Assembly: GCA_021773135.1 (NCBI GenBank)
Contig: JAJFKP010000006.1
Location: 62,001-126,000 of the forward strand
Direction of reading: 5' to 3'
DNA length: 64,000 nt
DNA from: Woeseiaceae bacterium
Lineage (GTDB): Bacteria; Pseudomonadota; Gammaproteobacteria; Steroidobacterales; Woeseiaceae
Numbering within the stretch: the first letter of the stretch is position 1; each line of letters starts with the position of its first letter. Shown here piece by piece: positions 1 through 64,000 of this stretch. A model generated the notes under the pieces. It ran no database searches. It was not told the DNA's origin and saw only the letters and a list, made by a program, of their open reading frames with translations. The position numbers and the translations under genes are program-made.

Positions 1-3000
1 GTAGCGACTCCGCCGTAATTGTCTACATAGCGCAACGCGACCGGCGCCGCGCTTCTGGTTGCTGCATCAGCAAACACTGCTCGACCTTCACCGTGCGAGG
101 TCGCTATCGGAATTCTTGAGCCGGTCATGCCCGTAAGAAACAGTGAGTTGGAATCGGTGACTTCAACCAGATTTACTCGCGCTTCAAATTGTTCCGACTT
201 GTTGCGCAGAAACCGCGGCCAGTGATCGGCGCCGGGAATCAGTTCACGCAGATGCGCAATCATTTGACAACCGTTGCAAACGCCCAGGGAAAAAGTATCT
301 GTACGTGCAAAAAAGGCGGCGAACTCATCGCGAAGGCGGCTCTGAAACAGGATGGATTTGGCCCACCCACCGCCGGCACCCAGAACGTCGCCGAATGAGA
401 AGCCACCGCAGGCAACAATGCCCTGATAATCTGCCAGGCTGTCACGGTTGCTGGTCAGATCATGCATGTGTACATCGACCGCATCGAAGCCTGCGCACAT
501 AAACGCCGCAGCCATTTCGTACTGGCTGTTGACTCCCTGCTCCCTGAGAACAGCAACCCGCGGTTTCTGGCCGCCAACCAGGGGTGCGGCAATATTCTCT
601 GACGGATCAAAAGTCAGTGCCGCATTTAAGCCGGGATCATCTACATCAAGGATTGCATCATATTCCTCAAGCGCAGTTGCCGGATTATCGCGCATCGCCT
701 GCATGCGCCAGGTCAGCTCCGACCACGCGCGTTGCAGATCGACTCTGCCAGCCCTGAAGACGACGTTGTCGTCGTTGTACAAGGTTAACTGGTCGTCGGG
801 TTCGACCCTGCCAATTTCAACCCAGCCCGCGCCGCAGTCGTCGAGCAGTGCAAGAGCTTGCGGAAGATTGCTATCGGCAATCTGCAATACCGCCCCAAGC
901 TCTTCGTTGAACAGCTGCGCCAGCAGATCCGAATCGGATCCGGCCAGACGAAGTGAGGCCCCCAAGTGTCCCGCGAACATCATCTCCGCTACTGTCGCCA
1001 GTAAGCCGCCATCGGACCGGTCGTGGTACGCCAGGATCAGTTCGTGTTCACTAAGCACCTGGATAGACCGGAACAGACTGATGAGTTGGTGTGCGTGGTC
1101 TAGGTCCGGCGTCGCGCCGCCAAAGCGTTCGAACACCTGGGCCAGGCATGATCCTCCGAGCCTGGTCGCGCCAGCCGAAGCATCAACGAGCAACAGCGTA
1201 CTGGGTTCATCAACTGAGCGCAGTTGCGGCGTTAAATGTCGCCGCACGTCCGTCACCGGCGCGAACGCTGAAACGATCAGTGACACCGGCGCAACCACGT
1301 TGTGCTCGCCCTGGCCGTCTTCCCAGCGTGCTCGCATTGACAACGAATCCTTGCCAACCGGAATTGCGATCCCCAACTCACGGCACAGCTCGGCGCCGAC
1401 CGCCTCGACCGTATCGAAAAGGTTTGCGTCCTCACCGGGATGCCCTGCCGCCGCCATCCAGTTTGCCGATAGTCGGATCTGGCCTATGTCGGTTATTGCT
1501 GCTGCCGCAATATTCGTTACTGCTTCACCCACCGCCATGCGTCCGGAAGCGGGTGCATTCAATGTCGCCAGTGGCGTACGTTCGCCCATGGCCATCGCCT
1601 CACCGCTCACACCCCGGTACCCGCTCGCCGTGATCGCTACATCGCTGACCGGAGTCTGCCAAGGTCCTACGAATTGGTCGCGCACGGTCAGTCCGCCGAC
1701 CGTTCTGTCGCCAATGTGAATGAGAAACGTTTTATTAGCGACCGCAGGAAAGCGCAGCACTCGATAAATCGCTTCTTCAAGTTCAATTCCCGACAAATCC
1801 AGCGGCGCGGATGGACGACTGAGCCGAGTTACATTGCGCGTCATCCGCGGTGCTTTGCCCAGCAACATTTCCATTGGCATGTCGACAGGCCGATTGTCGA
1901 ACTCGACATCATTAACGACCAGCTGCTCATCCTTGGTCAGGACGCCGATGACCGCATGCGGACAATTTTCCCGCGCACAAAGCTCGCCGAATTCTTTGGT
2001 CCTGTCGCTGGCTACGATCAGGACATAGCGCTCTTGGGCCTCGTTACACCATATGCCCATGGGTGACATGCCCGGTTCGGCGTTTGGAATGTTGCGTAGT
2101 TCCACGACCGCGCCATGCTTGCTGTGATCGACTGCTTCAGGAACGGCATTCGACAACCCGCCGGCACCAACATCATGAATAAGCAGTATCGGATTGTCGT
2201 CCCCCATCGCCCAGCAACGATCAATCACCTCCTGTGCGCGGCGCTCCATTTCCGGGTTGCCGCGTTGCACCGACGCGAAATCGAGATCCTCGGAGCTTGC
2301 GCCACTTGCCAGGCTGGACGCCGCGCCGCCACCCAGCCCAATCAGCATGGCTGGCCCACCGAGTACGATAATGTTCGCTCCGACGGGTACGTCGATTTTT
2401 GATGCATGCCCGGCACGAACGTTGCCGACGCCGCCGGCGATCATTATCGGTTTGTGATAGCCGCGAATTTCATTGTCGGGCAAACCCGGAAGCCTGGCCT
2501 CAAAGCTGCGGAAATAGCCGAGCAGATTTGGCCGACCAAACTCATTATTGAAAGCGGCGCCTCCTATGGGCCCCTCCAGCATGATCTGCAACGGTGTGGC
2601 CATTCGGTCAGGGTGCGGAAAATCGATTTCCCAGGGCTGAGCGTAATCCGGGATGCGCAGGTGCGACACTGTGAAACCAGTTAATCCGGCTTTCGGTTTG
2701 GCACCAAGCCCGGTCGCCCCTTCATCGCGAATCTCCCCTCCGGAGCCCGTTGCCGCACCCGGAAAGGGAGAAATTGCGGTAGGGTGATTATGCGTTTCAA
2801 CCTTCATGAGGATGTGGATAGGTTCATCCTCATAGGTAAACAGGCGCTCCGTGGCATTGGGCATCAGGCGATGTCCCTGCCACCCCGCTATCACAGCGGC
2901 ATTGTCGGAATACGCGGATAACACGCCGTCGGGGCTTGCAGCCGTGGTGCTGCGAATCATGTCGAATAGCTGTTCTGACCGGGATTCGCCGTCGATGATC

Positions 3001-3722
3001 CAGTCCGCGTTGAAGATCTTATGGCGGCAATGTTCGGAGTTCGCCTGTGCGAACATCATCAACTCCACGTCAGTGGGATTCCTCTCGAGCGCGGCAAAGT
3101 TGGCCGACAGGTACTCGATTTCGTCCGCGGACAGCGCCAACCCCAGCTCAATGTTTGCCCGCGCCAATGCGTGTATACCCTCGGCCAGCAAGGGCACTTC
3201 AATCAGGCGCGCCGGCTCACGAAGCGCGAATAACAAGGCTGCGTCCTCACTATGCATGAACTGACATTCAGTCATGCGGTCGTGAAGAGTCGCGCCCACT
3301 ATTCGTAACGACGGCTCATCCAGAGTTTCACTGCACGTCAACGCATAGCAAACGCCTCGTTCGATTCGATCGACGCCAGCAAGATCGCAGGCCAGCGCAA
3401 TTTCGGTCGCTTTACTGGACCAGGGTGAAATGGTGCCCGGGCGCGGTGCGATGTAGATGAGCTGCGCATCACTCGCAAAGGAGCGCACTGGTTCGCCGGA
3501 CAGTAATAATGCATCCACTTTGGCGCGTACGCCTGGCGAAACAGCCCCGTGAGAACTGACAAAATAGGTAAAGCGGGCATCAAGGCTCAGAACGCGTGCG
3601 TCCCGGCGGCGGAGTTCTTCGAGATGCCTCTGCAGGCGGAATCCGGATAATGCGGACTGGCCCGCCAGTTCACTGAATGATCGTGGGATCTCTGCCGGCA
3701 GGTCAGACGCTGGTATGGACAA
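1..3722 (-). CDS. purL: Phosphoribosylformylglycinamidine synthase, large single-chain form (3' end beyond window)
   Basis: It converts FGAR, ATP and glutamine to FGAM, the fourth step of de novo purine synthesis in the cytoplasm. About 1240 of the usual ~1295 residues are visible; the C-terminus lies beyond base 1. Translation shows the PurL signatures [17 protein letters not shown] near the N-terminus, [19 protein letters not shown] and [18 protein letters not shown] in the synthase core, and NLVEVTDSN and ATSHGEGRA in the C-terminal glutaminase domain. I chose the TTG start at 3722 because an AGGAAACAGC ribosome-binding site sits directly before it and the protein aligns from there. The segments I translated, at both ends and in the middle, share one frame. 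In enterics purL lies divergent from mltF; here about 7 kb of other genes separate them. Confidence 0.95.
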
Positions 3723-3839
3723 GCTGTTTCCTGATCTGGAATCTGGTCGCGTAACGAGGGGGTTCGGGTGACCGCGATGATACCGAAGCCACCTGCGACC
3801 GACCAGCAATATTCACGCGAATCCGGGCGGCGAATTACC

Positions 3840-4175
3840 TCAGGACTTATTGCCCTCGCCCGGCGTATAAAGTGGCATAGGAAACTGCGCGACGTTACCG
3901 CCCTCGACCTTTGAAATCTTGCTTGTGCCCTGTTTGTCCACTTCGTCGATCCGGACAATGGAATGCATCGGCAGATAAGTCCGCTTGACCCCTTTGAATT
4001 CAGCCTTGATTTTCTCCTCGGACGGATCCAGCACGACCGTGCTGCGCTCGCCGAAAATCAGTTCTTCGACCTCGACAAAGCCGAACATTGCGCCATGTCC
4101 GACTTCGCTGGCATAGATTTCGTAAATCTGGCCCTGATTCATGAATATGACTTTGAATATGGTTTTTTCTGCCAT
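3840..4175 (-). CDS. DUF1820 family protein
   Basis: This is a 111-residue protein of the conserved proteobacterial DUF1820 family, whose function is unknown. The family core is clear: an N-terminal KTIFKVIFMNQGQIYEIYA strand pattern, then MFGFVEVEELIFGERS, DPSEEKIKAEF and KRTYLPMHSIVRIDEV. The reading frame is open for 38 codons further upstream, but conservation starts at the ATG at 4175, so that start is used. No strong Shine-Dalgarno sequence is visible. The gene is 117 bases upstream of purL on the same strand and may share its transcript. No signal peptide or membrane segment is seen, so it is probably cytoplasmic. Confidence 0.85.
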   Translation of the reverse strand: MAEKTIFKVIFMNQGQIYEIYASEVGHGAMFGFVEVEELIFGERSTVVLDPSEEKIKAEFKGVKRTYLPMHSIVRIDEVDKQGTSKISKVEGGNVAQFPMPLYTPGEGNKS

Positions 4176-4436
4176 GCCTGTCCGCTTCAGATCGAATTCG
4201 ACCGCCAAAAAAGGGCGGCCAGTGTACCCAAAAAACCGGCCCGTTACCGGCCGTATTCGGGCCGACCTGAATCTGCCGTATTTGGTCATAATCTTTCAGT
4301 ACGCCCAGAAGCGTGGCCAGGAGCACATTGATTTATGTGAACTAATAGGCAGCGGAAGCCGTTGAAAATACGGCAATATCTGTTGCTAGACCGGGCGCAC
4401 GGGCGACGCCAGCGAATAGATTGAACGAGAGTTTGC

Positions 4437-5729
4437 ATGCCGTTACAAATTGAAATTGTAAGTGAACATCAGGAAATGCTCGGCGACGACCACGTGCGCG
4501 TTTTCCGTGAAGGCGGCGGCACGATTGGCCGCTCACTTGAGAGCGACTGGATCCTGCCCGACCCTGATCGATATATATCCAGCAGACACGCCACCATCGA
4601 TTTCCAGAGCGGCGCCTACTACCTGGCCGATATCAGCACCAATGGCGTCTACGTCAACAACGAAAACAAGCCGCTAGGCAAAGGCAATCCCAGGCGGCTT
4701 TTCCACGGCGACAGATTGCGCATGGGCGATTTCGAGTTTCACGTTTCACTCGATGAGGGTGAAGGACTGGAAATGCCGCCACCGGAACCGATGACTGTCG
4801 TGCCGGATCATATCGAGCAGCTGGTCGATGAAGATTCCCTGAAAAGCGGCATTCAGCTACTCGACGAAGAAGCCATCACCGGCGACGCAGATTTCCAGGC
4901 AGCCCTGTTCGGCGGAGCAAGCAAAGCGCAGACGGCTGCTGCCAGGCAAGCACAAGTGGATATCCAGGAAAACCCGTTCGCACCGCCGCCACCTAAAGAA
5001 CAGCAGGCGATTGCTGACGCAGCAACGTTGCTGGATTCCTTCATGGATGGTCTGGGTATAGACCGTGCCGACATTCATCCGTCCACCGATCCACACCAGG
5101 TGTTGGAAAATGCCGGCAGGGTGCTCAAGGAGTTCGTAGACGGCACAGCCGATCTGCTTGTTAGTCGAACGGCGCTCAAGAGCATGTTTCGGCTCGACCA
5201 GACTACCGTGCTGCCACGTCACAACAATCCGCTAAAGCTGTCAGAAAATACCCGTGATTCCATGATGCAGCTGCTGGTCGGCAAGGAAGGTGAGTATCTC
5301 GGGCCGGTCGATGCCGTGCGGGAAGTCTGCCGTGATCTCAAGTATCACCACGACGCCGTCCTGGAGGCCATGATTACGGCCTACCAGGAATTCGCAGACC
5401 GCTTCGATCCGGACGAATTGCAGCAAAACTTTGATCGCACCCTGGATGGCAAACCGTTGTTCAAGAAAATGAACCAGGTCAAATACTGGCAGCTTTACTG
5501 CGACCTTTACCCGATCATGACGCAATCCGGCTCAGGTAAATTCCCACACCAGTTCAGCGAAGAATTCGTCCGCGCATACGAAAAGAATGTCGCCGATTTC
5601 AAGCGCACGGAGCGCAAGCGCCAGCCGCCCCCTGTGCGCAAGCTGCAAGGAGCGCCGCTTGCGTCTAACAACGTAGAGGCAGAACTCGTCGATCAGACTG
5701 ACGAAGCGGGCTACGCCGACCAGTTCTGA
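4437..5729 (+). CDS. tagH: Type VI secretion-associated FHA domain protein TagH/ImpI-like (orphan)
   Basis: This 430-residue protein has an N-terminal forkhead-associated domain (about residues 5-105) with the phosphothreonine-binding pattern GRS (31-33), SSRH (48-51) and STNG (67-70). A low-complexity proline/alanine linker follows. The C-terminal domain (about 230-400) is the one found in type VI secretion FHA proteins (TagH/ImpI/VasC), with YLGPVDAVREVCRDLKYH and KKMNQVKYWQLYCDLYP. In known systems TagH takes part in threonine-phosphorylation control of the T6SS with PpkA and PppA. None of those genes, nor any T6SS structural gene, is in this window. A GAGAG-type ribosome site precedes the ATG. 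A weak terminator follows, before convergent acs. Confidence 0.88.
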   Translation: MPLQIEIVSEHQEMLGDDHVRVFREGGGTIGRSLESDWILPDPDRYISSRHATIDFQSGAYYLADISTNGVYVNNENKPLGKGNPRRLFHGDRLRMGDFEFHVSLDEGEGLEMPPPEPMTVVPDHIEQLVDEDSLKSGIQLLDEEAITGDADFQAALFGGASKAQTAAARQAQVDIQENPFAPPPPKEQQAIADAATLLDSFMDGLGIDRADIHPSTDPHQVLENAGRVLKEFVDGTADLLVSRTALKSMFRLDQTTVLPRHNNPLKLSENTRDSMMQLLVGKEGEYLGPVDAVREVCRDLKYHHDAVLEAMITAYQEFADRFDPDELQQNFDRTLDGKPLFKKMNQVKYWQLYCDLYPIMTQSGSGKFPHQFSEEFVRAYEKNVADFKRTERKRQPPPVRKLQGAPLASNNVEAELVDQTDEAGYADQF

Positions 5730-5773
5730 GGATGGTCCCGACGACCATGGTCTTGCCTGCATAGTTGCAATTC

Positions 5774-5805
5774 TTAGGATTATTAACGTCCTAACAACTT
5801 TTTTT
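5774..5805 (+). terminator. Probable Rho-independent terminator of tagH
   Basis: The inverted repeat TTAGGA (5774-5779) / TCCTAA (5789-5794) has a nine-base loop. Four bases later comes a run of seven T (5799-5805). The stem is only six AT-rich pairs, so it is weak. It lies between convergent tagH and acs. Confidence 0.5.
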
Positions 5806-5835
5806 CCTGTTGATTCTTATCCTGCTGGTCGGTTG

Positions 5836-7776
5836 CTATCGGTTCATCCGCTTCGCGACGAGATCGTCGACCACGCCCGGGTCCGCCAGCGTCGACGTGT
5901 CGCCGAGATTTTCGAATTCATTCTCGGCTACCTTGCGTAAAATCCGCCGCATTATTTTTCCTGAACGCGTCTTTGGCAAACCCGGTGCCCACTGGATGAA
6001 ATCCGGGGTTGCGATCGGCCCGATTTCCTTTCGTACCCACTGGCGCAACTCGGCCAACAGTTCGTCGCTGGCCTCCACGCCGTCCATGAGCGTGACATAG
6101 GCATAGATACCCTGACCTTTGATCTCATGGGGACAGCCCACGACCGCCGCTTCGGCCACGTACTTGTGGGCGACCAGCGCACTTTCGACCTCAGCAGTAC
6201 CCATGCGATGACCGGAGACATTGAGAACATCATCCACTCGGCCGGTGATCCAGAAATAGCCGTCTTCATCACGTCGGACGCCGTCGCCGGTAAAATAGCA
6301 GCCGTCGAAGGCAGAGAAATAGGTATCGACAAAACGCTGATGGTCGCCGTAAACCGTGCGCATCTGGCCGGGCCAGCTGTCTGTGATGACGAGCATGCCT
6401 TCTGCAACGCCAGTGAGAATATTGCCATCATTGTCGACCACCTCGGGCTGCACGCCGAACAGCGGTTTAGTCGCCGAACCCGGTTTCAGGTCGGTTGCGC
6501 CCGGCAGCGGGCTAATGAGAATACCGCCTGTTTCCGTTTGCCACCAGGTATCAACTATGGGGCAGCGCCCGTCGCCGACGACATGGTAATACCACTCCCA
6601 GGCCTCGGGATTGATAGGCTCGCCGACCGAACCCAAGAGGCGCAAACTCTGCCGGGACGTTCTCCTGACCGGCTCATCACCCTCGCGCATCAGTGCGCGA
6701 ATCGCTGTCGGGGCGGTATAGCAAATGTTTACCTGGTGTTTGTCACAGACTTCCCAGAAGCGTGACGCGGACGGATAGTTTGGAACGCCCTCGAACATCA
6801 GCGTCGTCGCACCGTTGGCGAGCGGTCCGTAGACGATATAGGTGTGCCCGGTCACCCACCCTACATCTGCGGTACACCAATAAATGTCGCCGGGATGATA
6901 GTCGAATACCAGCTCATGGGTGAGCGCGGCATACACCATATAACCGCCGGTGGTATGCAATACGCCCTTTGGTTTGCCCGTCGAACCCGACGTGTAAAGA
7001 ATAAACAACGGATCCTCTGCGCCCATTTCCTCGCATGGACAGTCCGCACCGACCGTTGCCTCCAGGTCATGGAGCCACGCGTCTCGCCCGTCCGTCCAGT
7101 CGATATCGGCGCCCGTATTTTTGACCACGAGCACGCTCTTGAGAGTCGTGACGAGCGGATTCTCCGCCGCGCGATCCACGTTGTCCTTTAACGGCACTGC
7201 CTTGGCGCCGCGAACCCCCTGGTCGGCAGTGATAACGATGTTCGATTCACAGTCGTGAATACGTCCTGCCAATGCGTCAGGAGAGAATCCACCAAAGACG
7301 ACGGAATGAACTGCGCCGATTCTCGCGCAGGCAAGAATGGCGACTGCCGCCTCCGGGATCATCGGCAGGTAGATCGTTATGCGGTCCCCTTTTCCTGCCC
7401 CAAGGGTCTTAAGTACATTTGCAAACCGGCAAACGCGTTCATGCAGTTCCCGGTAGGTGATTGACAGGTCAACCGCAGGGTCGTCGCCTTCCCAGATGAT
7501 GGCGACATCGTCCCCTTTTGTCTCGAGATGCCGGTCGACGCAGTTGTAGCACGCATTGAGTGTACCGTCCTCGAACCAGCGAATATGCAAATCATCTTTC
7601 GCGAAGGAAACATCCTTAATCTTGGTGAACGGTTTGATCCAATCGATACGCTGAGCCTGCTCCGCCCAAAATCCTTCGTTGTCGTCCACGGACCGCCGGT
7701 ACATTTGCTCATATTCTTTTGCGTTCACCAGCGGGTTTCGTTCTGCGTCGGCGGGTACTTTGTAGAGTTTCGTCAT
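5836..7776 (-). CDS. acs: Acetyl-CoA synthetase (AMP-forming)
   Basis: It activates acetate to acetyl-CoA through acetyl-AMP. The 646 residues match the family length. Motifs visible are [19 protein letters not shown] (P-loop-like A3 motif), [17 protein letters not shown] and the C-terminal [13 protein letters not shown], whose lysine is the known acetylation site that switches off Acs. The N-terminus ([14 protein letters not shown], then [13 protein letters not shown]) is typical. Its ATG overlaps the stop of the CitE-like gene in an ATGA junction, so it is the last gene of a coupled three-gene operon with a MaoC hydratase and a CitE-like lyase. That context suggests a role beyond general acetate scavenging. 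Confidence 0.96.
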
Positions 7777-8651
7777 CAGGATTCCCTGTCAATACGTGCT
7801 GCTCGTTCCAGAATTCGTTCTGCCTGAAGCAGGTGCGGTCGATCGATCATTTCTCCGTCCATGCCTAATGCACCGGCCCCGGGATTGTCGGTAAACATTT
7901 TTACAATCTTCCTCGCTCGCGTAATTTCAGTCGCGGTTGGCAGGAACGCCAAGTTGATGACGGCAACCTGGTCGGGATGGATCGCCAGCATGCCCGCGAA
8001 CCCGTCGCGACGTGCAACTGCAGCATATTGTGCCAGTCCATCAAGGTCCCGAAAATCGGTATAGACCGTTTCGATTGCCGGAACGTCGGACGCGGCCGCA
8101 GCATAAAGTGTCAATGAACGCGCCAACTCGTAAGGCGGCAGCCAGTTGCCGTCCGCACCTTTATTCGCCAGTGCGCCGACGGCGGCGCTCAGATCTTCCG
8201 CACCCCACGCCAGTCCGGCCAGGCGCGGCGTGGCGGCCGCGTACTCGTGTAAATGAAACATCGCGATGGGGCATTCAGTGACAATTGGCAATAACTCGGT
8301 GCTGCCCGGCTCAATATCGTGCTCCTGCTCCAACACATCAACGAGCATGGACAACTGGTTTACGTCTCTGGCACCTTCAGGTTTAGGCAAAACAATACCG
8401 CTGGGCTGCGACGGCATGACAGATCGCAGATCCTCGAGGGCATCAACAGAATTCAGCGCATTGATGCGCACCCAGACAGCTGCGGTGTGCTCCTGTGACA
8501 GAAACTCACGCACCCGCTCGCGTGCGGCGGGTCGTGCCGCTGGCTGCACGGAGTCCTCGAGATCGATGATCAGTGCGTCGGCACCAACCTGGTCCGCCTT
8601 GGCAAGTTTCTGCTGGCTGTCTCCGGGGACGAATAAAAAACTGCGACTCAT
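7776..8651 (-). CDS. HpcH/HpaI (CitE-like) CoA-ester lyase or thioesterase
   Basis: This is a 291-residue member of the citrate lyase beta-subunit superfamily, which makes or cleaves C-C bonds in malyl-, methylmalyl- or citramalyl-CoA, or hydrolyses malyl-CoA. The sequence has [13 protein letters not shown], the metal-site stretch [27 protein letters not shown] and [14 protein letters not shown]. The chosen ATG (8651) gives the usual [10 protein letters not shown] start and overlaps the MaoC stop as ATGA; a further in-frame start 36 bases upstream is not conserved. Its stop overlaps the acs start the same way. Neighbours (MaoC hydratase, acetyl-CoA synthetase) suggest a hydration-then-cleavage route ending in acetyl-CoA. 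The exact substrate cannot be read from the sequence. Confidence 0.85.
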
Positions 8652-9100
8652 GCAGGTCGTCGCATCATCAGCGCCGATCGTTTGCATTCACCGACCAGGA
8701 CGTCGTTCTGGTTGTAAGCTCGATGCGCGAATATGACAATACCGTTGTCGGGTCGGGACTTGCTGTCCCTGACGTCGAGCACCTCGCTTTCGATTCGAAT
8801 CGTATCGCCGTGAAATAACGGGTGCGGGAATCGGACCTCATCCCAGCCCAGGTTGGCCACGGTCGTGCCAACCGTTGTATCGCCGACCGAGATTCCCACC
8901 ATGAAGCCCAGCGTCAGGCAGCTGTTGACGATCGGCCTGCCGAATTCACTTTTTTTCATGTACTCGGCATCGAGGTGCAATGGAGCGGGATTGTGCGTTA
9001 GCGCGCTGAACCAGACATTGTCCGCCTCCGTTATCGTACGCCTGATGCCGTGCCTGAATGTTTGCCCGACCTCGAATTCTTCGAAGTAGTGTCCCGCCAT
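8648..9100 (-). CDS. MaoC-like hot-dog acyl-CoA hydratase
   Basis: This 150-residue single hot-dog-fold protein is predicted to hydrate an enoyl-CoA type substrate. GHYFEEFEVGQTF, FSALTHNPAPLHLDAEYMKKS and GRPIVNSCLTLGFMVGISV are the usual MaoC motifs, including the Asn/Asp...His region. ATG at 9100 is preferred over GTG at 9109 because AAGGTG lies six bases before it. It is the first gene of the operon with the CitE-like and acs genes and follows a terminator. MaoC plus CitE pairs occur in itaconate (hydratase plus citramalyl-CoA lyase) and mesaconyl/malyl-CoA pathways, so the substrate may be a dicarboxylic acyl-CoA (inference). Confidence 0.85.
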   Translation of the reverse strand: MAGHYFEEFEVGQTFRHGIRRTITEADNVWFSALTHNPAPLHLDAEYMKKSEFGRPIVNSCLTLGFMVGISVGDTTVGTTVANLGWDEVRFPHPLFHGDTIRIESEVLDVRDSKSRPDNGIVIFAHRAYNQNDVLVGECKRSALMMRRPA

Positions 9101-9134
9101 CGGTCGCACCTTTTAACCCAACAGTGCTGCATGA

Positions 9135-9170
9135 TAGAAAAACGCTCGCCCTGTCACCAGAGCGAGCGTT
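9135..9170 (-). terminator. Rho-independent terminator after the aldo/keto reductase gene
   Basis: A perfect nine-base inverted repeat, AACGCTCGC (9141-9149) and GCGAGCGTT (9162-9170), is followed on the minus strand by a run of T (9136-9142). It separates the reductase gene from the downstream MaoC-CitE-Acs operon. Confidence 0.85.
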
Positions 9171-9196
9171 CCAGATTCGCCATCTCCCCTGCTGAA

Positions 9197-10150
9197 TCAG
9201 GCGGCAGGGAGCGCGTCCACGAATTCCTGCATTCGTTGGCGAGCCGCCGCATCGGGCAGGTCGCCGTAAGCAGCGCCAATATTGTCGAGCATGTTTTTCG
9301 GCTTGCTCGTAGCGCCGGTCACGCAGGTCACTGCGGGATGTGCGGCCACATACTTGATGAAGAACTGTCCCCATGAATTTGCGCCAAACTCCTGTGCCCA
9401 CGCAGGAACATCGATGCCGCGAACGCGCGACCACAGTCTTGTGCGACCGAACGGAACGTAAGCCAGCACCGCAAGACCCAACTCCTGCGCCAGCGGCAGA
9501 ATCATGTCGGCCGACTCGCGATTATCGACCGCGTAGTCAACACCGATGAAATCAACGGGTTCCTCGCGCATAACCCTGGCCAGATCCGGATAGCGATTGG
9601 CGCTGGTCGACGTCACACCAATATAGCGCACCCGCCCTTCTTCCCTGTATTCCTTCAGGATACCCATCTGGGTCGGAATATCGCCGAGATTGTGGACCTG
9701 GATGAGGTCAATCGGGTCCTTCCCAATGTAATCGAAGGAGCGTTCAATTTGTGCGCGGGCCGCGGCAGGATCAGCGCGACCGTCTCCGCCGCGTCTAACG
9801 ACGTTGACCTTTGTTGCCCAGAAAACACGATCCTTCAGCCCCATATCCTGAACGATTTTCCCGGCAACTTCTTCGGACGCACCGTATCCGGGTGCCGTAT
9901 CAAAGACAGAACCGCCATTGTCCACCAGGGTTTCAAAGACGCCGCGCAGAGCAGTGTAATCTTCGCTTTGCGCCACGGTGCGAAACGTTGCTGAACTTCC
10001 CAGTCCAACAATCGGCAATTCTTCGCCGGTTTTGGGAATTGCCCGCTTGATGATATCGCCTGTTTCCAGCGCATGTAGCAAGCCTGCAGGCAGCGTTGCA
10101 GCTGTGCTTGCAAGCGCGGAATATTTTAGACAGTCACGTCGCGTCAGCAT
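9197..10150 (-). CDS. Aldo/keto reductase with Tat-type signal
   Basis: This is a 317-residue NADPH-type aldo/keto reductase. The N-terminus, MLTRRDCLKYSALASTAATL, is a twin-arginine signal (RR at 4-5, then LK and a hydrophobic stretch ending in Ala), so the enzyme is probably exported folded. The catalytic tetrad is recognisable: Asp in SVFDTAPGYG, Tyr of the same segment, Lys in WATKV and His in QVHNLGD. The C-terminal cofactor segment VTGATSKPKNMLDNI is present. It has its own terminator and a long empty upstream region, so it is probably monocistronic. Physiological substrate unknown. Confidence 0.88.
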   Translation of the reverse strand: MLTRRDCLKYSALASTAATLPAGLLHALETGDIIKRAIPKTGEELPIVGLGSSATFRTVAQSEDYTALRGVFETLVDNGGSVFDTAPGYGASEEVAGKIVQDMGLKDRVFWATKVNVVRRGGDGRADPAAARAQIERSFDYIGKDPIDLIQVHNLGDIPTQMGILKEYREEGRVRYIGVTSTSANRYPDLARVMREEPVDFIGVDYAVDNRESADMILPLAQELGLAVLAYVPFGRTRLWSRVRGIDVPAWAQEFGANSWGQFFIKYVAAHPAVTCVTGATSKPKNMLDNIGAAYGDLPDAAARQRMQEFVDALPAA

Positions 10151-10808
10151 GATATTTCTCCTTCGAACAGGGTCGGTTGTGCTCGCATTATTCGCCTACT
10201 GAGTGTCATCGACCCGCGGCCAGAGCGCAAGTTCCTCGGGCCAACAAATCGTCAAGAATTGTCGTCGTCGACAAGTCTCCACTGGGAAACAAATTAATGC
10301 GCACGAGCGGTGCTTTCAGGCAAATCTTTCCGCCATGATAATCCGGCATTTCTGCGCAGATTCAGCCAAAGTTTTGCGCCGGAACTGCCGGGAACGAAAT
10401 TTCTTGTTGTTTGGCGACACCATTATTTCGAGTCAACATAACGTTGTCAGCCAGGGCGGCGGCACGACGGCCGCTGGGGTGAGCCGCAATCTCCTGTGGC
10501 TGATCAGGGAGTTAGGGGCCGAAGCTAAATGAGGTCTAAATTGCACACATTGCTACTCGAATTCCAGCCGGACAGACCCGTGACTGAAGCCCGAAATCAC
10601 TCGTGAAACTGACGCTGAAATTGGTAGCGAGTTGTTGTAACGTTATGGCTTCCGCTGGGGCTAAAACTCATAACTAACTGATAAATCAGACTATCCTGCG
10701 GATAACGCCTGCGCCAGAGAGCGACTGCCGTGAATTTACGGGTCGGATACTGGTCGAATTACATGAACGGTTCGGTCGCGAACCACCACTGCGCTTTCGG
10801 AGAGCTGG
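10151..10808. other. Long intergenic region between divergent aldo/keto reductase and mltF
   Basis: About 650 bases separate these divergent genes. A 109-codon open frame at 10203-10532 (+) has no recognisable domain or ribosome site and is rejected as a gene. No tRNA, clear hairpin or repeat is seen. It must hold the promoters for both flanking genes. Confidence 0.5.
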
Positions 10809-12260
10809 ATGTTGCGTTTGTTGATGGTCGCATTCCTGGCAGTAATGATGAGCACCTGTTCATCATCGCCTTCGATGCTCGAGCAGATCATCGAACAAGG
10901 GGAGCTGCGCGTGGTCACGCGAGACACGCCGACGTCATATTTCGTCGGACCCGATGGCCCGGCGGGACCTGAATATGACCTGGTAAGCGGCTTTGCCGAG
11001 GCACTGGGCGTCAGCCTGGTGATCGAGACGGTCGACAGCGTGTCTGAAATACTGCCCTACCTTGCTGAGGGCAGAGCGCATATGGCTGCTGCAGGTTTAT
11101 CCATTACCGATTCGCGTCGCGAAGTGCTGGACTTCGGTCACCCATATTACGCTGTGGATATGCACCTGATCTACAAACTTGGCACGGGCAAGCCGCGCTC
11201 CATTCCGGAAGTGATTGGGCGCTCCATCGAGGTTGTTGCCGGCAGCAGTCACTCGGACATGATCAGGTCGTTAAGCCGGGTCTACCCGGACCTTGAGTGG
11301 TCGGAGAACGATACTGATGAGGTCGCCGATCTTCTGACCAAGGTCGCCCTGGGAGAGGTCGATTTCACGATCGCTGACAGCACCGAATTCAATATCCAAC
11401 GGCATTTTTACCCGGACCTGCGGGTCGCCCTCGATCTGAAGATCAACGATCCGATTGCGTGGGCGTTTATCAAGACCGGCGATCAAAGCCTGCTCGCACG
11501 CGCCGATGACTACCTCATCAACAGCGATCGCAGCGGCTTCCTGGCGCAGGTCAATGACCGCTATTTCGGCCATACGGAGAAATTTGACTACGTTGGCACC
11601 CGCGCATTCATACGACATTTCGAATCGCGGCTGCCGCGCTATCGACCGCTGTTTGAAGAAGCCGGAAAAACCTGGGATGTCGATTGGCGCCTGCTGGCCG
11701 CCCTCGGCTACCAGGAGTCACACTGGCGCTCACATGCCGTGTCTCCAACGGGAGTGCGCGGCATCATGATGCTGACCAAAGCAACTGCTGACTACCTCGA
11801 CATCGAAGACAGGATGGATCCGGCAACCAGTATCGCCGGCGGCGGGCGTTTTTACGCGCGGCAAACCGAGCGCATACCGGACAGCGTCACCGAGCCTGAT
11901 CGAACCTGGATGGCGCTCGCCGCCTATAATGTAGGTTTTAACCACATCAAGGATGCTCGCCAAATCGTCGAGTGGCAGGGAGGCGATCCTGACAAGTGGG
12001 TTGACCTGAGCAAAGCACTGCCGCTGCTGGCGCAGCGCAAGTGGTACACGCGAGTTCCTTACGGCTATGCGCGTGGTTGGGAGCCGGTTTTATACGTTAA
12101 CAACATTCGCGCCTACTACAACATCATTCGGTGGCTGACTGAAAATGAAGATACCGCACCTGAAAGTTCCGGCGACGACGCAGGCGACGATCCCAAACTG
12201 ATTGCGCTAAAGTCCAAGACGAAGTCTAACGCCGAGTTAACTACGCTCGACGGGATCTGA
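10809..12260 (+). CDS. mltF: Membrane-bound lytic murein transglycosylase F
   Basis: It cleaves peptidoglycan with formation of 1,6-anhydromuramyl products at the outer membrane. The 483 residues begin with a lipoprotein signal ending at Cys17 (VMMSTC). A solute-binding-protein-like domain follows (about 25-255), then the SLT domain (about 275-450) with catalytic Glu303 in GYQESHW followed by GVRGIMML and LAAYNVGFNHI. The tail is acidic and low in complexity. The last 20 bases overlap the convergent tadA end. mltF beside tadA and near purL is the enteric arrangement, which supports the assignment. Confidence 0.95.
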   Translation: MLRLLMVAFLAVMMSTCSSSPSMLEQIIEQGELRVVTRDTPTSYFVGPDGPAGPEYDLVSGFAEALGVSLVIETVDSVSEILPYLAEGRAHMAAAGLSITDSRREVLDFGHPYYAVDMHLIYKLGTGKPRSIPEVIGRSIEVVAGSSHSDMIRSLSRVYPDLEWSENDTDEVADLLTKVALGEVDFTIADSTEFNIQRHFYPDLRVALDLKINDPIAWAFIKTGDQSLLARADDYLINSDRSGFLAQVNDRYFGHTEKFDYVGTRAFIRHFESRLPRYRPLFEEAGKTWDVDWRLLAALGYQESHWRSHAVSPTGVRGIMMLTKATADYLDIEDRMDPATSIAGGGRFYARQTERIPDSVTEPDRTWMALAAYNVGFNHIKDARQIVEWQGGDPDKWVDLSKALPLLAQRKWYTRVPYGYARGWEPVLYVNNIRAYYNIIRWLTENEDTAPESSGDDAGDDPKLIALKSKTKSNAELTTLDGI

Positions 12261-12702
12261 AAAAGTCTTGCAGCACCGCACTGCACTGCGTTTCCAGCAG
12301 GCCGCCATTGACCTCAAGCCGGTGATTGAAACTTCGATTGTCGCTTAAATCCACCACGGATCCTGCAGCGCCCGCCTTCTGGTCATAGGCCCCAAAGACC
12401 AAACGAGACAGCCGCGCGTTAAGCATGGCGCCCACACACATGGCACAGGGTTCCAGCGTTACGTAGATCGTTGTGTTCAGTAACCGGTAGTTCTTTACCG
12501 CCGCCGCTGCTGCCCTGATCGCCATGACCTCAGCGTGAGCGGTAGGATCATTGTCCTGTATGGGTCGATTCAGACCGCGACCGATGATTGCGCCGTTGTG
12601 TACCAGTACAGCACCCACCGGAACTTCGCCAACCGACGCTGCTACTGTAGCCTCGGCAAGCGCTGCCCGCATGAATGCTTCGTCGTCGGGACTCCAGCTC
12701 AT
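12241..12702 (-). CDS. tadA: tRNA-specific adenosine deaminase
   Basis: It deaminates the wobble adenosine (A34) of tRNA-Arg(ACG) to inosine. The 153-residue protein shows the zinc deaminase motifs HAE (His56-Glu58, proton donor Glu58) and PCAMC (85-89). VPVGAVLV and NTTIYVTLEPC are family hallmarks. Its 3' end overlaps mltF in a convergent arrangement. Length and start are as expected. Confidence 0.96.
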   Translation of the reverse strand: MSWSPDDEAFMRAALAEATVAASVGEVPVGAVLVHNGAIIGRGLNRPIQDNDPTAHAEVMAIRAAAAAVKNYRLLNTTIYVTLEPCAMCVGAMLNARLSRLVFGAYDQKAGAAGSVVDLSDNRSFNHRLEVNGGLLETQCSAVLQDFFRSRRA

Positions 12703-12792
12703 ATCTATTCCAATGGCAGCCGCATGCGGATAGCGCCAGCGCGCGCAGAGAGCCGAGTAACGGACCCTTCCGAGTAGCCTGTAATACCGTCG

Positions 12793-13395
12793 CTATTCAT
12801 GCTCATCAATCTTGATTTTGAACGTGCTTAGCAGGCTCAGAACATCCGGGAGACTGAAAACGGCACCCTCGACAGAATTTTCCAATGGGTCGATATAGTA
12901 GTTTGTTGCGGCGCTGAAATTGCAGTGATCGAGCCTGGTCGAGCTGAACCTTGCTTGCTTCAGATCCGTACCATGGAAATCCGCATGTGCGAGATCGCAG
13001 TCCGAAAAATCAACATCGTGTGCTTTACAGTTGCTGATAATAAGATCCGGCAATTTTAAGGAATGAAACACGGAGAAACTGACATCACATGCATGGAATG
13101 AAACGGGCGCGCACAGTGCAACGCTGGTCCAGCTCGCCGACGTCCAGTTGACGCCGGTAATCTTGCAATTCCTGAAATGCGTTTCCAGAAACCGCGTCCC
13201 GTCAAGTTTTACAACGTTGAGATTCGTGTCCTTAAATTCACAATCGACGAATTTACATTGAACAAGTGTCGATCCCGAGAAGTCACAGCTCAGGAACTTG
13301 CAAAACTCGAAGGTGCTCGACCGAATTTCCTTCCCGTCAACGGCCAGCTCGTCAAAGATACTCTCCTCAAAGAATGAGCTGTCCTCTATTTTCAT
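12793..13395 (-). CDS. Pentapeptide-repeat protein (Qnr/McbG-like)
   Basis: This 200-residue protein is built largely from five-residue repeats of the A(D/N)LXX / CXFXX type, for example [29 protein letters not shown] and [13 protein letters not shown], over about residues 20-165. These predict a right-handed quadrilateral beta-helix. The end ([18 protein letters not shown], then [11 protein letters not shown]) resembles the C-terminus of Qnr/McbG/YjbI-type proteins, some of which mimic DNA and protect gyrase. The start ATG at 13395 overlaps the guaA stop (ATGA), so translation is probably coupled to guaA. No signal peptide. Gyrase protection is possible but unproven. Confidence 0.82.
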
Positions 13396-14999
13396 TCCCA
13401 TTCAATGGTGGCGGGTGGCTTGCCGGAAATGTCGTAGGTCACGCGGGAAATTCCGTCTACTTCATTGATGATTCTCAGTGACACCAGTTCCAGGAAATCG
13501 TACGGCAATCTGGCCCAACGGGCCGTCATGAAGTCGATGGTTTCGACTGCGCGCAGCGCAATGACAAAGTCATAGCGACGTCCGTCGCCCATGACACCAA
13601 CCGAACGAACCGGCAGGAATACGGCAAACGCCTGGCTCGTTTTATCGTAGAGGTCATGCCTGCGCAACTCGTCGATAAAAATATCGTCGGCCAGTTGCAG
13701 AAGCCGCGCAAACTCGGGCTTGACCTCGCCGAGTATTCTGACGCCGAGACCCGGACCCGGAAATGGATGCCGATAGACCATTTCTCTTGGCAGCCCGAGC
13801 TCCAGACCGATTTTTCGTACCTCATCTTTGAAGAGCTCTCGTAGCGGCTCAACGAGCTTCATTCGCATTTTTTCCGGCAATCCGCCGACATTGTGGTGTG
13901 ACTTGATCACATGCGCTTTGCCGGTTTTAGCACCCGCTGACTCTATAACGTCGGGATAAATTGTTCCCTGGGCCAGCCATTCAATGCCTTCGAGCTTGTG
14001 CGCCTCCTCGTCGAATACCTCAATGAACTGGCCGCCGATGACTTTTCGTTTTTCTTCCGGGTCATGCACATTCTGCAATGCAGTAAAGAAACGATCGGCC
14101 GCGTTAACACGTATGACCTTGATGTGCATATGTTCTGCGAAAGTGGCCATCACCTGGTCGCCTTCGTTATGCCGCAGCAGGCCGTGATCAACGAACACGC
14201 AGGTCAACTGATCGCCAATTGCTTCATGCAGCAGGGCGGCAACCACGGAAGAGTCGACGCCACCGGAAAGCCCGAGCAGCACCTGACCGTCTCCGACCGT
14301 TGCGCGTACATTCGCTATCGCGTCGGCGACAATGTTGTCGGCGGTCCAGTCGCCGGGGCAGCCGCATATATCCCTGACAAACCTGCTGATTATCGCCTCA
14401 CCCTGTGGCGTGTGAGTCACCTCGGGATGGAACTGGACGCCGTAATACTTTCTGGTCGGATCCTCCATCGCTGCCAGCGGCAAAGTCGCACTTTCACCCG
14501 CAGCTACGAATCCGTCGGGCAGTGATGCAACGCTGTCCCCGTGACTCATCCAGACTTTGAGCATGCGCTGGTCAGAATCTGCATCAGCAAAGTCGTTTAA
14601 GCCGTCCAACAATTCTGAGGCGAGTGGCGAAATTTCCGCGTAGCCGAATTCGCGCTGATTTGATGATGCAACACTGCCGCCTAGTTGCGCCGCCATCGCC
14701 TGCATGCCATAGCAGATGCCCAGCACCGGAACGCCGAGTTCGAAAACCGCCTGCGCCACTCGCGGCGGGTCGTCGAGATTCACTGACTCGGGACCACCGG
14801 AGAGAATCACGCCAGAGGGTGCAAATGCGCGAATCGAGGCCTCGTCGGCATCCCATGGATAAATTTCCGAATACACGCCGCATTCTCGGACGCGGCGCGC
14901 GATCAGCTGTACGTATTGCCCACCGAAATCAAGGATAAGAACACGATGTGCATGAATATCGGTGCGCCCTGCGGCGGTATTTTCCAATGCCTGAGACAT
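13392..14999 (-). CDS. guaA: GMP synthase (glutamine-hydrolysing)
   Basis: It aminates XMP to GMP. The 535 residues comprise an N-terminal class I glutamine amidotransferase domain ([19 protein letters not shown]; nucleophile Cys in GICYGMQ; His in [11 protein letters not shown]), a central ATP-pyrophosphatase P-loop ([12 protein letters not shown]) and the C-terminal dimerisation domain ending in PPATIEWE. It lies 24 bases downstream of guaB in the standard guaBA operon and is followed by a pentapeptide-repeat gene overlapping its stop. Confidence 0.97.
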
Positions 15000-15023
15000 T
15001 CGCCTGAGAACCTTTGTGGACGA

Positions 15024-16610
<1,587 letters not shown>

Positions 16611-16636
16611 CTAATTCGGCGTCGTATACTGCCTTT

Positions 16637-18010
16637 ATGAACCCTGGTGCGAAGAATTTTGAGATGCGGGCGATTTCTGTGTCGGAGCTCAATCGGCAGG
16701 CTAAGGCACTGCTCGAAGGCGGCATTGCACGCGTCTGGGTTGAGGGAGAGGTTTCAAACCTGTCCCGACCAGCATCCGGCCATGTCTATTTGAGTCTGAA
16801 AGATGCAGCGGCGCAGGTCAGTTGCGCCTGGTTTCGGCAGCGCCAGCGCGGGCCGACCAACAATCTTAAGAATGGCGACCAGGTGCTGGTATTCGGCAAG
16901 GTCAGTATCTACGAAGCGCGCGGCAATTATCAGATGATCATTGAGCAACTGGAGCCGGCCGGGGAAGGCGAATTACGCGCCAGGTTTGAGGCGTTGAAGA
17001 AGCAGCTGGCGGCAGACGGCCTGTTTGACGAAGCAGCCAAAAAGCCGATCCCCAAGCTTCCTGAACGTGTCGGCGTCATCACATCGCCCTCCGGTGCGGC
17101 CATACGGGATGTTCTCACCATACTGAGGCGACGCTTTCCCGCCATACCTGTCATCGTCTATCCCGCCGCCGTGCAGGGTGTCGCGGCCAAGGCGCAGATC
17201 GTTGATGCTATTCAGACGGCCGCGCGCCGGAACGAATGTGATGTGCTGATCGTCACACGAGGCGGCGGCTCGCTCGAGGACATGTGGCCGTTTAACGAAG
17301 CAGAGGTTGCACACGCGATTTTTGCCTGCCCGATTCCGATCGTGAGTGGCGTGGGTCATGAGATCGACTTCACCATCGCTGATTTTGTCGCGGACGTGCG
17401 AGCACCGACGCCGTCCGGCGCAGCAGAGTTCGTCGTTCCCGACCAGGCCGATTGGCGCGAGCGGCTGGAGGCGCTGTCAGCACGGATTGTCAATTCCGGC
17501 CGGCGTCACCTGGAAGATCGATTTCAGGCCGTCGACTGGTTGAGCAAGCGCCTGTCACAGGCAAGCCCTGCAGCGACGGTTGCCCGGCAGCGCGACTGGC
17601 TTTTGAATCTCCGGCAGGTCCTGTTCGGCGCCATGCGCACGGACCTTGCCAAACGTATGCATGGATTGGGCAGGACACAAGCGAGATTAATGCAATGCTC
17701 GCCCGCGCTCGTTGTGCAACGCCATCTTAATAATCTTCAATCACTGCAACAGCGGCTTTTGGTCGCCGGGCACCGGAACCTGGAAGTACCGCAGCAACGA
17801 CTGCAGCTGGCTGTCCGGGCACTGCATTCCGTCAGCCCGCTGGCGACACTGCAGCGTGGTTATGCAATCGTGACTGATGCGAATTCCGGCGACATCCTGA
17901 CGACGGCAAAGTCGGCGCCAACCGGCCACCTGATTCACGCGCGCCTGGCCCGTGGCACGCTGCATGCTACGGTTACTGGATCTACTGATGAAGACGACGA
18001 TAATGCATAG
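16637..18010 (+). CDS. xseA: Exodeoxyribonuclease VII large subunit
   Basis: With XseB it forms exonuclease VII, which degrades single-stranded DNA to oligonucleotides. The 457 residues contain the N-terminal OB fold (VWVEGEVSNLSRPASGHVYLSLKD) and the catalytic region (GVITSPSGAAIRDVL, RGGGSLEDMWPFNEA, SGVGHEIDFTIADFVAD, RAPTPSGAAE). A TATACT -10-like hexamer (16625-16630) sits so close to the first ATG that translation may really begin at the in-frame ATG at 16664, giving MRAISVSELNRQ. The end overlaps the M23 peptidase gene. Confidence 0.95.
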   Translation: MNPGAKNFEMRAISVSELNRQAKALLEGGIARVWVEGEVSNLSRPASGHVYLSLKDAAAQVSCAWFRQRQRGPTNNLKNGDQVLVFGKVSIYEARGNYQMIIEQLEPAGEGELRARFEALKKQLAADGLFDEAAKKPIPKLPERVGVITSPSGAAIRDVLTILRRRFPAIPVIVYPAAVQGVAAKAQIVDAIQTAARRNECDVLIVTRGGGSLEDMWPFNEAEVAHAIFACPIPIVSGVGHEIDFTIADFVADVRAPTPSGAAEFVVPDQADWRERLEALSARIVNSGRRHLEDRFQAVDWLSKRLSQASPAATVARQRDWLLNLRQVLFGAMRTDLAKRMHGLGRTQARLMQCSPALVVQRHLNNLQSLQQRLLVAGHRNLEVPQQRLQLAVRALHSVSPLATLQRGYAIVTDANSGDILTTAKSAPTGHLIHARLARGTLHATVTGSTDEDDDNA

Positions 18011-18812
18011 ATTAAGCTGCCTGTTGCTATTCTGGCTGAGCTGCACAACCGGCTGGGCGGCACCAGCACATTCTCCCTGGCCTGGCGGTATAGGGGTCAT
18101 CCGGATTGCTGGCGATGCACCACCAATGGTCACCGCAAACAACAAGCCCGCGCTGGTATATCGCGATACAGACGGCTGGGTCGCTCTCATCGGGATACCA
18201 CTTGATCATGACCACACGTTGCCGCTGACAGTGCGGGTCACCCGCCCGGCGGCGCAGGAAGAAGTGATGACGGTCAAGCTGGACGCAGCGAATTATCGGG
18301 TGCAGCGACTGAATGTCGATCGCAAGTACGTTGAACCCGACCAGGAATCATTAGACCGCATATTTGCAGAAAGAAAAGTGATCGATGCAGCTCTGAACAA
18401 CTGGCGCGCGCAGGAATTGCATGACGTGGTGCTCAAGCCGCCGGTGCCCGGCGCGCGCAGTTCGAGTTTCGGCTCGCGCCGTATTTTCAATGATCAGCCG
18501 CGCTCGCCGCATAAAGGCATGGACTTAACGGCAGTATCGGGCACGCCGATACTGGCACCACTGGATGCTGTTGTCAGTGCAACCGGCCACTATTATTTCA
18601 ATGGCAATACGGTAATTCTTGATCATGGACAGGGCTACGTCAGCCTGTATTGCCACCTGAGCAAAATCGAAGTCGAAAAAGGCCAGCGCGTCGCGGCAGG
18701 CGATTTGTTGGGCGAAGTAGGCGCAACCGGCCGCGTAACCGGTGCGCATTTGCATTTCGCAACGTACCTCAATGGAACGGCTGTTGATCCCGCGATATTG
18801 CTGGAGCCCTGA
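17988..18812 (+). CDS. M23 family metallopeptidase (LytM-type murein endopeptidase), secreted
   Basis: This is a 274-residue periplasmic protein. The N-terminus MKTTIMHRLSCLLLFWLS is a signal peptide ending near GWA. The C-terminal LytM domain (about residues 165-270) keeps the zinc ligands: His and Asp in SPHKGMDL and the HxH in GAHLHF. Such enzymes cut peptide cross-links in peptidoglycan or bind it. GARSSSFGSRRIFN precedes the domain as usual. I chose ATG 17988; ATG 18003 is an alternative. It overlaps the xseA end by 23 bases, so the two are probably co-transcribed. The metX gene converges five bases downstream. Confidence 0.88.
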   Translation: MKTTIMHRLSCLLLFWLSCTTGWAAPAHSPWPGGIGVIRIAGDAPPMVTANNKPALVYRDTDGWVALIGIPLDHDHTLPLTVRVTRPAAQEEVMTVKLDAANYRVQRLNVDRKYVEPDQESLDRIFAERKVIDAALNNWRAQELHDVVLKPPVPGARSSSFGSRRIFNDQPRSPHKGMDLTAVSGTPILAPLDAVVSATGHYYFNGNTVILDHGQGYVSLYCHLSKIEVEKGQRVAAGDLLGEVGATGRVTGAHLHFATYLNGTAVDPAILLEP

Positions 18813-18817
18813 CGCGC

Positions 18818-19915
18818 TCAGGCAAAAAAACGGCTGATGACGGGCCGGAATGCATCCATTTCGACGAGAAACGAATCGTGCCCCTTAATGCAGTCGAGTT
18901 CGACGAATTCGACGTCCGCTACAGCGGCGCGCAGCCCCTCTGCCAGTTCGCGCTGCTGTCGTATTGGAAACAGCAAATCCGTCGTAACGCCGATCACCAT
19001 GGCCCGCTCCAGGGAAAGCCTGCTAATGCCTGCCGCAACAGAGCCGCCGTGCTCAGCTAGATCAAATAAATCCGATGCGCGTGAGAGATAGAGATAGCAA
19101 TTGGCGTCAAACTGCCCGGTGAAGCGGTTCGCATGATTCTCAAGGTAACTCTCAACCGCAAAATCGCCGAAAAACATTTCATCGGAATGCATTTCGAGGG
19201 AAATTCTCTCACGTCCGAAACGCTGCTCCCATTCGCGTGGCGACCGATAGGTCATCATTCCAAGCTTCCTGGCAAGTCGTTGACCAGTGACCGGAGGCGC
19301 ATCGGTAGTGTAGTTTCCATTAGCCCACATCGGATCCTTGACGATCATCTCCCGTTGCAGTGACCGGATTGCAATGGAGAATGGCAATGCGCGCGCTGCC
19401 GAAGATATCGAGATCATCCGGCCACCAAGCTCCGGATGCCGCACGCAAAATGCAAGGGCTGTCATGCCACCCATGGAGCAACCGATCGTCGTATGTATAC
19501 GTTCCAGCCCCAGCTGCCTGACGACCTCGAACCCACCTTCCGCAACATCCTCCAGGCTGAGCGTCGGGAATGTCAGTCGATAAGGTTCGCCCGTATCGGC
19601 GTTAACCGAAGCCGGCCCTGTCGAGCCAAAGCAGCTACCGAGCGAGTTGATGCAGATGACGAAAAAGCGATCGGTATCCAGGGGCAGGCCGGATCCGATC
19701 ATGTCTTCCCACCAGCCCGCCGACGGATTTTTCGGAGATGAAGCTGCGTGCGCGGACGGTGACAAACCGGTAAATATAATAATGGCGTTGTCGCCTTTGC
19801 CCTGCAATGTGCCCCAGGTCTCAAAGGCGATCGTAGGTGCGACCAGTGTGCCACCACGATGCATGGTCAGTTCGCCACTGAATTGAATTGTCTTGCTCGG
19901 TATTTGCATCGTCAT
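18818..19915 (-). CDS. MetX-family acyltransferase, likely serine/homoserine O-succinyltransferase type
   Basis: This 365-residue alpha/beta-hydrolase acyltransferase of the MetX family has its nucleophile Ser in GCSMGGM, and the remaining triad Asp (TTDLLFP) and His (KGHDSFL) are visible. The stretches NSLGSCFGSTGPAS, GEPYRLTFP and LPFSIAIRSLQRE resemble the Xanthomonadales proteins shown to be serine O-succinyltransferases rather than classical homoserine O-acetyltransferases; this resemblance is from memory of that family. It therefore acts in cysteine or methionine synthesis. It follows der on the same strand with a 70-base gap. Confidence 0.85.
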   Translation of the reverse strand: MTMQIPSKTIQFSGELTMHRGGTLVAPTIAFETWGTLQGKGDNAIIIFTGLSPSAHAASSPKNPSAGWWEDMIGSGLPLDTDRFFVICINSLGSCFGSTGPASVNADTGEPYRLTFPTLSLEDVAEGGFEVVRQLGLERIHTTIGCSMGGMTALAFCVRHPELGGRMISISSAARALPFSIAIRSLQREMIVKDPMWANGNYTTDAPPVTGQRLARKLGMMTYRSPREWEQRFGRERISLEMHSDEMFFGDFAVESYLENHANRFTGQFDANCYLYLSRASDLFDLAEHGGSVAAGISRLSLERAMVIGVTTDLLFPIRQQRELAEGLRAAVADVEFVELDCIKGHDSFLVEMDAFRPVISRFFA

Positions 19916-19985
19916 CTTGCCATTTCGTTACCAGCGACCGAAGCTATTGCTACCCGCGCTGAGCCAATCTTGCCAGCACCGGCAC

Positions 19986-21392
19986 TTACTTTTTAACCTT
20001 TTTCATCAATCGTTGCCGCTTCCGTTCCTGCCGTGGCGTCAGCTTGTTGCGCCGGCCCTTGTAAGGGTTCTTGCTGCTTTTGAACGCGAGTCTTACGGGC
20101 GTGCCCTTCAGGCGAAACGCTTTGCGAAAGCGATTGATCAGGTAGCGGCGATACGCCTCTGGCAATCGTTCGGTCTGGTTACCGTGAATAACGATAACCG
20201 GTGGATTTCTGCCGCCCTGGTGAGCATAGCGGAGCTTGATGCGTCGTCCACGAACCATCGGCGGCGCGTGAGCCACCACGGCTGCTTCCAGTTCCCTGGT
20301 CAGTTCTGTTGTGGACATATCGCGGGTTGCCGCACTGTAGGCACGATTGACTGCGGGCAACAGGTCACCAACAGCTGTCCCGTGCAGCGCCGAGATAGTC
20401 ATGCGCTCAGCAAAATCCAGGAATGGCAATTTACGCTCGAGGTCGACCTTGAGTTGCCGCCGCTGATCATGACTGAGCCCGTCCCATTTGTTCGCGACCA
20501 CAACCAGCGCCCGTCCCCGTTCAACCGCCAGGCCAATCAAACTGACGTCCTGGTCCGTCACGCCTTCACTGGCATCCAGCACCGGAATCACAACCTGCGC
20601 CCGTTCCATCGCCTGCAGCGCTTTTACGATGCTGAATTTTTCGACCGTTTCGTGCACCCTGGATTTTCGCCGTACGCCAGCCGTATCGATCAGCACGTAG
20701 TTCTGGTCATCACGTTCGAACGGCACCGATACGCTGTCGCGAGTCGTTCCCGGCTGATCAAAGACGACCAGACGCTCCTCGCCGATGAGGCGATTGATCA
20801 AGGTCGACTTGCCCACATTGGGCCGGCCTATCACAGCAATACCAAGCGGCCTGTCCACAGAATCGGCATCGTCGGCCTCGACTGCATGCGCCTCGGCCTG
20901 TTCGAGAAATGGCGCCAGCACCTCGTCCATAAGGCTGGCTATCCGGTCGCCATGTGCTGCAGAAATTGCCACGGGGTCACCGAGCCCGAGTGCGTGAAAC
21001 TCACCCGAGGCGATATCCTGATCGAGGCCTTCCGCTTTATTGACGGCCAGCCAGGGGCGCTGGGAATGCTTGCGTGCCAGTGCAGCTACGTGTTCATCTG
21101 CGGCTGTAAGGCCACTGCGCCCGTCCACCATCACAATGGCGACGTCTGCCTCCTTCAAGGCACGCACGGTCTGCTCAACCATCAATTCTTCGATGCCCTC
21201 CTCGCCACCCGCTACGCCGCCGGTATCGATAACGATATAGGGAATCGGCCCGAGCTTGCCGTAACCGTATTGCCTGTCGCGAGTCAGCCCGGGATAGTCG
21301 GCCACGATTGCATCTCGAGAGCGAGTGAGACGATTGAACAACGTCGATTTACCGACGTTGGGTCGTCCGAGAAGTGCGATGACGGGAAGCAT
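19986..21392 (-). CDS. der: Ribosome-biogenesis GTPase Der (EngA)
   Basis: It is an essential double-G-domain GTPase acting in 50S subunit maturation. In 468 residues there are two full G domains, each with G1 ([12 protein letters not shown] near residue 8 and [12 protein letters not shown] near 190), G3 (DTGG and DTAG) and NKXD motifs (VNKAE, ANKWD). A C-terminal KH-like domain ends in a lysine/arginine-rich tail. It is the last gene of the hisS-yfgM-bamB-der run, 36 bases after bamB. Confidence 0.97.
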
Positions 21393-21428
21393 GACTGGAA
21401 AACACCATAGCGCAAGGCTGTCGCTGCG

Positions 21429-22682
21429 TCAGGTTTCCTCTTCAACAGTGTCCGTGTCTTCCGTCGCTTCAGGCTTGCGCTCGGGCGTTCGGACGGTGAA
21501 TGCCGCCAGTGCGCCTGACTCACTTTGCACATACAGCTTGTCGCCCATTACCAGCGGCACGCCGGATATCATGCCTTTGCCGACGCGCTCACGAGCGAGC
21601 GGGCGGCCATCGCCAGTGGAAAAGAAGTGCACGTATCCTTCGAAGTCGCCAACGACCACCGCAGAGCCGAACACAACCGGTGCGGTGGGTTCGCGATTAA
21701 GCAGCCCGTCCTGTCGCCAGACGTCGCTACCGTTCTGGCGCAGCAGTGCAATTAGCTCGCCGTGATCACCGACCGCATAGATATTGTTCCAGTCAGCAGT
21801 GAGACCGACGTGGGTCGAGATCTCGCGATCCCACAGTAACTCACCCGACTCAGCGGCGATGGATGCGATGCGACCGTTATAACCTGAGGCGTAGATGTCC
21901 TGTCCGACAGCGGCCATCGAACCATCGATATCGGCGAGCCTGTCGAGGTCGGAACGACCCGCCGGAGGCGTCAGAATTGCTTCCCATTCTGTTGTCCCAT
22001 CCGCAAGACTGGATGCGACCAAGCGACCGTTGTCAAAGCCTGAGATAATGAATCCGCCAACGACAATGGGCGTCGCAGAGCCACGTTGCGTCAGTGCGGG
22101 CAGGGTCTGCTCCAGCGCCCATGACTGTGAACCATCAAATAGAGAATAAACACGCAGTCGTCCATCGATCGTATAGACGACCACTTCCCCGTTGCGAACG
22201 ATTGGTCTGGCGAGCGCCTCACCGGCGATATTGATTCGCCAGATCTCGGCACCGTCCGTGGTATGCAGCGCAATCAAATCTCCATCGTAGCCGGCGACAA
22301 CGACGACATCATCGCCGACACCCGGGCCAGCCGAAAGAATCGTGTCTGTCTCAACTCGCCAAATGCGCTTGCCGCTCGCGGGATCGTAAGCAGTTACATT
22401 GCCGTTATAACTCGCTGCATAAATCCGGTTTCCGTCGCTAGCAGGCGCAAGACCGATACGCAGAAATTCGCTCCCTTTGCCTACTTTGTCAGACCAAATG
22501 CGCCGGACGTCCAGAGATTCTTCGAATTCCAACAGCTCCGCCGGGGCAAGTTCCTCTTCGTCGTCGCCACCGAAAACGCCGCAACCCGATAACGGGATGG
22601 CGATTAGCACCACGAGGAGCGCCGGCCAGCGATCAAGCCGGAAACGACCCGGTCGCGGGCTCAATTTGTATGCACAGGCCAT
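21429..22682 (-). CDS. bamB: Outer membrane assembly lipoprotein BamB
   Basis: It is a lipoprotein subunit of the BAM complex that folds beta-barrel proteins into the outer membrane. The 417 residues carry a lipoprotein signal with lipobox LSGC near residue 34, then PQQ-like beta-propeller repeats (for example YAASYNGNVTAYDPASGKRIW, VVAGYDGDLIALHTTDG and YASGYNGRIASIAAESGELLW). The start codon overlaps the yfgM stop (TAATG), so translation is coupled. The acidic C-terminal tail is longer than usual. Confidence 0.95.
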   Translation of the reverse strand: MACAYKLSPRPGRFRLDRWPALLVVLIAIPLSGCGVFGGDDEEELAPAELLEFEESLDVRRIWSDKVGKGSEFLRIGLAPASDGNRIYAASYNGNVTAYDPASGKRIWRVETDTILSAGPGVGDDVVVVAGYDGDLIALHTTDGAEIWRINIAGEALARPIVRNGEVVVYTIDGRLRVYSLFDGSQSWALEQTLPALTQRGSATPIVVGGFIISGFDNGRLVASSLADGTTEWEAILTPPAGRSDLDRLADIDGSMAAVGQDIYASGYNGRIASIAAESGELLWDREISTHVGLTADWNNIYAVGDHGELIALLRQNGSDVWRQDGLLNREPTAPVVFGSAVVVGDFEGYVHFFSTGDGRPLARERVGKGMISGVPLVMGDKLYVQSESGALAAFTVRTPERKPEATEDTDTVEEET

Positions 22683-23497
22683 TACTCCGTCTCTGGCTCG
22701 CCTTCCAGCGCTTCAGCTGCGTCGGAAACAGCGTCCACGGCGGAATCGGCAGATTCTTCGACTGATTCCAATACGGCGCTGTCAGGTTCCGCCGAGTCGT
22801 CGTCGTCAATCTCTGCCGTTGCGGCCGCATCGAAGCCCACTGCTTCCGCGGCGGCAGCTATTTCACCGGGTGCCGGCAGATCATTGATCTTCAACTGAAT
22901 AATGCTTAAGTCCACCGTCGGCGTAAGCTGACTGTCATTCAGCGCGGCTATGTAAGCTGCTTCTGCCTCCGCATAAGACCCCATTGCCGCATAGGCATCA
23001 CCCATGACCTCACTGTAACGTGCTGCAAACGCGGTGTCGGTTTGATCCCGTAAAACGTTCAGCGCCTCTTCCGCCCTGCCCTGATAGAGAAATATCTTGG
23101 CAAGCCGCAAGCGCGCGATGAGTGCGATCTCAGTGTCCGGTGAGGAATCAAGCAGCGCCTGCAGCTCATCCGCCGCATCCTGGTCGCGTGATTTGTCCAT
23201 ATAAAGCCTGGCCATCGCGAGATGCGTTTGTGCGGCGTACGGCGACGAATCGTAGTTCTCATACAACTCACTCGCTGGTCCGACTGCATCTTCGATTCGA
23301 CCGAGATCTGCCGCATACATTACGTCTTCAAAGAGTGACGACGCCGCTATCTCGGCATCCGCCGTGCTGCTTTGCCAGCGATTCCAGCCGAAGATGATAA
23401 TGAGGCCGGCGGCGATTCCGCCAAGCACGAAGTTACCGTTCTCGGCCCACCAGGTCCGCATAGCATCCAGTTGTTCTTTATCTGATAAATCTTCCAC
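22682..23497 (-). CDS. yfgM: YfgM-type ancillary SecYEG translocon subunit
   Basis: This 271-residue inner-membrane protein has one N-terminal membrane segment (FVLGGIAAGLIIIFGW, about residues 23-39) and periplasmic tetratricopeptide repeats (about 70-190). The YfgM family works with PpiD at SecYEG to pass proteins to periplasmic chaperones. Typical pieces are LDAMRTWWAENGNFVLGG and YAAQTHLAMARLYMD. The last ~70 residues are an acidic Ala/Asp/Glu-rich extension. It lies between hisS and bamB as in other Gammaproteobacteria. Confidence 0.92.
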   Translation of the reverse strand: MEDLSDKEQLDAMRTWWAENGNFVLGGIAAGLIIIFGWNRWQSSTADAEIAASSLFEDVMYAADLGRIEDAVGPASELYENYDSSPYAAQTHLAMARLYMDKSRDQDAADELQALLDSSPDTEIALIARLRLAKIFLYQGRAEEALNVLRDQTDTAFAARYSEVMGDAYAAMGSYAEAEAAYIAALNDSQLTPTVDLSIIQLKINDLPAPGEIAAAAEAVGFDAAATAEIDDDDSAEPDSAVLESVEESADSAVDAVSDAAEALEGEPETE

Positions 23498-23583
23498 GAT
23501 TACGCCTTCTTTCTTTTCCAGTTAGCTCGGATATCGCGCTATGTCAGCAGCTCATCGTGAGCCGTGCTGTCATCTCCGAATGT

Positions 23584-24852
23584 CTAATTCGTTAGCCTGC
23601 CAGTGATGGTCGCTGCCAGATCATCTAATGCAACGTTCACCTGCTCGCCATTCGTCCGCAGCGGTTTCAGACCCGCCTGACCTGCGGCAATTTCATCCTC
23701 ACCCAGTATTACCGCGTAGGCAGCTCCACTTTTGTCGGCTCGCTTGAGCTGCGTCTTGAAGCTGCCACCGCCAAGGTTACTTTCGACCCTGATCGCAGCG
23801 CTTTGATCCCGTAATTCCTCGGCTATCGACAGGGCCCGCCTGGAGGCCGGCTCACCCACTGCGACGATATAAACCTCTGGCGCTGCATTGCCCGCGATGC
23901 CGCCACAAGCTTCGTACAGGCCGATAAGTCTCTCGACACCCATCGCCCAGCCGATAGCAGGCGTCGATCGCCCGCCCAGTTTTTCAACCAACCCATCGTA
24001 GCGCCCACCTGCGCAGACTGCGCCCTGCGCACCCAAAGCATCGGTTATCCACTCAAAAACCGTCTGATTATAGTAGTCCAGGCCACGAACCAGGCGTGGA
24101 TTTACCACGTACGGCACATCTGCCAATTCCAAAAGCTCGCGCAGCCCATCAAAATGCGCCTGCGATTCTACGTCCAGATGGTCGATCATGACCGGAGCGG
24201 CCTCGATCAGCGCCTGCATTTCGGGGTTCTTGCTGTCCAGAATGCGAAGCGGATTCTTTTCAAGGCGGCGAATACTATCCTCATCCAACGCACTTTTCAC
24301 TTCTGAAAAATAATTAACCAGCTCAGTCCGATAGGCAGCCCGGCCCGCAGGCGTCCCCAGCGAGTTAATTTCCAGCGTCAGGCGCCGCAGGCCCAGTTTT
24401 TCCCACATGCGCGCACACATGATCATAAGTTCGGCGTCGATGTCCGGTCCGGCGAACCCCATCGCCTCAACATCAAATTGGTGAAACTGCCGGTAGCGGC
24501 CTTTCTGCGGTTTCTCGTAGCGAAACATCGGTCCGACCGTCCAGAATTTTTGGCGTTGATTGTGCAGCAGTCCGTTGGTAATTCCGGCTCGCACCATGCC
24601 TGCCGTCGCTTCGGGCCGCATGGTCAGACTTTCCTCGTTGCGATCGCGAAATGAATACATTTCTTTTTCCACAATATCGGTTACTTCGCCGATCGCGCGC
24701 GCGAATACCTCCGTATGCTCAAGAATCGGCAGTCTGATTTCGCGGTATCCGTAAGATTCAATAACTTCACGCACGCGCTCTTCGATGAGACGCCAGGTTG
24801 GAGAGCGCTCTGGAAGAATGTCGTTCATGCCACGGACGGCTTTAGGCTTCAC
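23584..24852 (-). CDS. hisS: Histidyl-tRNA synthetase
   Basis: It charges tRNA-His. The class II motifs are present: motif 2 around [20 protein letters not shown], the histidine-specific [13 protein letters not shown] and motif 3 around [11 protein letters not shown] prefer the GTG at 24852 ([14 protein letters not shown]) because GGAAA lies about seven bases upstream and the resulting 422 residues match the family; a TTG at 24894 would add 14 residues. The usual neighbour ispG between rodZ and hisS is missing here; rodZ ends 78 bases upstream. Confidence 0.96.
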
Positions 24853-24930
24853 GGGTTTTCCGACGCTTGGAATGGTTTGACGATAGCGCGGCAAGCATGA
24901 TTTTGACCGTCTCCGGTTCCAGGGTCATGG

Positions 24931-25854
24931 CTACTGCGCATTGAGCGTCAGCCTGGCGAGGCGACCGGTCTGCGCAGAAGCCGGGATCGTGTAGTCACTA
25001 CCCTCGACCCGGACACTGACGTTATTGCTGTCGCCCAGAATGACCCGCAGCGGTGCATCACCGGCGAGCGTTACGGTATTGCCCGCCCGTCCCAGATCGT
25101 AGAAAAGCCTGCGCCCGGACGCATCCGAAACTTCCGTCCAGCAGTCTCCGGAAAACGCAAGTTCGATTTGCACCTGCGGCAAGTCGCTGTCGGTCACCAT
25201 CACCGGCACACTGATGCGGGACGTCTCGGCTGGTGCGGCGTCGTCCACACCTGGCTGCAGATCGTCCGACGTGTCTATGGCCATATCTGCCGCCATATCC
25301 GGTTCGGCCGGCACAGCCGATTCTGTTACGGGATTGTCCTCCGGATCAGGCGCTTCGGCAGCTGCAACATCCTCATCGTTTGCGGAGCTGAAGGGTGCCA
25401 GCACGGCCGGATCAGCAGCAGGTGCGGGCGCCGGTTCACGGGTGAACCACCAATACGCTGCCGCGCTTATGGCACCGATAATGAGAAACGCAACAATCCA
25501 GGGTCCGGCTGAAAAATCGCCCGGGGATTTGCGCTTAAGTCCCACGACCGGCGGTGCCCCAACGGATCGGTTCATCTGGTAGTAATCGGTCATGACATCG
25601 TCGACTGAAATACCGACCAGCTCTGCATATTTTCTCAAATGGCCCTTGGCAAACACTGGCGCGCCAAGCACGTCGAAATCATTTTTTTCCAACGCCCGCA
25701 CTTTATGTTCGTCCAGGTGCAGTTCCTTCGCGATATCGCCCACCGCAATATCGTTCTCGCGACGCGCTATACGCAGGCGTTCCCCGCAAACCGGCCCGGA
25801 TTGTTCTTCAGGTTGTTCGGCTTTCTGTTTCATAGTGCGACGCTCGTCCCTCAC
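24931..25854 (-). CDS. rodZ: Cytoskeletal protein RodZ
   Basis: It anchors MreB and helps set rod shape. The 307 residues comprise an N-terminal helix-turn-helix (GERLRIARRENDIAVGDIAKE to about residue 90), a membrane span (WIVAFLIIGAISAAAYWWF, about 120-138), an Asp/Ala/Pro-rich periplasmic linker and a C-terminal DUF4115 beta domain (FSGDCWTEVSDASGRRLFYDL). The GTG start overlaps the pilF stop (GTGA) and AGGG precedes it; ATG 25833 is an alternative. Position after pilF is conserved. Confidence 0.93.
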   Translation of the reverse strand: MRDERRTMKQKAEQPEEQSGPVCGERLRIARRENDIAVGDIAKELHLDEHKVRALEKNDFDVLGAPVFAKGHLRKYAELVGISVDDVMTDYYQMNRSVGAPPVVGLKRKSPGDFSAGPWIVAFLIIGAISAAAYWWFTREPAPAPAADPAVLAPFSSANDEDVAAAEAPDPEDNPVTESAVPAEPDMAADMAIDTSDDLQPGVDDAAPAETSRISVPVMVTDSDLPQVQIELAFSGDCWTEVSDASGRRLFYDLGRAGNTVTLAGDAPLRVILGDSNNVSVRVEGSDYTIPASAQTGRLARLTLNAQ

Positions 25855-26624
25855 TCACCCTGGCGCAACAGGATACGAGCCTCTGCTGACTCCGGAAAAT
25901 CCCTGATCAGCTGGTTAGTGTAATCGGTTGCGGCTCGACGATCGCCGTCCTTCGTTTCAATTTGTACGGCCAGGTACAGGACCGCGGCAGATGGCGGATT
26001 GGCGCTCAGGTGGCGCTCGAGAAAAGCACGCGCGCGCAGATTGTCGCCATTGTTGTACTGCAATGCGGCCATCTGGATTAACGCTTCGGGATGGGTCGGA
26101 CGTACCCGGAGCGCATCGCGGAAATACTTCTCCGCCATCACCGGATCGGGTTTTTTCGATGCGCATACGCCTGCGTTGGTCATCATGAGGTAGGTTTCTT
26201 CGTTCTCAAGAATTCCGATTGCACGCTCAAACTGCACGACGGCTTCGTCGTATTGCTCTTGCTGGCACAAAAAGATTGCATAGGCGTTGCGAACATCAGG
26301 ATTGTTCGGCGCGAGGCGAATGGCTCGATTGAAGGATTCCGTCGCCAGCCGGTCCTGACCAAGCTGCACCAGGGTCAACGCGAGCAGGTTGTGTGCATCG
26401 ACTAACCTGCTGTCAAACTCAATCGCCCTTTCGAGCCGGTCCCGCGCAAGTTCATAGTTGCCATTGCGGTAGTAGCGCGCGCCGAGCTGGTAATTTTGAT
26501 CCGCAGCGTCCTCGCTGATCGTCGTTCTGCGCGCCGATGATCCTTCGGATACGCAGCCGGAAAGGATTGCCACACAAAGCAGCATCGCGCCGGCCGCCGA
26601 TCGGTAATAAGTCGCTGTGTTCAT
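25851..26624 (-). CDS. pilF: Type IV pilus assembly/stability lipoprotein PilF (PilW)
   Basis: This 257-residue outer-membrane lipoprotein is of the kind needed for PilQ secretin assembly. The signal ends with lipobox LSGC (about residues 19-22). Tandem tetratricopeptide repeats follow, such as YQLGARYYRNGNYELARDRL, VDAHNLLALTLVQLGQ and RNAYAIFLCQQEQYDEA. I start it at ATG 26624, which places the signal peptide at the N-terminus; the open frame extends to a TTG at 26663. No other pilus gene is in the window, but this position between rlmN and rodZ is the standard one. Confidence 0.92.
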   Translation of the reverse strand: MNTATYYRSAAGAMLLCVAILSGCVSEGSSARRTTISEDAADQNYQLGARYYRNGNYELARDRLERAIEFDSRLVDAHNLLALTLVQLGQDRLATESFNRAIRLAPNNPDVRNAYAIFLCQQEQYDEAVVQFERAIGILENEETYLMMTNAGVCASKKPDPVMAEKYFRDALRVRPTHPEALIQMAALQYNNGDNLRARAFLERHLSANPPSAAVLYLAVQIETKDGDRRAATDYTNQLIRDFPESAEARILLRQGE

Positions 26625-26666
26625 GAATTTGTCGTCGTCCTGCCCGTTAATTCGTGCTGCCAAGTC

Positions 26667-27782
26667 TTACCGCGTTGCCGGCTTCCGGCCCTTTTCACGC
26701 AGCCGGACTCTGACCCTGTCCCGTACTTTACCAGCCAGCTGCCCACACGCGGCATCGATGTCATCGCCGCGAGTACGGCGTGTCGTTGCCACCAGGCCAC
26801 GCTGACGCAGGCGGCCCTGGAATTGCTCGATCGTCCTGGTTCTCGAACGCGCATAATCGTTGCCAGTAAAGGGATTGAAGGGAATCAGGTTGATCTTGGC
26901 CGGCCTGCCTGTTAACAGAGTCGCCAGTTTATCTGCGTGCTGCAGAGAATCATTTACGTCGCGCAGCATGACATATTCAAACGTTATAAAGCGATTCGCG
27001 CGCTTCGCCGCATAGCGCCAGCAGGCGTCCAGCAGAGTGGCGATGGGATGCACTCTGTTAATGGGGACCAGTACATCTCGGAGCGCATCGTCGGGCGCAT
27101 GCAGAGAGACCGCCAGCGATACATTGCAATCGTCGCCAAGCTTTTCGAGTTGCGGCACGATCCCGGACGTGCTGACCGTAATACGTCTGCGAGATAGCCC
27201 GTAACCAAAATCAGATAGCAAAATCTCCAGAGTCGGAATCACGTTTCGATAATTGGCCAGCGGTTCGCCCATACCCATGAAAACAACGTTGGATACAGCC
27301 GGTTGCCCATTTGCCCGGGCGGCCAGATTACGATTGGCATGTGCCACCTGTCCGATAATCTCTGCAACATCCAGGTTGCGATTGAATCCCTGTGCCCCGG
27401 TCGCACAAAAAGAACAGTCCAGCGCGCAGCCGACCTGTGATGAAATACACAGCGTTCCCCTGCCGGGTTCCGGTATGAAAACAGTCTCGACCGCCTGGCC
27501 CGCGCCCGATTCGAACAACCACTTGACGGTGCCGTCCGCCGACGTCTGCTCGGATATAACACCAGGCAAGGTAATCGACGCGACAGAGTCCAATTGCGAA
27601 CGTAACGCTTTGGATAAATCCGTCATTTCCTCAAATGTTGCGGCGTTGCGCTGATGAATCCATTGCAGCACCTGCCGTGCACGGAACGGTTTCTCCCCGA
27701 TTTCGGCAAAAAAGTTCCGCAGCTGAGATTCAGTCAGTCCGAGAAGATTCGTCCTCGTATCCACTTTTCTCACGGGAATCAT
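26667..27782 (-). CDS. rlmN: Dual-specificity 23S rRNA (A2503) / tRNA (A37) C2-methyltransferase RlmN
   Basis: This radical-SAM enzyme methylates C2 of A2503 in 23S rRNA and A37 in some tRNAs. The cluster motif is CALDCSFC; FMGMGEPLANYRNV and RRITVSTSGIVP are hallmarks, and the C-terminal catalytic Cys lies in DIDAACGQL. ATG 27782 gives 371 residues; a GTG at 27806 is also possible. It follows ndk on the same strand with 24 bases between. Confidence 0.95.
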   Translation of the reverse strand: MIPVRKVDTRTNLLGLTESQLRNFFAEIGEKPFRARQVLQWIHQRNAATFEEMTDLSKALRSQLDSVASITLPGVISEQTSADGTVKWLFESGAGQAVETVFIPEPGRGTLCISSQVGCALDCSFCATGAQGFNRNLDVAEIIGQVAHANRNLAARANGQPAVSNVVFMGMGEPLANYRNVIPTLEILLSDFGYGLSRRRITVSTSGIVPQLEKLGDDCNVSLAVSLHAPDDALRDVLVPINRVHPIATLLDACWRYAAKRANRFITFEYVMLRDVNDSLQHADKLATLLTGRPAKINLIPFNPFTGNDYARSRTRTIEQFQGRLRQRGLVATTRRTRGDDIDAACGQLAGKVRDRVRVRLREKGRKPATR

Positions 27783-27806
27783 TTTTGCGGCCGGGTCGAC
27801 TTGCAC

Positions 27807-28238
27807 TTAGCGTGTTCGCGGGCAAATGTCGTTATGACCGAAGAAGAAATCGATCTCAACAGCGGCGGTGTCCGGACCGTCCGAACCGTGCACGACGTTT
27901 TCCTCGATACTGGCGGCGAAGTCTTTGCGTATTGTCCCGGGATCAGCATCGTCGGGATTGGTCGCCCCCATGATTTCGCGATGCCTGTCAATCGCATTTT
28001 CCCCCTCGAGGACCTGCACGATAACCGGTCCGGAGCGCATGTATTTGACCAGGTCCTGGTAAAACGGTCGCTCCTTGTGGACCGCATAGAATCCTTCAGC
28101 CTGTTCCTGAGACAGATGCATCATGCGGGCCGCAATAATCTGCAGACCGGCTTTCTCGAAACGACTGTAGATTTCGCCAATGAGGTTTTTCTCGACGCCA
28201 TCTGGCTTGATAATGGAGAGCGTGCGCTCGACGGACAT
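27807..28238 (-). CDS. ndk: Nucleoside diphosphate kinase
   Basis: It transfers gamma-phosphate between nucleoside triphosphates and diphosphates. The 143 residues are standard: [47 protein letters not shown] and the phosphohistidine motif HGSDG. It heads the ndk-rlmN-pilF-rodZ run; a strong terminator upstream isolates it from the isc genes. Confidence 0.97.
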
Positions 28239-28266
28239 TGCGATTTTCCTTTTATTCGGGAGATTT

Positions 28267-28294
28267 CAAAAAAGCCGGCTTCAGATGAGCCGGC
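28267..28294 (-). terminator. Rho-independent terminator of the isc operon
   Basis: A perfect seven-base inverted repeat, GCCGGCT (28274-28280) and AGCCGGC (28288-28294) with a seven-base loop, is followed on the minus strand by six T (28268-28273). It lies after iscA and before ndk. Confidence 0.88.
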
Positions 28295-28394
28295 CATAAG
28301 GGTGTGAACATTCGTAAGTGTCCAATTTTACTTGGATAAATGTCGTCAGGCAATGCGCCCGGGCGAGCCTCGGTGCCTGGCGGGGACCGAGCTG

Positions 28395-28718
28395 TCAGAT
28401 ACTGAAGCTCTCTCCACAGCCGCACTCACCCGAAATGTTCGGGTTGCGGAAGCGAAATGCTTCGTTAAGGCCCTCTTTGACAAAATCTACTTCTGTCCCG
28501 TCAATCAGGGCGAGACTTTCCCGGTCAACAACCACGGTGACCCCGCCGTCTTCAAAAACGGCATCATCATCATTGACTGCATCGGCATAATTCACAACAT
28601 AGGCGAAACCGTTACAGCCCGTCTTTTTGACACCGATACGCAGACCAATGCCACCGTCGCGGTTATCGAGATAGCTTCGGACCCGCTCTGCCGCGGGCTC
28701 AGTCAGTGAAATAGCCAT
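28395..28718 (-). CDS. iscA: IscA-type iron-sulfur assembly protein
   Basis: This 107-residue A-type carrier for iron-sulfur clusters has the same length as E. coli IscA and the three ligands at the same positions: Cys35 (KKTGCNGFAYV), Cys99 and Cys101 (ECGCGESF). It lies 12 bases after the IscU-like gene in the trmJ-iscS-iscU-iscA run and is followed about 100 bases later by a terminator. hscB, hscA and fdx, which normally follow, are absent. Confidence 0.92.
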   Translation of the reverse strand: MAISLTEPAAERVRSYLDNRDGGIGLRIGVKKTGCNGFAYVVNYADAVNDDDAVFEDGGVTVVVDRESLALIDGTEVDFVKEGLNEAFRFRNPNISGECGCGESFSI

Positions 28719-28730
28719 AACTTCCGTATT

Positions 28731-29123
28731 TTAATCCTGTTTTTCGTTTGCGTTAATTTGTGCCGCGAGTGACCGTAGCGCGTCCTCGAGCAACAATATC
28801 CTGCCGAACTTTGCATCAGGTACAGACAATTGCTGCACCAGTTCGTTCTGATCAAATTCCAGTAACGTTCCAAGCGGCCTGTTTTCCTTGTCCGCACACA
28901 GGGATTCAGCCGCCGCAATCAGAAACGGACAGCCCCAGGCCAGGAACCGCATTGCCGCGATGGCATCATTCCTGATGCCCACTGCCAATCGAAGGCGCGC
29001 CCCATCGGCTGATTCCGCGACCTCCGCCGTGCAAATAGAATCATACCTGTCTTTCAGCTCGCCCGCGTGCTGCGGATTCGCAAAACGGGCGCGCACGAAG
29101 TCGTTGTAGGGCTCGACCAACAT
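28731..29123 (-). CDS. Divergent IscU/NifU-N-like scaffold protein
   Basis: This 130-residue protein lies where iscU should be and aligns with the NifU N-terminal fold (VEPYNDFVRARFANPQHAGEL, MRFLAWGCPFLIAAAESL, GRILLLEDALRSLAAQI). Of the three canonical scaffold cysteines only the middle one (Cys65) is kept; the first is Asp40 (ESADGARLRL) and the third is Gly107 (KFGRILLLEDA). Cys31 and Cys76 are elsewhere. It also lacks the HscA-binding LPPVK motif (SVPDAKF instead), and hscA is absent locally. It may be a modified scaffold or have another role. It sits two bases after iscS. Confidence 0.78.
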   Translation of the reverse strand: MLVEPYNDFVRARFANPQHAGELKDRYDSICTAEVAESADGARLRLAVGIRNDAIAAMRFLAWGCPFLIAAAESLCADKENRPLGTLLEFDQNELVQQLSVPDAKFGRILLLEDALRSLAAQINANEKQD

Positions 29124-29125
29124 GC

Positions 29126-30307
29126 TCAGAAAGCGGCTGAAATCGGTGGCGCAATGGAACGCAGGTGGTCGACAGTATTACGATAGCGTTCGATGGCGAT
29201 ATCGATTTCGCGCTCGGTCGTCGCGCGCCCGAAACTGAAGCGCACGGCGCTCTGTGCCAGAAGGTCGCTGCGACCCATCCCGCGCAATACGTACGAAGAC
29301 TCGGCACTGACCGAATTGCAGGCTGAACCGCTCGCGACGCAAACAGGCTCCATGCCCAGCATCAGGCTCTCGCCCTCCACGCCCGAGACGCTGAAGTTTA
29401 GTATTCCCGGGTAGCATTGCGGGGCACTGCCATTGCGCGTCACGCCAGCGATATTCCGCACGCCGTTCCAGAGCCGGTCGTTAAGAATCTGCATTCTTTC
29501 GTGATCAGTGTGCATTTGCTGCCGCGCACCTTCCGCTGCGACCCCCAGCCCGGCGACGAGATGGACCGGTACGGTGCCGGGCCGAAGACGTCGTTCCTGA
29601 CCACCGCCAAACAATATCGGCGAGATCTTGCAGCTGGGTCGATCCGCAATGTACAAGCCCCCGACACCCTGCGGCCCGTAAAATTTGTGCGCGGTGAACG
29701 ACAGGAGGTCAATCGGCATTTCCTCAAGGTCGATCGCCACCTTGCCTACCGACTGGGCGGCGTCAGTGTGAAACAAAACGCCGCGCGACCGACACAGCTC
29801 GCCTATTTCACGGATATTCTGCATGACGCCGGTTTCATTGTTGACATGCATCACTGAGACGAGCTGCGTATCAGTGCGCATGGCGCTTGCAATATCTTCG
29901 ATACCAAGCAGGCCATCGACCGCCGGCGGCAGCCACGACACCTGGAACCCATCTCGCTCGAGCGCTTTGAAAGTATCCACAACCGCCTTGTGTTCCGTCG
30001 GCATTGTAATCAGGTGCTTGCCGCGATGAGCGCGGGCGCGCGCCGCCCCCTGGATAGCCAGATTGTCAGACTCAGTGGCGCCTGATGTGAATATCAGGCA
30101 CCCAGGCTTCGTATTCAGCAGGCGCGCGACCTGGTCACGGGCGACAGCAACCGCGGCCGCCGACTCGCGGCCCGCCACGTGTGTCGACGCCGGATTGGCG
30201 TAAGGCCGCCCTGACGCCAGCCAGCCCTGCATTGCTGCTGCGACTTCGGGAGCAAGTGGCGTCGTCGCAGCGTAGTCGAGAAAGATGGGCTCATTGAGCA
30301 TCGTCAA
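29126..30307 (-). CDS. iscS: Cysteine desulfurase IscS
   Basis: This PLP enzyme mobilises sulfur from cysteine for iron-sulfur clusters and tRNA thiolation. The 393 residues contain the N-terminal LDYAATTPLAPEV, FTSGATESDNLAIQG, the PLP lysine in SFTAHKFYGPQGVGGLY and the catalytic Cys loop ASGSACNSVSAESSYVLRGMG. The start overlaps the trmJ stop (ATGA). Group I (IscS-type) features fit better than SufS. Confidence 0.95.
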   Translation of the reverse strand: MTMLNEPIFLDYAATTPLAPEVAAAMQGWLASGRPYANPASTHVAGRESAAAVAVARDQVARLLNTKPGCLIFTSGATESDNLAIQGAARARAHRGKHLITMPTEHKAVVDTFKALERDGFQVSWLPPAVDGLLGIEDIASAMRTDTQLVSVMHVNNETGVMQNIREIGELCRSRGVLFHTDAAQSVGKVAIDLEEMPIDLLSFTAHKFYGPQGVGGLYIADRPSCKISPILFGGGQERRLRPGTVPVHLVAGLGVAAEGARQQMHTDHERMQILNDRLWNGVRNIAGVTRNGSAPQCYPGILNFSVSGVEGESLMLGMEPVCVASGSACNSVSAESSYVLRGMGRSDLLAQSAVRFSFGRATTEREIDIAIERYRNTVDHLRSIAPPISAAF

Positions 30308-31023
30308 GGCCGTTTCTGTGCCGCAGGTGCAACGGCCGCAAGAATGCCGCGCAGGATGTTTATTTCATTCTTGTCCGGTTCCGCCTTGGTAAACAGGCGA
30401 CGTAACCGACGCATCAAGTGCCGCGGTTGCTCTGGGTTGAGAAAGCCCGTTCGAGTCAATACGTCTTCAAGATGCAGGTAAAAGTGTTCCAGTTCCTCGC
30501 CGGTTGCCGGCGGCGCTTCGGGTTCCGCTGGAGCCGGGGATTCCGCCGCGACGAGTCGCAGCTCGTAACAAATTACCTGCACTGCCATGGCAATATTGAG
30601 CGAACTAAAGGCCGGGTCGGTTGGAATCGTCAGCAGGGCGTTGCATCGATCCAGATCCTCGTTCTTGAGGCCTGATTTTTCCGGACCGAAGACGACGGCA
30701 ACATTGCTGCCGACAGGCTCCCGCATAAGCCGCGCGGCACACTCACGTGGTGCCAGGCTGGGCCACTCGATAGAACGCGCCCGGGCGCTTGCGCCAGCGA
30801 CAAAAGCACAATCAGCGAGCGCCTCGGCTAAGGATCCAACGACCCGCGTTGACGCGAGCACGTCTTCGGCGCCTGACGCGCGGGCGGTTGCGTCCGCGTG
30901 TGGAAAATAACGCGGGTTAACCAGCATCAGGTCCGTGATCCCCATATTTTTCATGGCACGGGCGGCCGCGCCGATATTGCCCGGATGCGTTGTGCCGACG
31001 AGGATGATGCGAACATTGACCAA
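30304..31023 (-). CDS. trmJ: tRNA (cytidine/uridine-2'-O-) methyltransferase TrmJ
   Basis: This SPOUT enzyme methylates the ribose at position 32 of several tRNAs. The 239 residues show VRIILVGTTHPGNIGAAARAMKN at the N-terminus, VVFGPEKSGLKNEDL, and SSLNIAMAVQVICYEL in the knot region. A C-terminal extension follows a Pro/Ala linker. It leads the trmJ-iscS-iscU-iscA operon, divergent from suhB; iscR, usually between trmJ and iscS, is missing. Confidence 0.95.
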   Translation of the reverse strand: MVNVRIILVGTTHPGNIGAAARAMKNMGITDLMLVNPRYFPHADATARASGAEDVLASTRVVGSLAEALADCAFVAGASARARSIEWPSLAPRECAARLMREPVGSNVAVVFGPEKSGLKNEDLDRCNALLTIPTDPAFSSLNIAMAVQVICYELRLVAAESPAPAEPEAPPATGEELEHFYLHLEDVLTRTGFLNPEQPRHLMRRLRRLFTKAEPDKNEINILRGILAAVAPAAQKRP

Positions 31024-31159
31024 GAGAATTACCTTTCGAGATTCACGCGGTGCGATGGTCTGCTATTCTACCTAATTAATCATTACCTCCCCGGTGTCCG
31101 GCCAGATTGCCCGGATCCGGGATGCACCGGCTCTTTACCAACACTGGCGAAATCACACC

Positions 31160-31963
31160 ATGCACGCAATGCTGAATGTAGCTGTAATGGCTGCACGTCG
31201 CGGAGGAGACACGCTCATCCGCAATATGAACAGAATTGAAAAGCTCAATGTCGAGCAGAAGGGTCGCAATGATTTCGTCAGTGATGCTGACCTCGCGGCC
31301 GAGAAAGCCGTCATCGAGACGATACTCAAGCATCATCCGGACCACGCGATTCTGGCGGAAGAATCCGGTCAGCGTGGCGAATCGGATCATGTCTGGATTA
31401 TCGATCCGCTCGATGGCACCACCAATTACCTGCACGGATTTCCTGTCTACTGTGTATCGATTGCTGTTGCCCACAAGGGACGCTTGGAGCATGCGGTTGT
31501 CTACGATCCGCTGCGCCAGGAATTATTCACGGCATCACGCGGTCAGGGTGCACAACGTGACGGTCACAAAATTCGCGTGAGCGGACGTGTGGATCTGGAA
31601 CGGGCGCTACTGGGTACAGGCTTTCCCTACCGCGAGTCAAACGAGGCGTTTGAGCCTTACATGAATATGCTGGTCAGTGCGATGCGAAATACGACCGGCA
31701 TACGACGCGCCGGCTCTGCTGCGCTGGATCTGTGTTACGTGGCCTGTGGACGACTTGACGCCTTTTGGGAAACGGGGCTGTTGCCATGGGACCTGGCGGC
31801 AGGCGCACTCATCATTCGCGAATCAGGCGGCATCATCAGCGGGCTGAACGGCAGTGAAGATTTTATGGAGTCCGGCCATGTCTTGTGCGGCTCGCCAAGG
31901 ATTTACGCTGCTCTGGCCAAACTATTCGGACCTGACGTTAAGAAAATGTTCGCTCCTCAGTAG
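31160..31963 (+). CDS. suhB: Inositol-1-monophosphatase family protein SuhB
   Basis: This 267-residue Mg-dependent phosphatase has the same length as E. coli SuhB, which also takes part in rRNA transcription antitermination and ribosome assembly. The start at 31160 gives MHAMLNVAVMAARRGGD, matching the family. Metal-site motifs are AEESGQ, WIIDPLDGTTNYLHG and the later PWDLAAGALIIRESGG. It is divergent from trmJ, the conserved arrangement. The frame is open 22 codons upstream, but that extension is not conserved. Confidence 0.95.
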   Translation: MHAMLNVAVMAARRGGDTLIRNMNRIEKLNVEQKGRNDFVSDADLAAEKAVIETILKHHPDHAILAEESGQRGESDHVWIIDPLDGTTNYLHGFPVYCVSIAVAHKGRLEHAVVYDPLRQELFTASRGQGAQRDGHKIRVSGRVDLERALLGTGFPYRESNEAFEPYMNMLVSAMRNTTGIRRAGSAALDLCYVACGRLDAFWETGLLPWDLAAGALIIRESGGIISGLNGSEDFMESGHVLCGSPRIYAALAKLFGPDVKKMFAPQ

Positions 31964-31987
31964 CACAACGGCGCTGCGCGGCGGTGA

Positions 31988-32929
31988 TTAAGGCAAATCG
32001 TCAATCGCTTCCTGATCGATTTCCGGCGGCAAGAGGTCCTTGGCACTGACGTCCAGCATTAGTGCTGTTGCGCTTGCCGTGTAAATCGACGAATACGTTC
32101 CCACGATGATGCCAACGATCAGCGCAACTGAGAACGGCCCCACCGACTCCCCGCCGAGCACCAGCAATGCTGCCAACACGACCAGCGTTGTGACGCCAGT
32201 GATAATTGTGCGGGCCAGCATTTCGTTAATCGATACATTCATCGATTCTTCGGACGTTGTCCCACGCAACTTGATAAAGTTCTCGCGGATTCGGTCAAAC
32301 GCGACAACCGTATCATTCAGAGAGTAACCAATGACGGCCAGCACGGCGGCAACAACCGTCAGGTCGAAGGATATTCCTGTCAGCGAGAAAAACCCGATCG
32401 TCACGATTACGTCATGCACGAGAGCAGCGACGGCTCCCGCAGCAAACTTCCACTGAAAACGAAACATGACGTAAATGAAGATCATCGAAATCGCGAAAAT
32501 CATGGCGAGTCCGCCCTGCTCCGTCAGCTCCTCGCCAACCTGGGCACTGACCAGTTCGACGCGCCGTAACTCGACGTTCGGATCACCATCGGACAAGATG
32601 TTGAAAAGTCGATCGCGCAATGCGCCTGAGTTCTCGCCAGGCTGTGGCGGCAGCCGGACCATGACGTCGCTCGAGTTGCCAAAAGACTGCACGACGTAGC
32701 GGGCAAAGCCGGCATCGGTAAGCTTTGATCGTATATCGCCCAGGTCGGCATCCTGCGGGTAGCCGACCTCGAGAAGCACTCCGCCGGTGAAATCAATGCC
32801 CAGGTTGAGGCCGCGAGTTGCCAGCGACGCGATAGAAACTACCATCAGCAATATTGAAAGCCCGACCGCGATATTGCGGCGGCCGCGACTCAGGAAATCG
32901 ATGTTGGTTTTTTCCTTGATCAAACGCAT
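31988..32929 (-). CDS. secF: Protein translocase subunit SecF
   Basis: It forms the SecDF complex that uses proton-motive force to help complete protein export. The 313 residues have six membrane segments; typical are LNLGIDFTGGVLLEV after the first span, GLAMIFAISMIFIYVMFRF, GYSLNDTVVAFDRIREN and the C-terminal GTYSSIYTASA. It starts nine bases after secD and ends the queA-tgt-yajC-secD-secF operon. Confidence 0.97.
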   Translation of the reverse strand: MRLIKEKTNIDFLSRGRRNIAVGLSILLMVVSIASLATRGLNLGIDFTGGVLLEVGYPQDADLGDIRSKLTDAGFARYVVQSFGNSSDVMVRLPPQPGENSGALRDRLFNILSDGDPNVELRRVELVSAQVGEELTEQGGLAMIFAISMIFIYVMFRFQWKFAAGAVAALVHDVIVTIGFFSLTGISFDLTVVAAVLAVIGYSLNDTVVAFDRIRENFIKLRGTTSEESMNVSINEMLARTIITGVTTLVVLAALLVLGGESVGPFSVALIVGIIVGTYSSIYTASATALMLDVSAKDLLPPEIDQEAIDDLP

Positions 32930-32938
32930 CGAAATCTC

Positions 32939-34753
32939 CTAGATCGGCAACGTTTGCAGCCGGCGACCGCCGAACACAAGATTCACGATTGCCCGTGTGC
33001 CAACGATGGCCGTAAACATCGACGTCATGATGCCGAGCGACAGCGTTACGGCGAAGCCCTTAATCGGACCGGTGCCAAAAGCGAACAGAACGATGGCTGC
33101 AATCAATGTGGTGACGTTGGCATCTGCAATAGATGAGAAAGCTTTCTCGTATCCCGAATTGATGCTGTTTTGCACCGTTGCCCCGGAAGACAGCTCTTCT
33201 CGAATTCGTTCGAAAATGAGCACGTTGGCATCGACAGCCATGCCGACCGTCAACACGATTCCGGCAATTCCGGGCAATGTCAGCGATGCCTGCAACATCG
33301 ATAGCAACGCGACAATGAAAACAAGGTTCGAGAACAGGGCAACATTGGCGATCATGCCAAAGCCGCGATAGTAAAAGGCCATGAAGACGATAACTGCCAG
33401 GAAACCGATTTGCACAGCGCGAAAGCCGCGATCGATGTTGTCCTGACCCAGAGACGGACCAATCGTACGGTCCTCGATCTGGAATACAGGGGCAGCCAGT
33501 GCACCTGCCCTTAACAGCAGCGCGAGATCGCGGGCTTCCACCGGGTTCAGGCCCGTCGTTACAAAGCTGTCTTTAAATACACCATTAATGGTCGCGGTGT
33601 TAATTATTTCCTCGGTTTTCACCACTTTGTACGACGTACTGCCGTCAGGAAGCGTTATCGATTCGCGTTTGGTTTCGATAAAAACGGTCGACATCGGCTT
33701 GCGCAGGTTGGCCATGGTATTTGCCAGCATGCGCTCGCCGCCGACAGCATCGAGGGTTATGAAGACCGCCGGAGATCCTTCCGAGAATCCTGCAGACGCA
33801 TCAATGATCTGGTCGCCGGAGGCAATGACCTCGCGTTTCAGCAACTGACCCTGTACCCCTGGTTTGCCGGGATACCGGCGCGAACCCGGACTGTCACCGG
33901 TCGTGTCAACCATGCGGAATTCCAGCGTCGCTGTCGCCGTCAGAATGGACGCCAGCGCATTGGGGTCCTGTACACCGGGCAATTGCACGACAATACGATT
34001 AACACCCTGGCGCTGCACAAGCGGCTCGGCGACTCCGAGCTGATCAACTCGATTACGCAAAGTCGTCATGTTCTGCTCGATCGCGAAATCCTGGCGGGCT
34101 TTGATTTGCGTTTCACTCATGCGGACCCGCAACGACCTGCCGTCCGTACCGTCAAGAACAAGGAGCTCGGCGTCGGCTTCCGCGATGATATCCCGCGCTC
34201 GCTGCAGGTCTTCTGCACTGCGCAAACGAACAATTATCTGTGAACCATCGACCTCCACCCGCGGGCGAATGCCCGCGTCGCGGATCCGAGCGTCGAAATC
34301 CTGCTCGTACGCGTTCAGGCGAGCCGTTATGGCGCTGTCCATGTCCACTTCCAGCAATACGTAAACGCCGCCCCGCAGATCCAGGCCAAGGCTCATTGGC
34401 GCGAGGCCAAGGCTGCGCATCCAGTCCGGGAGTCTGGGCGCAAAGGTCAGTGCGACATTCGAATCGGAATCGAAGCGACTGCGAAATAGCGCGCCCGCCT
34501 CTTCCTGCGTGTCGGCCGAATCGAAGCGAACCACCAACCGGCCATCACTGAGATAAATGGCTTCCGATTCGATGCCGGCTTGTTGCAGAACCTGTGACAC
34601 CCGGTCAATGCGGCTTTCATCGAAAGGAGTCCCGTCCCGCTGCGCGAGTTGCACGGCCGGGCCGGTACCATAAATATTCGGCAACGCGATCAGAATGCCA
34701 GCCAGCAATACCAGCAATATCAGGGCGTTGAGCCAAGCCGGGTACTTATTCAT
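32939..34753 (-). CDS. secD: Protein translocase subunit SecD
   Basis: This is the large subunit of SecDF. The 604 residues have an N-terminal span (LNALILLVLLAGILIAL), the long periplasmic region with SLGLDLRGGVYVLLEVD, and a C-terminal block of five spans with the SecDF motif GMAVDANVLIFERIREEL. I start it at ATG 34753 (MNKYPAWLNALI) with AGGCGG about seven bases upstream; an in-frame ATG at 34774 lies inside the repeat array. The region from its start codon upstream is duplicated several times, and a mini-ORF stop (TAA at 34748-34746) lies within secD codons 2-3. Confidence 0.97.
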   Translation of the reverse strand: MNKYPAWLNALILLVLLAGILIALPNIYGTGPAVQLAQRDGTPFDESRIDRVSQVLQQAGIESEAIYLSDGRLVVRFDSADTQEEAGALFRSRFDSDSNVALTFAPRLPDWMRSLGLAPMSLGLDLRGGVYVLLEVDMDSAITARLNAYEQDFDARIRDAGIRPRVEVDGSQIIVRLRSAEDLQRARDIIAEADAELLVLDGTDGRSLRVRMSETQIKARQDFAIEQNMTTLRNRVDQLGVAEPLVQRQGVNRIVVQLPGVQDPNALASILTATATLEFRMVDTTGDSPGSRRYPGKPGVQGQLLKREVIASGDQIIDASAGFSEGSPAVFITLDAVGGERMLANTMANLRKPMSTVFIETKRESITLPDGSTSYKVVKTEEIINTATINGVFKDSFVTTGLNPVEARDLALLLRAGALAAPVFQIEDRTIGPSLGQDNIDRGFRAVQIGFLAVIVFMAFYYRGFGMIANVALFSNLVFIVALLSMLQASLTLPGIAGIVLTVGMAVDANVLIFERIREELSSGATVQNSINSGYEKAFSSIADANVTTLIAAIVLFAFGTGPIKGFAVTLSLGIMTSMFTAIVGTRAIVNLVFGGRRLQTLPI

Positions 34754-34805
34754 ATCCAACCGCCTGGAACCCATGCGAGAAAGACATCGTGGGATATTTA
34801 TTCAC
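34746..34805 (-). CDS. Leader mini-ORF 3 overlapping the secD start (19 codons)
   Basis: GTG 34805 begins MNKYPTMSFSHGFQAVGYE and ends at a TAA (34748-34746) located inside secD codons 2-3, eight bases overlapping the secD ATG. Ribosomes finishing this frame would be placed directly on the secD start, so it could couple or limit secD translation. CAGGCGG lies upstream. Translation is inferred only from layout. Confidence 0.4.
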   Translation of the reverse strand: MNKYPTMSFSHGFQAVGYE

Positions 34806-34857
34806 AAGTAACCGCCTGGATCCTTTGCTCGTCAAGCACAGTGGGATATTTATTCAT
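34798..34857 (-). CDS. Leader mini-ORF 2 upstream of secD (19 codons)
   Basis: ATG 34857 begins MNKYPTVLDEQRIQAVTCE and stops at a TAA that shares eight bases with the GTG start of mini-ORF 3. GGTGG (with CAGGC further upstream) lies just before the start. The first five residues equal those of SecD (MNKYP), so it derives from a duplicated secD start. Peptide function is unknown; it may act only through coupled translation. Confidence 0.4.
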   Translation of the reverse strand: MNKYPTVLDEQRIQAVTCE

Positions 34858-34963
34858 GTCCACCAGCCTGTAACCAATGCGCGTCAAGCACAGTGGGAAA
34901 ATTATTCATAGTCACCTGCCCCGCACTACAGAACGCCAAGCACAGCGGGATAATTTTGATCAT
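34850..34963 (-). CDS. Leader mini-ORF 1 upstream of secD (37 codons)
   Basis: It starts at ATG 34963, 17 bases after the yajC stop, with CAGGC upstream. The first half, MIKIIPLCLAFCSAGQVT, is hydrophobic with one Lys and looks like a short signal or membrane segment. It then reads in frame through the next repeat start (ATG 34909) to give MNNFPTVLDAHWLQAGGHE, and its TAA overlaps the start of mini-ORF 2 by eight bases. Translation is not proven. No homolog is known to me. Confidence 0.4.
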   Translation of the reverse strand: MIKIIPLCLAFCSAGQVTMNNFPTVLDAHWLQAGGHE

Positions 34964-34980
34964 TACGCAATTGCCTGGAA

Positions 34981-35304
34981 TTACGCGGCTTCAATGGTGC
35001 CTTTCGGCACGACGGCAGAAACGGTCGATTTCTGCACTTTGATTTCCACGTTTTCTGCGATCTGCAACGTAGCGTAATGGTCACTGACGCCGGTAACCTT
35101 ACCCAGCACGCCACCAGCGGTGAGCACTTCGTCGCCGGTAGACAGCGCACTGATCAGTGCAGTATGCGCCTTTTGGCGTTTCTGCTGCGGCCGGATCAGG
35201 AGGAAATAGAACGCGACGAAAATCACGATCATTGGCAGAAAAAAACCGAACGGGTCGGCTTGCGGAGCATCCTGCGCGTAGGCAGGACTTATGAAGAAAT
35301 CCAT
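34981..35304 (-). CDS. yajC: Preprotein translocase subunit YajC
   Basis: This is a small inner-membrane partner of SecDF. The 107 residues from ATG 35304 begin MDFFISPAYAQDAPQAD, followed by one membrane span (FFLPMIVIFVAFYFLLI) and the typical RPQQKRQKAH basic segment. The open frame extends 33 codons upstream but without conservation. It precedes the secD leader array. Confidence 0.94.
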   Translation of the reverse strand: MDFFISPAYAQDAPQADPFGFFLPMIVIFVAFYFLLIRPQQKRQKAHTALISALSTGDEVLTAGGVLGKVTGVSDHYATLQIAENVEIKVQKSTVSAVVPKGTIEAA

Positions 35305-35456
35305 GATGTCATCCAATTGCCCGTAACTATTTGCGGGCCCGAAAAAAGGCGCGCCATTATGGCATACGATTAAGGAACTTGGGGACGCCGGCCAGTGAAT
35401 CAAGCGAGTGTGGCGAAATTATCCATTCAGGCCGCGTTGCCAATATGCTTGCCGGC

Positions 35457-37588
<2,132 letters not shown>

Positions 37589-37676
37589 GGGCGCGCATCA
37601 TACAATGAAAGGTGCGCGACCACTTCCCGACGCGGGACCTGGGGAGATGTCAGAACGCTATGGCTTAAAACCGGGG

Positions 37677-38765
37677 TCAGGTTTTCTCCTGCTCTACCAC
37701 GACCACTTTGGTTCGAGGCGTGAGCGGCGCGGCTGGTGGCCTTGCCGGCCAGCCTGAGCTTTGTCGATTATCAGGGATTTCAAGCGTGATGCTGCGCTTT
37801 CGCTTGTCGCGCATGATTTCGATATTCAATTCCTCGCCACTTTCGTACGAACCCAGAATTCGCATTGCGTGTCTGACCGATGTCGGTGTTCGCCCATCGA
37901 TACTGAGTATCACATCGCCATCCTCCAGTAGCAGGTCTTCGTCCTCCGGCGCTCGCACCACGAGCAGGCCCTGATCCGTCCCGAAGTAACTGCCCAGGCG
38001 CTCGGTCAGGTTGACCAGCTCCATGCTGCCGAAACCATCACCGCTGGTCGCCCAGGAGAATCCGCCAAAGTGTTGCGCATTGGGCGCCACCTGGGCATTG
38101 GGTACTGGAAAACCACCGCTATCGAAACCGAAAGCAAACACGTTGTTCTCCATCGGCCGCGGCCTGACCTCAGTAGAGTTACTTCTGCTACCGCGCAAGT
38201 ACTCGACGTCCAGCGTGTCACCGTCTTCTACGCCCTGCATGAAATCCAGCAATTTGGCGTTCGCTTGATCGCTGGTTTCCGCTGTGAGCGGCTCTCCGTT
38301 GATTGACGTAATCACATCTCCGGCGCGCAGGCCCGATTCTGCAGCAGCGCCACCGGGTGAGACACCGATTATCTCTACGCCGGCAACCGGACTGGCTTCA
38401 TTATCGCCACCTATGGTCACGCCGAGAACCGGCCCACGACTGGTGCGAATAATTCGTTCCAGGCGTTCCACCCGTGGTAGCTGAGCCATCGACAGCTCGG
38501 CGACCTGCTGCGCCGCTTCGGCGAGACGTCGCTCTGCATCCTTCATGCGCACTTCGACCTCAACTTCCGCCGTGCGTCGCACGCTTTCCTGCTCACGCCG
38601 AACTTCCTCCACGGCTCGAACCTCGGCTGCACGGGCGGCTTCTGCCGCCTGCTGTGCATGCGCCCGACGCGCCTGTTCGTCACTTTCCGAATTAGCCTGG
38701 GCGAGCACCGCAGTACTCATCAGCGCCATCACGACCACTAATGTCAATGTCTTCAAACCTGTCAT
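37677..38765 (-). CDS. Secreted double-PDZ-domain protein of an ECF sigma cassette
   Basis: This 362-residue protein has a signal peptide (MTGLKTLTLVVVMALMSTAV, cleaved near VLAQ), then an Ala/Glu/Arg-rich coiled coil (about 25-100), PDZ domain 1 (about 110-200, GVSPGGAAAESGLRAGDVITS) and a second PDZ domain (about 250-345, GDVILSIDGRTP). No protease triad is seen, so it is an adaptor or sensor rather than a DegS/HtrA enzyme. AGGAG precedes the ATG. It is the third gene after an ECF sigma factor and its likely anti-sigma partner. A role in sensing envelope proteins is inferred. Confidence 0.82.
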   Translation of the reverse strand: MTGLKTLTLVVVMALMSTAVLAQANSESDEQARRAHAQQAAEAARAAEVRAVEEVRREQESVRRTAEVEVEVRMKDAERRLAEAAQQVAELSMAQLPRVERLERIIRTSRGPVLGVTIGGDNEASPVAGVEIIGVSPGGAAAESGLRAGDVITSINGEPLTAETSDQANAKLLDFMQGVEDGDTLDVEYLRGSRSNSTEVRPRPMENNVFAFGFDSGGFPVPNAQVAPNAQHFGGFSWATSGDGFGSMELVNLTERLGSYFGTDQGLLVVRAPEDEDLLLEDGDVILSIDGRTPTSVRHAMRILGSYESGEELNIEIMRDKRKRSITLEIPDNRQSSGWPARPPAAPLTPRTKVVVVEQEKT

Positions 38766-38822
38766 CTTTTTACTCCTGGCCAGCGCATCTCATGCATAAC
38801 TTTTTGCTCATCGCCGGTCATA

Positions 38823-39410
38823 CTAAAACGCCATCCGCTGCGCCTGCGCGCGGCGCAGGTTCAGCAATGAATTCATAAGCCTGACGCGTTCGCGCCAGTA
38901 TATTTCTGCCTCAATCGCGCTCATGCGCATCTCCGGATGATTGAGCCGGTAATCGATCGCCGCAATACGATCTTCGAGTTCAGCGATCGTCGCTGCCGTG
39001 CTGGCGCGAACCAGGCTGGGACTTACCGGCAGCGCGCGCAAGTCGCGTTCGATCTGTTGCGATTGCACCATTAGCGCGTTCAGGTTCGCCGGTGTGTTGT
39101 TCACAACAGGCGCGTCGGGAGTCGGCGAAAAAACCGAATCGCTGTTTTCACCAACCTGCGTTGCTGGAACATTTAATACCGCGAGTACAACCGCCGCAGC
39201 AATGCCGCTGCCCGAAAGCCATTTGGCGGCTTCAAAATAGCGGCCCCTGAACAGTCCCTCGGCGCGCGCCTGTGCCTCGATTCGTTGCCAGACTGCACGC
39301 GGCGGGGTCGTATCAGGAAGCTCGCGAAGTCCTGACTGCAACACGTCACGCTGGGTCACGCTTAATCCAATGTTCACCTTATGGTCCTGTTCTGATCTCT
39401 CGTCATTCAT
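38823..39410 (-). CDS. Putative anti-sigma factor (single-pass membrane protein)
   Basis: This 195-residue protein, directly downstream of the ECF sigma gene, has a cytoplasmic N-terminal half, one membrane span (GSGIAAAVVLAVLNVPA, about residues 67-83) and a periplasmic part with a predicted helix (IAELEDRIAAIDYRLNH). No zinc-binding HXXXCXXC anti-sigma motif is present. ATG 39410 is chosen over upstream in-frame starts that overlap the sigma gene. The call rests on topology and context, not on sequence family. Confidence 0.7.
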   Translation of the reverse strand: MNDERSEQDHKVNIGLSVTQRDVLQSGLRELPDTTPPRAVWQRIEAQARAEGLFRGRYFEAAKWLSGSGIAAAVVLAVLNVPATQVGENSDSVFSPTPDAPVVNNTPANLNALMVQSQQIERDLRALPVSPSLVRASTAATIAELEDRIAAIDYRLNHPEMRMSAIEAEIYWRERVRLMNSLLNLRRAQAQRMAF

Positions 39411-39427
39411 TGTGGTTGATTCCCGTT

Positions 39428-40039
39428 TCAACATCTGCCCAGCGCTGATTCGCACAGAGATGATTTTGTTTCCTTGCGCTCGATTTCAGCATCGAGCAAT
39501 GGTCGCAACCGTTGATACGCCCGCGATAGCTGCGATTTGGAAAAGCTCTCTGTCTTACCCATCAGCGTGGCAATTTCCTTGTGCGTGAAGCCCTCTACAT
39601 CATGCAACCAAACGACGGTGCGACTGACTTCAGGCAGGTTGGCAAGTGCGGCATCAAGGTCCATCGCCTGCTCCTGCCGGACCGGGTTCAGGGGCATGCC
39701 GCGACGCTCAAAAGTCATTTCCTCCCAGTCGTCGTCAAGACTTTGCCCACGCTGGTGCCAGGCAGAGCGGAGAAACATCAAGGCCTTTGACACGGCTATG
39801 CGCCGGACCCAGACTCCAAGCGGTGCCTCAGCGCGAAACTGTCCGATTTTCCGTATCACCTCGATAAACGTTTCCTGCAGCAGATCCTCCGCGTGCGCGG
39901 GCACGCGCGTGAAGCGCAGGCAAACGGAGTACACCGGCGCAGAAAAAGCGCGATAAATTATCTCGTGAGCCTTCGCATCGCCGGCGCAAGCGCGTTTTAC
40001 GATCGCAGGATCAATATCGATATCGGTAAATTTGCTCAT
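39428..40039 (-). CDS. RNA polymerase ECF sigma factor
   Basis: This 203-residue sigma-70 family extracytoplasmic-function factor has region 2 covering AEDLLQETFIEVIRKIGQFR and VWVRRIAVSKALMFLR, and region 4 covering LPEVSRTVVWLHDVEGFTHK with the helix-turn-helix EIATLMGKTESFSKSQLSRA. Start ATG 40039 has GAG five bases upstream; the frame is open further back. It lies 17 bases before the anti-sigma gene, followed by the PDZ gene, and probably drives its own operon. Confidence 0.9.
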   Translation of the reverse strand: MSKFTDIDIDPAIVKRACAGDAKAHEIIYRAFSAPVYSVCLRFTRVPAHAEDLLQETFIEVIRKIGQFRAEAPLGVWVRRIAVSKALMFLRSAWHQRGQSLDDDWEEMTFERRGMPLNPVRQEQAMDLDAALANLPEVSRTVVWLHDVEGFTHKEIATLMGKTESFSKSQLSRAYQRLRPLLDAEIERKETKSSLCESALGRC

Positions 40040-40197
40040 GTCTCGTAGCATTAGATGCCAAAGTGCGGCAAAAGGTCGCAGAGATTTGCTGCGCTTAATT
40101 TCGGGATAGTGTGGCGGGCACGAATCCACCCGCATATACTTAGCGCGTTTCGGCCGGAGGCCCTGTCAATTGGCGCGTCCGGCGATTATTTGATGCA

Positions 40198-40284
40198 GCC
40201 GGGGTGGCGGAACTGGTAGACGCGCCGGATTCAAAATCCGGTTTCTGAAAGGAAGTGCGAGTTCGATTCTCGCTCCCGGCACCA
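40198..40284 (+). tRNA. tRNA-Leu (anticodon CAA)
   Basis: The 87-base tRNA has acceptor arms GCCGGGG / TCCCGGC, an anticodon stem CCGGA/TCCGG with loop TTCAAAA (anticodon CAA at 40232-40234), a long variable arm as in type II leucine tRNAs, a T arm with GTTCGATTC and an encoded 3' CCA. It sits between the ECF sigma gene and the Nudix gene. Confidence 0.96.
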
Positions 40285-40321
40285 TCGAATAATGACCGTT
40301 CCCGTGGAACCAACTGTAAGC

Positions 40322-40861
40322 ATGAAATTCTGTTCAAGCTGTGGCGCAACAGTCGCCCGAAAAATACCTGAGGGCGACAACCGGGAGCGTTCGGTCTGCA
40401 ATGCATGCGGCATTGTGCATTATCAGAATCCGAAAATTGTCGTTGGCTGCGTACCAGAACGAGACGGCAGGATACTGCTCTGTAAAAGAGCCATCGAACC
40501 GCGTTACGGTTTTTGGACTGCACCGGCCGGTTTTATGGAACTGGGTGAGGACATTGCTGAGGGCGCCGCACGTGAAACGTTGGAAGAGGCTTGTGCCGAA
40601 GTTCAAATGGGCAGACTTTTCGCAGCAGTTGATGTCGTCTACGCAGGTCAACTGCACCTGTTTTTTACGGCTAAATTACTGGGCGACTATGCGCCTGGCG
40701 ATGAGAGCCTGGACGTCCGGCTGTTCGCCATTGCGGATCTGCCCTGGAACGAAATGGCGTTCACCAGCAATAGCTACGCACTGCAGAAATTTATCGAGGA
40801 TAACGGCAAGGATAATGGCGTACATCGGCACGTCATTCGGGTCAGGCAATCGGCGAAATAG
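40322..40861 (+). CDS. Nudix hydrolase with N-terminal zinc ribbon
   Basis: This 179-residue protein has an N-terminal CXXC...CXXC zinc ribbon (MKFCSSCGATV, SVCNACG) and a Nudix domain whose box GFMELGEDIAEGAARETLEE keeps the RE-X2-EE core. It probably hydrolyses a nucleotide-sugar or dinucleotide such as ADP-ribose or NADH; the zinc ribbon resembles the NudC type, but the NudC SQPWPFPXS motif is not present. ATG 40322 is preferred because MKFCSSCG is the usual start; an upstream ATG at 40292 lies only seven bases after the tRNA. Confidence 0.88.
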   Translation: MKFCSSCGATVARKIPEGDNRERSVCNACGIVHYQNPKIVVGCVPERDGRILLCKRAIEPRYGFWTAPAGFMELGEDIAEGAARETLEEACAEVQMGRLFAAVDVVYAGQLHLFFTAKLLGDYAPGDESLDVRLFAIADLPWNEMAFTSNSYALQKFIEDNGKDNGVHRHVIRVRQSAK

Positions 40862-40877
40862 AATCCGAGCTTGGCGC

Positions 40878-41621
40878 TCAATCCAATGTTGATTCGAGCG
40901 CTTCTGTTAACTGCTTCGCCGGCAGATAACCGCTGAACAATGTCCCGTCTTCTGCCACGATTGCAGGTGTACCACGTAGTCCGACATCCTGCCCGATCGC
41001 ATAGTGAGAGTTGACAATGGACGAATCACAGTCGTGTATCGGAAACTCCTGGTCAAGCTTGGCCAGGGTCAGCGCTTCGTTTCGATCGTCGGCGCACCAC
41101 ACGTTTTGTGCCTTAACCCAGGAAGCCGACGTTGGTCCGTTTCGCGGGTACAGGAAGTATCGGATTTCAATGCCTTCCTCCATATACTCGTCAAGTTGAC
41201 TGTGCAGCCGTCGGCAAAAAGTGCAGTCGATATCGGTGAAAACCGAGACCGTATGACGAACTGTTTCCGGCGTGTACGTAATGACCTCAGCCGCCGGGAC
41301 GGCCGACATCATCTTGACCCGCGCATCATTGCGGCTTTCCTCTGACAGATTCTTCGACTCCTCGAGGTCGATCATGTCTCCCTGCAACAGGTAGCGACCG
41401 TCGCCAGAGATATACGCGATGATGGCGCCCTTTCTGACCGTGTACCAGCCATCTACGTCACTGGCAAATACGTCCTCCGCTCCGATTCCGTCGAACATAC
41501 TGGCTACTTTGTCACGTACCAGCTGGAGTTCCGCGGCCTCATCCGCTGCCATTGCAGCGCCGGACAGAAAACTGCAGGCAATCAGAGTCAGCAGGCGAAT
41601 TCGCTTAAACCGTGTGTTCAT
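40878..41621 (-). CDS. dsbC: Thiol:disulfide interchange protein DsbC
   Basis: This periplasmic disulfide isomerase has 247 residues: a signal peptide (MNTRFKRIRLLTLIACSFLS, ending AMA), an N-terminal dimerisation domain, and a thioredoxin domain with the active site Cys133-Thr-Phe-Cys136 in DIDCTFCRRLH and the cis-proline in LRGTPAIV. ATG 41621 places the signal at the N-terminus. It lies downstream of xerD as in enterics, with a strong hairpin between them. Confidence 0.94.
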   Translation of the reverse strand: MNTRFKRIRLLTLIACSFLSGAAMAADEAAELQLVRDKVASMFDGIGAEDVFASDVDGWYTVRKGAIIAYISGDGRYLLQGDMIDLEESKNLSEESRNDARVKMMSAVPAAEVITYTPETVRHTVSVFTDIDCTFCRRLHSQLDEYMEEGIEIRYFLYPRNGPTSASWVKAQNVWCADDRNEALTLAKLDQEFPIHDCDSSIVNSHYAIGQDVGLRGTPAIVAEDGTLFSGYLPAKQLTEALESTLD

Positions 41622-41743
41622 GGGAAATCCTTGGGTCAAATCTTTGCAGTGGTCGTCGGAGCTTATCGGTACCACGATGTTCCGAAGTCTGATGTTTGGA
41701 CAGTGCCGGATATCACCGGTTCCGTCGAAAAATCGTGGCGATT

Positions 41744-41780
41744 GTAACAAAGGCGCCCGAGCTTTTGCGCCTTTTGTTAC
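41744..41780 (-). other. Long imperfect hairpin between xerD and dsbC
   Basis: GTAACAAAGGCGC (41744-41756) is the complement of GCGCCTTTTGTTAC (41767-41780) apart from one bulged base, with a ten-base loop. No T-run follows on either strand, so it is not a typical terminator. It could attenuate read-through or stabilise mRNA between xerD and dsbC. Confidence 0.6.
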
Positions 41781-41805
41781 GCCAGATGAGCCCTGCGTAG
41801 TGGCC

Positions 41806-42696
41806 TCAGCCGCGCGGGTGGTGCTGACCGTGCAGATCCTTCAGGCGTTCCCGTGCAACGTGCGTGTAAATTTGTGTTGTCGAGAGATCGCTGTGACCCA
41901 GCAAGAGCTGCACAACACGCAAATCGGCGCCGCGATTTAGAAGATGGGTGGCAAAAGCGTGGCGCAGGCTATGCGGTGACAGCTTCTTGCCTATGCCGCC
42001 TTTCTGCGCATAGCGCTTGATGATGTGCCAGAACGCCTGGCGGGTCATGCGGTCACCGCGTCTGGTCGGAAACAGGTAATCCGTTTGCCGTTCCAGGAGG
42101 ATTTCCATGCGCGGACCATCAATAAAGTCTCGCAACCAGCGCTGTGCCTCATCGCCAAGCGGAATCAATCGCTCGCGATCGCCTTTGCCGACAATACGCA
42201 ATACGCCCTGGTTAAAATTAACCTGCGACTGCTTGAGGTTGATGAGCTCGGATACGCGTAAACCCGTCGCGTACAGGAGTTCGAGCATGGCCCGGTCGCG
42301 ATGCCCCAGCGGCTCTTCGGTATTGGGTGCCTGCAATAACGAGTCGACTTCATCTTCCGTCAGGGTTTTCGGCAAAGACCGCCCGATTCTTGGCATTTCG
42401 ATATCGGCAGTGGGATCGTTGTCGCGCAGACCCTCACGCATTATGTATCGAAAGAAGCGTCGAAAGCTGGACAGTTGTCTCGCAGTCGAGCGCGGTTTGG
42501 CGCCACTTTCCACACGACCCGCAATGAAGTCCAGCAAATCGGCCTTCTCTGCGCTTTCGATCGCAATATTACGTTCGGACAATCGTCGACCCAGGGTCAT
42601 CAGGTCAGCACGGTATGCGCCCAGCGTATTCGCCGAGAGGCCGCGTTCCATCCAGATTGCATCGAGAAAACGATCGACGAGTTCTTCAGAACCCAT
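41806..42696 (-). CDS. xerD: Site-specific tyrosine recombinase XerD
   Basis: It resolves chromosome dimers at dif together with XerC. From ATG 42696 the protein has 296 residues, the usual size. An N-terminal SAM-like core-binding domain (MERGLSANTLGAYRADL) is followed by the catalytic domain with the R-K-H-R-H-Y set in ATGLRVSELINL, VGKGDRERLIPLG, SPHSLRHAFATHLLNRGADL and LGHSDLSTTQIYTHV. dsbC is downstream, which favours XerD over XerC. Confidence 0.95.
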   Translation of the reverse strand: MGSEELVDRFLDAIWMERGLSANTLGAYRADLMTLGRRLSERNIAIESAEKADLLDFIAGRVESGAKPRSTARQLSSFRRFFRYIMREGLRDNDPTADIEMPRIGRSLPKTLTEDEVDSLLQAPNTEEPLGHRDRAMLELLYATGLRVSELINLKQSQVNFNQGVLRIVGKGDRERLIPLGDEAQRWLRDFIDGPRMEILLERQTDYLFPTRRGDRMTRQAFWHIIKRYAQKGGIGKKLSPHSLRHAFATHLLNRGADLRVVQLLLGHSDLSTTQIYTHVARERLKDLHGQHHPRG

Positions 42697-42912
42697 CGCC
42701 TGTTTTCCGTTCTTTTCAGACTGACTACGCGTCATAGTATCCATCAATATCGGGCCGTCCATGGCAAGCCGGCATTTCGAATTGATCGCATTGGGACCCG
42801 GTGCTGGTAACATTGCTGCCACCAGCAGATTCCGATCCCGAACTCGTCAAGCCGAGTGCCAAGCAACGGATTTTTCAAGAAATTGAGTATGATGAGGCCA
42901 ATGAATGACCGG

Positions 42913-42928
42913 CGTGATGGCTGTCACA
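42913..42928 (+). promoter_or_regulatory. CRP-like palindrome 1 upstream of plsC
   Basis: The sequence CGTGA-N6-TCACA matches nine of the ten core positions of the CRP/Vfr consensus TGTGA-N6-TCACA. A second similar site lies 39 bases downstream. It lies between divergent xerD and plsC. Confidence 0.45.
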
Positions 42929-42951
42929 GATTCATTAAGGCATTAACATAA

Positions 42952-42967
42952 AGTGATCTGCGTCACA
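42952..42967 (+). promoter_or_regulatory. CRP-like palindrome 2 upstream of plsC
   Basis: AGTGA-TCTGCG-TCACA again matches nine of ten CRP core positions and is preceded by an A-rich flank. It ends 46 bases before the plsC start. With site 1 it forms a tandem pair, which makes chance less likely. Confidence 0.5.
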
Positions 42968-43013
42968 TACCGAAACCCGAAATGCATGCTCCCTCAGAGC
43001 CGTTCTGCACCAG

Positions 43014-43784
43014 ATGACTGACACCGATAGCAGTCGCCAAACACGCCTGATCGGTATTTTGTACGGCAGCTATGTGTGGGTCGAGTTCACCCTGGCCGTA
43101 CTGGTTGCCATCCTGGCAGCAATCTTCGTCCCGGGAATGGAACGGCGGCGGCAGTGTGTCGCATTCTGCGGTCGGTTGTCGTTGTGGCTGGCGGGAATAA
43201 CGACGGTCGTTCGTGGACTCGAAAAAATACCGTCAACAGATTGCGTCATCGTCGCGAATCATGCGAGTTACATCGACGGCGTCGTCATGCAGGGATTCTT
43301 GCCGGCGAGATTTTCATTTGTCGTCAAGGGAGAAATGGAGTCTTTCCCGATTGTTAATATTCTGCTGCGCCGGGTCGGTTGTCGATTTGTCGAGCGTTTT
43401 GAAGCGTCAGGCAGCGCACGCGATGCGCGCCGCTTGCTAAAGGCAGCAAGTGCCGGCGAGTCGCTGGTTGTCTTTCCAGAAGGCACGTTCGAAAAAACGC
43501 CGGGACTCGGCCGTTTTCGCGCCGGTGCGTTTGCTGCCGCTATACGTGCGGGCGTTCCGGTCGTACCGGCCGTCATATCGGGATCGCGGTTTATCCTGCC
43601 AGCTGATCAACGGCTGCCACGACCGGGAAACCTGCGCATCGACATACTCAACCCGATTGCGCCAGGTCACCCGGCCTTTAACAGCAGCAAAGACCTAGCG
43701 GCCCTTGCCCGGCAGCAGATACTGACCGTCCTGGACGAGCCGGACCTGCTGCCGGCGACAGCTGCGGCGAAACCGAGCACCTAG
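43014..43784 (+). CDS. plsC: 1-acyl-sn-glycerol-3-phosphate acyltransferase (PlsC family)
   Basis: This 256-residue membrane acyltransferase of phospholipid synthesis has an N-terminal hydrophobic segment (WVEFTLAVLVAILAAIFV). Motif I is NHASYIDG (HX4D) and motif III is VVFPEGTFEK. VVPAVISGSRFILP follows. It is the first gene of a rightward run with thiolase and SDR genes and has two CRP-like palindromes upstream. The family also contains lyso-ornithine lipid acyltransferases, so the acceptor is not certain. Confidence 0.87.
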   Translation: MTDTDSSRQTRLIGILYGSYVWVEFTLAVLVAILAAIFVPGMERRRQCVAFCGRLSLWLAGITTVVRGLEKIPSTDCVIVANHASYIDGVVMQGFLPARFSFVVKGEMESFPIVNILLRRVGCRFVERFEASGSARDARRLLKAASAGESLVVFPEGTFEKTPGLGRFRAGAFAAAIRAGVPVVPAVISGSRFILPADQRLPRPGNLRIDILNPIAPGHPAFNSSKDLAALARQQILTVLDEPDLLPATAAAKPST

Positions 43785-43857
43785 TCGATATTGCAGGATG
43801 GATCAGGATACGTGAAAGTAGCGCTCCAGATGGCACGGTACAGGCTGGTACAACCGC

Positions 43858-45039
43858 ATGAAGAATGACCCCGTCGTAATCGTCGCCGCCCGGCGGACAC
43901 CGCTCGGCGCGTTTCAGGGCGACTTAAGATCCGTTAGTGCGACGGACCTGGGCGCAGTGGCGTGTCGCGCCGCGCTCGATGACAGCACCCTCGATGATGC
44001 CGCGATTGATGAGGTCCTGCTTGGCTGCGTCTTGCCGGCAGGACTCGGGCAGGCGCCGGCACGCCAGGCTGCCCTGGCCGCCGGCATGGCCCCGGGCGTG
44101 CCGTGCACAACCGTCAACAAGGTATGTGGTTCGGGCATGAAAACTACCATGCTCGGCCACGACCTGATCGCGTCGGGCAGCGCGAAAGTCGTGGTAACGG
44201 GCGGCATGGAATCAATGAGTAACGCACCGTATCTGATGCCGAAAGCCCGTGACGGTTATCGCATGGGTCACCAGCAAATTCTGGACCACATGTTTTTCGA
44301 TGGGCTGCAAAACCCTTACGACGGCAACATGATGGGCCATTTCGCGGAACTGACCGCCGATCGCTACGCGTTCAGCCGCGACGATCAGGACGCTTTTGCC
44401 ATTGAGTCGGTGAGTCGTGCTCGCACCGCCGCCGAAGCTGGACGCTTCGCTGGCGAAATCGCACCGGTAACGGTTCGGACCCGTAAGGGGGACACGTTAG
44501 TGGCGGAAGATGAAGGTCCGCGTATTGCCGACGCCGACAAGATCCCGGCATTGCGACCGGCGTTCAGAAAAGACGGCACGGTTACCGCGGCGAGTTCATC
44601 ATCGATATCCGACGGGGCGGCCAGCCTGGTACTCATGCGAAAGAGTGAGGCAAACGCCAGGGGAATCGAAATTCTTGCACGTATTACAGGCCATTCCGGA
44701 TTTGCTCACGAACCGGAATGGTTCACAACCGCGCCGGTTTTTGCCATACAGGCACTACACGAAAAGCTGGGCTGGGATGCGAAATCTGTGGCCCTGTATG
44801 AAATTAACGAGGCGTTCGCCTGTGTCACGATGGCGGCCATGCACGATGTTGGTATTGAACATACCAAGGTCAACGTCAATGGTGGTGCGTGCGCACTCGG
44901 CCACCCCATTGGAGCATCCGGCGCGCGAATCATCGTGACGCTCGTGCACGCGCTGCGAAACCGGGGTGGTGGACAGGGTATTGCGTCCCTGTGTATCGGC
45001 GGCGGCGAAGCGGTCGCGATCGGAATTGAAGTCGCATAG
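43858..45039 (+). CDS. Acetyl-CoA acetyltransferase / 3-ketoacyl-CoA thiolase
   Basis: This 393-residue thiolase carries the acyl-binding Cys in NKVCGSGMKTTMLG, the base His in GGACALGHPIGASGARI and the second Cys in SLCIGGGEAVAIG. The overall pattern (VVIVAARRTPLGAFQG) fits biosynthetic-type acetoacetyl-CoA thiolases. The usual TAANASSINDGA segment reads TAASSSSISDGA. It precedes an SDR of 3-hydroxyacyl-CoA dehydrogenase type by 19 bases, which suggests beta-oxidation or branched-chain breakdown. Confidence 0.93.
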   Translation: MKNDPVVIVAARRTPLGAFQGDLRSVSATDLGAVACRAALDDSTLDDAAIDEVLLGCVLPAGLGQAPARQAALAAGMAPGVPCTTVNKVCGSGMKTTMLGHDLIASGSAKVVVTGGMESMSNAPYLMPKARDGYRMGHQQILDHMFFDGLQNPYDGNMMGHFAELTADRYAFSRDDQDAFAIESVSRARTAAEAGRFAGEIAPVTVRTRKGDTLVAEDEGPRIADADKIPALRPAFRKDGTVTAASSSSISDGAASLVLMRKSEANARGIEILARITGHSGFAHEPEWFTTAPVFAIQALHEKLGWDAKSVALYEINEAFACVTMAAMHDVGIEHTKVNVNGGACALGHPIGASGARIIVTLVHALRNRGGGQGIASLCIGGGEAVAIGIEVA

Positions 45040-45058
45040 AAAACTACAGGAGTGGAAT

Positions 45059-45832
45059 ATGGATCTTGCTACGGCAAAGGCAGTGGTAACGGGGGCCGCA
45101 TCGGAACTCGGGCTGGGTTATGCCACTGCCAGTAAAATTATCGCTGCCGGTGGCCAGGTGGCGCTTCTCGATGTCAACGATGACGCCGGTGAACAGAGCG
45201 CAGCCCGGCTCGGCGAGCGCGCGGTTTATATCCATACAGACGTAACTTCGGAATCCGAGGTACAGGACGCCATTGCGCAGGCCCGCGAATTCATGGGCGG
45301 CATTACGCTGGCGGTCAATTGCGCCGGGATTGTTGGCGCTGCCAGGGCACTGGGGCGCGAGGCACCGATGCCTGGCGAATTCTTTGCCAATACCATAGCC
45401 GTCAACCTGATCGGCTCATTCCTGGTCGCGAAGGAAGCGGCCAATGTCATGCAGCACAATGAGCCAAACGAGGATGGCGAGCGCGGCCTGATCGTCAGCA
45501 CGGCGTCCATCGCTGCGTTCGAAGGCCAGATCGGGCAAGCAGCGTATTCCGCGTCGAAAGGTGGCGTCGTCGGTATGACGCTGCCGCTGGCACGTGAATT
45601 TGCACGCATCGGTATTCGCGTCAATGTAATAGCGCCGGGAATATTCATTACTCCAATGGTCGCCGGAATGACGCCGGAGCTGCAGGAATCGTTGGGAGCC
45701 CAGGTGCCCTTTCCATCACGCCTCGGTCGACCGCATGAATACGCCGACCTGGTGGGCTGCATCTATGCAAATGCGATGATCAACGGGGAAACCATTCGCA
45801 TCGATGGCGCCATCCGGATGCAACCCAAGTAA
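45059..45832 (+). CDS. SDR-family 3-hydroxyacyl-CoA dehydrogenase-like protein
   Basis: This 257-residue short-chain dehydrogenase resembles type II 3-hydroxyacyl-CoA dehydrogenases (HSD10-like). ATG 45059 has a perfect AGGAG seven bases upstream. The cofactor loop is TGAASELGLG (residues 11-20), two residues longer between the glycines than the common TGxxxGxG. NCAGIVGA, the catalytic Ser in STASIAAFEG and YSASKGG (YxxxK) are intact, and the C-terminus ends GETIRIDGAIRMQPK. Coupled in position to the thiolase. Confidence 0.9.
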   Translation: MDLATAKAVVTGAASELGLGYATASKIIAAGGQVALLDVNDDAGEQSAARLGERAVYIHTDVTSESEVQDAIAQAREFMGGITLAVNCAGIVGAARALGREAPMPGEFFANTIAVNLIGSFLVAKEAANVMQHNEPNEDGERGLIVSTASIAAFEGQIGQAAYSASKGGVVGMTLPLAREFARIGIRVNVIAPGIFITPMVAGMTPELQESLGAQVPFPSRLGRPHEYADLVGCIYANAMINGETIRIDGAIRMQPK

Positions 45833-45869
45833 CAGATTACTCGAACCGGCATCGGGACCACGGACGGAA

Positions 45870-47528
45870 CTACATGCCCGAGTAGTTGGGGCCACCTCCT
45901 CCCTCCGGCACCTGCCAGACGATGTTTTGTGACGGGTCTTTGATATCGCAGGTCTTGCAGTGCACGCAGTTCTGGGCATTGATCTGAAAACGCGACTGAC
46001 CGTTTTCTGTTACGACTTCATACACGCCGGCCGGACAATATCGCTGCGCCGGTTCGGCATACTGCGGCAGGTTGTAGGAAATCGGAATTGCAGCGTCTAT
46101 GAGTTTCAGATGCGACGGCTGGTCTTCTTCGTGGTTGGTGCTGGAAAGAAAAACGGACGACAATCGATCAAACGTGAGTGAGCCGTCGGGTTTAGGGTAT
46201 TCGATGACTGGCGCATCGCTCGCCTTCAGCAGTGCATCGTGATCCGCTTCTTTGTTGCGCAGGGTAAACGGCAATTTGCCGCGAAAAATATTCTGGTCTA
46301 CAAAGGTAAACGCTGCGCCGAGAAACGTGCCAAATTTGTGGAGCGCCGGGCCGAAATTGCGTGCTCGATGCAGCTCATCGTGCACCCATGACGATCGAAC
46401 TGCACTTTCATAGCTCGAAAGTTCGGAGTGAGACGCGCCATCCTGCAGCGCGGTAAACACGCTTTCCGCCGCCAACATGCCGGTCTTGATCGCCGTATGA
46501 CCACCCTTGATCTTGATGCCGTTCAAAAAGCCTGCATCACAGCCGACGAGTAATCCGCCCGGAAAGGCGAGCTTCGGTAACGATTGCAGCCCTCCCTTGT
46601 TGACGGCACGCGCACCATAGGAGATTCGCTTGCCGCCTTCCAGGTAGCAACTGATTCGCGGGTGCAGTTTCCAGCGCTGAAATTCCTGGAACGGGTCCAG
46701 GTACGGATTCCTGTAGTTCAGGGCCACGATCAATCCGGCAAAAACCTGGTTGTTCGCAGCGTGATAGAGAAACCCTCCACCTTCGGTTTCATTGTCGAGC
46801 GGCCAGCCCATCGTATGCACGACCAGGCCTTCCGTATGCTTGTCAGGATCTATTTCCCATATCTCCTTGATGCCAATGCCGTAATGTTGCGGATCCGCGT
46901 CTTTGCGAAGCTCGAATCTGTCCATCAGCGACACGCCGAGATTGCCATGCACCCCTTCCGCAAATATGGTGAACTTGCCAAGCAGTTCATACCCGGGCTG
47001 GTAGCCAGCTTTGCGCCGACCGTCTTTAGCGATTCCCAGGTCGCTGGTCAGCACCCCGCGGACCCGGCCGTCGTCGTCGTAAACGACATCAGATGCTGCG
47101 AATCCCGGAAAGACATTCACGCCGGCCGCTTCAGCTTTCTCGCCCATCCACTGGCACAGACGTCCCAGGCTAATGATGTAATTGCCAACATTGTGCATTG
47201 GCAGCGGCACGAACATACCGGGAACGCGCGTCGCCTTGCGCTCGCTGGTCAGGTAGTGGATGAGGTCGCTTTTGACCGCGGTAGTTACAGGTGCTCCCTC
47301 TTCCTGCCAATGCGGAAACAGTTCGTTGAGCGCTCGCGGATCAAAGACATTCCCGGACAATATGTGTGCGCCAATCTCGGAACCTTTCTCGACCACGACC
47401 GTGGAGATTTCTTTACCTGCTGAATCCGCCAGCTGCGCGAGGCGGCAGGCCGCGGCAAGGCCGGCCGGGCCGCCGCCAACGATAACCACATCGAATTCCA
47501 TCGATTCCCGTTCTTCCTGCTCCGCCAT
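45870..47528 (-). CDS. Electron transfer flavoprotein-ubiquinone oxidoreductase
   Basis: This 552-residue membrane-associated flavoprotein passes electrons from ETF (acyl-CoA dehydrogenases) to ubiquinone. The FAD-binding motif VVIVGGGPAGLAAACRLAQL is N-terminal, and AEGVHGNLG and GCDAGFLNGIKIKGGHTAI are typical. The C-terminal 4Fe-4S cluster ligands are in RYCPAGVYEV and NAQNCVHCKTCDIKDP. It converges on the thiolase/SDR genes and supports fatty-acid oxidation; ETF subunits are not in the window. Confidence 0.95.
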   Translation of the reverse strand: MAEQEERESMEFDVVIVGGGPAGLAAACRLAQLADSAGKEISTVVVEKGSEIGAHILSGNVFDPRALNELFPHWQEEGAPVTTAVKSDLIHYLTSERKATRVPGMFVPLPMHNVGNYIISLGRLCQWMGEKAEAAGVNVFPGFAASDVVYDDDGRVRGVLTSDLGIAKDGRRKAGYQPGYELLGKFTIFAEGVHGNLGVSLMDRFELRKDADPQHYGIGIKEIWEIDPDKHTEGLVVHTMGWPLDNETEGGGFLYHAANNQVFAGLIVALNYRNPYLDPFQEFQRWKLHPRISCYLEGGKRISYGARAVNKGGLQSLPKLAFPGGLLVGCDAGFLNGIKIKGGHTAIKTGMLAAESVFTALQDGASHSELSSYESAVRSSWVHDELHRARNFGPALHKFGTFLGAAFTFVDQNIFRGKLPFTLRNKEADHDALLKASDAPVIEYPKPDGSLTFDRLSSVFLSSTNHEEDQPSHLKLIDAAIPISYNLPQYAEPAQRYCPAGVYEVVTENGQSRFQINAQNCVHCKTCDIKDPSQNIVWQVPEGGGGPNYSGM

Positions 47529-47632
47529 AGCCTTACTTCTGTAGCATTCGTGAAGAACGGTAGTCTAACAAAACTCCGCTTTTTCACTGCACCGTTTTCA
47601 GGTTACGCTGCGCCCGAAATGAAGAGAATCTG

Positions 47633-48721
47633 GTGACAATCCGACCGGCATACGCGGCCGCGCTTCGGGAACAAGGCCTGGTCGTCGACGCCGCACAGCA
47701 GCGCGTGGTCGACCGTCTCGATCAATTGCAGCACGCCATCGTCCGGCGCGGGTCGCTTATAGATCGACTGCGGCGGCACCTGCCGGGAAGCGCTCGTCAG
47801 TCGCCCACCAAGGGCATGTACCTTTGGGGCGGTGTCGGTCGCGGCAAGACATTCCTGATGGATCTTTTTTTCGATACGCTGGATTACGAGCGAAAGATGC
47901 GCATCCACTTTCACCGTATGATGAGCAACGTCCACGCCAGGCTGCATGCGCTACCCGACACTGAAGACCCGCTGAATACGATTGCCGGCGACATTGCCGC
48001 AGATGTAGACGTTCTGTGTTTCGATGAGTTTTACGTTAGCGATATTGCGGACGCGATGATCCTCGGCAGGCTCCTTGAGGGCCTTTTTGCGCGCGGTGTC
48101 GTACTGGTTGCCACATCGAACGCACATCCTCGCGACCTGTACCCCGACGGCCTGCAACGACAGCAGTTTCTGCCCGCCATAGCTGCACTCGAGAGAAACA
48201 CCGAAATCGTCGAACTCGATGCCGGCACAGACTATCGCCTGCAGCTTTTTGAGGAAGCAGGCACTTACCTCTCACCGAATTCCGAGGTCGCCACCCGTAA
48301 ACTGAAACGATACTTTGATGGCATAGCTTCCGGCACCTCCTATACCGACACGTCGATAGACATCCTCGGGCGTCAGATACAGACGAAATACTGCGCCAAG
48401 GGCATTGCATGGTTCGACTTTATGCAGATTTGTGATGGCCCACGCAGCCAGGAAGACTACATCGAGATCGCACGCTGGTATCCAACCGTCATTATTTCTG
48501 ATGTGCCGGTCCTGACCGGCAAACTGGACAATCCCGCGCGCCGCTTCATCGCGTTAGTCGACGAATTCTACGACCGCCGGGTCAAACTGGTCTTGTCTGC
48601 GGCTGCCAGTGCCGATGAACTCTACCAGGGCAATCGACTAACGTTCGAATTCCAGCGAACAGCCAGTCGACTGACGGAAATGCAGAGTGAAAAATACCTG
48701 CATGCCGCGCATCTCGCATAG
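47633..48721 (+). CDS. zapE: Cell division ATPase ZapE (AFG1-like)
   Basis: This 362-residue P-loop ATPase of the AFG1/ZapE family associates with the constricting Z ring. Walker A is GGVGRGKT (66-73) and Walker B is LCFDEFYVSDIADAM; IHFHRMMSNVHARLH, VLVATSNAHPRDLYPDGLQR and the C-terminal LVDEFYDRRVKLVLSA are family marks. It starts with GTG (47633), with GAGA about eight bases upstream. Divergent from the ETF-ubiquinone oxidoreductase. Confidence 0.93.
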   Translation: MTIRPAYAAALREQGLVVDAAQQRVVDRLDQLQHAIVRRGSLIDRLRRHLPGSARQSPTKGMYLWGGVGRGKTFLMDLFFDTLDYERKMRIHFHRMMSNVHARLHALPDTEDPLNTIAGDIAADVDVLCFDEFYVSDIADAMILGRLLEGLFARGVVLVATSNAHPRDLYPDGLQRQQFLPAIAALERNTEIVELDAGTDYRLQLFEEAGTYLSPNSEVATRKLKRYFDGIASGTSYTDTSIDILGRQIQTKYCAKGIAWFDFMQICDGPRSQEDYIEIARWYPTVIISDVPVLTGKLDNPARRFIALVDEFYDRRVKLVLSAAASADELYQGNRLTFEFQRTASRLTEMQSEKYLHAAHLA

Positions 48722-48785
48722 CGATAAAGGAACTTATCGCCGGACGAGCGACGGTTTAACAAGGAGGCACAACGAAGTAACATGA

Positions 48786-49283
48786 ATGGTCGTAAACCCG
48801 CCTCAACCGGAGCACTCGCTGGTGGAAAATGAAGTAGATAACGAACTGATTTTAGAAGATTTTTTGCCTTATCGACTCGCCATCCTGTCGCACACCGTGT
48901 CGAGCCTGATCGCGCGCGTATACGACAAGCGATTCGGGCTGACTATTCCGGAATGGCGCGTTATCGCGATCGTAGGGCGATTCCCCGGTCTTTCGGCGGT
49001 CGAGGTTGCGGAAAGGACCATGCTCGACAAAGTTGCGATTAGTCGTGCCGTAACCAAACTGATCAAGGCGAATCGAATTGAGCGGGAATTTGCTGACGCC
49101 GACCGACGGCGGTCCATCCTTACGCTATCTGAAGAAGGTCGCAAGGTACATGATGAGGTCGCCCCACTCGCACTGGAAATGGAGCAGGATCTGTTGCACG
49201 GCTTAAGCGACAGTCAGATTGATACCCTTAATACGGTCACCGAACGCCTGTTGGCCAGGGCACGGCTTATCAGCTCACCGTAG
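48786..49283 (+). CDS. MarR-family transcriptional regulator
   Basis: This 165-residue winged-helix protein shows LTIPEWRVIAIVGRFPGLSA, recognition-helix region MLDKVAISRAVTKLIKANRI and wing FADADRRRSILTLSEEGR, the MarR pattern. A strong AGGAGG lies 18 bases before this ATG, and an overlapping out-of-frame ATG (48782) opens only a 16-codon frame, so initiation may be unusual. It precedes the glutamate dehydrogenase gene by 226 bases; the target is unknown. Confidence 0.9.
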   Translation: MVVNPPQPEHSLVENEVDNELILEDFLPYRLAILSHTVSSLIARVYDKRFGLTIPEWRVIAIVGRFPGLSAVEVAERTMLDKVAISRAVTKLIKANRIEREFADADRRRSILTLSEEGRKVHDEVAPLALEMEQDLLHGLSDSQIDTLNTVTERLLARARLISSP

Positions 49284-49509
49284 TGAGCAGCGAATATCAC
49301 GCAGGGCTTTACATCGGGTCCGTTTAACCTGTGCGTGCAGAAAGCTGACGCGCTGGCAAGACGCCTGGCACGTAATCCGCATGTTTTCGCAATTTTCGAC
49401 GAATAATAGGTAGCAAAGCCGTGCACAGAGGCATATTCTTGCCACCCGACAGGATCAGCAATTATTGCGTCAATCGGACCCTGAAGGATGTCCGGTCGGA
49501 GTACCTCTA

Positions 49510-52500
49510 GTGTCCAAACAGCAGCAACGTCGCTCAAGCGATATTTCTCAGCAGATTATTGACGATATCGTTGCGACCAAACCACGCTCCAAATCTCTAA
49601 AGACCCGCAAAGAATCGGAGATATTCATCCGTCAGTATTTTGCGGACGTACCGCATGAGGATATGGCGGGACGCTCGGTGAAAATCATGGGCAAGGCGGC
49701 CGTTGCCCACCTGGATTTCGCCCGCAACCGTAAACCGGATACTGCACTGTTGCGGGTGTTCAACCCCGATGAAAAAAAGGATGGTTACCAGTCTGCGTTC
49801 ACGATTGTTGAAATGGTGAATGACAACATGCCGTTCCTGGTGGACTCAGTGTCTGCGGCCATCACTCGACATGGGCTGACCATTCACATGACCGTGCATC
49901 CGCTGCTGCGTGTGCATCGGGATGCTCGCGGAACGCTGCAACGCATATCCGGTATCAACGACGAAGGTGGGCAAATCGAATCGCTGGTTCGATTTGTCGT
50001 TGACAGGGAGTCAGACCAGAATCAGTTGAAGATTCTGGAACATGAAATTTCCAAAATATTGTTCGATGTGCGCGCCTCTGTTCGCGACTGGCGCAAAATG
50101 CGGGACAAGATGCTGGAGGCGGCTTCAAACCTGAATGCCGGACCTCCGGGAGCGGACGCCGCGGTACGAATGGAAACAGATGCACTGCTGCAGTGGATGG
50201 CGGATGACCATTTTACTTTTCTCGGCTACCGGGAATATCGGCTGCGCAAGCGCGGCGAAAAACTGTTTCTGGCTCCGGTCAAGGGGTCAGGACTCGGCGT
50301 TTTATCCAGCGATGAACGTGGCGGGCGCGTGGTCGAACTCAGCAAAGAGATGCAGCGGGTCACGCAGTCGAAAGACTGGCTGATAATCACCAAGGCAAAT
50401 TCGCGGGCCACCGTTCATCGACACAGCTATCTCGATTATATTGGCATCAAGATTTTCGATCGCAACGGCGTTGCCATCGGTGAGAAACGTTTTATTGGCT
50501 TGTTTACCTCCGTTGCTTACAGCGAAAGTCCGAGAAATATTCCGTTGCTGAGATTGAAGGTCCAGCGCGTACTCGAAGCAGGCAAGGTCGATCCCTCCGG
50601 CCATCGTGGCAAGGCGCTCCTGCATATCCTGGAATCATTCCCTCGCGACGAGCTTTTCCAGAGTTCAATCAAGGATCTCGTGCGCACGACGACGGGCATT
50701 CTCAATCTCCAGGATCGGCGCCGTGTAAAGTTCTTCTTGCGCAGAGATACATTCAGGCGGTTCTTTTCCTGCATTGTTTACGTACCGCGTGAAAAGTATA
50801 CGACGGCAATTCGTCGCGAAATCGAACAGATTTTGCTTGAGGAGTTTGACGGACTTGCCGTTGATTCAAGCGTGCAGATTGTCGACTCTCCACTTGCGCG
50901 ACTGCATACGATCGTCCGAACGAATGTCGAGAGCCGGCCTCGAATCAGCATCCGCGACATCGAAGCGCGTATAGAGCAGGCGGTCATCAGTTGGCGCGAT
51001 CATCTGCGAGTACAACTGGTCAAACGATTCGGTCAGGACGAGGGATTGACGCTTTTTCGCGATTATGGAGAGTGTTTCTCTGCTGCCTATGAAGGCGAGA
51101 CTGAGCCGCGGATCGCGTGCCTGGACATTAAGCGTATCGACGGACTGCTGAAGGGAGAACACAACGATTTCCTATTGCTCCATCAACCGGCTGGAAGCGA
51201 AGACGATAAATTGCATTTCCGCACTTTCCGTAAGGATGAACCGCTGCACTTGTCGAGAGTTCTGCCGGTTCTCGAAAATCTTGGCACCTATGTTTTAAGT
51301 GAAAGGCCGTATCGTCTCAAACTGAAAGGAGGCGATAGCTTCTGGATCCAGGACTTTCAGCTGCAGCTGCCAAATGCGGACGAACTGGATGTCGACAGCG
51401 CCGCGGTACGATTTCAGGATGGGTTTCGCCAGGCGTTGCAGGGTGTATCCGAGAGCGACAATTTCAATGAGTTGATTCTCGCGGCCGGACTGAACGTCCG
51501 TCAGACGACGTTAATTCGCTGCTACGCGAAGTATATCCTGCAGCTCGGCATTCCTTTTAGTCAGAAATCAATGGAAGAGGTATTGGTCGCAAACGCCGAC
51601 CTCGCCTGTGCGCTTGTGCGCCAGTTCGAATTGCAGTTCGAGCCGAAACTGAAGAAAAAGAAACGCGATGACGACCTGCAGCAATGCAAAAAAACGATTG
51701 CGCGCGGCATTTCCCGGGCACGTAGTCTCGATGAGGACAGGATCCTGACGGCGTTTGCTGGTGCGATTTCCGCAACCGTGCGTACCAATTACTTTCAGAC
51801 AGACGACGATGGCAATGCTAAGTCCTATATATCTATAAAAACGGATCCAGGCAAGATTCCCGAAGCTCCGCTGCCGAAACCACGTTTCGAGATTTTCGTC
51901 TACTCGCCGCGCGTCGAAGGTATTCACCTTCGTGCCGGCAGCATCGCACGAGGTGGTATTCGCTGGTCCGACAGAAGGGAAGATTTCAGGACCGAGGTGC
52001 TGGGGCTGATGAAGGCGCAGGTCGTCAAGAACACCGTCATCGTACCGACCGGGGCAAAAGGCGGATTCTATGCAAAACAGCTTCCCGTGGGCGATCGCGA
52101 GGCGATCATGGCTGAAGGAATTGCATGCTATAAGTTGTTTATCTGCGGACTGCTCGACATTACTGACAATGTGGTGAACGACAAGATAGTGCCCCCTGCT
52201 GGCGTTATTCGTCGGGACACGGACGATCCCTACCTGGTTGTTGCCGCAGATAAGGGAACCGCAACATTTTCGGATATCGCAAATGGAATCTCCGCGCAAT
52301 ATGGCTTTTGGCTGGATGACGCCTTCGCATCCGGCGGATCAGCGGGCTACGACCACAAGAAAATGGGAATCACAGCGCGCGGCGCGTGGGAAGCAGTGCG
52401 CAGACATTTTCGTGAAAAGGGCGTGGATGTCCAGAAGGATCCGTTTACGGTCTTTGGTATAGGCGACATGAGCGGAGATGTTTTTGGCAACGGCATGTTG

Positions 52501-54342
52501 TTGTCTCGGAAGATCAAGCTCGTCGCCGCATTCAATCATATGCATATTTTTCTCGACCCGGATCCGGACATGGCGGCAAGCTTCAAGGAACGGCAGCGCC
52601 TGTTTCGACTTGGCCGCTCAAACTGGGCCGACTACAACGAGAAATTAATTTCGCCAGGCGGCGGCGTGTTTTCCCGCGACGCCAAGGAAATAAAGCTCAC
52701 CGCGGAAGTCAGGCAGTTGCTTGGCACTACCGAGACCGCAATGCGCCCATCGGCCCTCATTCGGGTCATTCTCTGCATGCAGGCCGACTTGTGGTGGAAC
52801 GGGGGCATTGGCACCTATGTCAAAGCCAGCACCGAAAGTCATGCGGACGTTGGAGATCGCGCCAATGACAACGTGCGTATTGACGCCAACGGACTGCGCT
52901 GCAAAGTGGTCGGTGAAGGTGGCAACCTCGGCCTGACCCAGCGTGCAAGGATCGAGTACAGCCTCAACGGTGGCCGTATCAATACCGACTTCATTGACAA
53001 CTCCGCCGGTGTCGACAGTTCCGACCGCGAAGTCAACATCAAGATCCTGTTAGGTGCAGCGGCCAAAGAATACGGCCTGACCACTGCCAAGCGCAACAAG
53101 CTGCTGGTCGAGATGACGGATGAGGTCGCCGAATTCGTGCTGCGCAGCAATTACCTGCAGACGCAGTCGATCAGCATGATGGAAGCTCGCGCGCCCGAAC
53201 GACTGTCAGAAATGGCCAGGCTTATCGGCAACCTGGAGAAAACGGGGCTGCTGAATCGGAGCCTGGAATTTCTACCTGATGAACTCGAGATCGAGGAACG
53301 GCAGCAGCGCAACCAGGGATTAACGCGTCCCGAACTTGCGGTCATTCTGAGTTACGCCAAGATTGATCTGTATAACGGGCTCGAAGGTTGTGATCAGGCG
53401 CTCGACGATTTTCTGACAACTGACCCGCAACGATATTTTCCGCCCGTGTTACGGCGACGATACCCCGACCTGATTCGGGTTCACCGTCTTAGCAGGCAAA
53501 TACTGGCAACCTTAATTGCTAACAACATCGTCAATCGCATGGGCCCTACATTTGTAAAACGCGTCCAGGTTGATACCGGATCTGATGTCGTTACGATTGC
53601 GCGGGCCTATGTGGTCGCCAGAGAAATATGCCAGGCAAGCGAGACCTGGCGCCTAATCGAAGCGCTGGACAACAAGATCCCGGCGACGATTCAGCAGTCC
53701 ATGATGTTCGATGTTGGCAGAATCCTCCGCCATGCGTGTTACTGGTTGATTGAGCGTTATGGCGACGAACTTGACATCGTTGACGCCGTCGCGGATTTGA
53801 AGACGAACATGGCGACGATTTATTCGCGCGCCACCAGCATCGTTGTCGGACCTGCCAAGGAACGGCAAAAAAATTCCGCCCAGGATTACATGCGGCACGG
53901 CGTGCCCGAAAAACTCGCGAAAAAGATGGCGTCTTTACTGCTGACTCGCGGCGGCCTCGATATCTCCGATCTGGCTATGCGGCATCGCAAGGACCTCATG
54001 GCAACGGCTCGCATGTATGCCGGCATGAGCGATCGCCTTGGCATCGTGTGGATGAATCGTGGTGTGGAGAGCCTTGAGGTCGAAGGTCGCTGGCAAGCAT
54101 TGGCCAGAAGCAATTTGCGCGATGATTTTTATCGCATCAGGCGTGATTTTGTCACCAGCCTGCTGAATAGCCGAAGCCGGAAACAGCCTGAAGAGGTTTT
54201 CGAAGCGTGGTTGTCGAAGAATGCAACCTTCGTGCGCCTGTTCGACTCGATTCTAGCCGAGATGCAACTCAAGTCAGAAGTTGACTTCGCCACTCTGTCA
54301 GTCGCCGCACAGGAATTGCGGAAACTGACAGACAGTTTATAA
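49510..54342 (+). CDS. NAD-specific glutamate dehydrogenase, large (GdhB / GDH-180 type)
   Basis: It deaminates glutamate to 2-oxoglutarate with NAD. At 1610 residues it is the giant bacterial form. N-terminal ACT-like regions ([20 protein letters not shown]) precede the catalytic core ([83 protein letters not shown]). I choose GTG 49510 because GGAG lies eight bases upstream; the frame opens at a TTG at 49465. gpmA follows by 26 bases. Confidence 0.95.
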
Positions 54343-54368
54343 AAACCACTACCAGATACGGAGAATTC

Positions 54369-55112
54369 ATGACTGGCAAACTCGTCTTGTGTCGTCACGG
54401 GCAAAGTGATTGGAACCTGAAAAATTTGTTCACAGGGTGGACCGACGTAGGGCTCACTGACAAGGGTCGTGCCGAAGCCCAGGCGGCCGGAAGGTTGCTG
54501 AAAGAACAGGGATATGAATTCGATATCGCCTTTACCTCCGTACTAAAGCGTGCAATCGGCACGCTCTGGATCATGCTCGAGGAAATGGATCGCGTCTGGA
54601 TTCCGGTGGTGCGCGACTGGCGCCTCAATGAGCGACACTACGGTGCACTGCAGGGACTGAACAAGGCAGAAACGGCGGCGAAGTATGGCGATGAACAGGT
54701 ACACATCTGGCGTCGCAGTTACGCGACCACACCACCGCCCCTGGAAGAGGACGATGAACGGCATCCGCGCCATGACCCGCGCTATGCCGGGATTGATAAT
54801 CTCCCCGCCACCGAATCGCTTTCAACCACCCTGGATCGCGTTCTCCCTTGCTGGAATGACAGCATCGCGCCGCAGCTCGAGGCCGGTAGGAATGTGCTTA
54901 TTGCGGCGCATGGCAACAGTTTGCGTGCTCTGGTGAAAATGCTGGACAACGTTTCCGAAGAGGAAATTACCGGTTTCAATATTCCGACGGGCGTGCCACT
55001 CGCCTACACGCTGGATGACGATCTGAAACCACTGTCACGTGAATTCCTCGGTGATCCTGAGGCAGTCGCCGCGGCAGCGGCGGCGGTCGCGAACCAGGCC
55101 AGCGCTAAGTGA
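54369..55112 (+). CDS. gpmA: 2,3-bisphosphoglycerate-dependent phosphoglycerate mutase
   Basis: It interconverts 3- and 2-phosphoglycerate. The phosphohistidine motif [18 protein letters not shown] is at the N-terminus; [17 protein letters not shown] and the second His in [12 protein letters not shown] complete the site. The 247 residues match the family, with an Ala-rich tail. GGAG precedes the ATG. The stop overlaps the next gene's GTG. Confidence 0.96.
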
Positions 55113-55645
55113 TTTTCAGGCTCGAAGACCGCGTTCCGGTTTTCGAGGGCGCAGGCCACTACGTTGCAGAAAACGCGAGCGTCATCGGCGCAGTGACGCT
55201 CCGGAACCACTCCAGTGTCTGGTTCAGTGCGGTCATCCGTGCCGACAACGACATCATTGAGATCGGAGAACACAGCAATATTCAGGACGGCGCGGTCCTG
55301 CACACGGACGCCGGTATTCCGCTTGTCCTGGGTGACGGCGTCTCGGTGGGTCACCGGGCGATGCTGCACGGTTGCCGCATCGGCAATAACACGTTGATTG
55401 GAATTGGCAGCACAATACTGAATCATGCCGTGATCGGTGAGAACTCCATTGTCGGTGCCAATTCGCTGGTCACGGAAGGCAAGCAATTTCCGGCCGGGTC
55501 TTTGATCATGGGTTCTCCTGCCAAGGTTATCCGATCGCTTACGGACGATGAGATCGACCTGATCGGCCAGGCCGCCTGGTCGTATATGACGAAAAGCGCG
55601 CAGTATCGAGACGAGCTTGCCGAGTGTGCGCCGGCCGCTGACTAG
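55109..55645 (+). CDS. Gamma-carbonic anhydrase family protein
   Basis: This 178-residue left-handed beta-helix (hexapeptide) protein has gamma-carbonic-anhydrase signatures [26 protein letters not shown] and [12 protein letters not shown], which hold the three zinc-binding histidines. The GTG start at 55109 overlaps the gpmA TGA as GTGA. Many members (YrdA/PaaY type) have weak or no anhydrase activity, and some are thioesterases, so the reaction is uncertain. Confidence 0.9.
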
Positions 55646-55733
55646 TCGATCAGGCAGAATTATCTGCCAGGCCGATCCGCGCTCGCGGTAACCGAAACCT
55701 TGCCATTGGCTGCACGGGCAGCTCGCAGCTGAT

Positions 55734-56636
55734 CTATCGTTGTGTTTTGGGATCTGAGCGTTTTGCGTCGCTTTCGGTATGGGGCAACACACGGACCAGG
55801 CCTTCCTGTGAAGTCGAAGCAATAAGCCTGCCTTCCGTCGTGAAAAACTGGCCTCGCGAAAATCCTCTGGCACCTGATGAATTCGGACTATCCATTGCGT
55901 AGAGCAGCCATTCATCCATACGAAACTCGCGATGAAACCAGAGTGCATGATCCAGGCTGGCCATCATGACCCGCCCCTGACCAAAAGGCAGCCCGTGCGG
56001 CAACGTGCTCGTGCCGAGCAGTTCGTAGTCCGACACGTAGGCGAGCAGGTTCTGATGCAGTGCCTGCTCGTCCGGCAACTGATCGACGGCCTTGATCCAG
56101 ACGGACTTGAGTGGTGCTCGAGGTTCAGCGCTCAGGAAATTTGCCGGCTCCACCGGACGAAACTCGAACGGTCGTTGCACGGTCAGGTAGCGACGCATTT
56201 TCTCCGGGAGCTTTTGCAGTATCTCGGGCGCAACCTCGGTCAGGTCCTGCAAGCCGTCCGGTCCGTCGACCACCGGCATCTCAACCTGGTGCTCCAGCCC
56301 TTCCTCAGGCTCTTGAAACGAGGCGGCCAGATTGAATATCGGGCGCCCGTGCTGGATGGCTACGACTCGCCGCACCGAGAAACTGCCACCGTCGCGTGAA
56401 CGGTCCACGTCATAAATAATGGGCGCATTCATGTCGCCGCGCCGCAGAAAGTAGGCGTGCAGTGAATGGGCCCGTCGACCGGAAACGGTATGATTGGCAG
56501 CTGACAGTGCCTGCCCGAGCACCTGGCCACCGAATACCTGCGCGCTGCCGATATCGCGACTCTCGCCCCGAAAAATGTTTTTTTCGATGCGCTCCAGTTT
56601 TAGTAGATTAAGCAGATCTTCGAGTACGGTATGCAT
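55734..56636 (-). CDS. tesB: Acyl-CoA thioesterase II (TesB-like)
   Basis: This 300-residue double hot-dog thioesterase hydrolyses medium- and long-chain acyl-CoA. Family segments are RGESRDIGSAQVFGGQVLGQ, RAHSLHAYFLRRGD, FSVRRVVAIQHGRPIFN and MASLDHALWFHREFR. The C-terminal tail is short and charged. It lies 81 bases downstream of the degenerate SDR gene on the same strand and may share a transcript with it and the acyl-CoA synthetase. Confidence 0.93.
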   Translation of the reverse strand: MHTVLEDLLNLLKLERIEKNIFRGESRDIGSAQVFGGQVLGQALSAANHTVSGRRAHSLHAYFLRRGDMNAPIIYDVDRSRDGGSFSVRRVVAIQHGRPIFNLAASFQEPEEGLEHQVEMPVVDGPDGLQDLTEVAPEILQKLPEKMRRYLTVQRPFEFRPVEPANFLSAEPRAPLKSVWIKAVDQLPDEQALHQNLLAYVSDYELLGTSTLPHGLPFGQGRVMMASLDHALWFHREFRMDEWLLYAMDSPNSSGARGFSRGQFFTTEGRLIASTSQEGLVRVLPHTESDAKRSDPKTQR

Positions 56637-56717
56637 AGTGATCGTAACCTGGTGACTACGCCTGACTCAGACCGTGTCGACCAGCACTGGTTGGCGGGAT
56701 GAGGAAAACAGGCACCC

Positions 56718-57470
56718 CTACGTAGTCGAGACACCGCCGTCAACAATAATTCCTGTTCCGCTCACGAATACAGAATCATCTGTCGCGAGGAAAAGCGCAA
56801 CCTTGGCTACGTCAACAGGCTCGCCTAATCGCTTGGCCGCTGAACGCTGTATACAGTAGTCACGCAAGTCTTTGTCACTGGTGAATATGCGGCGACTGTC
56901 CGGCGTCATAATCGCACCGAGCTGAATATAATTCGCGTTGATGCCGAATTGTGCAATATCCGCAGCAAGTCGCCTGGTCAGGTCGGCAATCGACGCTTCC
57001 GACTTGGCGTAACCGTCAGAACAGTCTTTGCTAAAAACACTGCGATTGAAACCCATAATGATAATGCGGCCGGCAGGACTGTTCTTCATCATCGGCAGCA
57101 TTTGGTCACAGATTGCGCTAACGAGATCGCTCTTTCTTGAGAGGAGTTTGCCAAGACCCTCCTCATCGCCCGCGGCTATCGGGCTTCCGGTATGAGGACT
57201 GACGTTGCAAACGACAATATCCACTACGCCAAGTTCTTCTGATGCCATTGAGCCAAGCTTGGTCGCACCATCCGCAGCGTTGGTATCGATTGCCGCCGTA
57301 TGCACTTTACGCACCGACTTGAATTTCGTTTCAATACCACTATTGACCGAGTCGACGGCAAGGACTTCCGCGCCCTGTTTTATCAGTGTTCGCACAATTG
57401 CCTCGCCGATCCCGCCACCGGCGTCGGTCACGACCGCTTTCAATCCAAATAGACGCTTTGCGTCAGCCAT
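56718..57470 (-). CDS. SDR-fold protein with altered catalytic residues
   Basis: This 250-residue Rossmann protein of the short-chain dehydrogenase family has the cofactor motif TDAGGGIG (residues 15-22) and the C-terminal RLGEPVDVAKVALFLATDD / GTGIIVDGGVS stretch. At the active site the usual Tyr-x-x-x-Lys reads Tyr154-AKS-Glu158, and the catalytic Ser position is in RIIIMGFNRSV with no serine aligned. NNAG is replaced by CNVS. It may be inactive, structural or use a different mechanism. It lies between the acyl-CoA synthetase and tesB, with short gaps. Confidence 0.85.
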   Translation of the reverse strand: MADAKRLFGLKAVVTDAGGGIGEAIVRTLIKQGAEVLAVDSVNSGIETKFKSVRKVHTAAIDTNAADGATKLGSMASEELGVVDIVVCNVSPHTGSPIAAGDEEGLGKLLSRKSDLVSAICDQMLPMMKNSPAGRIIIMGFNRSVFSKDCSDGYAKSEASIADLTRRLAADIAQFGINANYIQLGAIMTPDSRRIFTSDKDLRDYCIQRSAAKRLGEPVDVAKVALFLATDDSVFVSGTGIIVDGGVSTT

Positions 57471-57507
57471 ATTTCACCCAAACGTTTTAATTTACTCAAA
57501 AATTCTA

Positions 57508-59124
57508 TCAGGACGGCAACCGGTAATCCGCGAACTGCTTCCGCAATTCAATTTTTTTGATTTTTCCGGTTGCCGTGTGCGGAATTTCATCAACGAACAC
57601 GACGTCGTCCGGAATCCACCACTTCGCAATTTTGCCCTCCAGCCAGGCGAGCATGTCATCCCGACTCAGCTCCACACCCTCGGCACGAATGATCACCAGC
57701 AGTGGTCTTTCCGTCCACTTGGGGTGCGGCACACCAATCACCGCAGCTTCGGCAACGCCATCGTGGCCGACTGCCGTGTTCTCAACGTCGATCGAACTAA
57801 TCCACTCACCGCCGGATTTAATGACGTCCTTCGTCCGATCAGTGATTGCCATGTAGCCGTCCGGGTTTATAGTGGCAACGTCCCCGGTATCGAACCAACC
57901 ATCGTCAGTATGCGCGTCACTATTGCCCTCAAGCTTGAAATAGCCGCTGCAGATCCAAGGTCCCCGCACTTGCAGAGCACCGTAAGCAACTCCGTCCCAG
58001 GGGAGCTCTACGCCTGCATCGTTGACGATGCGCATTTCCACGCCAAACACACTGCGACCGGCTTTGGTCTGCATTTGTATGTATTCATCCGGCGTCCAGT
58101 TTTCGCTGCCAGACTTGGGCGTACTTGCCGTCCCAAGAGGGCTCATCTCGGTCATTCCCCAGGCCTGAATCACAGTAACGTCATGTGCATCACGAAATTC
58201 GCGAATCATCGCCTCCGGCACTGCGGCACCGCCAATGACGGTTCGTTGCAGGTGATTTAATTTCTGGCCGGTGTCTCTCGCATATTGCAGCAAAGCGAGC
58301 CATACGGTTGGCACGCCCAGTGCTAAAGTGACCTGCTCCTGCTCCAATAGATTGTATAGCGTCTCCCCGTCACCCATTTTCGGTCCCGGGAATACGAGCT
58401 TGCTGCCCACCATCACTGCGCAATAGGGAATGCCCCAGGCGTTCACATGAAACAGCGGTACGACCGGTAGTACACAATCTGTGCTTCCGAGATTCAACGT
58501 GTCTGGCATGACCTCCGCATAGGCATGCAAAATTGTGGAACGGTGGTCGTAAAGAACACCCTTGGGATCACCGGTTGTTCCTGACGTGTAGCACAGGGCA
58601 GACGCCGTGCGCTCGTCAAACACTGGCCATTCGAACAGGTCACTCTCGCTGCCAATCAATGCTTCATACGACACTGCATTCTTGAGGCTCGTTTCCGGCA
58701 TGTGGGCGTCATCGGTCATGACGACAAATCCCTCGACAGCGGAAATCTGAGCTGCGATCTTTTCAAGCAGCGGCACGATCAACGGGTCAACAAAAATCCA
58801 TCGATCCTCGGCATGATTGATAATGAAAATGATCTGTTCCGGAAACAGTCGCGGATTGATCGTGTGGCAGACAAATCCTGAACCGGCTATAGCGTAGTAA
58901 CATTCAAGGTGACGGTGATCATTCCAGGCTAGGGTTGCAATGCGATCGCCGCGGCTAAGTCCCAGTTTAGCGAGCGCGTTCGCAAGTTGCCGGGTGCGAC
59001 GAAAGCATTCCGCGTACGTGCAGCGATGCAGCGGGTCGTCCGCCTTAATCGAAACTATCTCCCTGTCCCCGAAATTCCGATCTGCATGCTTCAGGATTGA
59101 TGAAATCAGAAGCTGGCTCTCCAT
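57508..59124 (-). CDS. Fatty-acyl-CoA synthetase (AMP-binding, AlkK/FadD-like)
   Basis: It activates a medium- or long-chain fatty acid to its CoA ester. The 538 residues from ATG 59124 (AGGGA seven bases upstream) contain the A3 loop CYTSGTTGDPKGVLYDHRS, QAWGMTEMSPLGT, DGWFDTGDVATINPDGYM, DRTKDVIKSGGEWISS and the C-terminal lysine in PHTATGKIKKIELR. It resembles AlkK-type medium-chain ligases. Followed by SDR-like and tesB genes. Confidence 0.93.
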   Translation of the reverse strand: MESQLLISSILKHADRNFGDREIVSIKADDPLHRCTYAECFRRTRQLANALAKLGLSRGDRIATLAWNDHRHLECYYAIAGSGFVCHTINPRLFPEQIIFIINHAEDRWIFVDPLIVPLLEKIAAQISAVEGFVVMTDDAHMPETSLKNAVSYEALIGSESDLFEWPVFDERTASALCYTSGTTGDPKGVLYDHRSTILHAYAEVMPDTLNLGSTDCVLPVVPLFHVNAWGIPYCAVMVGSKLVFPGPKMGDGETLYNLLEQEQVTLALGVPTVWLALLQYARDTGQKLNHLQRTVIGGAAVPEAMIREFRDAHDVTVIQAWGMTEMSPLGTASTPKSGSENWTPDEYIQMQTKAGRSVFGVEMRIVNDAGVELPWDGVAYGALQVRGPWICSGYFKLEGNSDAHTDDGWFDTGDVATINPDGYMAITDRTKDVIKSGGEWISSIDVENTAVGHDGVAEAAVIGVPHPKWTERPLLVIIRAEGVELSRDDMLAWLEGKIAKWWIPDDVVFVDEIPHTATGKIKKIELRKQFADYRLPS

Positions 59125-59237
59125 TATCAATCCCTGCATCGGCGACCTCGCGCTATTTTACTTAATGTGGCTGACTGGCAATTTACCAGATCCAGTGCTG
59201 CTGTCAGCAACAATCTGTTCTTTCTCAAGGCATACCG

Positions 59238-59408
59238 CTAACGCCCTGGTCCGAGCAGGTACCAGGCAATGACTCCGAGTATCGGCAAGAGTATGACGAC
59301 GGCAATCCAGATCGCTTTCCTGCCATCGCTGGACGAACTATTTAAGATCTTTAATACCGCGTAGACATCCGCGATCAGTACGAGTATTCCGATAACGCCG
59401 ACTTCCAT
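59238..59408 (-). CDS. Small membrane protein with PLDc_N domain
   Basis: This 56-residue protein has two hydrophobic helices (VGVIGILVLIADVYAVLKIL and AIWIAVVILLPILGVIAWYL) separated by a charged loop (NSSSSDGRK) and ends in GPGR. This is the phospholipase D/cardiolipin-synthase N-terminal-like (PLDc_N) module, which occurs alone in many bacteria. A GGGGGG run precedes the ATG. It lies just upstream of the acyl-CoA synthetase gene. Function unknown. Confidence 0.8.
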   Translation of the reverse strand: MEVGVIGILVLIADVYAVLKILNSSSSDGRKAIWIAVVILLPILGVIAWYLLGPGR

Positions 59409-59440
59409 CAGACCCCCCAATTGCAGGCAACTACCTGCCG

Positions 59441-59545
59441 ATTATTTCTGGCCAATTTTTCTTGGCCTATTTTTCTTGGCTTAATGTTCTTAGCTTATTC
59501 TTCGTGGCCTATGCTTGTTGGTTTAGTCTTCTTGGACTGTTCTTA
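59441..59545. repeat. 14-base degenerate tandem repeat, about seven copies
   Basis: On the plus strand a TGGCCTATTTTTCT-like unit recurs; the TGG (once TAG) core falls at 59449, 59463, 59477, 59491, 59505, 59519 and 59533, exactly 14 bases apart. Copies are imperfect. It lies upstream of the PLDc_N gene. A TTG-initiated 64-codon frame covers it but looks incidental. Confidence 0.85.
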
Positions 59546-59905
59546 TGTTGTGCAGACGATCGCGCAGTCCTTTTTGACCATCCTTGCAGATACTATTGCC
59601 GTAGTGACGCAATAGCAAAAACAGAAAAAAATATAAGCAAAACAACAAGATGCACGCCAGCTAGAGTCTCGCCGCGGAATTGACTGTTGTATCGCCCGGG
59701 GTGAAGCAGAGAACGCATTGCCGCTTAAGAGAACGTTTCGCTAACGACCGCTTCACGATGCGCTGATAATTTCAGCCGGCCTGGCGTCGATAGCATTGCG
59801 AAACCGGGCCCCTGGCCGACACGCTCGTCACAGTCGACCGCTCGATAATGAAAAGGAACTGGAGTTGTCGTTAATCGAAGCGACCGAGCGGGCAATCGCT
59901 GCGCC
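59546..59905. other. Intergenic region without recognised gene
   Basis: About 360 bases between the 14-base repeat array and the MaoC gene. Reading frames here are short or run antisense into MaoC. No hairpin with a T-run, tRNA or repeat was noticed. Confidence 0.45.
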
Positions 59906-60397
59906 TCAGCCGTGATTGACCGCCGGTTCGTCCAGTGATTCCTCGAAAAAGTACATTCCCAGCGTTTCGGCGACACAGGCAGGTTTCTTTTCTCCCTCCA
60001 CCTCAACGCGCACTTCGGAGAGCAGGTGTAACGCACCTGCGCGTTTGCGCGCCTGAATGACGGTGGCGCGACCTCGCACCCGGCTTCCTACTGGCACCAT
60101 CGTGTAGAAACGAATCTTGTTGCAGCCGAAATTCATAGCCCGGGTCAGGTTGGCTACTTCGACGAACTGCCCGGTAAGCGCCGGTATCAGGGCCAGGGTC
60201 AGATAGCCATGCGCAATGGTCTTACCGTCCGGCAGTTCGGCTGCGGCCCGCTCACGATCGACATGAATCCACTGGAAATCGCCGGTCGCCTCGGCAAACT
60301 TGTCGATGCGTTCCTGGTCGACCGTCACCCAATTCGAAACCCCTACTTCCTGACCTTCGAGCGCTTTTGCGTCGTCAATTGACCTGATGATGTGCAA
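59906..60397 (-). CDS. MaoC-like (R)-specific enoyl-CoA hydratase, NodN type
   Basis: This 163-residue hot-dog hydratase carries the motif FAEATGDFQWIHVDRERAA (catalytic Asp and His) and IAHGYLTLALIPAL, as in NodN-like MaoC proteins. I start it at TTG 60397 (M-HIIRSIDDAKALEGQ) because AAGGACAAGAGA directly precedes it; the frame is open to 60652 but that part is unrelated to the family and overlaps the divergent mocA start. It may supply (R)-3-hydroxyacyl-CoA. Confidence 0.88.
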   Translation of the reverse strand: MHIIRSIDDAKALEGQEVGVSNWVTVDQERIDKFAEATGDFQWIHVDRERAAAELPDGKTIAHGYLTLALIPALTGQFVEVANLTRAMNFGCNKIRFYTMVPVGSRVRGRATVIQARKRAGALHLLSEVRVEVEGEKKPACVAETLGMYFFEESLDEPAVNHG

Positions 60398-60635
60398 TTC
60401 TCTTGTCCTTCCGGTGCTTATGCTGCAGTGCAAGAAATACATAAAACGCGCCGATAGGGCAAGTTTTCTGACCAGAATTGCTGCGGCCTCGGTGTGAAAG
60501 AATCCTGAAACCCAGCGCTCATGCGGGTGCTGGAACAAACGCTTTGCTGCGGCGTAGCAAATACCCTGGCTCGGCAGTACCCAGGATGCGGACCTGTCGG
60601 GTGTTGATCTTTTTCTACTGACCAATAAAGTGCGC

Positions 60636-61223
60636 ATGATGAATGACGACATGCTCTTTGCACTGATCCTCGCTGCGGGAACGGCTAGCCGCTATGGCGC
60701 ACCGAAACAGCTGGCGACATACGAAGGCCAGGCGCTCGTTGCCCGTGCGGTCCGCCTGGCAGAGTCAGCCTGTGAATCCAGGACTCTGCTCGTCGTAGGA
60801 AGCGAGCACCACGCAGTCACCGCAGCCTGCCAGCCGCAGCGTGGTTTCTTTATCTATAACCCAAACTTCGCGGACGGCATCGCCAGCTCAATCCGGAGTG
60901 GTATTCGCTGCCTTGAAAACCGGGCAGACGGAATTCTTTTGCTGCTCGCCGACCAACCCTTAATCGACAGCAGCCATCTTGAGTCGCTCGAAGTGGCCTG
61001 GCGCGCTGCGCCGGAGAAAATTGTCGCGAGCGGCTACGCGCGCACGCTGGGACCACCCGCTATTTTTCCGCGAGCGTATTTCAACGCGTTGCAGTCACTG
61101 CGCGGAGATCGTGGGGCGAAATCACTGCTTGAAGCCAATCGCGACCGCCTGAATACCATTGCCTTTGAGAAAGGCGCCGTCGACGTTGATGTGCCGCAAG
61201 ATCTGGAACAACTCAGGACCTGA
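60636..61223 (+). CDS. mocA: MocA-like molybdenum cofactor cytidylyltransferase
   Basis: This 195-residue nucleotidyltransferase has the N-terminal LILAAGTASRYGAPKQL and LLLLADQPLIDSSHL. The MocA group adds CMP to molybdopterin for the xanthine-dehydrogenase family; related MobA-like enzymes use other nucleotides. A GTG at 60630 or ATG 60636/60639 could start it. It converges on moaE with an 11-base overlap, next to the Moco operon, which supports the role. Confidence 0.85.
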   Translation: MMNDDMLFALILAAGTASRYGAPKQLATYEGQALVARAVRLAESACESRTLLVVGSEHHAVTAACQPQRGFFIYNPNFADGIASSIRSGIRCLENRADGILLLLADQPLIDSSHLESLEVAWRAAPEKIVASGYARTLGPPAIFPRAYFNALQSLRGDRGAKSLLEANRDRLNTIAFEKGAVDVDVPQDLEQLRT

Positions 61224-61665
61224 TGGCTTGCGGATGTTCACGGCCATGCGTCGCGCATCGTTCGCAGTTTACCCACCCCGAATGACCCGCAACATAGTGC
61301 TCTTTCTTCCAGATCGGTAAGCGAATTTTTACCTGATCAATAATGTAGCGACAGGCAGCAAATGCCTCGTCACGATGCGCTGACGTTACGCCGACCCAAA
61401 CCGCACATTCCCCGATCTCCAGCAATCCCGACCGATGCACACATTCCGCGTGCAGTAGCGGGTACCTGCTCATCGCCTCGGCTATGATCTTGTCACCCTC
61501 GACAACTGCCACCGGTTCATATACCTCGTATTCGAGTCGCAGGACCTCCTGGCCCTCGTTGTGGTCACGAATCCAGCCCTCGAATCCGACATAGGCGCCT
61601 GCTCTGTCGTCGCGCAGTTCGCCGCGCAACGACTCAGGCTGAATCAATTCAGCAGTGATGCGCAA
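61213..61665 (-). CDS. moaE: Molybdopterin synthase catalytic subunit
   Basis: With thiocarboxylated MoaD it converts precursor Z (cPMP) to molybdopterin. I start at TTG 61665: GGGAGG lies six bases upstream and the protein (150 residues) then begins MRITAELIQPESL, as in the family. GAYVGFEGWIRDHNEGQEV, HRSGLLEIGECAVWVGV and the active-site Lys segment LPIWKKEHY are seen. The stop region overlaps convergent mocA. Confidence 0.93.
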   Translation of the reverse strand: MRITAELIQPESLRGELRDDRAGAYVGFEGWIRDHNEGQEVLRLEYEVYEPVAVVEGDKIIAEAMSRYPLLHAECVHRSGLLEIGECAVWVGVTSAHRDEAFAACRYIIDQVKIRLPIWKKEHYVAGHSGWVNCERCATHGREHPQAIRS

Positions 61666-61667
61666 CT

Positions 61668-61913
61668 TCAGCCTCCCGCTACCGGTGGAAACAGCAGCAC
61701 TGTGTCGCCGTCGCCGACAGCAGTATCCCAATCCGCCATTTCGTCGTTGATTGCCACCTTACAGTGCCCCAACGGTTCCATCGATCCGTGCCGATGCTGT
61801 AGCTTGCGGAACACGTCGCCGGCCGTATCGACATCGCAACTGACCTCCTCCGCGTCAATTCCCGCATGCTCCCGAAAGCCGGCAAAATACCTTACTGTAA
61901 TGTTCTTGGTCAT
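61668..61913 (-). CDS. moaD: Molybdopterin synthase sulfur carrier subunit
   Basis: This 81-residue ubiquitin-like protein begins MTKNITVRYFAGFREHAG and ends FPPVAGG; the terminal Gly-Gly is thiocarboxylated. The ATG at 61913 overlaps the mobA stop as ATGA, and moaE starts two bases after its stop. The open frame upstream of this ATG is an overlap with mobA. Confidence 0.93.
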   Translation of the reverse strand: MTKNITVRYFAGFREHAGIDAEEVSCDVDTAGDVFRKLQHRHGSMEPLGHCKVAINDEMADWDTAVGDGDTVLLFPPVAGG

Positions 61914-62503
61914 AGCGTTTGTTCGATACCGGTTCCGGCCAGATCCTCCGGCGAATTGATGTTGTGCAACGCGCCGGGATTGGGTTGCGTCAGCAATTGG
62001 GTCGGTGAGTTTATCAAAATCTTGCGTGGACACTTGAAACCATCGGCAACAAACCTGTCGATGATCGGGCGCGCTGTCGGTCGATAGATCGCACACAATG
62101 GTTCGGGCAAGTCATCATGCACGCTGCGGTAGGCGGTAGCCGGGCAATCACCTGACGCGTGAGTCAGCAAATGCGTAATCGTCAAGTCATCGATCGCCGG
62201 CAAATCACAGGCCAATACCAGCCAGCACACTGCAGGATTCATATCCATCGCCGACAAAATCCCGGCGAGAGGACCCAGGTCATCGTATGCATCAACGATT
62301 TTTTCGAAGCCCTGCCGCACCGGATCATCCTGCTGTCCGGCACTGGTCGAAATAAAGGTTCTCTCGGTATGAGCCTGTAATAGTTTAACCGCCCGACTCA
62401 GCTGCGACTCGCCGTTCTGCGTCAGCGATGCCTTGTCGGCACCCATCCGGCGACTTTTCCCGCCAGCCAGTACCAGTCCCCAAACAGATTCATTCACGGT
62501 CAC
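61910..62503 (-). CDS. mobA: Molybdenum cofactor guanylyltransferase
   Basis: It attaches GMP to molybdopterin to give the MGD cofactor of DMSO-reductase family enzymes. The 197 residues have the nucleotide-binding LVLAGGKSRRMGADKA, DLGPLAGILSAM and LVLACDLPAIDD. GTG 62503 has AAGGA about eight bases upstream and lies 14 bases inside the moaC end; its own stop overlaps moaD. Together with MocA this suggests both guanine and cytosine forms of the cofactor are made. Confidence 0.92.
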   Translation of the reverse strand: MTVNESVWGLVLAGGKSRRMGADKASLTQNGESQLSRAVKLLQAHTERTFISTSAGQQDDPVRQGFEKIVDAYDDLGPLAGILSAMDMNPAVCWLVLACDLPAIDDLTITHLLTHASGDCPATAYRSVHDDLPEPLCAIYRPTARPIIDRFVADGFKCPRKILINSPTQLLTQPNPGALHNINSPEDLAGTGIEQTL

Positions 62504-62972
62504 GGTGAAAGTCCTTCTTGCCGCCGGATTTAGATATCAGGCGAGTGTCCCGTACCACAATTTCATGCGACAGCGCCTTGCACATGTCGTATACCGTTAA
62601 CGCGGCAATGCTGGCACCGGTCAGCGCTTCCATTTCAACACCGGTGCGATGATGCACTTTGCAACGGCAATCGATGACCGCCTGCGATTCCTGATTCAGC
62701 TCGATCGATATCTTGCAGTTGTCCAGAGCGAGTGGATGACAAAAAGGGATAAGTTCATGCGTTCGTTTCGCGGCCATAACACCGGCGATGATCGCGGTGG
62801 CAAATACCGGCCCTTTCGCGGTATCAATATCGCCGCCTGCAAAACGGTTCGCGACAGCTGCCGGGAACTCAACAATTGCCCGTGCGTGCGCCTGCCGAAC
62901 AGTCGGCTTTTTAGCGCTGACGTCAACCATAGTCGGTCGGTTTTTCTTGTCAATGTGGCTAAGGTTGCTCAT
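62490..62972 (-). CDS. moaC: Cyclic pyranopterin monophosphate synthase MoaC
   Basis: It forms cPMP (precursor Z) from the MoaA product. The 160 residues have NRPTMVDVSAKKPTVRQAHA, KRTHELIPFCHPL, VHHRTGVEMEALTGASIAAL and the terminal SKSGGK. It lies between moaA (six-base gap) and mobA (14-base overlap). Confidence 0.96.
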   Translation of the reverse strand: MSNLSHIDKKNRPTMVDVSAKKPTVRQAHARAIVEFPAAVANRFAGGDIDTAKGPVFATAIIAGVMAAKRTHELIPFCHPLALDNCKISIELNQESQAVIDCRCKVHHRTGVEMEALTGASIAALTVYDMCKALSHEIVVRDTRLISKSGGKKDFHRDRE

Positions 62973-62978
62973 CTCTGC

Positions 62979-63998
62979 CTAACCGCCCATGCGGTACATT
63001 TCTACTTTGTTGATCAGCGGTTTTTCTGTCGACGCTGGTGCCCTGATTTCGCTGTAACGATCCGCGCGACGCCGCCATACATTGGATATGAGCGCAGCGA
63101 TTTCAGCATCACTTGCGCCGCTGCGTAGCGGTCCGGCCAAGTCTGTGCCATCCGTTGCAAACAGGCAGGTATAAAGTGTCCCGTCCGCAGACAGCCGTGC
63201 CCGACTGCATGCACCGCAAAACGGATCCGTTACCGAGGATATGAATCCGAGTTCGCCCTTGCCATCGAGAAATTGATAGCGGCTTGCGACCTCGCCTGCA
63301 TAGTTCCTGTCGACGGCTCTTACGGGCCAGCGCGCATTGACCATTTCCAGAATATCTTTCGACGGTACAACCTGCTCCATAGACCAGCTATTACGGCTGC
63401 CGACATCCATAAATTCGATAAATCGAACGATATGACCGGTACCCCGGAAATGTTCCAGCGTATCCAGCAACGTATGTTCATTGACACCGCGCTGTACAAC
63501 GACATTGATTTTTATAGGCGCCAAGCCGGCTTTTTCCGCGGCCTCGATGCCTTCCAGCACTTTCCGGATGACGCCGCGATTGCCGCTCATCGCCGCAAAC
63601 ACCTTTTCGTCCAGGCTGTCCAGACTGATAGTAACCCGATGCAGCCCGGCATCTGCGAGCGCGCGCGCGACCGGTGCCAGCAGGACACCGTTTGTGGTCA
63701 ACGCAAGATCATCGACGCCTTTCAGTTTAGCGAGGCTGGCGACGAGACTCGCGACCTTCTTATCGAGCAAGGGCTCGCCGCCGGTGATGCGAAGTTTGCT
63801 GACACCCAGTTCTACTGCAATTGTTGCGATCCGCAGAATCTCGGCATGGTTCAACCGGGCAGAGCGGGTCAGAAACTGGTAGTCGTCGGTGTACTGAGCC
63901 TCGGGCATGCAATAGGGGCAGCGAAAGTTACATCGATCCAGCAGCGAAATGCGCAGGTCTTGCAGCGGTCGACCCAGGGTATCGGTGGCAGAGGCCAT
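62979..63998 (-). CDS. moaA: GTP 3',8-cyclase MoaA
   Basis: This radical-SAM enzyme starts molybdenum-cofactor synthesis from GTP. The 339 residues hold the N-terminal cluster motif CNFRCPYC (from LRISLLDRCNFRCPYCMPE), RITGGEPLLDKKV, and the C-terminal cluster ligands in DPFCGACSRARLS and LYTCLFA. It ends in the essential Gly-Gly (EMYRMGG). The ATG is two bases from the right edge, so an upstream start cannot be excluded, though the N-terminus looks complete. Confidence 0.96.
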   Translation of the reverse strand: MASATDTLGRPLQDLRISLLDRCNFRCPYCMPEAQYTDDYQFLTRSARLNHAEILRIATIAVELGVSKLRITGGEPLLDKKVASLVASLAKLKGVDDLALTTNGVLLAPVARALADAGLHRVTISLDSLDEKVFAAMSGNRGVIRKVLEGIEAAEKAGLAPIKINVVVQRGVNEHTLLDTLEHFRGTGHIVRFIEFMDVGSRNSWSMEQVVPSKDILEMVNARWPVRAVDRNYAGEVASRYQFLDGKGELGFISSVTDPFCGACSRARLSADGTLYTCLFATDGTDLAGPLRSGASDAEIAALISNVWRRRADRYSEIRAPASTEKPLINKVEMYRMGG

Positions 63999-64000
63999 TT

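Follow-up and report, generated by a model that had tools for sequence, protein, structure and literature searches.

A tandem array of secD start-region copies in the yajC-secD gap of a Woeseiaceae bacterium, and its probable origin by duplication

In one uncultured marine bacterium of the Woeseiaceae, the ribosome site and first codons of secD recur as four diverged copies in the 227-nt minus-strand gap between yajC and secD. We consider it probable (roughly 0.62) that these are lineage-specific tandem duplications of the secD initiation region, neutral in origin, across which ribosomes still pass from yajC into secD. The copies and their reading frames are observed directly, as are the absence of the array from the genus siblings read and the presence of other start-region arrays in the same genome, and the secD array appears to be one outcome of a more general tendency of this genome to duplicate gene junctions. 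A regulatory role for the array is possible.

Layout of the array and frame logic of the start motif

The window, the whole 64,000-nt stretch of DNA that was analysed, has the following features at this junction.

34981..35304, minus strand: yajC (107 aa), the upstream gene, from the sequence and a Pfam YajC match (E 2.4e-29); stop TAA at 34983-34981
34754..34980, minus strand: gap with the four start-region copies, from the sequence and repeat finding
34850..34963, minus strand: unit 0 frame, ATG 34963, 37 codons; TAA inside ATGAATAA of unit 2
34850..34909, minus strand: unit 1 frame, ATG 34909, 19 codons; strongest Shine-Dalgarno-like pairing (-12.7 kcal/mol)
34798..34857, minus strand: unit 2 frame, ATG 34857, 19 codons; TAA inside GTGAATAA of unit 3
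34746..34805, minus strand: unit 3 frame, GTG 34805, 19 codons; TAA in secD codons 2-3
32939..34753, minus strand: secD (604 aa), ATG 34753, with Pfam SecD domains; start conserved in the family

The copied stretch begins at the ribosome site of secD and reaches about codon 10 of the gene. An original prediction, made from the sequence, had placed starts at 34963, 34909, 34857 and 34805 ahead of secD at 34753, and all of them were found on the minus strand. Its proposal that the gap contains four diverged copies made from the secD start also stands, and well above chance: the copies match the secD ribosome site and first codons, Tandem Repeats Finder (TRF) reports a 52-nt array at 34757-34908 with a score of 155, and the self-similarity of the secD start region (24.0) is reached by none of 200 shuffles, so that the head-to-tail copies expected of a tandem repeat are present. 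Units 1-3 and secD agree with one another at 29-39 of 52 gapless positions, and unit 0 is the most diverged copy, with 17-22 of 52 matches to the others. The predicted 52-nt spacing is exact for the three steps from 34909 through 34857 and 34805 to 34753, the first step being 54 nt. Similarly, frames of 19 codons that end in the TAA of the next unit with an 8-nt overlap begin at 34909, 34857 and 34805, the final TAA falling in secD codons 2-3 (34748-34746) as anticipated, but the frame from 34963 had been given as 19 codons as well and actually has 37, running in frame through ATG 34909; unit 0 reads ATGATCAAA and is thereby left with no internal TAA. The net layout is one 37-codon frame enclosing a 19-codon one, followed by two further 19-codon frames. 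The ATG of unit 0 lies 17 nt past the yajC stop and has weak Shine-Dalgarno-like pairing (-2.5 kcal/mol). Compensating indels, by which unit 3 would have kept its 52 nt, were considered and set aside as dependent on the alignment. Inside unit 3, upstream of the conserved secD start and in frame with it, an ATG at 34774 (minus strand) would prepend seven residues, MGSRRLD.

The frames owe their regularity to the start motif. NTGAATAA carries a stop in each of the two other frames, and a unit of any length will therefore either close at the next start or fuse with it in frame: a copy length of 3n gives in-frame fusion (as for 54), 3n+1 closes at the TAA (52) and 3n+2 closes at the TGA, a class exemplified by the 47-nt leaders of six genomes from another genus described below. 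Units 1-3 each close at the TAA of the next NTGAATAA with an overlap of 8 nt. The relay geometry thus follows from the motif, given no earlier stop in between, and the frame logic that the original prediction derived from the 52-nt unit describes three of the units correctly while being automatic for this motif. Part of the motif is universal among the relatives: all 95 family secD starts read NTGA, with a stop in one other frame, and 19 of the 95 have a stop at bases 6-8. In the window, ATGAATAA adds the stop in the remaining frame, and both other frames close within 8 nt.

The secD gap in relatives and start-region arrays elsewhere in the genome

The family set comprised 107 Woeseiaceae genomes with one assembly per species. 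SecD was found at E 1e-100 in 99 of them, and the region before secD was read in 95 loci from 94 genomes, with yajC present in 94 of the 95; the remaining 13 genomes had no match at the cut-off (8), no secD start on the contig (3) or were not fetched (2, G033 and G039). The yajC-secD gap in the family (n=94) has a median of 18.5 nt, with 79 gaps of at most 30 nt, 12 of at least 50 nt and two above 200 nt. Nine of the eleven genus siblings were read, the other two having no SecD match at E 1e-60, and the array is absent from all nine, whose gaps measure 13-26 nt; the comparison with related genomes suggested by the original prediction thus returned one of the two outcomes that it had named as together refuting it, the other being secD expression unaffected by removal of the starts. 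The start of unit 0, 17 nt past the yajC stop, coincides with the position of the siblings' secD start, so that the copies were added downstream of it, in this lineage. In genome G020, whose gap is the second above 200 nt in the family, the ribosome site and ATGAAT have been copied separately: the copy, of 31 nt, lies 99 nt before secD, and none of 200 shuffles scored as high. In about 45 further gammaproteobacterial loci (L087-L131), whose gaps were inspected by eye only, no such array was noticed. The 240-nt array matches its own genome once (E <= 0.001) and a 25-base piece of it has no exact match in viral contigs; on these two results a mobile repeat was set aside as unlikely.

Short reading frames before secD also occur elsewhere in the family. 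In six genomes of another Woeseiaceae genus (L022, L035, L134, L139, L143 and L177), secD is preceded by a 16-codon frame with a TGA that overlaps the secD GTG or TTG. They fall in one group of eight on a quick tree, which needs two changes; the two group members lacking the leader have a 3-nt gap and a -4 overlap with yajC. Over codons 3-16, differences among the leaders are spread about evenly over the codon positions (97, 117 and 94), so that the peptide bears no sign of selection, and its length is preserved. Two of the leaders begin MNTFP and MNIFP, and their being copies of the secD start was considered and rejected, at least 11 of 200 shuffles equalling the self-similarity in each of the six. 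In a further genome (L168), a GTG frame of 19 codons ends 8 nt into secD. Frames of at least 8 codons ending within -15 to +12 of the secD start are found at 10 of the 12 loci with gaps of at least 50 nt, a raw count that was set aside. The recurrence in the family of mini-ORFs ending close to the secD start was counted against a neutral origin of the array by duplication.

To place the array in its genome, 1,503,214 of 4,548,231 bases (33%, window included) were read with mechanical gene calls, and 1,251 ORF starts of 1,349 ORFs were scanned mechanically. Matches occurred at nine starts. On reading, those of secD, petC and hemW are copies of the true start, that of trpE (L293) is ambiguous, and the other five are repeats in spacers or ORFs overlying other arrays; TRF added an array at tuf. 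In the 33% of the genome that was read, start-region arrays besides that of secD therefore precede petC (48 nt), hemW (49 nt) and tuf (132 nt).

L208:12945-13064, minus strand: petC start array at the petB-petC junction of the same genome; 48-nt period, all in frame
L292:5574-5702, plus strand: hemW start array, before hemW; 49-nt units
L301:16187-16496: tuf start array, 132-nt period; three copies including the gene, units opening MSKEKFERRRCSDFL
L325:866-1130, in sibling G006: tuf start array of the same 132-nt layout; tuf gene behind a tRNA-like stretch

At petC, the cytochrome c1 gene, the ribosome site and ATG are present twice at a distance of 48 nt, the two copies matching at 33 of 42 positions. 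A third ATG follows after another 48 nt and opens a signal-peptide-like start; it resembles the two copies more weakly, at 23-25 of 42 positions (0 of 1000 shuffles at that offset). The first ATG of the array overlaps the petB stop by 8 nt, and a petC-frame start at -8 is found in 24 of the 29 loci with both genes among the best 30 family loci; the start copy itself occurs in only two of these 30, in the window genome and in sibling G001 (L265, a 48-nt copy). The hemW units encode LPPLSLYIHLRAG and MVPPLSLYVHLLPG ahead of HemW MLPPLSLYIHLPW, and among 12 genus loci only the window genome stands out (0 of 200 shuffles; 10 or more for the others). Over 10 codons the hemW copies differ mostly synonymously, with 5 synonymous and 2 nonsynonymous differences between copies A and B and 2 and 0 between A and the real start. 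The tuf arrays of the window genome and G006 lie at different tuf loci and share 71% identity across 261 nt; their mini-ORFs of 30 and 24 codons open MSKEKFERRR in both species. Matches of that length were found in 2 of the 107 family genomes, and shorter matches to the tuf start itself in 2 more genomes with one query and 7 more with the other. The mini-frames of hemW and tuf end before the next start, with no overlap. From the usual gene order, we take the neighbours to be fusA for tuf and rdgB for hemW. Some start arrays may be kept, given the mostly synonymous differences at hemW and a tuf array common to two species.

In all, about ten junction arrays (TRF period of at least 30, score of at least 100) lie, by reading, at junctions or beside tRNA genes; four of them are inside or over mechanical ORFs or tRNA ends, and the remaining TRF rows are in ORFs. 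One (L193:6050-6252) repeats the last codons and stop of a gene about four times in 49-nt units, so that this type of duplication also affects the end of a gene. Four arrays whose periods range over 68-173 nt lie beside tRNA Lys/His, Ser, Gln and Leu (L179:9652-10054, L191:1947-2334, L299:15561-15766 and L305:11563-11965, respectively), that at L191 overlapping the tRNA-Ser gene by 18 nt. Before trpE, L293:18279-18382 is an imperfect 52-nt repeat with an ATG and short inverted repeats (GTGCAGGGACGCAC) in each copy; it directly follows a terminator-like hairpin and may or may not be a start-region copy. Positions 59445-59544 of the window contain repeated 14-nt units similar to TTTCTTGGCCTATT, the plus strand being T-rich. 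As controls, a one-contig family genome (G017, which we take to be probably Woeseia oceani) gave no match among 343 starts in 400 kb, its three arrays all lying inside ORFs, and G001 gave one match, petC, among 271 starts in a 318-kb stretch chosen for holding petC, with two of its three arrays outside ORFs. Array density was tried as a mark of this genome and rejected: about ten in 1.50 Mb compares with 0 in 0.40 Mb of G017 (Poisson 0.07), but G001 is similar, with two outside ORFs in 0.32 Mb. Junction arrays are thus not peculiar to the window species.

Probable origin of the array, proposed hand-over into secD and rival readings

Neutral duplication, which the original prediction had kept as a fallback, is now the best-supported origin, given the absence in siblings, the parallel arrays and the automatic frame geometry. 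Replication slippage or unequal recombination would have made the copies, with no regulatory purpose, inserting them between the ancestral start position and today's secD start. Such duplications would be tolerated because each unit brings its own start and NTGAATAA closes any incoming frame at the next one. A ribosome finishing yajC would start at 34963, 17 nt on, and termination-reinitiation would then pass it along at 34857, 34805 and 34753 into secD, fresh initiation at any unit being an alternative entry; secD would in this way stay translated despite 210 extra bases. In one study, stop/start distances of -8 to +10 nt are taken as predictive of termination-reinitiation, the commonest overlaps being -4, -1 and, in third place, -8 nt, with -8 less efficient than the shorter two, and in E. 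coli and Haloferax reinitiation is nearly lost at about 20 nt (PMC10666635). Others are described as reporting coupling across longer distances (PMC10666635 and PMC12548453). The distance is -8 nt at 34857, 34805 and 34753, inside this range, so the later hand-overs have good geometry, and the frame-to-frame passage envisaged by the original prediction is geometrically sound. The yajC stop is +17 nt from 34963, outside the range; with reinitiation falling off by about 20 nt, passage at this first step may be inefficient, and ribosomes starting afresh at unit 1, with its better pairing, may contribute more.

A selected translational leader, with secD output either set against that of yajC by serial termination-reinitiation or tuned by units serving as decoy initiation sites, seems unlikely to us, yet several results lean its way. 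In a simulation of random substitution at the observed divergence, ignoring indels and relatedness, all three starts, stops and open frames survived in 6.9% of trials when the consensus was taken as ancestor and in 2.5-5.1% when a single copy was; retention of the open chain at p 0.025-0.069 leans mildly against pure neutrality and is suggestive only. Pairing with a generic anti-Shine-Dalgarno sequence, which may not be the host's, is -12.7, -9.0 and -7.7 for units 1-3 and -7.0 for secD itself, against a family secD median of -3.3 (n=94); unit 0, unlike units 1-3, is not above most family secD starts. The stronger pairing of units 1-3 would be expected if they are used, though chance sites reach similar values, random 22-mers of the window attaining -7.0 in 11% and -9.0 in 3% of cases. 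In the six other-genus genomes, the bases of the 16-codon frame have diverged but its length and the TGA-over-NTG overlap with secD are preserved. A short ORF with a stop/start overlap can also regulate, as reported for iraD (PMC5574718). Against a selected leader stand the nine siblings that lack the array, a geometry that NTGAATAA produces automatically, other start arrays of different unit lengths (48, 49 and 132 nt) whose frames at hemW and tuf do not overlap, and the lack of any peptide or RNA-structure signal. Between the window mini-ORF peptides there is no synonymous bias over codons 2-10 (synonymous/nonsynonymous differences U1-U2 0/3, U1-U3 1/6, U2-U3 1/4), in agreement with the earlier remark that peptide selection between copies is not evident. 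The array has no fold signal (z-score -0.07) and no Rfam match, on which an RNA element was rejected; no sigma-70-type promoter match was found, and a promoter was dropped as a candidate; terminator-like sites are absent from the array, the four found (1.2 expected) all lying in yajC or upstream. These results also bear on the suggestion that the start codons are incidental and the copies serve as a promoter array or as protein-binding sites in DNA or RNA. The block common to the copies does exceed the start codon alone, but with no promoter, fold or Rfam family to point to, and with that block corresponding to the secD ribosome site and first codons, we find this reading quite improbable.

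That the mini-ORFs are arrest peptides sensing Sec activity, in the manner of SecM, VemP or ApdA/ApdP, is favoured by their position upstream of secD only, and we give it hardly any credence. According to two papers, searches for arrest peptides required 80-200 residues with an N-terminal signal or transmembrane (TM) segment (PMC7897499) and a spacer of over 30 residues (PMC10987492). The frames here have 19 and 37 codons, no signal or TM segment on reading and no synonymous bias in codons 2-10; 19 codons are too short for the spacer, and the 37-codon frame has neither room for both elements nor a Pfam match. No conserved C-terminus is seen either, as the nine siblings read have no homologue and the copies end GGHE, VTCE and VGYE. 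A Sec-monitoring arrest peptide was accordingly rejected on length and lack of conservation, and the SecM- or VemP-like translated leader raised by the original prediction, with 19 or 37 codons set against 80-200 residues and an N-terminal signal or TM segment, does not fit. An assembly artefact might be suspected in a 64-contig genome, but units 1-3 and secD differ from one another at 13-23 of 52 gapless sites and are not one unit read twice, which makes this explanation extremely improbable.

Under the favoured reading, neutral duplication of the secD initiation region, the array illustrates a simple route by which an operon junction can grow without losing coupling: with the start codon inside NTGAATAA, a tandem copy is either joined in frame to the next start or passes the ribosome on to it. 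It also means that chains of mini-ORFs can arise by accident and should not be called regulators without tests. A bolder proposal, which we regard with considerable doubt, is that the genus keeps home-made leaders, tandem copies of a gene's own start at junctions (secD, petC, hemW and tuf) that undergo concerted evolution and set downstream translation; the best sign that such arrays persist comes from tuf, where two species share the 132-nt layout of three copies at different tuf loci, with mini-ORFs opening MSKEKFERRR in both. For future work, the distance over which ribosomes can be relayed could be measured on the start arrays of this one genome, a ready-made series with units of 48, 49, 52 and 132 nt that includes in-frame, overlapping and separated cases.

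Comparison with known systems

Intergenic tandem repeats (VNTRs) are head-to-tail copies of about 50 nt and lineage-specific, as is the secD array. In the secD array, by contrast, each unit holds a translation start, and the copy number alters the set of reading frames. Among the open-licence PMC titles and abstract openings listed, none described tandem start-region copies before secD, or such arrays as a class. SecM, MifM, VemP, ApdA and ApdP resemble the array in being upstream ORFs before a Sec or YidC gene, but they are far longer, and the secD units lack both their export signal or TM segment and their conserved C-terminus. The ORF before iraD (PMC5574718) and engineered bicistronic leaders share with it a short frame with a stop that overlaps the start of the gene proper; in those cases one leader matters, whereas the secD array consists of serial copies of the gene's own start. 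Closest in operation are the MIRUs (mycobacterial interspersed repetitive units), described in PMC12548453 as short repeats at start codons with their own ORF coupled to the local gene and little effect on expression; mini-ORFs with ribosome delivery as their sole role have been proposed, and the same paper gives MIRUs as a natural case. MIRUs differ in being apparently mobile and coupled at -4 nt (PMC12548453), whereas the secD array is found once in its genome, the 240-nt sequence matching one locus at E <= 0.001, derives from the start of secD itself and has overlaps of 8 nt. The array would thus be best described as a tandem repeat at an operon junction in which the start of the gene itself forms the unit. 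In operation it resembles a MIRU or a coupled short leader, yet, being neither interspersed nor at -4, it is not a MIRU.
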